Virus record (IMG/VR): IMGVR_UViG_3300010397_000069
Coordinates: 1 to 35,588 of that record
Source: a virus
Direction: 5' to 3' (one strand)
DNA: 35,588 nt
Part shown: positions 1-35,588 of the stretch, piece by piece
How positions within the stretch are numbered: the first letter of the stretch is position 1
Layout of the letters: the number at the start of each line of letters is the position of its first letter
The notes under the pieces: generated by a model
What the model saw: only the letters and a program-made list of their open reading frames with translations
Database searches by the model: none
Told to the model about the DNA's origin: nothing
Translations under genes and position numbers: made by a program

Positions 1-111
1 GGCAAGCAGCAAGTCAACGCGCATGTCAAGAAGAAGTTCGGGCCCAAGGAAGCGGCCAAGACTGTCGTCAAGACGGCAGCGGTGAAGGCCGCCACGGGAG
101 GACTCGGATGA
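1..111 (+). CDS. 3' end of an unidentified basic protein (partial)
   Basis: The window opens inside a reading frame that runs from base 1 to a TGA at 109-111. The 36 visible residues are rich in lysine and alanine (for example KKKFGPKEAAKTVVKTAA) and end in a small glycine-rich tail. The stop overlaps the ATG of the next gene in an ATGA arrangement, so the two are probably translationally coupled. Its place just upstream of the terminase suggests an early morphogenesis or packaging gene, but too little is visible to name it. Confidence 0.6.
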   Translation, partial: GKQQVNAHVKKKFGPKEAAKTVVKTAAVKAATGGLG

Positions 112-605
112 ACACCGCTGCGATGATCGCGTTCTTGCCGGCCAATGCTCCGTGGTGCAAGCAGGACTTCCCGCACATGACGCTGGTTTACGCCGGCGAC
201 ATCGAGGGTCGAGACAAGACGGAATTCAACGCCATGGGCAAGGACGCGATCACCGCGGCTCGTGCCGTCCGAACTTTCAGTCTCATGGTCACGGAGATCC
301 GCGAACTGGGCGATGAAGGTGAGGAAGTCGACGCGCTCATTTTCTACCCCATCCCTCAGCTGCTCCTGGCTCGCCAGGTCGTGGAGGGTTGGAACCAGAG
401 CGAGTTCACGGAATTCCTTCCGCACGTTTCGATCGGCCCTGCCGGATCGGCTCTCGCGGATCAGGTCCCCCAGACGGATTACGTCGACGAAAGTTACCGA
501 GCCAAGCGTCGCAACACGCTGCCAGCTTCGGTCTACTTCGATCGGCTCGCGATCTGCTGGGGAGAAGACAAGATGATTTTCTCACTGGGAGATTTCGACT
601 ACTAG
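108..605 (+). CDS. 2H phosphoesterase-like protein (2'-5' RNA ligase/cyclic phosphodiesterase fold)
   Basis: The 165-residue product carries the two signature motifs of the 2H phosphoesterase superfamily: PHMTLVYAG near residues 22-30 (His23, Thr25) and PHVSIGP near 105-111 (His106, Ser108). Members of this superfamily hydrolyse or ligate 2',5' or cyclic phosphate bonds in RNA or nucleotides, with the two HxT/S motifs forming the active site. The spacing of about 80 residues fits the family. The gene starts in an ATGA overlap with the preceding frame and lies 10 bases before the terminase. Whether the phage uses it on RNA, on cyclic-nucleotide defence signals or otherwise cannot be told from sequence; the fold assignment is fairly secure and the substrate is unknown. 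Confidence 0.75.
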   Translation: MNTAAMIAFLPANAPWCKQDFPHMTLVYAGDIEGRDKTEFNAMGKDAITAARAVRTFSLMVTEIRELGDEGEEVDALIFYPIPQLLLARQVVEGWNQSEFTEFLPHVSIGPAGSALADQVPQTDYVDESYRAKRRNTLPASVYFDRLAICWGEDKMIFSLGDFDY

Positions 606-615
606 GAGGTGAACG

Positions 616-2361
616 ATGACGTTGTCGAACACGGCGACTCCGATTTACTACGGGCAATTTCGTGATGCAGTTCTTCGGGGAGAGATCCCGGTGAATCGCG
701 AGATTTCTGCGGAGATGAACCGCATCGACGACCTCATCGCGAACCCAAATATTTACTACGACGATAGGGCTGTCGAAGGTTTCGTTCTCTACTGCGAAAA
801 CGAGCTCACCCTGACGGATGGTACCGACCTAGTTCTGCTTCCCACATTCAAGTTGTGGGCAGAGCAGATCTTTGGCTGGTGGTATTTCGTCAACCGATCC
901 GTTTGGGAACCCGACCCGAACGGACAAGGCGGTCATTACGTAACCAAGACGCTCAAAGTTCGTTTGATCAAAAAGCAATTCTTGATTGTGGCTCGTGGTG
1001 CAGCGAAGTCGATGTACGCAAACTGCATCCAGTCGTATTTCTTGACAATCGACACTACCACGACGCACCAAATCACGACAGCTCCAACAATGAAGCAAGC
1101 CGAGGAAGTGATGTCGCCGTTCCGTACGGCCATCACTCGATCGAAGGGACCGTTGTTCAAGTTCTTGACTTTCGGGTCGATGCAGAACACAACGGGGAAC
1201 CGATTCCTCCGGCAAAAACTCGCAGCAACAAAGAAGGGTATCGAGAACTTCCTGACGGGAAGTATTCTTGAGGTCCGACCGATGTCGATTGCGAAGCTTC
1301 AGGGTCTTCGACCCAAGATTGCAACCATCGACGAATGGTTGTCTGGCGACCTTCGTGAAGATGTCGTTGGTGCTATCGAACAGGGTGCCTCTAAGCTTGA
1401 TGACTGGTTGATCGTCGCCATCAGCTCAGAGGGTACTGTTCGAAATGGCTCTGGCGACACAATCAAGATGGAGCTGGCTGAGATTCTCAAGGGCGATTAC
1501 CTTCGCCCAGACACATCGATCTGGCATTACAAGCTGGACTCGCTCGAAGAGGTCGCCGATCCGGCAATGTGGGTGAAAGCCCAGCCGAACATCGGGAAGA
1601 CCGTCACTTACGACACGTATCAACTCGATGTCGATCGAGCCGAGAAAGCTCCTGCTGCTAGAAACGATATTTTGGCGAAGCGGTTTGGTATTCCCATGGA
1701 GGGATACACTTACTTCTTCACCTACGAAGAGACAATTGCGCACAACCGCGTTGATTTCTGGGAGATGCCTTGCGCTCTTGGCGCGGACCTTTCGCAGGGC
1801 GACGACTTCTGTGCGTTCACATTCCTGTTCCCGCTTTCCCGCGGTCGATACGGAATCAAAACGCGCAGTTACATTTCTTCACTGACGCTGACGAAGCTTC
1901 CGGGTGCATTGCGTCAAAAGTACGATGACTTCAGGCGAGAGAACAGCCTCCATGTGATGGAGGGAACCGTTCTCGACATGATGGAAGTCTATGACGATCT
2001 CGACGCTCATATTTCGGAGTTCCGTTACGACGTTCGAGCTTTCGGGTTCGACCCGTACAACGCCAAGGAGTTCGTGGCGCGATGGGAAACGGAGAACGGC
2101 CCGTTTGGGATCGAGAAAGTCCCGCAGGGAGCGCGTACAGAATCGGTACCTCTTGGCGAGTTGAAGAAGCTGGCCGAAGAGCGGATGCTCATATTCGATG
2201 AAGATCTCATGAGCTTCACAATGGGTAATGCCATCACTCTTGAAGATACCAACGGCAACCGCAAGCTCCTCAAGAAGAGGACCGAAGAAAAGATTGATAA
2301 CGTGGCGGCCCTGATGGACGCATACGTTGCTTTCAAGGCCAACAAGGAGGCGTTCGAGTGA
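616..2361 (+). CDS. terL: Terminase large subunit
   Basis: The 581-residue protein is the ATP-driven DNA packaging motor and headful/cos nuclease. A Walker A-like loop VARGAAKS lies near residues 125-132, and a Walker B-like segment IATIDEW near 235-241 supplies the Asp-Glu pair. The C-terminal half has the RNase H-like nuclease pattern: GADLSQGDD near 389-397 gives the first metal-binding Asp, FGFDP near 474 a second, and a further acidic site lies near IDNVAALMDAY close to the end. Length and order (ATPase then nuclease) are normal for the family. It has a good Shine-Dalgarno (AGGAGGTG) and precedes the portal gene. No small terminase gene is visible; it may lie upstream of the window. Confidence 0.93.
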   Translation: MTLSNTATPIYYGQFRDAVLRGEIPVNREISAEMNRIDDLIANPNIYYDDRAVEGFVLYCENELTLTDGTDLVLLPTFKLWAEQIFGWWYFVNRSVWEPDPNGQGGHYVTKTLKVRLIKKQFLIVARGAAKSMYANCIQSYFLTIDTTTTHQITTAPTMKQAEEVMSPFRTAITRSKGPLFKFLTFGSMQNTTGNRFLRQKLAATKKGIENFLTGSILEVRPMSIAKLQGLRPKIATIDEWLSGDLREDVVGAIEQGASKLDDWLIVAISSEGTVRNGSGDTIKMELAEILKGDYLRPDTSIWHYKLDSLEEVADPAMWVKAQPNIGKTVTYDTYQLDVDRAEKAPAARNDILAKRFGIPMEGYTYFFTYEETIAHNRVDFWEMPCALGADLSQGDDFCAFTFLFPLSRGRYGIKTRSYISSLTLTKLPGALRQKYDDFRRENSLHVMEGTVLDMMEVYDDLDAHISEFRYDVRAFGFDPYNAKEFVARWETENGPFGIEKVPQGARTESVPLGELKKLAEERMLIFDEDLMSFTMGNAITLEDTNGNRKLLKKRTEEKIDNVAALMDAYVAFKANKEAFE

Positions 2362-2377
2362 CGAGAGGAGGTAGAGG

Positions 2378-3637
2378 ATGGCTTTCAAGGACCGGTTGAT
2401 CAGTGGGTTGAAACACGGCTGGAATGCGTTCGTGAATCTCGACAATCGTGACCCGTTCCAGATGTCGGAGATATCGTACGGAACCCGGCCGGATCGAACT
2501 CGTCTCAGGGTCGCTAACGAACGCTCGATCATCGCGGCGATTTACAACCGAATTGCTGTCGATGTGGCTGAGTTGCAAATCATGCATGTCCGTTTGGACG
2601 AAAAAGATCGTTTCATGGAAATGATCCGGAGTAGTCTGAACGACTGTCTGATGACACAGCCGAATCTCGATCAGGGACCGCGACATTTCCGTCAGGATAT
2701 GGCGCTGACCATGTTCGACGAAGGAACAATCGCGATTGTCGCCGTGGACACGTCGGCCAACCCGAACGAGACGGGTAACTTCGATATTTTCTCCCTCCGT
2801 GTTGGGCGAATTGTCAAGTGGAACACCGACACGGTCAAGGTTTCTCTCTACAACGAGCAGACCGGCAAGCGTGAAGAAGTAACCGTCCTGAAGAGGAACA
2901 CGGCCATCGTCGAGAATCCTCTTTACACGGTGATGAACGAAAGGAACTCGACTCTTCAGCGATTGATCCGGAAATTGAACCTTCTGGATGCAGTCGATGA
3001 GCAATCGAGCTCCGGCAAACTGGACATGATCATCCAGCTGCCCTACGTGATCAAATCGGACGCGAAACGTCAGCAAGCCGATCAACGCCGCAAGGATATC
3101 GAGTTCCAGTTGAAGGGCAGCCAGTACGGCATCGCCTACGTCGACGGAACCGAGAAGATCACGCAGCTGAACCGACCGTCCGAGAACAACTTGCTGAAGC
3201 AGGTCGAGTATCTCACCGATCTCTTGTACAGCCAGCTGGGTATCACGAAAGAAATCATGGATGGGACTGCTGACTCGAAGGTCATGCAGAACTACCACAA
3301 CCGAACGATCAAGCCGATTGTGCAGGCCATCGTCGAAGCCATGCGTGTTGGCTTCTTGACGAAAACGGCCCGCAGTCAGAAACAAAGCATTCTTTTCTTC
3401 CGTGATCCATTCGCGAACATTCCGGTGGATCAGCTGGCAGAAATCGCGGATAAGTTCACGCGCAACGAAATCTTGACATCGAACGAAATTCGACAGGGTA
3501 TCGGCTACGCTCCGTCTCAGCAAGCTAAGGCCGATCAGCTTCGCAACAGCAACATGCCCGAGAAGGATCTCGGAAACCAACCTCAGCCGATCAAGGTTCC
3601 CTCGACTCGAGTGGATCCAGCCCAGATAGAGTCGTGA
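2378..3637 (+). CDS. Portal protein (HK97/SPP1-like)
   Basis: The 419-residue product has the features of a siphovirus portal, the dodecameric ring at the capsid vertex through which DNA is packaged. Near residues 45-60 is the typical segment SIIAAIYNRIAVDVAEL, followed by alternating beta and helical segments. A clip/crown-like region around 285-305 contains LGITKEIMDGTADSKVMQNY, a pattern common in the stem region of these portals. It follows the terminase after 16 bases with a strong GAGGAGGT ribosome site and precedes the capsid fusion gene, the canonical position. No protease or MuF domain is attached; the protease is instead fused to the capsid gene downstream. Confidence 0.88.
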   Translation: MAFKDRLISGLKHGWNAFVNLDNRDPFQMSEISYGTRPDRTRLRVANERSIIAAIYNRIAVDVAELQIMHVRLDEKDRFMEMIRSSLNDCLMTQPNLDQGPRHFRQDMALTMFDEGTIAIVAVDTSANPNETGNFDIFSLRVGRIVKWNTDTVKVSLYNEQTGKREEVTVLKRNTAIVENPLYTVMNERNSTLQRLIRKLNLLDAVDEQSSSGKLDMIIQLPYVIKSDAKRQQADQRRKDIEFQLKGSQYGIAYVDGTEKITQLNRPSENNLLKQVEYLTDLLYSQLGITKEIMDGTADSKVMQNYHNRTIKPIVQAIVEAMRVGFLTKTARSQKQSILFFRDPFANIPVDQLAEIADKFTRNEILTSNEIRQGIGYAPSQQAKADQLRNSNMPEKDLGNQPQPIKVPSTRVDPAQIES

Positions 3638-3672
3638 GCGTGAACTCGCTCTGAACATGAAAGGAGACGACC

Positions 3673-5688
3673 GTGACGAAGACCGTGACCAAGCACGATT
3701 TCGGTGGTTACGCGACCAAGGTCGGTCTCAGGTGCTCGGACGGGCGAACGATCACGTCCGAAGCATTCAAGCACATGCACGGGCAGACGATTCCGCTCGT
3801 GTGGCAGCACGGGCACGATTCGCCCCACAACATCCTCGGCCACGCGGTGCTCGAACACCGCGAGAACGACGGTGTCTACTCGTACAACTTCTTCAACGAC
3901 ACGCCGGAAGCCCAGGCGACGAAGAAGCTGGTCGAACACGGGGACATCACGTACCTGTCGATCTACGCGAACCAGCTCAAGGAGAACAGCAAGAAGGAAG
4001 TTCTCCACGGGCAGATGTGCGAAGTCAGCCTCGTTCTCAAGGGAGCGAATCCCGGCGCGAAGATCGACTTCGTCCGCGTCGCCCACAGCGACAGCACCAT
4101 CGAGGTCCTCGAAGACGAGGCCGTCATCACGATGGGTCTCGAGCTCGAGCACGGCGACACCCTGGAACACAAGTCCATCCAGGACGTCATCGACACGATG
4201 GACGAGGACCAGAAGGAAGCTCTTTACTTCATGGTCAAGCAGGCCCTCGGAGACCAGAGCGCGTCGCACTCGGACACCGACAAGGACGCGGAGACCACAT
4301 CCGACGAGTCCGACGAGGACGAAAACAAGAACGACGGCGGGGACGCGGACAAGAACAAGTCCCTCGAGCACAAGGAGAACGGCACGATGACGCGCAACGT
4401 CTTCGAACAGAACAAGACCGACAAGCAGGTCTCGGGCGACGGCGTCGCGGCCGGCGGTCACCTGTCCCACGCCCAGATGAAGCAGATCTTCGAGACGGCC
4501 AAGGAACTCGGGTCGTTCAAGAAGGCCTACCTCGCCCACGCCGAGGACTACGGGATCACCAACATCGAGGTGCTCTTCCCGGACGCCCAGAAGATCGACG
4601 ACAAGCCCGAGTGGATCACTCGGAAGATGGCATGGGTGGAAGGGCTGCTGAACGGCACCCGGAAGCTCCCCTTCTCGCGGATCAAGACCATGACCGCGGA
4701 CCTGACCCACGAGGAAGCCCGCGCGAAGGGCTACATCAAGGGTGAGCTGAAGAAGGAGCAGTTCTTCACGATCGCCTTCCGGGAAACCACCCCGAAGACC
4801 GTCTACAAGAAGCAGAAGCTCGACCGCGACGACATCATCGACATCACGGAGTTCGACGTGGTGGCGTGGCTGTGGGTCGAGATGCGCTTCATGCTCCGCG
4901 AGGAGATCGCGCGCGCGATCCTGGTCAGCGACGGTCGGGAGATCGACGACCCGGACAAGATCAGCGAGACGAACATCCGCCCCATCGCGTTCGACGACCC
5001 GTTCTACACGGACGTCGTCACGGTGCCGGCGAACGTCGACTCGGACGCCCTGGTGGAAGCCGTCATGCGGGCCCGGAACGACTACAAGGGCACCGCGCCG
5101 AACGCCTACATGACCTACGCGGTCATGGTCGACATGCTGCTGGCGAAGGACAGCCTCAAGCGTCGGCTCTACAACAGCAAGGCGGAGCTCGCGTCGGCCC
5201 TGGGTGTCCAGGAGATCGTCGAGGTCGACATCCTCGAGGGCGTGCAGCGTGACGGCGCCGAGGTCCTGATGATCATCGTGAACCCCTCGGACTACGCGGT
5301 CGGTTCGACCCGCGGTGGCGAGATCACGACGTTCGACGACTTCGACCTGGACTACAACCAGTACAAGTACCTGATCGAGACGCGTCTCGCGGGTGCGCTC
5401 ATCTCGCCGAAGCGGGCGCAGGTCGTCCTCCGCGGCGCCGGCACGCTGGCCACGCCGACGGCGCCGACGTTCAACCCGACGACGGGTGTCATCACCATCC
5501 CGACCGTCACCGGCGTCACCTACAAGACGCAGGACTCGGGACCGCTCGGTGCGGCCGACACCACGCTCAGCGCGGGTGCGCAGACGGCGCTCACGTCCGG
5601 CCAGTCCCAGTCCGTCAAGGCCGTTCCGAACGCGAACTACTACTTCCCGCACAACTTCGACGCGGACTGGTCGTTCACGCGCCCGTAA
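3673..5688 (+). CDS. Fused capsid maturation protease and HK97-fold major capsid protein with C-terminal Ig-like domain
   Basis: The 671-residue product starts at a GTG preceded by AAGGAG (3661-3666). Residues about 1-140 resemble an S78-type prohead protease: candidate catalytic His46 in WQHGHDS, candidate Ser96 in YLSIYAN, and the family-like EVSLVLKGANPGAKI. Residues about 140-240 form an acidic, Asp/Glu/Lys-rich linker resembling a scaffolding delta region. Residues about 240-590 look like an HK97-fold capsid protein, with NPSDYAVGSTRGGEITTF late in the fold. Residues about 590-671 form an Ig-like add-on shared with the major tail protein at 6322. Codons end mostly in C or G, suggesting strong expression. 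An internal AAGGAG (4372-4377) sits nine bases before ATG 4387, which could make the capsid part alone. Confidence 0.88.
   Translation: MTKTVTKHDFGGYATKVGLRCSDGRTITSEAFKHMHGQTIPLVWQHGHDSPHNILGHAVLEHRENDGVYSYNFFNDTPEAQATKKLVEHGDITYLSIYANQLKENSKKEVLHGQMCEVSLVLKGANPGAKIDFVRVAHSDSTIEVLEDEAVITMGLELEHGDTLEHKSIQDVIDTMDEDQKEALYFMVKQALGDQSASHSDTDKDAETTSDESDEDENKNDGGDADKNKSLEHKENGTMTRNVFEQNKTDKQVSGDGVAAGGHLSHAQMKQIFETAKELGSFKKAYLAHAEDYGITNIEVLFPDAQKIDDKPEWITRKMAWVEGLLNGTRKLPFSRIKTMTADLTHEEARAKGYIKGELKKEQFFTIAFRETTPKTVYKKQKLDRDDIIDITEFDVVAWLWVEMRFMLREEIARAILVSDGREIDDPDKISETNIRPIAFDDPFYTDVVTVPANVDSDALVEAVMRARNDYKGTAPNAYMTYAVMVDMLLAKDSLKRRLYNSKAELASALGVQEIVEVDILEGVQRDGAEVLMIIVNPSDYAVGSTRGGEITTFDDFDLDYNQYKYLIETRLAGALISPKRAQVVLRGAGTLATPTAPTFNPTTGVITIPTVTGVTYKTQDSGPLGAADTTLSAGAQTALTSGQSQSVKAVPNANYYFPHNFDADWSFTRP
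4372..4389 (+). promoter_or_regulatory. Possible internal ribosome binding site and start for stand-alone capsid protein
   Basis: Inside the protease-capsid fusion an AAGGAG sits nine bases upstream of an in-frame ATG (4387), exactly at the junction between the acidic linker and the capsid domain (GTMTRNVFEQ). Initiation here would give a 433-residue capsid protein without protease, providing the excess of capsid over protease that assembly needs. The sequence is seen; its use is inferred. Confidence 0.45.
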
Positions 5689-5698
5689 GGAGATCGGG

Positions 5699-6025
5699 GT
5701 GGCAAGATATTTTGGGAAGGTCGGGTACGGAGAGAACGTCGATCAAGGTAACGGTGTCTGGAAGACCGTAGTCACCGAAAGGGATTACTACGGCGACATT
5801 CCTCGAAATTACCGTCGGTCGCAGGACGGTGAGAAAGTCAACAATGATCTCACCACTTCGACTCAAATCTCGATCGTGTCTGACACGTACGCGAACGATC
5901 ATATTTCTGCCATCCGATACGCGGTTTGGAAGGGGGTGCGCTGGAGGGTAACTTCGGTTTCTGAGGCGCACCCCCGTCTGATCCTCGAGCTGGGAGGAGT
6001 ATACAATGGGCCGATCCCGTCTTGA
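5699..6025 (+). CDS. Head-tail connector / head closure protein
   Basis: The 108-residue product is read from a GTG at 5699 preceded by AAGGAG (5687-5692); an open frame extends further upstream but overlaps the capsid gene in another frame. The protein is beta-rich, with the run ISAIRYAVWKGVRWRVTSV and a hydrophobic LILELGGVYN near the end, similar to small head-closure proteins that plug the portal and receive the tail. Its place after the capsid gene and before a tail-terminator-like gene supports this. The assignment rests mainly on position, size and general pattern, so the exact connector class is uncertain. Its last 20 bases overlap the next gene. Confidence 0.6.
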   Translation: MARYFGKVGYGENVDQGNGVWKTVVTERDYYGDIPRNYRRSQDGEKVNNDLTTSTQISIVSDTYANDHISAIRYAVWKGVRWRVTSVSEAHPRLILELGGVYNGPIPS

Positions 6026-6308
6026 TTTGCAAGCCATTCTTGAGGCGGTTTGTCCCAACGTATATTTCCAACCACCTGCGGACTTGCAGATGGTGTACCC
6101 CGCGATCGTCTACGAGATGGATCGCGCGGACACAAAATTCGCGGATGATCGACCCTACAGCGTCACCAAGCAGTACAGCATGCAATTGATCAGCGAAGAC
6201 CCGGACGAAAGCATCTTTGACGCGCTTGCAGCACTCCCCATGTGCGTTCATGAACGTCACTTCGTCGCGGACAACCTGAACCACGAAGTGTTCAACATCT
6301 TCTTCTGA
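6006..6308 (+). CDS. Probable tail terminator / tail completion protein
   Basis: The 100-residue protein starts at an ATG overlapping the end of the previous gene, with GGGAGGAG upstream (5991-5998). It begins with a helical segment (LDLQAILEAVCPNVYFQPP) and continues with YPAIVYEMDRADTKFADDRPY and YSMQLISEDPDE. This arrangement, helix then a small beta sheet with a YPAIVY-like strand, is typical of minor proteins that cap the tail tube at the head-proximal end. It sits immediately before the major tail protein gene, the normal place for a tail terminator. No catalytic motif is present. Family naming is by pattern and position only. Confidence 0.6.
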   Translation: MGRSRLDLQAILEAVCPNVYFQPPADLQMVYPAIVYEMDRADTKFADDRPYSVTKQYSMQLISEDPDESIFDALAALPMCVHERHFVADNLNHEVFNIFF

Positions 6309-6321
6309 AAGGAACTCACGC

Positions 6322-7206
6322 ATGACGAAGATCATGTGGGACCGCACGGGCGATCGGATGTTCGAGACCGGTGTCGACCACGGCGTGCTCTACGAGCGCG
6401 ACCAGGCCGGCGAGTACTCGACTGGTGTCGCCTGGAATGGTCTGACCACCGTCACCGAGTCGCCCTCGGGCGCCGAGTCCAACCCCCAGTACGCCGACAA
6501 CATCAAGTACCTGGACCTCCGGTCGGCCGAACTGTTCGGCGCGACCATCGAGGCGTTCACGTACCCGCCGGAGTTCGCCAAGTACGACGGCAACGGCGTC
6601 CCGACGCCCGGCGTCAGTGTCGGTCAGCAGACCCGCCGGCCGTTCGGCTTCTGCTACCGCACGAAGATCGGCAACGACGTCGAGGGCAGCGACCTCGGCT
6701 ACAAGCTGCACCTGGTGTACGGCGCCACGGCGTCCCCCTCGGAGAAGGCCCACGCCACGATCAACGACTCGCCCGAGGCGATCACGTTCTCGTGGGAGGT
6801 CAGCACCGACCCGGTCCAGGTCGGCACGATCGGTGGGGTCGAGTACAACCCGACGGCCAGCATCGAGATCGACAGCACGAAGGTCGACCCGGACAGGCTG
6901 GCTGCGCTGGAGGACGTCCTCTACGGGGACGCCAGCAACGACCCGGCGATGCCGCTGCCGGCCGACGTCATCGCGATGATGAGCGGTACCACCACGCTCG
7001 CCACCCCGACCGAGCCGGCCTACAACGCGGGCACGCACACGATCACCATTCCGGCCGTCACCGGTGTCAAGTACACCATCGACGGCGAGGAGGTCGCCGC
7101 GGGTCCGGTCGTCATCACCGAGGACAAGATCGTGAAGGCGTACCCGGCGACGGGCTACCACTTCCCGGACGTCGTCGATGACGACTGGTTCTACGACTAC
7201 AGCTGA
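6322..7206 (+). CDS. Major tail (tube) protein with C-terminal Ig-like domain
   Basis: The 294-residue product is the likely tail tube subunit. Residues 1-220 contain TATIEAFTYPPEF-like and YRTKIGN segments that are also found, in the same order, in the product at 7764, so the two genes are paralogues. Residues about 221-294 form an extra domain starting TTLATPTEPAYN and containing ITIPAVTGVKYTIDG. This matches the C-terminus of the capsid fusion protein (TLATPTAPTFN, ITIPTVTGVTYK, then a YYFPHNFDADW-type ending, here YHFPDVVDDDW). Codon choice is strongly C/G-ending, like the capsid gene and unlike the genes on either side, fitting a very abundant virion protein. AAGGAA lies upstream of the ATG. 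Confidence 0.82.
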   Translation: MTKIMWDRTGDRMFETGVDHGVLYERDQAGEYSTGVAWNGLTTVTESPSGAESNPQYADNIKYLDLRSAELFGATIEAFTYPPEFAKYDGNGVPTPGVSVGQQTRRPFGFCYRTKIGNDVEGSDLGYKLHLVYGATASPSEKAHATINDSPEAITFSWEVSTDPVQVGTIGGVEYNPTASIEIDSTKVDPDRLAALEDVLYGDASNDPAMPLPADVIAMMSGTTTLATPTEPAYNAGTHTITIPAVTGVKYTIDGEEVAAGPVVITEDKIVKAYPATGYHFPDVVDDDWFYDYS

Positions 7207-7225
7207 TCCACGAAGGAGGCAGAGA

Positions 7226-7753
7226 ATGCTCGAGATCGAAGTTGTAACTGACGAGAACTTCGACGAAACAACCAGTATGTTCGTCGTCGCAAAGTCCGTC
7301 AAGGTTCGTCTCGAGCATTCTCTTGTCTCGCTGTCAAAATGGGAGTCTGTTTGGGAAGAACCGTTCCTTGGTAAAGAGAAGAAAACCACGGAACAGACAA
7401 TCTCCTACGTCGAGATGATGCTGATCGACGAAATTCCCCAGGAGATTTTCCACAGACTCCTTGAAAAGCACATCGACGAGATTCAGACGTACGTCAACTC
7501 TCCGATGAATGCGACCAAGCTTCCAAAGTCGGGAAACAAGACCGCTCCGAAGGAGACGATCACGGCCGAGCTCATTTATTACTGGATGGCTCAGCTGAAT
7601 GTCCCGTTCGATTGCGAACGCTGGCACCTGACAAGACTGTTCACCTTGATTCAGGTCATCAACATCAAGAACACGCCGCCGAAGAAGATGAGCGCAGCAG
7701 AACGCCATCGAATCGTCGCGGCACAACGAGACCGATACGGCACAAGAGGATAA
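7226..7753 (+). CDS. Probable tail assembly chaperone
   Basis: The 175-residue product starts at ATG 7226 after a strong AAGGAGG. It is mixed alpha and charged, with ISYVEMMLIDEIPQEIFHRL and a C-terminal half containing AELIYYWMAQLNVPFDCERW and LFTLIQVINIKNTP. This resembles the first (G-like) tail assembly chaperones of actinophages, which hold the tape measure protein during tail assembly, and it directly follows the major tail gene. Unusually, I see no downstream overlapping frame that would supply the usual frameshifted GT extension, and the tape measure gene is not next but three genes later. Either the chaperone is a single-product type or its partner is missing. Confidence 0.6.
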   Translation: MLEIEVVTDENFDETTSMFVVAKSVKVRLEHSLVSLSKWESVWEEPFLGKEKKTTEQTISYVEMMLIDEIPQEIFHRLLEKHIDEIQTYVNSPMNATKLPKSGNKTAPKETITAELIYYWMAQLNVPFDCERWHLTRLFTLIQVINIKNTPPKKMSAAERHRIVAAQRDRYGTRG

Positions 7754-7763
7754 GGGAGGTGTG

Positions 7764-8513
7764 ATGGCAAGAATCAGTTGGTCCAATTCCGGCGAACGAG
7801 TGTACGAAGCCGGTATCGATCGCGGTGTGCTTTACGTCGACGACAACGCCGGCGTGCCCTGGATTGGTCTCGTCTCTGTGAACCAGTCTCAGTCTGGCGG
7901 ACAAGCAAAACCACGGTATCTGGACGGAATCAAGGTCGGAAACCGTACATCTCCCGAAGAATTCGAAGCCACTCTCGAAGCATTCACTTACCCGGAAGAA
8001 TTCGCGGTCTGTGACGGAATAGCTCGCACCGAAAACGGTCTTCGACTGAGGCACCAACGCCGTAAGCCTTTCAGTATGTCTTACCGGTCCAAGATCGGTA
8101 ACGAACTGGACGGGCTGTCGCATGGCTATCGTCTCCACTTCCTGTACAACGTGACGGCGGAGCCCAGCGACCACGACTACAAGACTTTGACGAACGCCAG
8201 TGATCCGGTGACGTTCAACTGGAAACTGACGGCTCGTCCGCCGATCATTGCGGGATACAGGCCCACGGCTCATTTCGAGATCGACTCTCGAGACATCCCT
8301 GCAGAGCTGTTGCAGTTGATCGAAGACACTCTGTACGGAACCGATTTGGAATCGCCTCGACTGCCCTCGGCTCCCGAGCTGATGTTCCTCTTCGATTCCT
8401 TCGAGGACAACGTCTACGACGCTGGTACGCCCTACACGCCGGTCTTCGTCACCTACGACGCCGGCACACCCACTACTCCGATCACGGAAACCATCGATGG
8501 AGGTGCGCTGTAA
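7764..8513 (+). CDS. Second tail tube-like protein (paralogue of the major tail protein)
   Basis: The 249-residue product is chosen from ATG 7764, well spaced after AAGGGAGG; a GTG one codon earlier is possible. It aligns by eye along its length with the N-terminal 220 residues of the product at 6322: both start with a short SW/MW strand, then GVLYxxD, TLEAFTYPEEF versus TIEAFTYPPEF, YRSKIGNELDG versus YRTKIGNDVEG, and a late IDSRD/IDSTK and DTLYG/DVLYG. It lacks the Ig-like domain and instead ends in a short repeat (YDAGTPYTP, YDAGTPTTP). It may form a tail-tip ring or a rarer tube subunit. Codon use is less C/G-biased than its paralogue, so it is probably a minor component. Confidence 0.75.
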   Translation: MARISWSNSGERVYEAGIDRGVLYVDDNAGVPWIGLVSVNQSQSGGQAKPRYLDGIKVGNRTSPEEFEATLEAFTYPEEFAVCDGIARTENGLRLRHQRRKPFSMSYRSKIGNELDGLSHGYRLHFLYNVTAEPSDHDYKTLTNASDPVTFNWKLTARPPIIAGYRPTAHFEIDSRDIPAELLQLIEDTLYGTDLESPRLPSAPELMFLFDSFEDNVYDAGTPYTPVFVTYDAGTPTTPITETIDGGAL

Positions 8514-9664
8514 TGGCAGTCGGCACACGAATGCAGCAGCGGCGTGCCACGGCCGCCGAATGGAATGTGTCGGACTACGTCTTGGCTGCCGGAGAAATCG
8601 GCGTCACCACCGACACCGGAGTCTTCAAGTGGGGCGACGGCAGTAACGTCTGGTCTGACCTCCCGGTCGCCTTCGAGGCGGTGTATTTGTCGTTGGAAGG
8701 CACCGCGGCAAACTCGGATCTTCTCGGTGGGGTAAGTGTCAACTCGTTGGTGAAGGTCGCCGACACGGACGTCAATCCGACCAACAACACGTACGTCAAG
8801 CGGACGGCAGACGGCGGAGTCAAGGCTTCGGACGCAACGGAAGCGACCGAGGTCACGACTCTCCAGCAGCAGAGCGCGGCGATCCTCGAAAGCCAGAAAC
8901 TCCTCCCCAGCCGGACGGTCACTGCGAACGCAACGCTGGCAATCGGCGACGCTTTCAGGTCCGTCTACGTGAACCACGCGTCTTTGACGGCCAACGTGGT
9001 CATCACGATCCCGACAAACGCGACCGTGGCTTTCGCAACCGGCACCGTCATCGAGATCACGGCATATGGCGCCGGCGGTGCGAAGGTTGTGGGCGCCGGA
9101 GGTGTCACTCTTCTCGGCGACAACATCGCAATGCCTGGGTGGGGGACGGTTCGTCTGTACAAGGCGGACACGGACTCCTGGCGAGCCACAGTCATCAGTG
9201 CAGGCAAGCGTTTGCCGACGATCTGTGTCAAGCGAACCGCTTCTGGCGACAACTACACGACGGCGTACGTCTTCGTTCCCTGGGATACGGTCGACACCGT
9301 CGAAACGTACAACCCCGATAACGAATGGTTCTCCATTCCGGGCACGGGACTCGCAACTGCTCGACGAATCATCTGCAACAAAGACGGCGAATATCTTTTC
9401 AATCTGAACTTCAACGTCGCCGGCACAAACGTCACTTGGGCGCGAATTGCCAAGATGACCGCAGACAACAGCACGACCGGAATGAACATCATCGGCGTAC
9501 AGAGCGCGAACGGCGTTTTCGCCATCACGGTGAAGAAGCGAGTGACCGCGGGACAGTCGTTCGGTGTCCATCACGGATTTGCTACCGGTTCGACTGGCGT
9601 TGCCGACGCCGAATCGACAGGCGGAAACCCCAGCAACTTCAAGATCATGCGTGTGAGTGACTGA
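8513..9664 (+). CDS. Fibre-like or decoration protein with phage tropism-type N-terminus
   Basis: The 383-residue product starts at an ATG overlapping the previous stop (TAATG). Its N-terminus MQQRRATAAEWN, followed by LAAGEIGVTTDTGVFKWGDG, is the hallmark of the short repeat found at the start of many phage fibre, spike and hyaluronidase-like proteins. Residues about 130-230 are beta-rich with ANATLAIGDAFRSVYVNH and ITIPTNATVAFATGTVIEIT, compatible with a trimeric beta stem. The C-terminal part (about 240-383) looks like a compact globular head, with TTAYVFVPWDTVDTVETY. It may bind the host surface or decorate the virion. Its place between tail tube genes and a gp10-like gene, rather than at the tail tip end, is unusual. 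Confidence 0.65.
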   Translation: MAVGTRMQQRRATAAEWNVSDYVLAAGEIGVTTDTGVFKWGDGSNVWSDLPVAFEAVYLSLEGTAANSDLLGGVSVNSLVKVADTDVNPTNNTYVKRTADGGVKASDATEATEVTTLQQQSAAILESQKLLPSRTVTANATLAIGDAFRSVYVNHASLTANVVITIPTNATVAFATGTVIEITAYGAGGAKVVGAGGVTLLGDNIAMPGWGTVRLYKADTDSWRATVISAGKRLPTICVKRTASGDNYTTAYVFVPWDTVDTVETYNPDNEWFSIPGTGLATARRIICNKDGEYLFNLNFNVAGTNVTWARIAKMTADNSTTGMNIIGVQSANGVFAITVKKRVTAGQSFGVHHGFATGSTGVADAESTGGNPSNFKIMRVSD

Positions 9665-9675
9665 CCGGAGGACTA

Positions 9676-10056
9676 ATGTCGTTCTCCTTTTCGTCGGAAG
9701 GTGACTGGGCTAAGACCGAGGCATTTCTGCGGAAAATGCAGAAGATGAACATCGATAGCACTCTGCAAGCGGCCGGTCAAGCCGGCGTGAGAGCTCTCAG
9801 TTCGGCTACGCCTAAGGACACTGGTCGAGCTGCCATTTCTTGGACGTTCGAAATCAAGAAGTCTGCTTCCGCTATCGAAATCGGATGGAAAAACACCGAT
9901 GTCGAAGGCGGATTCCCGGTCGCGCTGATGATTCAGTACGGCCACGGTACCGGAACCGGTGGTTATATTTCCGGACGTGACTACATCAACCCGGCCATGC
10001 GACCTGTGTTCGATCAGATCGCTGAGACTGTATGGAAGGCGGTGACCTCCGCATGA
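9676..10056 (+). CDS. HK97 gp10-like tail/connector protein
   Basis: The 126-residue product has the pattern of the HK97-gp10 family: an N-terminal helix (WAKTEAFLRKMQKM), the segment ALSSATPKDTGRAAISWTFEI where the TPKDTG-type motif is characteristic, then a beta hairpin and a C-terminal IQYGHGTGTGGYISGRDYINPAM, where YGHGT and the RDYI/PAM ending are also typical. Such proteins act in head-tail joining or tail completion. Usually this gene sits between the head-closure and tail-terminator genes; here it lies just before the tape measure gene, after a fibre-like gene. The family call is good, the role in this position less certain. Confidence 0.75.
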   Translation: MSFSFSSEGDWAKTEAFLRKMQKMNIDSTLQAAGQAGVRALSSATPKDTGRAAISWTFEIKKSASAIEIGWKNTDVEGGFPVALMIQYGHGTGTGGYISGRDYINPAMRPVFDQIAETVWKAVTSA

Positions 10057-13000
10057 GCAGCATTGACGAACGCATTGTTCGGATGAAATTCGACAACTCG
10101 CAGTTCGGTACTGGCGCTGCCTCGACGTTGAAGCAGCTCGACCAGCTCAAAGCAGCTCTGAAGCTCGACGGAGCCTCCCAAGGTCTCGATCAGATCAGCG
10201 GATCGCTTGGGCGGTTCTCGACTGCGGGAGCTCAGGAGCAGGTCGGCGGTTTGTCGGCCAAATTCACGGCTCTTCAGGTTGCTGCCATCACGGCACTGTC
10301 GAATATTGTCAACAAGGCGGTGAATGCCGGCACTCAGCTGGTCCATTCGCTGACTTTGGAACCCATCATGTCCGGGTTCCACGAATATGAGACGAACCTG
10401 AACTCGATCCAAACGATTCTGGCGAACACGGGGCTAAAGGGCGCCGAAGGTCTGCAGAAGGTCAACGACAAGCTCAACGACCTGAACCACTACGCAGACC
10501 AGACGATCTACAACTTTTCCGAGATGGCTCGGAACATCGGTACCTTCACCGCCGCCGGCGTCACACTCGATGTGGCGACGAACGCGATCAAAGGTATCGC
10601 CAACCTCGCCGCTGTTTCCGGATCGAGTGCTGAACAAGCTTCTTCGGCCATGTATCAGCTCTCTCAGGCCCTTGCTGCCGGCAAGGTGACCTTGGAGGAC
10701 TGGAACTCGGTCGTCAACGCCGGCATGGGCGGTAAGGTCTTCCAAGACGCCCTGATCGAAACCGCCCGGGTTCACGGTGTGGCGGTCGACCAATTCATCA
10801 AGGACGAGGGATCGTTCCGACTCAGCCTGCAAAAGGGCTGGCTCACCAGTGGAATCCTGACGGAGACCCTCAGCAAGTTCACTGGCGAACTGACGGCCGA
10901 TCAGCTCAAATCGATGGGTTACAACCAGCAGCAGATCGCTGGAATCCTCGAAATGGGCAGGACCGCTACCGATGCGGCCACCAAGGTCAAGACCATGACT
11001 CAATTGCTCGACACGCTGCGTGAAGCAGTGGGGTCGGGCTGGGCTCAGACCTGGCAAATCGTCTTCGGTAACTTCGATGAGGCGAAGAGCCTCTTCACAG
11101 ACGTCAGCAATACCCTCGGCGGAATGATCTCTAACTCCGCCAAGGCTCGAAATGAACTCCTCCAGGGATGGAAAGACCTGGGCGGTCGACAAGCTCTGAT
11201 CGACGGTATTTCCAACGCGTTTCACGCACTTCTGTCGATTCTGCAGCCCATCGGCCAAGCGTTCCGACAGATATTCCCGGCCACCACGGCCCAGCAGCTT
11301 TACAACATGACTGTCGCGTTCCGTGACTTCATGGCCAAATTGAAATTGGGATCCGACACCGCAAATAACCTCCGGAGGACTTTCGCCGGGTTCTTTGCGA
11401 TCTTGGGAATCGGCTGGGAGCTTCTGAAGGCCGGGGTCAAATTCTTCTTCGATCTGATCGGGAAGATGACCGGAGCCGGCGGTGGGCTACTGTCGTTCAC
11501 TGGAAACGTCGGCGATTTCTTGGTTGCATTGCATGACGCGATCAAGAGTGGTGACGCTTTCGGGAAATTCTTCACGGCTCTCGGCAAGATCGTGGAAATC
11601 CCGATCAAGGCCATCAAGAAGCTCGCAGAACTGATCGGCAACCTCTTCAAGGGTTCCGACGACAACGTCGACGCCGTGGCAAGCAGCTTCGAGAAGATGA
11701 CCTCGTCGCTCAGCCCGACGCAAAAGCTTATCGACATGCTCGGCAATGCGTGGATCGGCTTCATCAAGATCCTCGACCGTGTCGGCGACAAACTCTCCAG
11801 CGCCGCAAAAGCCTTCGTCAACTGGGCTAAGGGTGTCGGCGAAGCAATCTCTGGAGTCTTCTCCGGTGGGTTGAATTTCGACGCCATTCTCGGTGCTCTC
11901 AACACCGGAATCTTCGCAGCATTCTTCGTCATGATCAAGAAGCTGATCGCGAAGTTCAAGGACTTCAAGGTCGACGGTGGATTCCTCGACGGTGTCAAGG
12001 ATGCGATCGAAGGACTGACCGGAGCTCTTCAGGGAATGCAAAACGCCCTGAACGCAACGGCCTTGCTTGCTATCGCGGCAGCTATCGGCATCTTGACCCT
12101 GGCGTTCATCGGTCTTTCGAAGATCGACGCTGGCGGACTGACTCGCGCTTCGATCGCGATCACAGTGATGTTCGGTCAGCTGGCCGCAGCGTTCAAGCTC
12201 TTCGACAAAATCAGCACTGGTAGCTCAGCGCTCAAAATAGGAGTACTTGCTGGCGGATTGATCTTGATGGCTACGGCCATCGACATCTTGGCAATCGCCG
12301 TCAAGCAACTTTCCGGTCTGGATTGGGACGAACTCGCCAAGGGCATCGTCGGACTCGCTGCGACCATGGCGATTCTGGTCGGCGGAGCTAACGCGTTGGA
12401 CAAGGCTGCGCCCGGGATGATTCGTTCCAGCACGGGACTGGTTATCTTGGCTGCGGCTATTCGAATTCTTGTCACGTCAGTTGAAGCTTTGAGCAAGATG
12501 GACTGGGCGGAGCTTGCTAAGGGCTTGACCGGAGTTGCGGTCTTGCTCGGCGCATTGGCGCTGTTCACCAAATTCGCCGAAGCGGATAAGATCGGTGTCG
12601 GTTCAGGCCTCGGTATTATCCTCTTGGCTACGGCTTTGAAGATCTTGGCCAGCGCCATCGGAGATTTCACCAAATACAACTGGGAACAGCTTGCTCGCGG
12701 CATGGCTGCGATTGCTGTCGGTCTCGGTCTGATCGTCGGTGCAATCAATCTGATCCCACCCGGATCCGTCCTCAAGGCGGCCGGAGTTGTGATCATTGGC
12801 GCGGCTCTGGAGATCATCGGAGACGCCGTCGGCAAGATGAGTAAGATGTCTTGGAGCGAGATTGCCAAGGGCCTGACGGTCATGGCGGTGTCGCTTGGGG
12901 CTATCGCGCTTGCAATCGGCTTACTTCCTCCGACTTCCATTGTGAGTGCCGCCGGCATTCTAGTGGTGGCTGCCGCACTGGAGATCCTTGCGGACGCCAT

Positions 13001-14480
13001 GAAGAAGATGGGTGGGATGAGCTGGGTCGAGATCGCCAAGTCGCTCGTTGTCTTGGCTGCCTCGCTGACGATCATCACTCTCGCGCTCATATTTGCCACA
13101 GGAAGCGTCGCCGGCTCGGCAGCCATCCTGATCATGGCGGTTGCACTGAGCATGTTGGCCCCCGTGCTGAAAACGCTCGGCGGGATGAGCTGGTCGGATA
13201 TCGCGGCTGGTTTGGGAGCATTGGCCGGCGTGTTTATCGTGATCGGTTTGGCCGGTCTCGTCCTCACCCCGATCGTTCCCGTAATCGCCGCGCTGGCTGT
13301 GTCGATCGGTCTGCTGGGACTGGCAGTCGCACTTGCAGGGCTTGGTGTGCTTGCGTTTGCCACAGCCATGACCATTCTGGCTGCAGCGGGAGCCGCAGGT
13401 ACGGCTGCCGTAGTCGCTTTGGTCAAGGGATTGGCCGATGCGCTTCCATATGTTGCACAAAAGATCGGCGAAGCGCTTGTTGTATTCGCTCAGGTCATCG
13501 CCCATGCAGGGCCCGCAATTCTCGAAGCCATGACCACCGTCATGGAAGCAATGATCGACGCAATCACCCGCGTTAGCCCGAAGATCATCAACCTGCTCAC
13601 CTCGTTGCTGTTCTTGTTCTTGGACACGATGTATCAGTCGCTGCCCAAGATGGTAAACGCCGGGTTCGCCATCGCCACGAAGGTTCTTGAGGGTATTTCC
13701 AAGCGGCTTCCCGAATTGATTCAAAAGGGCGGAGATGTTGTCATTGCCTTCATCCAAGGCGTTGGTCAAACAGTGCCTCGAGTCACTTTGGCTGCCACCA
13801 TGGTCTTGGTCGCCTTCCTGAATTCCATGACAGCACAGATCCGAGCCAGTAGTGCCGCCATCGGTGCCGCTGGTTGGAACATCGCCAAGGCCTTGGTCGA
13901 CGGTATTGCCAGCGGTCTTGGATCCCTTGCAGGTCATGCCGTTGGTTTGGCCAGAAGCATGGGTACTTCGATGATCCGTGCGGCAATGGAAGCGATCGAC
14001 GCCCACTCGCCTTCTCGAAAGATGTACTGGCTGGGCCAGATGTTCGTGCTCGGTATGACGAACGCGGTTCAGGACGACACCCCGCTGGCTTCTAAGGCCG
14101 CGGCTGGTCTCGGAAACAAGATGATCGACTCGATGAGTAGCACATTGGGCGGTCTCAACGACGCTCTGGGTGTTGACACCATGGAATTCAACCCGACGAT
14201 CACGCCCGTTCTCGACCTCTCGCAGGTCAAGAAGGACGCTTCTTCGATGGGTGATCTGCTTTCACTACCGGCGTTCGATGTGAGCGGTGCTTTCGCGAAT
14301 GCCAAGACCGCCAGCTCCAGTTTCGAGTCCAACCGTAGGACGGACGACGAAGACGGTCAAAATGGTAGTGGTTCCAGTTACACGTTCTACCAAACCAACA
14401 ACTCGCCGAAGTCTCTGTCTCCGATCGAGCTGTACAGGCAGACAGACAACCTGATTTCCAGGGCGAAGGGAGGGAACTGA
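10053..14480 (+). CDS. Tape measure protein
   Basis: At about 1475 residues this is the longest protein in the window. I chose ATG 10053, which overlaps the previous stop (ATGA), over ATG 10032 in the same frame. The N-terminal region carries the tape measure segment YETNLNSIQTILANTG, and the middle has long helical stretches with aromatic/glycine turns. Between about residues 680 and 1150 it is very hydrophobic, with six tandem units of about 57-60 residues, each containing a motif such as LDWDELAKGI, MDWAELAKGL or MSWSEIAKGL. The C-terminus contains ALVDGIASGLGSLAGHA and a Ser-Pro turn (AIDAHSPSRK) common in these proteins. It sets tail length and may help DNA cross the membrane. No lytic transglycosylase or peptidase motif was seen. 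Confidence 0.93.
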   Translation: MSSIDERIVRMKFDNSQFGTGAASTLKQLDQLKAALKLDGASQGLDQISGSLGRFSTAGAQEQVGGLSAKFTALQVAAITALSNIVNKAVNAGTQLVHSLTLEPIMSGFHEYETNLNSIQTILANTGLKGAEGLQKVNDKLNDLNHYADQTIYNFSEMARNIGTFTAAGVTLDVATNAIKGIANLAAVSGSSAEQASSAMYQLSQALAAGKVTLEDWNSVVNAGMGGKVFQDALIETARVHGVAVDQFIKDEGSFRLSLQKGWLTSGILTETLSKFTGELTADQLKSMGYNQQQIAGILEMGRTATDAATKVKTMTQLLDTLREAVGSGWAQTWQIVFGNFDEAKSLFTDVSNTLGGMISNSAKARNELLQGWKDLGGRQALIDGISNAFHALLSILQPIGQAFRQIFPATTAQQLYNMTVAFRDFMAKLKLGSDTANNLRRTFAGFFAILGIGWELLKAGVKFFFDLIGKMTGAGGGLLSFTGNVGDFLVALHDAIKSGDAFGKFFTALGKIVEIPIKAIKKLAELIGNLFKGSDDNVDAVASSFEKMTSSLSPTQKLIDMLGNAWIGFIKILDRVGDKLSSAAKAFVNWAKGVGEAISGVFSGGLNFDAILGALNTGIFAAFFVMIKKLIAKFKDFKVDGGFLDGVKDAIEGLTGALQGMQNALNATALLAIAAAIGILTLAFIGLSKIDAGGLTRASIAITVMFGQLAAAFKLFDKISTGSSALKIGVLAGGLILMATAIDILAIAVKQLSGLDWDELAKGIVGLAATMAILVGGANALDKAAPGMIRSSTGLVILAAAIRILVTSVEALSKMDWAELAKGLTGVAVLLGALALFTKFAEADKIGVGSGLGIILLATALKILASAIGDFTKYNWEQLARGMAAIAVGLGLIVGAINLIPPGSVLKAAGVVIIGAALEIIGDAVGKMSKMSWSEIAKGLTVMAVSLGAIALAIGLLPPTSIVSAAGILVVAAALEILADAMKKMGGMSWVEIAKSLVVLAASLTIITLALIFATGSVAGSAAILIMAVALSMLAPVLKTLGGMSWSDIAAGLGALAGVFIVIGLAGLVLTPIVPVIAALAVSIGLLGLAVALAGLGVLAFATAMTILAAAGAAGTAAVVALVKGLADALPYVAQKIGEALVVFAQVIAHAGPAILEAMTTVMEAMIDAITRVSPKIINLLTSLLFLFLDTMYQSLPKMVNAGFAIATKVLEGISKRLPELIQKGGDVVIAFIQGVGQTVPRVTLAATMVLVAFLNSMTAQIRASSAAIGAAGWNIAKALVDGIASGLGSLAGHAVGLARSMGTSMIRAAMEAIDAHSPSRKMYWLGQMFVLGMTNAVQDDTPLASKAAAGLGNKMIDSMSSTLGGLNDALGVDTMEFNPTITPVLDLSQVKKDASSMGDLLSLPAFDVSGAFANAKTASSSFESNRRTDDEDGQNGSGSSYTFYQTNNSPKSLSPIELYRQTDNLISRAKGGN

Positions 14481-15304
14481 TGCGCCTTCAACAAGTGAAC
14501 ATCACCAACAGCAGGGGCGCGGTTCTCTCCTTGCAAGCGGAGCAGAACGATGATCCCTACCAGATCAACTCGATCGATGGATTGGACCCAGGCAAGGCGG
14601 TTCTCGTTTCGTCGAGTTCTGCCGGCCAGGACGGTGAAACGTACCAGTCCGGTAAACGCCCCGCTCGAAACATCAAGCTCAAGCTCGACTTCGATCCGGA
14701 TTTCTCGCCGAAGTCGTACAGCGAACTCCGAAATGATCTCTACACCTGGTTCATGCCCAAGACAAAAATCACCCTTCGGTTCTTTTTGTCTACCGGGTTG
14801 TACGTGGATATCGACGGAATCGTCGAATCGATGGATGCTCCGATCTTCTCGAACGATCCGGACGCAACGATCTCCATCATGTGCTACCAGCCCGACTTCG
14901 TGGACGGTCGATTGGCCTCTGTTCCTGGCTTCACGGCAAGTGACGCTACGAACACGCCGATCGACTATCCCGGAACCGTCGAAGCCGGAACCGTTCTGAC
15001 GATCAATTTCAACCGAGCGTCGAGCGGTTTCTCGATCTACAACACCGATGAAGGCGGGAAACTTCAACAACTGGACTTCTCATACGCTCTCCTCAATGGA
15101 GATAAGCTTGTGATCAGTTCGTTGCCTGGGAACAAAGGCATCACCTTGACCCGAACAGGCGTGTCGAGTTCGGTTTTGTACGGGAGATCCGCTCAGTCGA
15201 GCTGGATCAACCTGCAGGAAGGGGTTAATCAATTCCGTGTTTACGCGGTCGGTGACCCCATTCCTTACACGCTCGAATATGCCGTGAGGTACGGAGGTCT
15301 GTAG
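14480..15304 (+). CDS. Distal tail protein (Dit-like minor tail protein)
   Basis: The 274-residue product starts at an ATG overlapping the last base of the tape measure stop. Immediately after the tape measure gene is the standard position for Dit, the hexameric hub joining tube and tip. The N-terminal part (residues about 1-130) has beta strands with KLKLDFDPDF, ELRNDLYTWFMP and TLRFFLSTGLYVDIDGIVES, a layout typical of Dit N-domains. The C-terminal part (about 150-274) is a second beta domain with PGTVEAGTVLTINFNRASSG and LQEGVNQFRVYAVGD, resembling the carbohydrate-binding-like or galectin-like second domain. No enzymatic motif was seen. The role is inferred from position and fold pattern. 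Confidence 0.75.
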   Translation: MRLQQVNITNSRGAVLSLQAEQNDDPYQINSIDGLDPGKAVLVSSSSAGQDGETYQSGKRPARNIKLKLDFDPDFSPKSYSELRNDLYTWFMPKTKITLRFFLSTGLYVDIDGIVESMDAPIFSNDPDATISIMCYQPDFVDGRLASVPGFTASDATNTPIDYPGTVEAGTVLTINFNRASSGFSIYNTDEGGKLQQLDFSYALLNGDKLVISSLPGNKGITLTRTGVSSSVLYGRSAQSSWINLQEGVNQFRVYAVGDPIPYTLEYAVRYGGL

Positions 15305-16563
15305 TGGAGATCTATATTCTCGACGACCTCCTGCGGGAAATCGACGTGGTGGACGAGCATCAGTACGAATCGTTCATCTGGACGGAGAGGTACGCGGAGC
15401 GTGGCGACTTCCAGATCGTCGCCCGCTCCACCCCTTCGATGAAGAACCGATTCGTTGCCGACACTTTGTTCATGATTCGGGATTCCAAGCGGATCATGCG
15501 AGTGAACAAGGTCACCGAAACGATGGACGAGGAAAAGGGCGGGATCCTCACCATCGAGGGTTACGAACTTGTTTGGATCCTCGATCAACGTGTGTCTGCT
15601 TCGAAGGACACCGGCGGACATGCCGGCATGTTGTTGTCCGTCACATATTTCAACGGTTGGACTCCTTTGGAGCTGATCGCCGACATGGTGTGGCGTATCT
15701 GCATCCCAACGAGTGGATGGACCCTTTCGCCTGGGGATGCGATCCCATTCCTGAACGACGTCCACACGACTCCTGGAAGCTTGTATCCGGCGAGCAACAT
15801 CCCGGAACCTGCCCCCGGAGGAATTCTGTGGGAACAGAAGCTGGCTAGTCTATATTCCGCCGTAACGGACGTCTGTAAGGCTTACGATCTCGGATTCCGT
15901 TTGTACAAGGACCCGAACTCGGCCAAGCTATATTTCGAGGGCTACAACGGTGTGGATCGTACAACGGCACAGTCGATGTACCCACCGGTCGTGTTCTCGA
16001 ACGACGCAGACAACCTGAAAGACACGAAGGAATACCAGGACAACACGGCTGAGTTCAACGTCATCATCTGTGTGTACGAATACAAGAACCCCGTGGACGG
16101 CGATCTGCCCGAGACTTTGACCCTCACGGGCGTGGCCTCGGACCCGCAACTCGCATTTTCCTCCGGGGGGTTCGATCAGAAAACCAAAGTGATCACCGTC
16201 TCCCAAGTCCCCGAAGGGATGACAGATCCGCTCGATATCGCCGATTATCTGACTCAACTTGCTGAAGAGGAGTTGACCAGGTCGAAGCCAAGCGACATTT
16301 TCGACGGGGAAGCGGACGTCAACTCGAACTTCAAGTACGAGCGAGACTACTACCTCGGAGATATTGTCGAGGTTCGAGGCGACAATGGCGGCGGCGCATT
16401 CATGCGAGTCGTCGAACAGATCTTCAAATTCGACGCAAATGGTAAAGCGTCGTACCCGTCTTTGGTGAACAAGGATTCCATTTCTCCAGGTACTTGGAAG
16501 TCGTGGAAATACGACGTCAACTGGAAAGACATGGGTTCCGGGGAATACTGGAACAACCAGTAG
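15304..16563 (+). CDS. Tail protein of the ReqiPepy6 Gp37-like family (tail hub/Tal-like)
   Basis: The 419-residue product begins at a GTG overlapping the previous TAG. The opening MEIYILDDLLREIDVVDEH followed by SFIWTERYAERGDFQIV, and then MIRDSKRIMRVNKVTETMDEEKGGILTIEGYEL, matches the pattern I know for the siphovirus ReqiPepy6 Gp37-like family, which takes the place of the gp27-like tail hub in many Gram-positive phages. The C-terminal part contains YERDYYLGDIVEVRGDNGGG, also typical, where a hub beta domain reads GDIVEV. Length is normal for the family. It follows Dit, which fits a trimeric hub at the tail tip. No lytic domain is attached. Confidence 0.8.
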   Translation: MEIYILDDLLREIDVVDEHQYESFIWTERYAERGDFQIVARSTPSMKNRFVADTLFMIRDSKRIMRVNKVTETMDEEKGGILTIEGYELVWILDQRVSASKDTGGHAGMLLSVTYFNGWTPLELIADMVWRICIPTSGWTLSPGDAIPFLNDVHTTPGSLYPASNIPEPAPGGILWEQKLASLYSAVTDVCKAYDLGFRLYKDPNSAKLYFEGYNGVDRTTAQSMYPPVVFSNDADNLKDTKEYQDNTAEFNVIICVYEYKNPVDGDLPETLTLTGVASDPQLAFSSGGFDQKTKVITVSQVPEGMTDPLDIADYLTQLAEEELTRSKPSDIFDGEADVNSNFKYERDYYLGDIVEVRGDNGGGAFMRVVEQIFKFDANGKASYPSLVNKDSISPGTWKSWKYDVNWKDMGSGEYWNNQ

Positions 16564-16578
16564 CGAGAGGAGGTTGCT

Positions 16579-16827
16579 ATGGCCATCGGCGATGCCGCGG
16601 CTGCCGCGGGTTATCCCCTGGTGCCCGATCAGGGCCCGGACGGAACCGGCGGGAAGGTCAAAGAGGGATACAACGAGATCAACCGTACTCGAGACTTCAT
16701 TGCGGCCTTGAAGGCGCTCATTCCCAGTACCAAAGCGGGCTTTCGTGGATCCGCAGGGATATCCTCGGGAACCGCCGAACCAACCGGCGGTACGGACGGA
16801 GACATCTACTTCAAGATCTTGCCGTAG
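16579..16827 (+). CDS. Small tail-associated protein of unknown function
   Basis: The 82-residue product starts at ATG 16579 after GAGAGGAGG. Its N-terminus is alanine-rich (DAAAAAGYPLVPDQG), followed by glycine-rich turns and one helix, YNEINRTRDFIAALKALIP. The end (GISSGTAEPTGGTDGDIYFKILP) has a motif, GTAxPxGGxDGDIYFK, that resembles the short segment found in collagen-like or fibre proteins of many phages just before the receptor-binding part. It lies between the hub gene and the FN3-like tail protein, so it is probably a short tip or fibre component. No closer name can be supported. Confidence 0.65.
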   Translation: MAIGDAAAAAGYPLVPDQGPDGTGGKVKEGYNEINRTRDFIAALKALIPSTKAGFRGSAGISSGTAEPTGGTDGDIYFKILP

Positions 16828-16834
16828 GTGATGT

Positions 16835-17824
16835 ATGACTGACTACATCATCAACATCAGTGCTTCTGCACAAATGATGGTTCGTGACACCGGTGGATGG
16901 GTGGAATTCTGGTTCCACACAGGACCGCAGTCATGGAACAACGATCAGCAGTACTCCTTCGGAGCGAACGGGTCCGGTTCCGGCATCCGCAAGTTCCGAA
17001 TGGTGCGTGGCGGAAACTGGCAATTCGTTGACTCGGTGTACGTCGGCTATGACCAGGATATTTCGTGGACCATCTACGGATCTGGTACAGGCTTCCCGAC
17101 GTCCACGCAAACACAGCATATTCAGCGCTCCACGCCTCCGCAGCCCCCATCGCTGAGGTCGGCAACGCCGATATCTTCAAGTGCGATCAATGTTGTGTTC
17201 TGGGACGGTCCGAACGGTGGATCGCCGATCACAGCACGTCAAATCGGCTGGGGGTTCTCCTCCACAAGCCCAACATCTCTCGCATTTTCTGATGGCGATG
17301 ATCCCATCACGGGTTTGTCTCCAGGACAGAAGGTGTATTTCTGGGCAAGGACTCAGAATGCCATCGGGTGGAGTGGTTGGTCGAATCGTCTCGACGCCAC
17401 GACATGGCAAGTTCCGCCACCGCCCACAGCACCAACGTTCTACAACGTCACACAGAAATCGGTCGGCGTTAGCTTCCCCTTCACGGTACGTACGGGAAAC
17501 GCGCCAAACCTGGAAAAGCAATTCAGGTACGGCAAGGATCCCACAGGTGCTGTGATTCTTGGAACGATCAACGTCGACGAAACAATCGAATATATCTACA
17601 ATCTCGACCCAGGCCAGACGTACTACTTCTGGGGAAGATCGAGAAACTCTGTGGGATGGGGCCCTTGGTCGCCGGCCTACCGACTCGACCTCCTTGCGGG
17701 GGCTCGTGTTCTCGTTGGTGGTACCTGGAAACGTGCCATCCCATACGTGAAGTCCGCAGGAGTATGGAAGGTGGCTGAGCCATGGATCAAGGGCGCGGGG
17801 GTCTGGAACAGAACCACCCAGTGA
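16835..17824 (+). CDS. Minor tail protein with two FN3-like modules
   Basis: The 329-residue product starts at ATG 16835, seven bases after the previous stop. The N-terminal 95 residues form an aromatic, glycine-rich beta domain (WVEFWFHTGPQSWNN). After a proline linker (STPPQPPSLRS) come two fibronectin type III-like modules, at about 97-190 and 193-285; each ends with the typical tract, LSPGQKVYFWARTQNAIGWS and LDPGQTYYFWGRSRNSVGWG. The C-terminus carries a WKRAIPYVKSAGVWKVAEPW pattern with repeated G-x-W, like the short repeats that end many actinophage tail proteins. FN3 modules in phage tails are thought to aid cell-surface contact. It is the last tail gene before the lysis-type membrane proteins. 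Confidence 0.8.
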   Translation: MTDYIINISASAQMMVRDTGGWVEFWFHTGPQSWNNDQQYSFGANGSGSGIRKFRMVRGGNWQFVDSVYVGYDQDISWTIYGSGTGFPTSTQTQHIQRSTPPQPPSLRSATPISSSAINVVFWDGPNGGSPITARQIGWGFSSTSPTSLAFSDGDDPITGLSPGQKVYFWARTQNAIGWSGWSNRLDATTWQVPPPPTAPTFYNVTQKSVGVSFPFTVRTGNAPNLEKQFRYGKDPTGAVILGTINVDETIEYIYNLDPGQTYYFWGRSRNSVGWGPWSPAYRLDLLAGARVLVGGTWKRAIPYVKSAGVWKVAEPWIKGAGVWNRTTQ

Positions 17825-18255
17825 AGCACCCCTCTCGATGGTGGGGGCTTCGACCGTGGAAACGCCATAGTACGGCATTGATGGTAATTGGAATTCTGCA
17901 CATGTTCATGGGATTCCAATACATCGTGACGCCCTCGACCGAGGGACGCGAGCGGGCATTGCTGGTCATCTTGCAATTCGCCCCGATCGATTTCTGGGGC
18001 TGCGTGTTCATATTTGCGGGATTGCTCGCAATCGTTTCGACAAAATGGCCACCCCTGGCTGAAACCTGGGGGTACGTGGTTGTCACAGCGCTCTCAACAG
18101 GCTGGGCAGCAACATATTTGACAGGCATCTGGTTCTTCCACTCTCCCAAGGCGAATTACTCGCAGGTGTTCTTGTGGGGGGTGTTGGGAATCATGTGGAT
18201 GATCTTCGCGGGGTTCCCAAACCCTGAGAAAGAGGTGAGACGTGGACGGCGGTAA
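17821..18255 (+). CDS. Four-helix membrane protein of unknown function
   Basis: The 144-residue product is read from GTG 17821, which overlaps the TGA of the tail gene; an ATG at 17782 in the same frame would overlap that gene by 43 bases and seems less likely. After a basic N-terminus (KHPSRWWGLRPWKR) come four predicted membrane segments: around ALMVIGILHMFMGFQYIV, FWGCVFIFAGLLAIV, YVVVTALSTGWAATYLTG and VFLWGVLGIMWMIFAGF. The end is charged. It opens a run of three membrane-protein genes finishing with a holin, so a role in lysis or membrane modification is plausible, but no family is recognised. Confidence 0.7.
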   Translation: MKHPSRWWGLRPWKRHSTALMVIGILHMFMGFQYIVTPSTEGRERALLVILQFAPIDFWGCVFIFAGLLAIVSTKWPPLAETWGYVVVTALSTGWAATYLTGIWFFHSPKANYSQVFLWGVLGIMWMIFAGFPNPEKEVRRGRR

Positions 18256-18586
18256 CTGGGCCGCGATTATTGTCGCGGTAATCGCGCTCCTTTCGGGCTT
18301 ATATTCGGCCCGAGCTTCGTCGAAAGCGTCTACTGTCAACAGCAAGACTCTGGCCGAAACCGAAGCGTACGAACGCGCTCGAAAAATGGACACGGAAACG
18401 ATCGCAAAGCAAGAGAAGAAAATCAAGGATCTGGAAGAACGAGTTCAGCTCCTTGAGGACCGAGAGAAACAACTGAAAGAAACCAACGAACGACTGGACG
18501 AAGATAACGATCGTCTTCGACGGCGCATGACTCGTCTTGAACGTCTGGAAGAACGACTCAAAGAGATGGGATATTCCATTGACTGA
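18242..18586 (+). CDS. Membrane-anchored coiled-coil protein, possible lysis accessory
   Basis: The 114-residue product starts at GTG 18242, within the end of the preceding gene, after GAAAGAGGTGAG. It has one N-terminal membrane segment (NWAAIIVAVIALLSGLYSA) followed by a long, strongly charged coiled coil from about residue 35 to the end, with heptads such as KIKDLEERVQLLEDREKQLK. This layout, one membrane helix with a long soluble helix, occurs in phage lysis cassettes next to holins, sometimes as an accessory or holin-regulating factor, but no lipobox or spanin signature is present. It overlaps the start of the holin gene by a few bases. Confidence 0.7.
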   Translation: MDGGNWAAIIVAVIALLSGLYSARASSKASTVNSKTLAETEAYERARKMDTETIAKQEKKIKDLEERVQLLEDREKQLKETNERLDEDNDRLRRRMTRLERLEERLKEMGYSID

Positions 18587-18941
18587 CACCGGATTCGTCA
18601 TCCCCCCGAAGTTGTACGACTTCCTGAAGTTCGTGTCCCTCGTCATCCTGCCGGCCGCGGCCGCCCTGGTGATCGCACTGGGCGTTCTGCTGCACTGGAA
18701 CTCGTCCGAAGTCGTCGCCGGTGTCATCACGGCGGTCGACACGTTCATGGGCGTCATTCTCGGGAAGAGCGCGAGCAACTACAAGCAGAACGACCCCAAC
18801 GCCGTCGGAGAGCTCGTGTTCGGTACGGACGAAGAGGGCAACGCCGAAGTGCGTCGGATCGCGGTGAATCAGGAGAATCCGGTCTTCAAGGCCGGCAGCA
18901 AGATGTACCTGAACGTGGTCCGTCAGATCGATCAGAAGTAG
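18579..18941 (+). CDS. Holin, r1t-like family
   Basis: The 120-residue product is read from TTG 18579, which overlaps the previous stop; an upstream in-frame ATG at 18537 would add 14 residues entirely inside the coiled-coil gene. The N-terminal PPKLYDFLKFVSLVILPAAA and the second hydrophobic stretch EVVAGVITAVDTFMGVILG, with the terminal GKSASNY, match the pattern of r1t-type holins: two membrane helices and the conserved VDTFxGVxLG block. Holins form the timed membrane lesions that release endolysin. The C-terminal tail of about 55 residues is longer than in short r1t holins. No endolysin gene is found in this window, so it must lie elsewhere. Confidence 0.8.
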   Translation: MTDTGFVIPPKLYDFLKFVSLVILPAAAALVIALGVLLHWNSSEVVAGVITAVDTFMGVILGKSASNYKQNDPNAVGELVFGTDEEGNAEVRRIAVNQENPVFKAGSKMYLNVVRQIDQK

Positions 18942-18974
18942 TCGCAAGAAATACATGGCGTATAATGAGACCCC
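18942..18974 (+). promoter_or_regulatory. Promoter-like element copy 1 (TCGCA-N13-TATAAT)
   Basis: TCGCAA (18942-18947), 13 bases, TATAAT (18961-18966), then GAGACCCC. It is the first of five near-identical elements. The gene starts at 18990, so the leader would be very short. The usual -35 position (17 bases upstream of TATAAT) is not conserved between copies, whereas TCGCA at 13 bases is. An inverted repeat (18953-18962 with 18984-18993) spans the -10 box and start codon. Confidence 0.75.
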
Positions 18975-18989
18975 TCGAAAGGATACGCC

Positions 18990-19268
18990 ATGTTCAAGAA
19001 GCGTGAAGACCCGATCGAAGCCGCCTACGACGAGCAGCTCTTGCATCTGCTGGAGCTCGCGCGCAAGGAAGAGGGCTACTCCGACGACTACAAGTCGATC
19101 ATCGCTCAGGCGACCAAGCTGAAGGAACTCCGTACCACGGACCGAATCAGCAAGGAAACCTGGGCGACGATCGGTGCGAACCTCGCCGGAATCGCCATCA
19201 TCCTCACGCACGAGCGAACGCACATCATCGCCTCGAAAGCATTCGGCCTCGTGAAGAAGATCCTCTGA
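18990..19268 (+). CDS. Small protein with C-terminal membrane-type segment; conserved phage family of unknown function
   Basis: The 92-residue product follows promoter copy 1 with GAAAGGA before the ATG. The first 60 residues are charged and helical (EAAYDEQLLHLLELARKEEG, then TKLKELRTTDR). The last third, WATIGANLAGIAIILTHER followed by IIASKAFGLVKKIL, is a membrane-type segment with a distinctive NLAGIxxILxHER...SKAFG signature. From memory, the same signature ends small proteins encoded near DUF6353 genes in phages of Firmicutes, so I group it with the module at 19766-25634. The function is unknown. It is followed by a perfect 17-bp hairpin. Confidence 0.75.
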   Translation: MFKKREDPIEAAYDEQLLHLLELARKEEGYSDDYKSIIAQATKLKELRTTDRISKETWATIGANLAGIAIILTHERTHIIASKAFGLVKKIL

Positions 19269-19291
19269 TCAAGCTACACTGAGAGACCTCG

Positions 19292-19353
19292 AACCATACT
19301 ACCTGTACACCTCCCCCGTACAGGTAGTATGGTTTTCGGGGACTTTATTTTTT
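19292..19353 (+). terminator. Long perfect hairpin followed by T-rich tract
   Basis: Bases 19292-19308 and 19318-19334 are exact inverted repeats of 17 bp around a nine-base loop (ACCTCCCCC). Nine bases after the stem comes a T-rich tract (TTTATTTTTTT, 19343-19353). It probably terminates transcription after the 92-residue gene, though the gap between stem and T tract is unusual. Confidence 0.6.
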
Positions 19354-19360
19354 TGGTCGT

Positions 19361-19392
19361 TCGCAAAAATTACAAGGGCTATAATGAGACCC
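19361..19392 (+). promoter_or_regulatory. Promoter-like element copy 2
   Basis: TCGCAA (19361-19366), 13 bases, TATAAT (19380-19385), then GAGACCC. It lies right after the T tract of the long hairpin, so it restarts transcription for the 51-residue gene at 19416. It lacks the inverted repeat to the start codon seen in copies 1 and 3. Confidence 0.75.
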
Positions 19393-19415
19393 GTTAAACT
19401 TTGAAAGGAATCGAA

Positions 19416-19571
19416 ATGACCCTCAAGGAAAAGATCGTTTTCGGTCTGTACGTCGCCACCGCCGTCGCGGTCGTTGCTGAAGCAACGGTCGTGATCGTGA
19501 GTGACGTCAAGCAGAACCGCAAGCTGAAGAAGAACCTGAAAGCCATCGAAGAAGCCGAGAAGCAGAACTGA
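19416..19571 (+). CDS. Small membrane-anchored protein, 51 residues
   Basis: The frame runs from ATG 19416, after GAAAGGAA, to a TGA at 19569-19571. The product has one hydrophobic segment (IVFGLYVATAVAVVAEATVVIV) followed by a lysine- and glutamate-rich helix (KQNRKLKKNLKAIEEAEKQN). This is the layout of a single-pass membrane protein with a short charged cytoplasmic tail. It is a clean one-gene unit: promoter copy 2 upstream, hairpin directly downstream. I recognise no family. Good start context and placement make it very likely to be a real gene in spite of its size. Confidence 0.65.
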   Translation: MTLKEKIVFGLYVATAVAVVAEATVVIVSDVKQNRKLKKNLKAIEEAEKQN

Positions 19572-19578
19572 CCTCAAC

Positions 19579-19613
19579 AAACCAACAAGCCCCGAACTGG
19601 GGCTTTAGGTTTT
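19579..19613 (+). terminator. AAACC/GGTTT hairpin copy 1 (partial terminator?)
   Basis: AAGCCCC (19587-19593) pairs with GGGGCTT (19599-19605) around GAACT, and outer AAACC (19579-19583) can pair with GGTTT (19608-19612), ending in TTTT. Two further copies with different stems but the same flanks lie at 20002 and 22808. It looks like an intrinsic terminator, but a gene with its own ribosome site follows at once, so read-through may occur. Confidence 0.6.
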
Positions 19614-19625
19614 CCAGGAGGAATA

Positions 19626-19718
19626 ATGGATGACGAATTTCTGGCATTTCTGATCTTCGTCGGAGCAGTTTTGTTCATCTTTGGAGGGTTGCCTTTACTG
19701 GCAATTCTCATTTGGTGA
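19626..19718 (+). CDS. Membrane micropeptide, 30 residues
   Basis: The frame runs from ATG 19626, seven bases after a strong AGGAGG (19616-19621 region), to TGA 19716-19718. After an acidic MDDEF the product is almost entirely hydrophobic (LAFLIFVGAVLFIFGG, then LPLLAILIW), one membrane helix with a possible kink at Gly-Gly-Leu-Pro. It lies between hairpin copy 1 and promoter copy 3, so it would be translated from read-through of the hairpin. No family is recognised. The strong ribosome site and hydrophobic bias argue that it is coding. Confidence 0.55.
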   Translation: MDDEFLAFLIFVGAVLFIFGGLPLLAILIW

Positions 19719-19751
19719 TCGCAAAAAACACATGGCTTATAATGAGACCCC
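19719..19751 (+). promoter_or_regulatory. Promoter-like element copy 3
   Basis: TCGCAA (19719-19724) overlaps the last base after the micropeptide stop; 13 bases later is TATAAT (19738-19743), then GAGACCCC. A nine-base inverted repeat (19730-19738 with 19761-19769) joins the spacer to the start codon region, as in copy 1 but with different bases in both arms. Confidence 0.75.
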
Positions 19752-19765
19752 ACTAAGGAGAAGCC

Positions 19766-19993
19766 ATGTTCAACAAGAAGGCCATCCAGATGACCCTCGT
19801 CGACCGTAAGGACGCCGAAGCGGGTTCCGAGACCACCATTGTCAAATCGGTGGATTACGCCAAGATCGCTGAGATCGCAACGGAATCCACCGTGAAGATC
19901 GTGAAGATCGCCGGAGCCGCCTTCGCCGCCAACAAGGTTCTGACGACCGTCTGCGAGATCGCCAAGATCGCTGCACAAGCAAAACTGAAGTAA
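19766..19993 (+). CDS. Small amphipathic/membrane protein of the conserved unknown module
   Basis: The 75-residue product starts at ATG 19766 with AAGGAG upstream. It opens with MFNKKAIQMTLVDRKD, has a polar middle, then VDYAKIAEIATESTVKIVKI and a weakly hydrophobic AGAAFAANKVLTTVCEIAKIAAQAK. From memory, small phage proteins with the same order (NKK..Q..LV, then ..I..IA.E.., then a helix ending CEIA.IA..A) occur close to DUF6353 genes in other phages. It may lie on the membrane surface or cross it once. It is served by promoter copy 3 and followed by hairpin copy 2. The function is unknown. Confidence 0.7.
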   Translation: MFNKKAIQMTLVDRKDAEAGSETTIVKSVDYAKIAEIATESTVKIVKIAGAAFAANKVLTTVCEIAKIAAQAKLK

Positions 19994-20001
19994 TTCTCAA
20001 C

Positions 20002-20033
20002 AAACCAACAACCCCGCAAGGGGTTTAGGTTTT
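20002..20033 (+). terminator. AAACC/GGTTT hairpin copy 2
   Basis: AACCCC (20010-20015) pairs with GGGGTT (20020-20025) around a GCAA tetraloop; outer AAACC (20002-20006) matches GGTTT (20028-20032), followed by one more T. Same architecture as the hairpins at 19579 and 22808, again followed within 20 bases by a ribosome site and a micropeptide frame. Confidence 0.6.
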
Positions 20034-20048
20034 ACGAAAGAAGGAACA

Positions 20049-20138
20049 ATGACCAAAGGCGAATTCTGGCTGTGGTGCCTCATTTGTGGTGGGGCTATTG
20101 CCTTGATGCTCGGTTTTTATTTCGCGGTTGTTGTATGA
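20049..20138 (+). CDS. Membrane micropeptide, 29 residues
   Basis: The frame runs from ATG 20049 after GAAAGAAGGA to TGA 20136-20138. The product starts MTKGEFWLW and is then a single hydrophobic helix (CLICGGAIALMLGFYFAVVV). It holds the same place relative to hairpin copy 2 as the 30-residue micropeptide does to hairpin copy 1. Its stop overlaps the ATG of the next frame (ATGA). No family is recognised. Start context and position repeated across two units support it. Confidence 0.55.
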   Translation: MTKGEFWLWCLICGGAIALMLGFYFAVVV

Positions 20139-20272
20139 TCGACCCCGAAGATTTCATCATCGTTTTGTGTGACGAATGTGGTACCCGTCATGCTCCAATT
20201 CGCGGGTGCCCGGAAAGTGTGGAGCAATGCGAAGAAAATTCACCGCCGCCGAAGTCTTCCTCCTCTTCATAG
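20135..20272 (+). CDS. Small cysteine-containing protein, 45 residues
   Basis: The frame starts at ATG 20135 in an ATGA overlap with the preceding micropeptide. The product begins MIDPEDFIIVLCDECGTRH and contains C-x-x-C and two further cysteines (GCPESVEQC), a pattern that could bind one zinc ion. It ends in a low-complexity proline/serine tail (SPPPKSSSSS). A second frame (20227) overlaps its 3' half. The Cys arrangement is seen; metal binding is inference. No family is recognised. Confidence 0.5.
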   Translation: MIDPEDFIIVLCDECGTRHAPIRGCPESVEQCEENSPPPKSSSSS

Positions 20273-20340
20273 CTTTACCGCTTTTGATGCTCGCCATGAC
20301 CGCATGCGTGTTGGGCATCATCTTCTATTTCTTCGGCTGA
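20227..20340 (+). CDS. Membrane micropeptide overlapping the cysteine protein, 37 residues
   Basis: The frame starts at ATG 20227, eight bases after GGAAAG, inside the previous gene in another frame, and ends at TGA 20338-20340, two bases before promoter copy 4. The product is MRRKFTAAEVFLLFIALP followed by LLMLAMTACVLGIIFYFFG: a basic N-terminus and a membrane helix with a possible lipobox-like LAMTAC near residues 22-27. The 46-base overlap is unusual. If the ALTAC-type signal is real this could be a tiny lipoprotein, but the residue context is only approximate. Confidence 0.5.
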   Translation: MRRKFTAAEVFLLFIALPLLMLAMTACVLGIIFYFFG

Positions 20341-20341
20341 T

Positions 20342-20366
20342 TCGCAAGAATTACATCGCTTATAAT
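20342..20366 (+). promoter_or_regulatory. Promoter-like element copy 4
   Basis: TCGCAA (20342-20347), 13 bases, TATAAT (20361-20366). This copy lacks the GAGACCC that follows the other four and instead is followed by GAAGAGATA and a palindrome at 20376. It lies upstream of the 162-residue membrane-anchored protein, with a longer leader than the other copies. Confidence 0.7.
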
Positions 20367-20375
20367 GAAGAGATA

Positions 20376-20388
20376 GTGAACCGTTCAC
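20376..20388. promoter_or_regulatory. Operator-like palindrome
   Basis: GTGAAC C GTTCAC is a perfect six-base dyad around one base, starting ten bases after the -10 box of promoter copy 4, at or just after the expected transcription start. None of the other four promoter copies has it. Position suggests a repressor site specific to this copy; no binding protein can be named. Confidence 0.4.
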
Positions 20389-20417
20389 ATACTCTTATTT
20401 TTCTGAAAGAAGGAATC

Positions 20418-20906
20418 ATGACTCGCCTCAGCAAGACCGCCCAGAACGTCATCATCGTCAGCATCGCCGTCGCCGTTCTGGCGCTGGGTGTGTCGGTGGT
20501 TCTCATTTTCTCGCCGCGCAACGCGTTCAGCGGTCCGGTCGGGCAGAACGCCACCTCGGCTCAGTACAACCCGCAGAAGGTCGACGGAAGCTTCGCACTG
20601 CCGCTCGTTCCGCTCGACGGTGACTGGTACATGAAGGAGGACAACCTCGCGTTCTCCGCCAAGGTCGAGGGTCCGTCGATCAAGATCGAGCTGGCCACCT
20701 CGGACGGATACAGCGTTACCTACTGGCACGGCACGTTCAAGTCCGCGGAGTCGCCGAACACCATCATAACCTCCGAGAAGACCGAGGGTGAGAACGAGAT
20801 CGTGCTGTCCCAGGACGCGACCAAGGATTTCACGGTCCATCCGGACGGACTCACGTTCAAGTTCTCCGCGATGGGCTTCAGCAAGATCGTGACGCTGAAG
20901 CGATGA
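20418..20906 (+). CDS. Membrane-anchored beta-domain protein, possibly surface exposed
   Basis: The 162-residue product is read from ATG 20418 after GAAAGAAGGA; the frame is open upstream but runs through the micropeptides. After MTRLSKTAQN it has one membrane segment (VIIVSIAVAVLALGVSVVLIF), then a beta-rich domain from about residue 50 to the end. That domain has alternating strands such as NLAFSAKVEGPSIKIELATS and a threonine/lysine-rich end (LTFKFSAMGFSKIVTLKR). The strand pattern and small residues fit an extracytoplasmic domain held to the membrane, such as a superinfection-exclusion or surface protein, but no family is recognised. Confidence 0.65.
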   Translation: MTRLSKTAQNVIIVSIAVAVLALGVSVVLIFSPRNAFSGPVGQNATSAQYNPQKVDGSFALPLVPLDGDWYMKEDNLAFSAKVEGPSIKIELATSDGYSVTYWHGTFKSAESPNTIITSEKTEGENEIVLSQDATKDFTVHPDGLTFKFSAMGFSKIVTLKR

Positions 20907-21094
20907 CCGTACTCGAAGCGATCGTTTGGCTGGTCGGAATCATCACAACCGGCGTCACGATCCGATACACAGTGGGAGCATTCGCCAACGCGAACAAGGT
21001 TCTCGAGGAGATCCGATGGGATTTCCGAAAGATCATCAACACCCTCGAGGAAGAAGGCACCAATGAAAACCAAAATGATTCTGAAGGCCGCTGA
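20903..21094 (+). CDS. Small membrane protein, 63 residues
   Basis: The frame starts at ATG 20903 overlapping the previous stop (ATGA) and ends inside the next gene (32-base overlap). The product has an N-terminal membrane helix (LEAIVWLVGIITTGVTIRYTV) and a charged helix ANKVLEEIRWDFRKIINTLE, ending in an acidic, asparagine-rich tail. It is coupled both to the gene before and to the DUF6353-like gene after it. No family is recognised. Confidence 0.6.
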   Translation: MTVLEAIVWLVGIITTGVTIRYTVGAFANANKVLEEIRWDFRKIINTLEEEGTNENQNDSEGR

Positions 21095-21827
21095 GAAATT
21101 CGTCGTCGACAACTCGCCGGGAATCCTCACGGGTCTCGGTGTGGCCGGCGCGGTGACGACAGCGGTACTGACCGGCAAGGCAAGCTGGAACTCGGCTCTG
21201 GAGGTCCGTGATCTCCGAGAAGTTTCCGTCGGAGACGAAAAAGGAGAGCCGACTTCCAAGCAGAAGTTCGAGCTCGTCTGGAAGAACTTCATCCCGCCGG
21301 CGGCAGTCGGTATCGTCACGGTCACGGCCATCATCGCCGGAAACCAGATCGGTGCTCGGCGAACCGCGGCTATCGCGGCAGCATTCAAGCTGTCGGAGCA
21401 GCTGAACGAGGACTACAAGAAGAAGGTTCTGGAAACGCTCGGATTCCAGAAGGAAGAGAAGATGCGTTCCGAGCTCGCCGCAGAGAAGATCGAGAAGAAC
21501 CCGCCCGACAAGAGTATGCTCATCATTTCGGGTTCGGACGTGTTGTTCTACGACGAACTGACGGGCCGATATTTCCACAACACGATGGAGAAGGTCCAGC
21601 AGGCCGTCAACGAAATCAATCACCAGGTCAACAACTACTTCCACGCGTCGTTGTCCGACTTCTATTGGAAGATCGGTTTGACGCCGACCTCCATCTCGGA
21701 CGAAATCGGCTGGAACAGCGACGAGCTGCTGGACGTGCAGTACAGCCCCGTCATGTACGAAGGCAAGCCGGCGATCATGATCGGCTACAACAACGAGCCC
21801 ATCCGGGGCTTCGACCGACTCCAGTAA
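21063..21827 (+). CDS. DUF6353-type phage protein, membrane-associated
   Basis: The 254-residue product starts at ATG 21063 with GAGGAAG just upstream. It opens with an alpha segment and a membrane stretch (PGILTGLGVAGAVTTAVLTG), a polar loop, a second membrane stretch (IPPAAVGIVTVTAIIAGNQI), then RRTAAIAAAFKLSEQLNEDY and a globular C-terminal part with YDELTGRYFHNTMEKVQQA and SLSDFYWKIGLTPTSISDEIGW. This succession matches what I recall of DUF6353, an uncharacterised family common in phages of Firmicutes. The C-terminal half suggests a soluble domain on one face of the membrane. The product at 23528 appears to be a second, more divergent member. The function is unknown. Confidence 0.8.
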   Translation: MKTKMILKAAEKFVVDNSPGILTGLGVAGAVTTAVLTGKASWNSALEVRDLREVSVGDEKGEPTSKQKFELVWKNFIPPAAVGIVTVTAIIAGNQIGARRTAAIAAAFKLSEQLNEDYKKKVLETLGFQKEEKMRSELAAEKIEKNPPDKSMLIISGSDVLFYDELTGRYFHNTMEKVQQAVNEINHQVNNYFHASLSDFYWKIGLTPTSISDEIGWNSDELLDVQYSPVMYEGKPAIMIGYNNEPIRGFDRLQ

Positions 21828-21836
21828 GGGAGCACG

Positions 21837-22364
21837 ATGTTCAGCAAGACCATCAAGTACACGGACTTCAACGGGAAGACCCAGGAGAAGGTCTTCTGGT
21901 TCCACCTGTCCAACGCCAAGCTGGCCGTCCTCGCGTCCGACAAGGGCCTGCAGATCTGGGCCGAGGAAATGGCCATCCTCCAGGACGGTCGGATGATCCT
22001 CGAGAAGCTGCGCGAGCTCATCAAGATGTCCTGCGGTATCCGGTCGGAGGACGGCCAGCGCTTCATCCAGACGGAGGCGGCGCAGAGCGAACTGCTGGAC
22101 TCGCCGGCGTTCGACGAGCTCCTGTTCGAGCTCTTCGTGGGCGACAACGCGTCCAAGTTCTTCACGGCGCTCGTCCCGGAGGACCAGCAGAAGCAGATCC
22201 AGGCGCTCGCGATCAAGCAGGGCGTCTCGCCGGAGCAGCTGGCGCAGAACGAAGAGGAGCCGGCCTGGGTTCGGGAAAAGCGGGATCCGACCCCGGCCGA
22301 ACTGCAGTCCATGAGCAAGGAGCAACTCAGCGCGGCGTTCCTCGCACGAGCCCGCAACCAGTAG
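21837..22364 (+). CDS. Conserved phage protein of unknown function (YTDFNG family)
   Basis: The 175-residue product starts at ATG 21837 after AAGGGAG. The N-terminus MFSKTIKYTDFNGKTQEKVF and the following WFHLSNAKLAVLA, then MILEKLRELIKMSCGIRSED with FDELLFELFVGDNASKFFTA, recall a family of phage proteins beginning YTDYNG...F.F.L..AE that sits beside DUF6353 genes in phages of Firmicutes. The overall layout, a beta start then helices and a flexible acidic end, also resembles tail or capsid assembly chaperones, but that is only a guess. Codons are strongly C/G-ending, similar to the capsid gene, suggesting an abundant protein. Confidence 0.75.
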   Translation: MFSKTIKYTDFNGKTQEKVFWFHLSNAKLAVLASDKGLQIWAEEMAILQDGRMILEKLRELIKMSCGIRSEDGQRFIQTEAAQSELLDSPAFDELLFELFVGDNASKFFTALVPEDQQKQIQALAIKQGVSPEQLAQNEEEPAWVREKRDPTPAELQSMSKEQLSAAFLARARNQ

Positions 22365-22373
22365 CTCCTTGGT

Positions 22374-22493
22374 GAGTGATGGGGTGTCCGCGAAGGCGCT
22401 CGGCCGTACATGCGGCGCGGCAGGGGTCTCCGCCTTATTCCAGACGCCAACCTATAAACGACAGCTGGTGTACAAAAAATGTGCCCATCACTC
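22374..22493 (+). ncRNA. Candidate structured RNA or leader in an intergenic gap
   Basis: The 179-base gap after 22364 has ten-base inverted ends, 22374-22383 (GAGTGATGGG) and 22484-22493 (CCCATCACTC). Inside are AAGGCG/CGCCTT (22393-22398 with 22431-22436, enclosing GCCG/CGGC) and ACGCCA/TGGTGT (22444-22449 with 22466-22471, one G-T pair). Together they could fold as a closing stem with two arms. It fits no tRNA pattern and no long frame starts in it. The 3' end overlaps promoter copy 5, so it could instead be a DNA-level element. Confidence 0.3.
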
Positions 22494-22523
22494 GCATAAA
22501 TTACAGGGGTTATAATGAGACCC
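22492..22523 (+). promoter_or_regulatory. Promoter-like element copy 5
   Basis: TCGCAT (22492-22497), 13 bases, TATAAT (22511-22516), then GAGACCC. GGGGT before and ACCCC after the -10 box form a short dyad (22506-22510 with 22519-22524 region). It precedes the 85-residue gene at 22544 after a one-nucleotide-variant TCGCA box, and follows the possible structured RNA. Confidence 0.72.
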
Positions 22524-22543
22524 CCATTTGGAAGGAAATCGCT

Positions 22544-22801
22544 ATGGAAAAGATCAAGATTCTGAAGCGCGCCATCCGTATCGCCGTGAGTGCCGGAACA
22601 TCCGTCATCGTCCGGCAGCTCATCGAGAACAACGTGGAAGCGGAACGAACGATCGACCAGATCACCGTTGCCATCGCCAGCGTTGCCATCGGTGGAGCTG
22701 TCGGAAACTACGCCGGAAACTACACCGACGCATTCATCGACGAAACCGTGAAGTTCGTGCAGGAATTCAAGAATCGTAACAAAACGACCACCGAAGACTG
22801 A
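22544..22801 (+). CDS. Small membrane protein of the conserved unknown module, 85 residues
   Basis: The product starts at ATG 22544 after GGAAGGAA; the same frame is open further upstream, through the gap and the promoter, but has no good start. It has a basic N-terminus (EKIKILKRAIRIAVSAG), a polar stretch, then a second hydrophobic segment (ITVAIASVAIGGAVGNYAGN) followed by YTDAFIDETVKFVQEFKNRN. From memory, small phage proteins with the same plan (basic amphipathic helix, glycine/alanine-rich membrane segment, ...YxDxxIDE) lie near DUF6353 genes. One gene between promoter copy 5 and hairpin copy 3. The function is unknown. Confidence 0.68.
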   Translation: MEKIKILKRAIRIAVSAGTSVIVRQLIENNVEAERTIDQITVAIASVAIGGAVGNYAGNYTDAFIDETVKFVQEFKNRNKTTTED

Positions 22802-22807
22802 CCTATC

Positions 22808-22842
22808 AAACCGACAAGCCCATACAAGGGCTTTAGGTTTTC
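22808..22842 (+). terminator. AAACC/GGTTT hairpin copy 3
   Basis: AAGCCC (22816-22821) pairs with GGGCTT (22828-22833) around ATACAA; outer AAACC (22808-22812) matches GGTTT (22836-22840), then TT. Third copy of the design seen at 19579 and 20002: inner stems differ, flanks and TTTAGGTTTT ending are kept. Again followed by a ribosome site (AGAAGAGGA) and a gene. Confidence 0.6.
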
Positions 22843-22857
22843 TCGGAGAAGAGGAAC

Positions 22858-23508
22858 ATGAGCGAGGAATTCCCGGGAAACTCCAAATCGGTTCGGCAAC
22901 CGAAGCCGACACCGGAGATGGAGAAAAACATCGAGTCGGTCCTCTCGACGGTGGCAGCCAAGAAGAAGAAATCGCTCTTCAAGCGATTCACGGACGTCAT
23001 CATCGGCGGCGATTCGAAGACCGTCGTCCACTACGTTTTCGCCGAGGTCATCATCCCGCAGGTGAAAGATCTCTTGGCGGAAGCGACAAGTAGTGGAATC
23101 GAGAAGATGATTTACGGCGAGGCCAGGCCGCGAGGACCTCGCTACGGAGGCCGTCCTGCCGGCCCGACCAACTACACGAAGTACACCGTTCGGGGAAACA
23201 ATCCGATCGGCTCGACGACGCGGGATCCGCGGGACCGACCGCCGAACCCAACTCCGCTCCCCAGGCAACTGGATTACGAAGAGATTCTGCTCGCGACTCG
23301 TCTCGAAGCGGAAACGGTTCTCGAGAGACTGTACGATCTGGTCCGTGAGTACGACTCGGCCAGCATCCACGATCTCAAGAACCTCGTCGGATGGTCGCCC
23401 AGCTACACCGACCAGAAGTGGGGCTGGATGGACATGCAGGGATCGATGATCCGCCGTGTCCGCGATGGCTACATGCTCGAACTCCCGCGTCCCGTGGCGC
23501 TGGACTAA
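22858..23508 (+). CDS. Conserved phage protein of unknown function with basic flexible centre
   Basis: The 216-residue product starts at ATG 22858 after AGAAGAGGA. The first 45 residues are polar and lysine-rich (AAKKKKSLFKRFTDVIIGGD), then a helix VVHYVFAEVIIPQVKDLLAE, a basic, glycine/arginine/proline-rich centre (about 80-135), and a structured C-terminal part with YEEILLATRLEAETVLERLY and KWGWMDMQGSMIRRVRDGYM. From memory this order, in particular the VRDGYxLxLPRP ending, recurs in an uncharacterised family located next to DUF6353 genes. The basic centre could bind nucleic acid. The function is unknown. Confidence 0.72.
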   Translation: MSEEFPGNSKSVRQPKPTPEMEKNIESVLSTVAAKKKKSLFKRFTDVIIGGDSKTVVHYVFAEVIIPQVKDLLAEATSSGIEKMIYGEARPRGPRYGGRPAGPTNYTKYTVRGNNPIGSTTRDPRDRPPNPTPLPRQLDYEEILLATRLEAETVLERLYDLVREYDSASIHDLKNLVGWSPSYTDQKWGWMDMQGSMIRRVRDGYMLELPRPVALD

Positions 23509-23527
23509 CTTTCCAGAAAGAGGAGAA

Positions 23528-24448
23528 ATGAATCTTCCCACCGCTCTCACGTCCAAGTTCGGACGCCAGCTCCTTCAGCTGAAAGTCAACTCCCCCCAGC
23601 TCATGTTCGTCGGTGGTGCCGCGGCCGGTGTGGCCGGCGTCGTCCTGGCGTGCAAGTCCACGCTCAAGCTGAGCGACACGCTCGAGGGTTTCGAGGAGCT
23701 CAAGGAGAAGAGCAACTACGCGCTCGAGAACCAGGTCACCGACAACGAGGGCAACGTCTACGACGAGAAGGCCCACGCCAAGGATCAGACCGTCATCCGA
23801 ATCAAGACGATCCTCGCGGTCTCGAAGCTCTACGCGCCGGCAGCGGGCCTGCTGATCCTGTCGGCCTCGCTGATGACCGGCTCGCACGTCACACTGACCC
23901 GTCGGAACGCTGCAACGGCAGCGGCCTACGCCTCGGTGGACAAGGCGTTCGGTGAGTACCGTGAGCGTGTCCGCAGCCAGCTCGGCAAGGAGGTCGACGA
24001 CGAGATGCGCTACGGCGCCAAGCAGGTCTCGGAGACGATCGAGGGCGAGGACGGCAAGAAGAAGGTCGTCAAGCACACGCGGGTCGCGGACGGCATGCCG
24101 TCGATGTACGCCAAGTTCTTCGACGAGAGCTCGGTCAACTGGGTCCGTGATCCCGAGTACAACCGCATGTTCCTGCAGAGCCAGCAGGCCTACTGGAACC
24201 AGCGGCTGCAGTCCGTCGGTCACGTGTTCCTGAACGAGGTCTACGACGCGCTGGGCCTGCCGCGGACCCGCGCCGGACAGGTCGTCGGTTGGTTCCTCGG
24301 GAAGAACCGCGACAACTTCGTCGACTTCGGGATCTTCGACAACATCTCGAACGAGCGAGTCCGGGCCTTCGTCAACGGGCACGAGCAGTCCATCCTGCTC
24401 GACTTCAACGTCGACGGCGTCATCCACGAGCTCCTCGAGGACAAGTGA
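23528..24448 (+). CDS. Large membrane-associated protein, distant DUF6353 relative
   Basis: The 306-residue product starts at ATG 23528 after AAAGAGGAG; the frame extends upstream only inside the previous gene. It repeats the plan of the product at 21063: a membrane segment (LMFVGGAAAGVAGVVLACKS), a polar loop, a second (YAPAAGLLILSASLMTGS), RRNAATAAAYASVDKAFGEY and a long soluble C-terminal domain with VYDALGLPRTRAGQVVGWFL. Codons are strongly C/G-ending, so it may be abundant. Its stop overlaps the ATG of the following gene (TGATG). Whether it really belongs to DUF6353 would need profile comparison. Confidence 0.72.
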   Translation: MNLPTALTSKFGRQLLQLKVNSPQLMFVGGAAAGVAGVVLACKSTLKLSDTLEGFEELKEKSNYALENQVTDNEGNVYDEKAHAKDQTVIRIKTILAVSKLYAPAAGLLILSASLMTGSHVTLTRRNAATAAAYASVDKAFGEYRERVRSQLGKEVDDEMRYGAKQVSETIEGEDGKKKVVKHTRVADGMPSMYAKFFDESSVNWVRDPEYNRMFLQSQQAYWNQRLQSVGHVFLNEVYDALGLPRTRAGQVVGWFLGKNRDNFVDFGIFDNISNERVRAFVNGHEQSILLDFNVDGVIHELLEDK

Positions 24449-25104
24449 TGAATTAGTCTGTCAAGGTCGCCGGCGCTGCACTACTGGGCGCCGGCGTGGG
24501 GTTCTTCGTCGGCTACAAGCTCCTGGAGAAGCGGCTCGAGGAGGCGTTCGACGAGCGCATCCAGCGCGAAGAGCAGATGATGCGGGAGCACTACAGCCTC
24601 GTCCGGAAGCCGTACGCCACGGCGGAGGAGGCCGCGAAGGACCTCATCCCGGAGCCACCGAAGGCCGACGAGGATCCTCGTGAGCCGAACATGCGGACCG
24701 CGTATCACAAGATCGTCCAGAGCACCACGCCCGAGGACGAAGCGGCTGCAGACGAGAAGGAGGCCATCGCGGTCGACCGGGTCGTCAACGTGTTCGAACA
24801 CGCTCTGCCCGACTACGGCAAGCCCTACGTCATCCCGATGGACGAGTACATGGGGCAAGTCAAGGGATTCGACCAGAACACGCTCACCTACTACGAGGAC
24901 GACGACACCCTCGTGGACGAGCGGGACAACCCGATGGACGGTCCGGACGACGTTCTCGGATCGAACTTCCGCACGCAGTTCGGTGTGGAATCCAGCGACG
25001 CGAACACGGTGCACATCCGCAACGAGAAGCTGGGTCTCGAGTTCGAAGTCGTCCGCTCGTACGGCTCCTACAAGCGTGAGGTGCTCGGCGAGGAGACGGG
25101 CTAA
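24448..25104 (+). CDS. Membrane-anchored protein of the unknown module, with in-frame TAG as third codon
   Basis: ATG 24448 overlaps the previous stop, then AAT and a TAG at 24454-24456; the frame then stays open to TAA 25102-25104. Past the TAG it encodes SVKVAGAALLGAGVGFFVGY, a membrane segment, then a charged helix and a soluble acidic domain with DQNTLTYYEDDDTLVDERDN and VHIRNEKLGLEFEVVRSYGS. From memory the same plan, N-terminal anchor then a domain ending in ..VVYVRNE...EFEV....Y..EVLG, exists in relatives near DUF6353 genes. The only later starts (such as GTG 24496) cut the membrane segment. So the TAG is a mutation, a sequencing error, or is read through. TAG is a normal stop elsewhere in the window. 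Confidence 0.65.
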
Positions 25105-25634
25105 TGCCCCCCGGGTCATTGGACAATCGATATTTGACTTGGTTGTACAGTCAAGTAGCGAATCCCAATACCCGGACCGGCCCCAGGACATATTGGAATC
25201 TCATGAACCAATTGTCCAACACCGAGTTTGTTTGGTTTGTCCCGAACGACGACAACCGAGCTGAAGACGGGAGAGAGTTGAGAGCCGAGTGGGCAGCCTG
25301 TGACGGGGCGGAACCCGATCAAAATTGGCTGTCCCTCGGCTGCAGCTTTCTGGAACTGTTGATCGGATTGTCACGACGGTTGGCGTTCGAAGCGGAAGGT
25401 CATCCATCCGATTGGTTCTGGCAACTCATAAGCAATTTGGGGCTGTCGGGTTATAACGATGGTCGAGGAAATTTCAAGCACGAAGAAGTGGAAGACATCA
25501 CCTCCGCGGTTATTTGGCGGACCTACGACCGGGACGGAAATGGAGGATTATTCCCGCTCCGGTGTGCCAGCAAAGACCAACGCAAAGTAGAAATCTGGTA
25601 CCAGCTCAGTGAATACCTACTGCAAGACTCGTAA
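25104..25634 (+). CDS. Conserved phage protein of unknown function (WLYSQV family)
   Basis: The 176-residue product starts at ATG 25104 overlapping the previous stop (TAATG). It opens MPPGSLDNRYLTWLYSQVAN, has TYWNLMNQLSNTEFVWFVPN and then DDNRAEDGRELRAEW, LGCSFLELLIGLSRRLAFEA and SDWFWQLISNLGLSGYND, closing with EIWYQLSEYLL. This string of aromatic, conserved-looking blocks matches, from memory, a family beginning YxxWLYSQV in phages of Firmicutes, again beside DUF6353 genes. It is soluble with no membrane segment. Codon use is less C/G-biased than in the gene before it. The function is unknown. Confidence 0.75.
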   Translation: MPPGSLDNRYLTWLYSQVANPNTRTGPRTYWNLMNQLSNTEFVWFVPNDDNRAEDGRELRAEWAACDGAEPDQNWLSLGCSFLELLIGLSRRLAFEAEGHPSDWFWQLISNLGLSGYNDGRGNFKHEEVEDITSAVIWRTYDRDGNGGLFPLRCASKDQRKVEIWYQLSEYLLQDS

Positions 25635-25643
25635 GGGGGTTTG

Positions 25644-28600
25644 ATGGACTTCTTCACCATTCAGGTCGACGAGAAGAAAGACGGCGGCCTGACGCTGACC
25701 CCCAACTTCCGAGTAGGTAGGTCGAAAGACCTGATGGTGCGAGGTGCTTCATTTTACGCCATCTGGGATGAAGAAGCTGGGCTCTGGTCCACAGACGAGT
25801 ACGACGTCGGTCGACTCGTAGACGCAGAGATGTACAAATACGCCGAGGAGAAATTCCCCGGGGCGAATGTCACCATAAAGTCAATGATGAACTACAACAG
25901 CAAGTCGTGGTTCAACTTCCGTATGTACATGCGGAATATCAGCGATAACTACAAACAGCTCGACGAGAAGTTGACATTCGCCGACCAGAAGGTCAAACGA
26001 GAAGACTACGTCAGTCGTCGCTTGTCGTACGCTCTCGCCGTAGACGACGTCTCGGCATGGGACGAAATCGCAGGAACCCTCTACTCAGTCGAAGAGAGGA
26101 GGAAAATCGAATGGGCGATTGGGAGTATCGTTTCTGGGGATTCGAAGAAGATTCAGAAGTTCTTCGTGTTCTACGGGCAACCAGGGACGGGCAAGTCTAC
26201 TATCTTGGGGATCATCGAGAAGATGTTCTCGGGCTACGTAGCGACATTCGAAGCAAAGGCTCTCGGAAGTTCGAACAACTCTTTCGCGACGGAAGCTTTC
26301 AAATCGAACCCCCTGGTGGCGATCCAGCACGATGGGGATCTTTCGCGGATCGACGACAACACGAAGCTCAATTCTATCGTGGCGCACGAAGATATCCGCA
26401 TGAACGAGAAGTACAAGCCCAGTTACGTGGGTCGTGTGAACGCATTGTTATTCATGGGCACGAACCAGCCTGTGAAGATTTCGGATGCGAAATCCGGGAT
26501 CATTCGGCGTTTGATCGATATCCACCCGACCGGTGTGACCATTCCCCCAAATCAGTACAATTCCCTTATGTCGAGGATCGATTTCGAGCTTGGTGCTATC
26601 GCGAAGCACTGCTTGGAGGTCTATCTTTCGCTGGGGAAGAACCATTACAACTCTTACCGCCCTACTGAGATGCAGTTCCAGACGGACATCGTCTTCAACT
26701 TCATCGAGTATTTCTACGACGAATTCACCAAGTCGGATGGCACAACGCTGAAGCGTGCTTACGACATGTACAAACAATTCTGTGATGTGACTGGGATCGA
26801 GAAGCCCCTGCCGCAGTACAAGCTCCGCGAAGAGTTGCGAAACTATTTCGAGGAGTTCAAGGAGCGTACGGAGGTCGACGGTGAACTTGTACGGAGCTAC
26901 TACTCAGGTTTCACTGCCGATCGATTCAAAAAGCCAGCAGCCCCAAAAGAAGCGGTGTTCTCCCTTGTCATCGAAGACGAAACATCACTTCTTGATGAGG
27001 AGCTGGCAGATCAGCTGGCACAGCTTTCTACTACAGGTGGAACTCCAGGGCTTTCATGGTCCAAGGTCACCTCGACTCTGAAGGAAATCGACACCCGCAA
27101 GGAACATTACGTCATGGTTCCCGAGCGGCACATCGTGATAGATTTCGATTTGAAAGGAGAAAACGGTGGGAAGGCACTCTCTCGAAACCTCGAGGCAGCT
27201 TCGTCCTGGCCCCCCACGTACGCTGAACTGTCGAAGAGTGGTGAAGGTGTACATCTTCACTATTACTACGATGGCGATGTGGCTGAGCTCTCTCGAGTAT
27301 ACTCGGAGGGCATCGAGGTCAAGGTATTCACTGGCAAAGCCTCGCTCCGTCGAAAGCGCACCAAGTGCAATACTGTTCCGATCGCCACGCTTCACAAGGG
27401 TGGCCTTCCTCTCAAGGAGAAATCAAAGGTGCTTGCCGCCGACACAATTCGCAGTGAACGCGGACTGCGTGATCTCATTGCCCGGAATTTCCGTAAGGAG
27501 ATCCATCCGGGAACTAAGCCGTCGATTGATTTCATCAAGAAAATCCTCGACGAAGCCTTCACCTCCGGGCTTGCTTACGACGTCAGCGACCTTCGTCCCA
27601 AACTGGTGGCATTCGCCAACAATTCGACGAACCAATCCATGGCTTGCCTCAAGATCGTCAGCGGTATGCGACTCAAGAGCGCAGACGCTCTCGTTTCTGT
27701 ACCCGAGCCCCGACGAGCAGCCGACGACACCGATGCCCCGATCGTCATTTACGACGTCGAGGTTTTCCCGAATCTCTTCGTGGTGTGCTGGAAGTACGAG
27801 GGCCGGGACGAAATCGTCAAGATGATCAACCCCTCCCCCGAAGAGATGGAGGGTCTGTTCAAGCTGAAGCTGGCCGGCTTCAACAACAGGCGGTACGACA
27901 ACCACATTCTGTACGGCCGGTACATGGGCTACAGCAACAAGCAGCTATTCGAGCTCAGCCAGCGTCTGATCAACGGCAACAACGCTGCATTCGCCGCCGC
28001 GTATTCCCTGTCGTACATGGACATTTGGGACCTCTCGAGCAAGAAGCAGTCGCTCAAGAAGTTCGAGATCGAGCTGGGAATCCCCCACCAGGAACTCGAA
28101 CACCCTTGGGATGAGCCGGTTCCCGAGGAGCTCTGGCCCAAGGTCGTCGAGTACTGCTGCAACGACGTCAGGGCCACGGAGGAAGTCAAGAAGGCTCGCG
28201 AAGGCGACGTCGTTGCGAGGCAGATCCTCGCGGACCTCAGTGGTCTGACGATGAATGACCCGACCGCCAAGCACGCCGCGGCGATCATCTTCGAGGGAGA
28301 CCGCAACCCGCAGGCGAAGTTCGTCTACACGAAGCTCCAGGAGGAATTCCCGGGCTACGAGTTCGACGCCGGCAAGTCGACCTACATGGGAGAGGAGGTT
28401 GGCGAAGGTGGGTACGTCTACGCGGAACCCGGCATCTACGAAAACGTGGTTCTACTGGATGTGGCGTCGATGCATCCGACGTCTATCATCCAGCTCAACA
28501 TGTTCGGGGAGTGCACTAAGAACTTTGAGGCGCTCGTTAAGGCTCGCCTGGCAATCAAGGACGGCGACTACGAGAGTGCTCGAGGAATGCTTGGCGGAAA

Positions 28601-29387
28601 GCTCGCCCCGTATCTCAAGGACGTCTCGGACAAGAAGGCCCTCCAGGGACTCAGCGACGCCCTGAAGATCATCATCAACATTGTGTACGGGCTGACGTCG
28701 GCAACGTTCGACAGTCCGTTCCGCGACAAGCGCAACAAGGACAACATCGCCGCGAAGCGCGGTGCTCTGTTCATGATCGAGCTGAAGAACCACGTGCAGG
28801 AGCTCGGCTACACGGTTCTGCACATCAAGACCGACTCGATCAAGATCGCCAACGCCGACGACGAGATCATCAACCAGGTCACGTTGTTCGGCGAGAAGTA
28901 CGGCTACAACTTCACGTACGACCCCGACAAGGACGTCTACGAGAAGATCTGCCTCGTCAACGACGCGGTGTACGTCGCGAAGACCGGAGGGGAGGACTCG
29001 CATTGGACGGCGACGGGAGCCCAGTTCAAGGTCCCGTACGTGTTCAAGACGCTGTTCTCGGGCGAGCCGATCCTCCAGCAGGATCTGGCCGAGACGAAGC
29101 AGGTCTCGAAGGGCCACATGTACCTCCACTTCGAGTCCGGTCCGCACTTCGTTGGTCGGACTGGTCGCTTCATCCCCGTTGTCTCCGGTGGCGGTGAGCT
29201 CAAGCGGCACGATGGCGAGAAGCAGTACGCCGTCACCGGCACCAGTGGCTACAAGTGGCTGGAGTCGTACGCGGTCAAGGCCAGCGGCAAGGACATCGAG
29301 ATGGACACCAACTACTTCGAGGGTCTGGTCGACAAGGCGAAGGCGGCCATCGAGAAGTTCGGATCGTTCGAGGAGTTTGTCGCATGA
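25644..29387 (+). CDS. Fused SF3-type helicase, AEP-like primase and family B DNA polymerase
   Basis: The 1247-residue product is read from ATG 25644 (a TTG one codon earlier is possible) after AAGGGGG. Residues about 170-300 form an SF3/D5-type helicase: Walker A GQPGTGKST near 178 and a late NALLFMGTNQP, RRLID segment. Residues about 485-600 look like an AEP primase: IVIDFDLKGENG (Asp-x-Asp) and SKSGEGVHLHYYY (the G-x-H type motif). From about 700 comes a family B polymerase: exonuclease motifs IYDVEVFPN (near 703), FNNRRYD (near 747) and YCCNDVRA (near 837); polymerase motifs LLDVASMHPTSI (near 938), KIIINIVYG (near 1008) and KTDSIKI (near 1062). One chain could unwind, prime and copy DNA. 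Confidence 0.85.
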   Translation: MDFFTIQVDEKKDGGLTLTPNFRVGRSKDLMVRGASFYAIWDEEAGLWSTDEYDVGRLVDAEMYKYAEEKFPGANVTIKSMMNYNSKSWFNFRMYMRNISDNYKQLDEKLTFADQKVKREDYVSRRLSYALAVDDVSAWDEIAGTLYSVEERRKIEWAIGSIVSGDSKKIQKFFVFYGQPGTGKSTILGIIEKMFSGYVATFEAKALGSSNNSFATEAFKSNPLVAIQHDGDLSRIDDNTKLNSIVAHEDIRMNEKYKPSYVGRVNALLFMGTNQPVKISDAKSGIIRRLIDIHPTGVTIPPNQYNSLMSRIDFELGAIAKHCLEVYLSLGKNHYNSYRPTEMQFQTDIVFNFIEYFYDEFTKSDGTTLKRAYDMYKQFCDVTGIEKPLPQYKLREELRNYFEEFKERTEVDGELVRSYYSGFTADRFKKPAAPKEAVFSLVIEDETSLLDEELADQLAQLSTTGGTPGLSWSKVTSTLKEIDTRKEHYVMVPERHIVIDFDLKGENGGKALSRNLEAASSWPPTYAELSKSGEGVHLHYYYDGDVAELSRVYSEGIEVKVFTGKASLRRKRTKCNTVPIATLHKGGLPLKEKSKVLAADTIRSERGLRDLIARNFRKEIHPGTKPSIDFIKKILDEAFTSGLAYDVSDLRPKLVAFANNSTNQSMACLKIVSGMRLKSADALVSVPEPRRAADDTDAPIVIYDVEVFPNLFVVCWKYEGRDEIVKMINPSPEEMEGLFKLKLAGFNNRRYDNHILYGRYMGYSNKQLFELSQRLINGNNAAFAAAYSLSYMDIWDLSSKKQSLKKFEIELGIPHQELEHPWDEPVPEELWPKVVEYCCNDVRATEEVKKAREGDVVARQILADLSGLTMNDPTAKHAAAIIFEGDRNPQAKFVYTKLQEEFPGYEFDAGKSTYMGEEVGEGGYVYAEPGIYENVVLLDVASMHPTSIIQLNMFGECTKNFEALVKARLAIKDGDYESARGMLGGKLAPYLKDVSDKKALQGLSDALKIIINIVYGLTSATFDSPFRDKRNKDNIAAKRGALFMIELKNHVQELGYTVLHIKTDSIKIANADDEIINQVTLFGEKYGYNFTYDPDKDVYEKICLVNDAVYVAKTGGEDSHWTATGAQFKVPYVFKTLFSGEPILQQDLAETKQVSKGHMYLHFESGPHFVGRTGRFIPVVSGGGELKRHDGEKQYAVTGTSGYKWLESYAVKASGKDIEMDTNYFEGLVDKAKAAIEKFGSFEEFVA

Positions 29388-29536
29388 CACGAATTCTGGC
29401 TCTCATCATTTCCTTCTTCCTCCCCAAGAAGGTCAAGCTCTACGCCATGCTCGACTGGTTCGACATGTGCGAAGAGGGTCATGTCGAGATCGACTGCCCG
29501 AAGTACACACTTCGAGTAGACAAGGTGGTGAAATGA
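29384..29536 (+). CDS. Small protein with N-terminal hydrophobic segment, 50 residues
   Basis: The frame starts at ATG 29384 overlapping the polymerase stop (ATGA) and ends with a TGA that overlaps the next ATG. The product begins MTRILALIISFFLPKKVK, a short membrane-type segment, then a polar part with two cysteines (FDMCEEGHVEIDCPKYTL). It could be a small anchored or peripheral membrane protein. No family is recognised. Coupled overlaps on both sides support translation. Confidence 0.55.
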   Translation: MTRILALIISFFLPKKVKLYAMLDWFDMCEEGHVEIDCPKYTLRVDKVVK

Positions 29537-29769
29537 GCGAAAACGCCCCTCTCGCCACACAGATCCCGGTGTACGGCGAGTCCATCGAAAAACAGCAGAT
29601 CGGCTGGGCGGAGCTTCAGAGTGACGGAAGCGTGACCATCGCCATCGCTCCTGGCGAGTTGGGTAAAGCCGTGGCCGTGCAGTTCGTCGAGCAGATCGAA
29701 GGCTTCTTCGTCAGTTTCCAGTACCGGCGAGCCAAGCCGGAGATGACGAAGGTGCTGCCCCGTGACTGA
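29533..29769 (+). CDS. Small protein of unknown function, 78 residues
   Basis: The frame starts at ATG 29533, overlapping the previous stop (ATGA), with AAGGTGG upstream. The product has a beta-like core (GWAELQSDGSVTIAIAPGEL, then AVAVQFVEQIEGFFVSFQY) and a basic end. The strand pattern suggests a small soluble fold. The end overlaps the next gene by eight bases. No family is recognised; it sits in a tight run of small genes between the polymerase and the probable SSB. Confidence 0.55.
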   Translation: MSENAPLATQIPVYGESIEKQQIGWAELQSDGSVTIAIAPGELGKAVAVQFVEQIEGFFVSFQYRRAKPEMTKVLPRD

Positions 29770-30070
29770 CCAACTCGAGAACGGTAAATTCAAGCGGGAC
29801 GGCGTTCGGAAGATGCGGTTGCTCCTGGTCGACGAAAAGGACACGATCGAACTCTCGACGGAAGAGTCGTTCGATCTGGACGTCGCCGACAAGGTGAAGT
29901 TCCGCTTCCGTGTGAACAGTCTCGAAATCGGTACGGCCGATGTCGAACAGGCCGTGAACGGCGGCCTCATCATCGACCTGTTCCTGACCGGCATGTGGAC
30001 GGATCCGAACATCATGTCCGAGTGCCTGCAGATGAAGGGCTTCATCAGAGCAGAAATGAGGAAAGACTGA
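29762..30070 (+). CDS. Small protein of unknown function, 102 residues
   Basis: The frame starts at GTG 29762, overlapping the end of the previous gene, and ends overlapping the next ATG. The product is beta-rich: VRKMRLLLVDEKDTIELSTE, DVADKVKFRFRVNSLEIGTA and VNGGLIIDLFLTGMWTDP, followed by a basic end. No catalytic motif or membrane segment is seen. Position suggests a replication-associated or regulatory protein; that is inference only. Confidence 0.55.
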   Translation: MTDQLENGKFKRDGVRKMRLLLVDEKDTIELSTEESFDLDVADKVKFRFRVNSLEIGTADVEQAVNGGLIIDLFLTGMWTDPNIMSECLQMKGFIRAEMRKD

Positions 30071-30321
30071 TGAGCGTCGAGGAGTCGAAGCTCCGAGCCT
30101 TGAGCTCCATCGCCGGGTCTCTGAAGGACATCGTCCGGGTCATGACGGCGCTCAACGAGAACCTCGTTGCGTTCGCCAAGCAGACCAAAGAGAGCGACGA
30201 CAAGTACGACAAGCTCATGGAGAAGAAGGGCGACATGATGGCCCTGATCCCCCGGACGTATCAGCCGCCGGAGGGTTACGCGGCCGGCGGAGCTCCCGAA
30301 ATCCCGAAAGCAGGTGAGTAG
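30070..30321 (+). CDS. Small helical protein, 83 residues
   Basis: The frame starts at ATG 30070 (TGATG overlap) after GAGGAAAGA. The product is largely helical with coiled-coil character (LRALSSIAGSLKDIVRVMTA, then LVAFAKQTKESDDKYDKLME), and ends in a proline/glycine tail. It directly precedes the probable single-stranded DNA-binding protein, to which it is translationally coupled. No family is recognised. Confidence 0.55.
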   Translation: MSVEESKLRALSSIAGSLKDIVRVMTALNENLVAFAKQTKESDDKYDKLMEKKGDMMALIPRTYQPPEGYAAGGAPEIPKAGE

Positions 30322-30869
30322 TGGCGAACAACGATCGAAATGTCACACTCGAGAACGTCGTCATCGCCTTCCGAAACTTCGAGGGTAAGGAGGACAAGTA
30401 CAACCGCGAAGGCGACAGGAACTTCGCAGTCTTCCTGAGCGAAGAGATCGCGGACAAGATGGCGGCCGACGGGTGGAACGTCAAGTACCTCCGTGAACGC
30501 GAGGGCGACGAGGGTCCGCCGCAGGCCTACATCCAGGTCGCCGTCTCGTACAAGATCAAGCCGCCCAAGATCGGCGTGCTCACCTCGAAGGGTCTCCGGT
30601 ACTACACCGAGGAGATCGTCGGTCTGCTCGACTGGGTCGACATCGAGCTGGCGGATGTCACGATCAACCCGTACGAGTGGGCTGTCGGCGGAAAGAGTGG
30701 TACGAAAGCCTACCTGTCCAGTCTCTTCCTCAAGATCGCCGAGGACTACCTCCAGCTCAAGTGGGAGGCCATGGCGGAGGAGAGCGTCAAGCAGATCGAG
30801 TCCGGTCCGTCCGACGTCATCGAGGGCGAGTACTGGGTGGACCAGAAGGAACTGGAGGCAGCGAAGTGA
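30321..30869 (+). CDS. Probable single-stranded DNA-binding protein
   Basis: The 182-residue product starts at GTG 30321 overlapping the previous TAG, after a GGTGAG. Residues 1-140 look like one beta-barrel: VTLENVVIAFRNFEGKEDKY, RNFAVFLSEEIADKMAADGW, AYIQVAVSYKIKPPKIGVLT and VDIELADVTINPYEW. This strand order and the phrases NFEGKxDxYN, FAVFL and DGWNVKYL match, from memory, a family of phage single-stranded DNA-binding-like proteins in Firmicutes phages. The acidic C-terminus (SDVIEGEYWVDQKELEAAK) recalls the acidic tails that recruit replication partners. Its place near the polymerase supports the role. DNA binding is inferred. Confidence 0.6.
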   Translation: MANNDRNVTLENVVIAFRNFEGKEDKYNREGDRNFAVFLSEEIADKMAADGWNVKYLREREGDEGPPQAYIQVAVSYKIKPPKIGVLTSKGLRYYTEEIVGLLDWVDIELADVTINPYEWAVGGKSGTKAYLSSLFLKIAEDYLQLKWEAMAEESVKQIESGPSDVIEGEYWVDQKELEAAK

Positions 30870-31147
30870 GTCCCAAGCAGTACATTCCGAAGACTCTCGT
30901 CGAGATCACCGGGATGCACTTCAACGCGTACGACGGCACGACCGACGTGGAAGACTGGATGGCCAGTCTGACACCCGAGGACTGCGAGATCTTCCGCGGT
31001 CCACTGGGCGACATGCTGTTCATCATCAACGGCGGGTACAACATGACCGTGGAGAACGGTCAGTACGTGTACGTCGACGAAGACGGACTCCACGTCATCA
31101 ACCAGGGCACCTTCGAGACCCTGTACAAGGAAGCTCCGCCGGCCTGA
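30866..31147 (+). CDS. Small beta-rich protein of a locally repeated type
   Basis: The 93-residue product starts at GTG 30866 (GTGA overlap) and ends overlapping the next ATG. It has TLVEITGMHFNAYDGTTDVEDWM and then GDMLFIINGGYNMTVENGQYV. The closing part, a G-D then three hydrophobic residues, a turn and a strand, is a theme shared with the products at 31147, 31966 and 32534 (for example GDTIIRRNDGKFEIFKG). It may therefore belong to a small family that has multiplied in this phage. The function is unknown. Confidence 0.55.
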   Translation: MSPKQYIPKTLVEITGMHFNAYDGTTDVEDWMASLTPEDCEIFRGPLGDMLFIINGGYNMTVENGQYVYVDEDGLHVINQGTFETLYKEAPPA

Positions 31148-31380
31148 TGTCGTCGGAAGCGAGGAATCTTACGGACAAGAACGCCGAAGAACTCGCTCGC
31201 TGGTGCGGGGGTCGGTTGGCACGAGAGCACGACGCTCTTGATCACAGCCAATCGACCCTCGGCATCAACGTCCCTGTCGTCGACGGGGTGCAGCGGGCTT
31301 CGGTGGGTGACACCATCATCCGTAGGAACGACGGAAAGTTCGAAATCTTCAAGGGCATCAACCAAGCAATAGGGGACTGA
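31147..31380 (+). CDS. Small protein with GDxII...G.F.IFKG motif
   Basis: The 77-residue product starts at ATG 31147 (TGATG). After a polar helix containing ELARWCGGRLAREH it has a compact part INVPVVDGVQRASVGDTIIR followed by NDGKFEIFKGINQAIGD. From memory, this pattern (W.GG, then a short strand, then ASxGDxxIRxxxGxFxxxK) marks a family of small proteins widespread in phages. It is one of four neighbouring products that share the GD-x-x-x-x-x-G-x-F-x-x-F theme. The role is unknown. Confidence 0.6.
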   Translation: MSSEARNLTDKNAEELARWCGGRLAREHDALDHSQSTLGINVPVVDGVQRASVGDTIIRRNDGKFEIFKGINQAIGD

Positions 31381-31386
31381 AAGAAA

Positions 31387-31932
31387 ATGGCACCTCCCAT
31401 CGGTCGCATCTACCACAAGAACTACGAGATCGCCGGCAACAAGTTCACCGTCCAGGTGAGCTACCAGGGCAACATCCCGTCCGGTCATCTGGCACAGATC
31501 AAGGGCACCTGGCTGTTCAACCTGATCGTCAACAACACGACCGTCGAGATGGGTTCGTGGTACGACTTGCAGGAGCGCGGCTTCTCGAACGAGGAGGTCT
31601 GCGACAGCATCGCCCAGTTCTGGTACGACGCTCAGAAGATCCGGGACGCTCAGGAGCTCGGCGAGAAGGACATGGAAGCCGATCTGAAGAAGATCGTGGA
31701 TCGGTGCAAGCTCTTCCTCGACGGCTACCTCATGCAGGAGGCGTACGACTACGACATCCTGATGTCGCTGCTGACGGAAGAGGGCGGCTGGACCGTCATG
31801 ATCGAACCCAACATCCCGAAGCTGGTCGACAACCGGCTGTTCGTCTTCGACCACAAGGCCGCGGAGCCGGCAGAAGAAGTCACGTTCCACAGCTACGTCC
31901 GAGACCGCTCGCTCGACCTCAAGCTTCCCTGA
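31387..31932 (+). CDS. Protein of unknown function, 181 residues
   Basis: The frame starts at ATG 31387 after GAAAGAAA. It has beta strands at the start (NKFTVQVSYQGNIPSGHLAQ, TWLFNLIVNNTTVEMGSWYD), a central helical, charged part (DAQELGEKDMEADLKKIVDR, CKLFLDGYLMQEAYDYDILM) and a mixed end. No membrane segment or catalytic motif is seen. Codons are mostly C/G-ending. It stands just before two products with the GD-x-I-V motif. I recognise no family. Confidence 0.6.
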   Translation: MAPPIGRIYHKNYEIAGNKFTVQVSYQGNIPSGHLAQIKGTWLFNLIVNNTTVEMGSWYDLQERGFSNEEVCDSIAQFWYDAQKIRDAQELGEKDMEADLKKIVDRCKLFLDGYLMQEAYDYDILMSLLTEEGGWTVMIEPNIPKLVDNRLFVFDHKAAEPAEEVTFHSYVRDRSLDLKLP

Positions 31933-31965
31933 CAAACGCCCCAACAATTTCCGAAAGAGAATCAA

Positions 31966-32487
31966 ATGGAACTCCAGGAATTCGTCCGCAGGCCGTTCCC
32001 CGTCAAGGCCGTGGAGGTCAACTTCAACAACGCCTACGAGATCGCGGAGTGGTGCCGCGGGCGTGTCGAGCTCAAGGAGACCCGTCTGATGGGCGGTGCC
32101 GGCAAGGGCGTGATGGAGCTGCCCACCGTCGTCTTCAAGGGGACCGGCGACAACCGCGACAAGGAGTTCACCGCGGGCCTGGGCGACTGGATCGTCGAGC
32201 TGCGCGGCAACTTCCGCGTCTTCAAGAAGGCGCAGTTCAAGGCGACGTTCGAGCCGGTGAAGGTCAAGAAGGAATGGGACGGCGACGGGGTGCTGGACAA
32301 GTCGCCCTCGGTCGACGACGAGACCGAATCGGTGCGTCAGGCCATCGTCGACGGCGTCGAGCCGCAGGAATACAGGGACTCGGAAGACGAGGCGCTCGCC
32401 AATCAGGAGCGTGAGGACGCCGAGCACCGCCACGGGCACGACAACTCCTCGGTCGACGGCCAGGAAACCGTTCACGTCTCGCTGTAA
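31966..32487 (+). CDS. Protein with GDWIVxxxGxFxxFxK motif and acidic tail
   Basis: The 173-residue product starts at ATG 31966 after GAAAGAGAA. Residues 1-105 contain FVRRPFPVKAVEVNFNNAYE, IAEWCRGRVEL and GDWIVELRGNFRVFKKAQFK, the plan also seen in the product at 31147 (a W-C-x-G-R then GD-xxx-G-x-F). Residues 106-173 form a long acidic, low-complexity tail with many Asp, Glu and His residues (DAEHRHGHDNSSVDG). The tail could bind metals or a basic partner. The function is unknown; it may be a regulator or an inhibitor of a host protein, which is speculation. Confidence 0.58.
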   Translation: MELQEFVRRPFPVKAVEVNFNNAYEIAEWCRGRVELKETRLMGGAGKGVMELPTVVFKGTGDNRDKEFTAGLGDWIVELRGNFRVFKKAQFKATFEPVKVKKEWDGDGVLDKSPSVDDETESVRQAIVDGVEPQEYRDSEDEALANQEREDAEHRHGHDNSSVDGQETVHVSL

Positions 32488-32533
32488 CACATCCAAGCTT
32501 CACCCAGAAAGATTTCGTCTGAAAGAAGGAATG

Positions 32534-33670
32534 ATGGTCTACACCGCCGAAAGTGTCGATTTCGACAACTTCATGCCCGTCGACGCGGGCTACGGACCGC
32601 GCGAGATCAGCGCCGAAGCCGCCTACGTCTCCGAGCACAACATCGGTCAGTGGTCGCTGGAGTTCGAGAAGGACCTCGGGAAGGACGACAACGGAAAGGT
32701 CTGTTTCTACTTCTCCGCGGCGCGCGAGCCGGAGCCCCCGATCCACCTCAAGATGGAGTCCGGCGTCTGGATCATCAAGATCTGGGGCGAGCTCCACATC
32801 TTCGAGGACGGCATGTTCCAGAAGACGTTCGACGTCCCCAAGGAGCAGCTGAGGGCCGTGCGGATGGCCAACCACCGGAAGTCGATCGAGCTCGAGGAGC
32901 AGTACAAGAAGGAGCTGGAGGAAGAGCGGGCCGAGTTCGAGAAGGAGTTCGACGAGAAGCTCAAGCAGGCCGCGGACTCCGGCGACTGGAGTTCACTCAC
33001 GAAGCAAGAGGAGTACGTCCTGAGGATGCGGCTCGCGGACGACGACGAGATCCGCGCACTCATGGCGGCTGCAGTGGAGCGGGCGGACAAGAAGAGCACG
33101 GAACCGCCCCTCACCCGTGTCGGGAAGGACTACCACGCCGGCAGTCTGTACAAGTCGGACGGTGCGGACCCGAGCATCTACGGGGGAATCGACGAGGAGC
33201 TCTTGGAGGTGCGTGTGTATCGGGCTACGGGCGAGCAGGTGCTCATGCGCATGGGTACGTACGACTTGCTCTCGAGCGGAGCGAAGAAGATGTACGGCCC
33301 CGTCGAGCGTCTGACGAACCTCAGCGGCAGCAAGGATCTGCCGCTCTTCGAGGAGAAGGACACCGCGACGATCCGGCGAGAGCAGGAGGAGCGCAAGCAG
33401 GCCGCCTTGGTCGAAGACGTCGAGCAGACGCAGTTCGTTCCCCAGGTCTCCATCCCGCTCGGCCCGCCGGCGCCCGGTGAGCTGATGAAGGACTGGAAGA
33501 AGGTCGAGGAGGAGCGGATCGCCAAGGAGCCGATCTACCCGGAGGGTGACGAGCCGCGGACGAACCGACAGAAGGTGGACCGAGCTCGAGAGCAGTTCCT
33601 GTCCAACGAAGAGGTCGACCGCGCTTCGAAGGCTCCGGTGACGGAAGTCTGGGGCACCGACCAGCAGTAG
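32534..33670 (+). CDS. Long charged protein with N-terminal GVWIIKIWGELHIFEDG motif
   Basis: The 378-residue product is read from ATG 32534, which has the spacing after GAAAGAAGGA seen for other genes; ATG 32531 is directly before it. Residues 1-115 include FMPVDAGYGPREISAEAAY, and GVWIIKIWGELHIFEDGMF, echoing the motif in the two products before. Residues about 118-160 are a charged coiled coil (IELEEQYKKELEEERAEFEK). The rest is mixed, with VYRATGEQVLMRMGTYDLLS and a polar end rich in Glu, Arg and Asn. The coiled coil suggests self-association. Function unknown. Confidence 0.55.
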   Translation: MVYTAESVDFDNFMPVDAGYGPREISAEAAYVSEHNIGQWSLEFEKDLGKDDNGKVCFYFSAAREPEPPIHLKMESGVWIIKIWGELHIFEDGMFQKTFDVPKEQLRAVRMANHRKSIELEEQYKKELEEERAEFEKEFDEKLKQAADSGDWSSLTKQEEYVLRMRLADDDEIRALMAAAVERADKKSTEPPLTRVGKDYHAGSLYKSDGADPSIYGGIDEELLEVRVYRATGEQVLMRMGTYDLLSSGAKKMYGPVERLTNLSGSKDLPLFEEKDTATIRREQEERKQAALVEDVEQTQFVPQVSIPLGPPAPGELMKDWKKVEEERIAKEPIYPEGDEPRTNRQKVDRAREQFLSNEEVDRASKAPVTEVWGTDQQ

Positions 33671-33716
33671 TCATGCAACTGGAAGACGTGCCATTCTTTG
33701 ATCGCTCATCATTTCT

Positions 33717-33749
33717 CCCCACCCTCAATGGATGATGGGCAATGTGGGG
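33717..33749 (+). other. Weak inverted repeat after the coiled-coil gene
   Basis: CCCCAC (33717-33722) and GTGGGG (33744-33749) can pair around 21 bases. No T tract follows, so it is not a standard terminator. The 150-base gap 33671-33820 also holds GGTTGGT/ACCAA pairing near 33771-33786 but no promoter copy. A control function is possible but unproven. Confidence 0.25.
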
Positions 33750-33820
33750 CCGTCGGGTGTAGACTTGGGGTTGGTCGCACCACCAATTCTGTAAGAAGTA
33801 CGAACGAATAGGGAGAATCA

Positions 33821-34567
33821 GTGACCGAACCGCCGGATGATAATCCGGAAGACTTCGACCCGGAACTATTGGACGAATTGTCCGACTTCCTTGCTAGTGA
33901 GCAGTTCGCCGAACTCGAAGACGACATGCTTCTCGATCAGATCGGACGAGGAGACGACAACCGAACGATCTACGACGAGCTTCCCGATGAGGAAGAGGAT
34001 CTTCGGGACGATCTGTTTGACGCTCAGGAAGCAATTCTTGAAACGCCTATCCCCGATCTGCTCTCTATCGAAGACGCCGCAAAAGCTATTGCCGAAGGCA
34101 AGAAAGCATACGAAGAACGTAAGGCCGCAGAAAAGCGAACTCAAGGAGAGGTAGAAGACAAGATGGCCATTTCGGATGACGCCCAGCAGGTTGCACAGAT
34201 CGCCAACGACGAGACTGCAAGTCAGGCGATGGAAGGAGCGATCGGGGCGCTCAACGACGCCATCGGTTCTTTGAACGCAGCAACCACACAGCTTTCGACG
34301 GCTGCTCAGAACCTCCAGGCCGCTGGGGATTCCGCTTCGGGTCAGGCGACTCAGGCGGGAAACCTTCTGGGAGGCGACGGGGGTCAGTCGATTTCGGCCC
34401 AGGGACAGGCGTTGGGTCAGGCCATCAGCGACGCGCTCTCGAAGATCGCACAGATCGACATCGGGGAAGCGATGCAGAATCTGCAGGGGGTCGACTTGGC
34501 CCAGCTGCAGGGACAGATCCAGGCTCTGCGCGACGCGATCAAGGCCGCGGCGCAGAAGCACCAGTAG
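33821..34567 (+). CDS. Acidic protein with alanine/glutamine-rich helical repeats
   Basis: The 248-residue product starts at GTG 33821 after AGGGAGAA. The first 110 residues are extremely acidic (DDNPEDFDPELLDELSDFL, LPDEEEDLRDDLFDAQEAIL) and probably helical. Residues about 120-248 are rich in Ala, Gln, Ser and Gly, with repeated heptad-like helices (MEGAIGALNDAIGSLNAATT, QLSTAAQNLQAAGDS, LQGQIQALRDAIKAAAQK). Such composition suggests a rod or amphipathic coiled assembly. The acidic N-terminus could mimic DNA. No family is recognised. Confidence 0.6.
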   Translation: MTEPPDDNPEDFDPELLDELSDFLASEQFAELEDDMLLDQIGRGDDNRTIYDELPDEEEDLRDDLFDAQEAILETPIPDLLSIEDAAKAIAEGKKAYEERKAAEKRTQGEVEDKMAISDDAQQVAQIANDETASQAMEGAIGALNDAIGSLNAATTQLSTAAQNLQAAGDSASGQATQAGNLLGGDGGQSISAQGQALGQAISDALSKIAQIDIGEAMQNLQGVDLAQLQGQIQALRDAIKAAAQKHQ

Positions 34568-34607
34568 ACCGATTTCGGCAGTGTTACATAGAGAGGAGGC
34601 GAGTGAT

Positions 34608-34640
34608 TTGATCATCCACTTCGACGGCAAGGACCAGTAG
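34608..34640 (+). CDS. Possible ten-residue leader peptide
   Basis: After a strong GAGGAGG (34593-34599) a TTG at 34608 could start a frame reading [10 protein letters not shown] to a TAG at 34638-34640, just before the strong hairpin at 34663. A leader peptide before a terminator would fit attenuation control of the helicase gene downstream, but a frame this short proves little. The strong ribosome site with no longer frame after it is the main support. Confidence 0.28.
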
Positions 34641-34662
34641 TTTTCGGCATCTAGGCCGGCGT

Positions 34663-34696
34663 GGCGGGGGTCCCTTCGGGGGCTCCCGCCTCTTTC
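34663..34696 (+). terminator. Strong intrinsic terminator
   Basis: A 12-bp stem (34663-34674 with 34679-34690) with a TTCG tetraloop, including two G-T pairs, is followed by TCTTTCT. This is the best-formed intrinsic terminator in the window. It separates the acidic protein gene from the helicase gene. Confidence 0.85.
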
Positions 34697-34752
34697 TAGT
34701 ATTTCGTTTAACGGAGGAATGGTGGAAGACCTTGGAGAGTTCATCAGCATCG

Positions 34753-35588
34753 ATGAATTCCATCGAACGCATCTTGAGGCCACACCAGAAGTTAGCGCTC
34801 ACGCAGCTTACCTCTGGGAATATCTTGCAAGGCGGGGTCGGATCGGGAAAGAGCATGGTTGCGGCAGCCTACTATGTTTCAAAACATGCGGATCGCGACG
34901 TCTATGTGATCACGACGGCGAAGAAGAGGGACAGCAATGACTGGCAAAGAGAATTCGCGCGATTCGCTGTCGGAATGGACGAGGGGCAAACTGTCGCCGG
35001 TATCCTTACCATTGACTCTTGGAACAACATCCACAAGTTCGAGCACATCCGAGGAGCCTTCTTCATCTTTGATGAACAGCGTCTGGTTGGTTCGGGCGGC
35101 TGGGTCAAATCGTTTCTTCGTATCGCCAAGGACAATCAATGGATCCTACTATCGGCGACCCCTGGGGACAATTGGCTGGATTACATACCTGTCTTCCTCG
35201 CAAACGGCTTTTATCGAAATCGAACCGAGTTCAAGGCACGCCATGTTATCTACCGAGCTTATAGCCGATTCCCTCAAGTGGATCGATACGTGGACACGGG
35301 GCGACTCGTAAGGCTGCGCAATCAGATCATGGTGCAAATGCCGTACGAGCGGCATACGAAGCGCCATTTGGTATTACTGCCTGTCGAACATGACGTTGAA
35401 TTGATGAAGCGGGCCATGCGGGATCGCTGGAATCCGTTCGAAGGCCGTCCGATTCGGCAGTCGGCTGAGCTGTACTCGGTGATGCGGAAGATCGTCAGTC
35501 AGCACCCAACTCGTATGGGTGCGTTGAGTGAAATCATGACAAAACACCCCCGTCTCATAATTTTCTACAACTTCAACTACGAGTTGGA
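34753..35588 (+). CDS. SNF2/DEAD-like helicase, N-terminal part (runs off the window)
   Basis: The frame is open from ATG 34753 to the end, so the gene continues beyond 35588; 278 full codons are visible. It opens [20 protein letters not shown], with a typical Q-motif-like LRPHQ, then Walker [33 protein letters not shown], the DExx-type [19 protein letters not shown] and the SAT motif [15 protein letters not shown]. Motifs I, Ia, II and III of superfamily 2 are thus in order, and [12 protein letters not shown] near the end resembles the start of the second domain. It matches, from memory, SNF2-type helicases of Firmicutes phages. The strong GGAGG at 34713 serves a different frame, so the true start is uncertain. 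Confidence 0.82.

Follow-up and report, generated by a model that had tools for sequence, protein, structure and literature searches.

The locus analysed here raises the question of whether a single open frame can supply a phage with helicase, primase and polymerase together, and whether such a chain was assembled recently from separate genes. The window, i.e. the whole stretch of DNA that was analysed, is an entire IMG/VR virus record, linear, of 35,588 bases and without a completeness estimate, so that other replication genes could lie beyond its ends. Its genes for a portal, a tape measure and a large terminase subunit indicate a tailed phage.

The replicase frame and its relatives

The frame (Table 1) contained zero internal stops between its ATG and TGA; the program-made ORF list had extended it upstream by one TTG codon. 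In the profile search, PHROG 4210 (annotated as DNA polymerase) covered residues 1-1246 with 1873 bits. When the protein was compared by tblastn with 50,697 phage records, 324 records had a match and 252 covered at least 80% of it. The replicase was complete and uninterrupted in 18 of 20 IMG/VR loci, the exceptions being one cut at the contig end (L019) and one with a frameshift (L022); two of the loci (L018 and L021) appear near-identical to two others (L014 and L011). The uninterrupted frame of 1247 residues that the first-pass annotation had proposed was thus borne out, and it is a real gene and no chance open frame.

The relatives found by tblastn came chiefly from phages of Arthrobacter, Gordonia and Streptomyces, and many were annotated as DNA primase/polymerase. 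Among the matches listed, most of those with at least 80% coverage showed 47-60% identity and the best (60%) was Rhodococcus phage ReqiPoco6; Lactococcus phages matched at 37-40%. In the frameshifted IMG/VR contig, the frame is broken at 6600-6690, near residue 210 of the replicase, by either a sequencing error or a real interruption. In Streptomyces phage pSt2402 (L023), a 151-aa open frame annotated as DNA polymerase (1983-2438) resembles the SF3 helicase domain of the replicase, with 29% identity over query residues 138-327. It lies upstream of a complete replicase, with three genes intervening, and from its sequence it looks like a shortened extra helicase copy.

Table 1. Positions in the window of the predicted replicase, its domains and neighbouring genes
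Feature	Position	Strand	Remarks
Gene directly upstream of replicase	25104..25634	+	PHROG 4678, 3e-66
Putative HelPrimPolB / GP55-type replicase gene	25644..29387	+	1247 aa, ATG start, TGA stop; single open frame, PHROG 4210, GP55 alignment
N-terminal region ahead of helicase core	25644..26093	+	Residues 1-150
SF3/D5-type helicase domain	26094..26918	+	Residues 151-425; Pfam, model, motifs
Helicase-primase variable linker, start	26919..26978	+	Poor conservation at residues 426-470
AEP (PriS-like) primase catalytic domain	26979..27413	+	Residues 446-590; D500/D502, G-x-H, IExK
Four-helix domain, predicted GP55 aHD counterpart	27453..27668	+	Residues 604-675; Y645, F657; model
3'-5' exonuclease domain of family B polymerase	27729..28403	+	Residues 696-920; PHROG 1252, motifs
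Family B polymerase domain	28404..29384	+	Residues 921-1247; motifs, E. coli Pol II match
Phage ssDNA-binding protein	30321..30869	+	Pfam Phage_ssDNA_bind 2.5e-55; PHROG 4787; ~1 kb downstream of replicase

Domain composition

The domain order in the one chain is SF3 helicase, AEP/PrimPol and PolB, as in the HelPrimPolB group. The motifs that the first-pass annotation had listed, i.e. helicase Walker A, AEP D-x-D and G-x-H, three Exo motifs and Pol A, B and C, were all present and conserved in the relatives. Its reading of the chain as SF3 helicase, AEP primase and proofreading family B polymerase is supported by the motifs, by profile matches, by the predicted folds and by homology over the whole length to GP55 of lactococcal phage 1706.

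In the helicase part, Walker A (GQPGTGKST, with K184), Walker B (223-232), sensor 1 (267-277) and an Arg finger (284-293) were recognised. It was the one part that Pfam recognised in the window protein (DUF5906, 4e-12; Pox_D5, 2.5e-5). Residues 1-430 were modelled with moderate confidence (pLDDT 74.4, pTM 0.60), and the predicted SF3/D5 helicase fold matched SaPI5 primase-helicase, the C-terminal region of NrS-1 primase-polymerase, and poxvirus D5/E5 and ASFV helicases. The region ahead of the core (residues 1-150) was 47-70% identical across all full-length IMG/VR relatives and was modelled as helices and strands, with pLDDT of 52-94 by block. The linker (residues 426-470), which overlaps the start of the modelled AEP domain, was 20-51% identical among the IMG/VR relatives and had the lowest GC3 in the gene (0.38). 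The replication origin of lambda lies inside its O gene, and the low GC3 of the linker prompted us to consider an origin inside the replicase gene; this candidate was rejected, as positions 26700-27800 held neither iterons nor strong repeats.

The AEP fold had been the main doubt of the first-pass annotation. A profile search with residues 440-700 against the sequences of solved structures gave zero matches and therefore a fold search was used. An AF2 model of these residues, built from 18 sequences (mean pLDDT 80.6), had NrS-1 primase-polymerase as its best match both in Foldseek (E 2.5e-5) and in VIA-align (Z 8.8, 141 residues aligned, rmsd 3.8), a Z that is barely over the level where matches can be non-specific; pRN1 ORF904 (6.5) and then several more AEPs followed in VIA-align. 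The whole-model TM-scores were low (0.26-0.36), probably because the four-helix domain was included in the model. The D-x-D motif (D500 and D502), a G-x-H within 525-545 and the third motif (556-571) complete the features by which the AEP superfamily is recognised. The presence of an AEP fold in residues 440-700 is thus supported by the predicted fold, the three conserved motifs and the homology to GP55. Four helices were modelled behind it (residues 605-616, 627-640, 648-659 and 665-673); this putative aHD follows the PriS-like domain and replaces the helix-bundle domain, as in HelPrimPolB and GP55.

PHROG 1252 (DNA polymerase) matched residues 695-895, where Exo I (D704/E706), Exo II (744-755) and Exo III (835-844) are conserved in the relatives. 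The polymerase part, with motifs A (D939), B (1006-1020) and C (1058-1068), matched E. coli Pol II by sequence (E 5.6e-5). Its motif C reads K-T-D-S rather than D-T-D-S, in the window protein and in every complete relative. The same K-T-D-S occurs in the active GP55, so the missing first Asp is no mark of inactivity. A divergent motif C is described for the HelPrimPolB group (PMC7544198).

Comparison with known replicases

A 2016 review reportedly gave the first description of a helicase-primase-polymerase fusion; a search of the literature for that phrase found no paper under the same wording. The HelPrimPolB group was named in 2020 for PolB with N-terminal SF3 helicase and PrimPol domains (Kazlauskas et al., PMC7544198). 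Comparison with the available part of that description revealed zero differences: the fused PolB, SF3 helicase and PrimPol as well as the divergent motif C are shared by the window protein. In a 2025 study (PMC12205980), GP55 was characterised biochemically as a 'four-in-one replicase' and shown to act as helicase, primase, polymerase and exonuclease. In that study GP55 is a dimer whose unwinding depends on UTP/dTTP, and more than 1000 homologues are noted.

The window protein and GP55 aligned over their whole lengths (38% identity, 1322 columns) and have in common the order helicase, AEP, four-helix domain and PolB, together with the KTDS motif C. Seven residues were taken from the text on inactivating mutants of GP55, where mutation of K189, D509, Y655, F667, D712, E714 and D949 abolished the corresponding activity and Y655 and F667 were required for priming (PMC12205980). 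All seven were identical in the window protein (K184, D502, Y645, F657, D704, E706 and D939, respectively) and conserved in its relatives. However, GP55 is longer by 70 residues, chiefly near the C-terminus, and the Walker B region (IQHDGD in the window protein, I-DADSD in GP55) and sensor 1 (GTNQ and ASNE, respectively) are different, so the UTP/dTTP dependence may not carry over. In the genome of phage 1706 itself (L002), gene 75 (22083-25172, about 1030 aa) is annotated as an RNA-dependent RNA polymerase, which is odd for a dsDNA phage.

Full-length matches were also found to the 'DNA primase/polymerase' of actinophages (Rhodococcus ReqiPoco6, Gordonia Petito, Arthrobacter and Streptomyces phages), mostly at about 50-60% identity and with sequence divergence as the sole difference. 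SaPI5 primase-helicase shares the SF3/D5 helicase fold, and NrS-1 primase-polymerase the AEP fold. In NrS-1, however, the AEP stands ahead of the helicase region (structures of 1-305 and 305-718), whereas in the window protein the helicase comes first, then AEP and PolB. To our knowledge NrS-1 primase-polymerase has no PolB domain. With its helicase ahead of the AEP and its PolB domain, the window protein falls outside the NrS-1 type.

The first-pass annotation had called three activities in one chain unusual. Compared with replicases in general they are, but this architecture was already published, named and common in phages (PMC7544198; PMC12205980), and by its sequence the window protein is a clear relative of these enzymes. 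The complete helicase-primase-polymerase chain is widespread in Gordonia, Arthrobacter, Streptomyces and Rhodococcus phages as well as lactococcal ones. The picture of phage replication is unchanged by the window replicase, which offers a divergent second enzyme to compare with GP55.

Proposed function

We estimate a probability of about 95% that this gene codes for the main DNA replicase of the phage, an enzyme of the HelPrimPolB / GP55 type. In the most likely mechanism, by homology to GP55, the N-terminal helicase domain would unwind the duplex and bring about dimerisation, and the AEP domain, together with the four-helix domain next to it, would make short RNA primers. These would be extended by the C-terminal family B polymerase, which would proofread in the 3'-5' direction and displace strands with the help of the helicase; within a dimer, priming may fall to one subunit and extension to the other. 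The displaced strand is probably coated by the ssDNA-binding protein encoded downstream.

Alternative explanations and the history of the fusion

It could be argued that the AEP part is a decayed remnant and that the chain works as a helicase-polymerase relying on primers from another enzyme. The Pfam Prim-Pol signal was indeed weak (0.024 in the window protein, at best 0.0013 among the relatives, and seen in 10 of 18 of them). However, both Asp of D-x-D, as well as G-x-H and the third motif, vary little or not at all among the relatives, the residues on which priming by GP55 depends are retained, and other primase families were not found among the window proteins scanned, which were part of the ORFs, and we therefore regard decay as very improbable. 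An assembly artefact that fused two genes, for which nothing speaks beyond the metagenomic nature of the contig, is practically negligible in view of the same uninterrupted gene in isolated, sequenced phages.

The codon pattern had also been read by eye as changing along the gene, and this change was real: the best break in GC3 lay at codon 692 (window 27719), with 0.66 before and 0.86 after it (permutation p 0.0005), and persisted after allowing for amino-acid composition. Since this is the primase/polymerase junction (aHD/exonuclease), the break would fit a recent joining, in the lineage of the window, of separate helicase-primase and polymerase genes. Homologues as separate genes do exist: in Eggerthella phage EL753P1 (L025, 5492-9851) and Listeria phage P35 (L026, 5068-8892) a standalone PolB adjoins a primase-helicase. 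In both, however, the primase precedes the helicase, the reverse of the fused replicase, so that simple end-to-end joining cannot yield the fused gene and the fusion probably also involved reordering. Moreover, the complete fusion is carried by relatives of about 40-60% identity whose hosts are different, and most relatives lack a comparable break. On average, GC3 among the relatives was lower in the AEP part and higher in the exonuclease part, with little change in most of them; several had weaker breaks at 611-642, and weaker breaks close to the junction were noted in L007, L008, L013 and L020. For the helicase, the primase and the polymerase part alike, L015 was the nearest relative and L013 the next, and the pairwise identities of the two halves correlated at 0.92 among 20 proteins, whose pairs are mutually dependent. 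The suggestion that the codon shift hints at joined genes did not survive these comparisons; a recent joining is even less probable than a decayed primase, and the fusion is therefore old. The codon shift must then have some other origin, for example a regional constraint on codons or an exchange with a close relative.

With the HelPrimPolB / GP55-type replicase as the preferred reading, it may be speculated that its branch, which was found largely in actinobacterial phages, differs from GP55 in helicase fuelling or primer start sites, since Walker B and sensor 1 are not the same in the two, and that the shift at codon 692 may be the trace of a polymerase module swapped between related replicases; we hold this combined proposal to be rather unlikely.

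Gene neighbourhood

The ssDNA-binding protein of the window showed 38% identity to gp66 of phage 1706, which the GP55 study describes as a single-stranded binding protein (PMC12205980). Its gene lies downstream of the replicase gene in both phages, and the protein is a probable partner of the replicase. The genes upstream of the replicase belong to the families DUF6353, PHROG 4695 and PHROG 4678. Directly behind the replicase, a 50-aa open frame (29384-29536) with zero Pfam matches begins within an ATGA, where its start overlaps the stop codon of the replicase, an arrangement which suggests translational coupling of the two frames.
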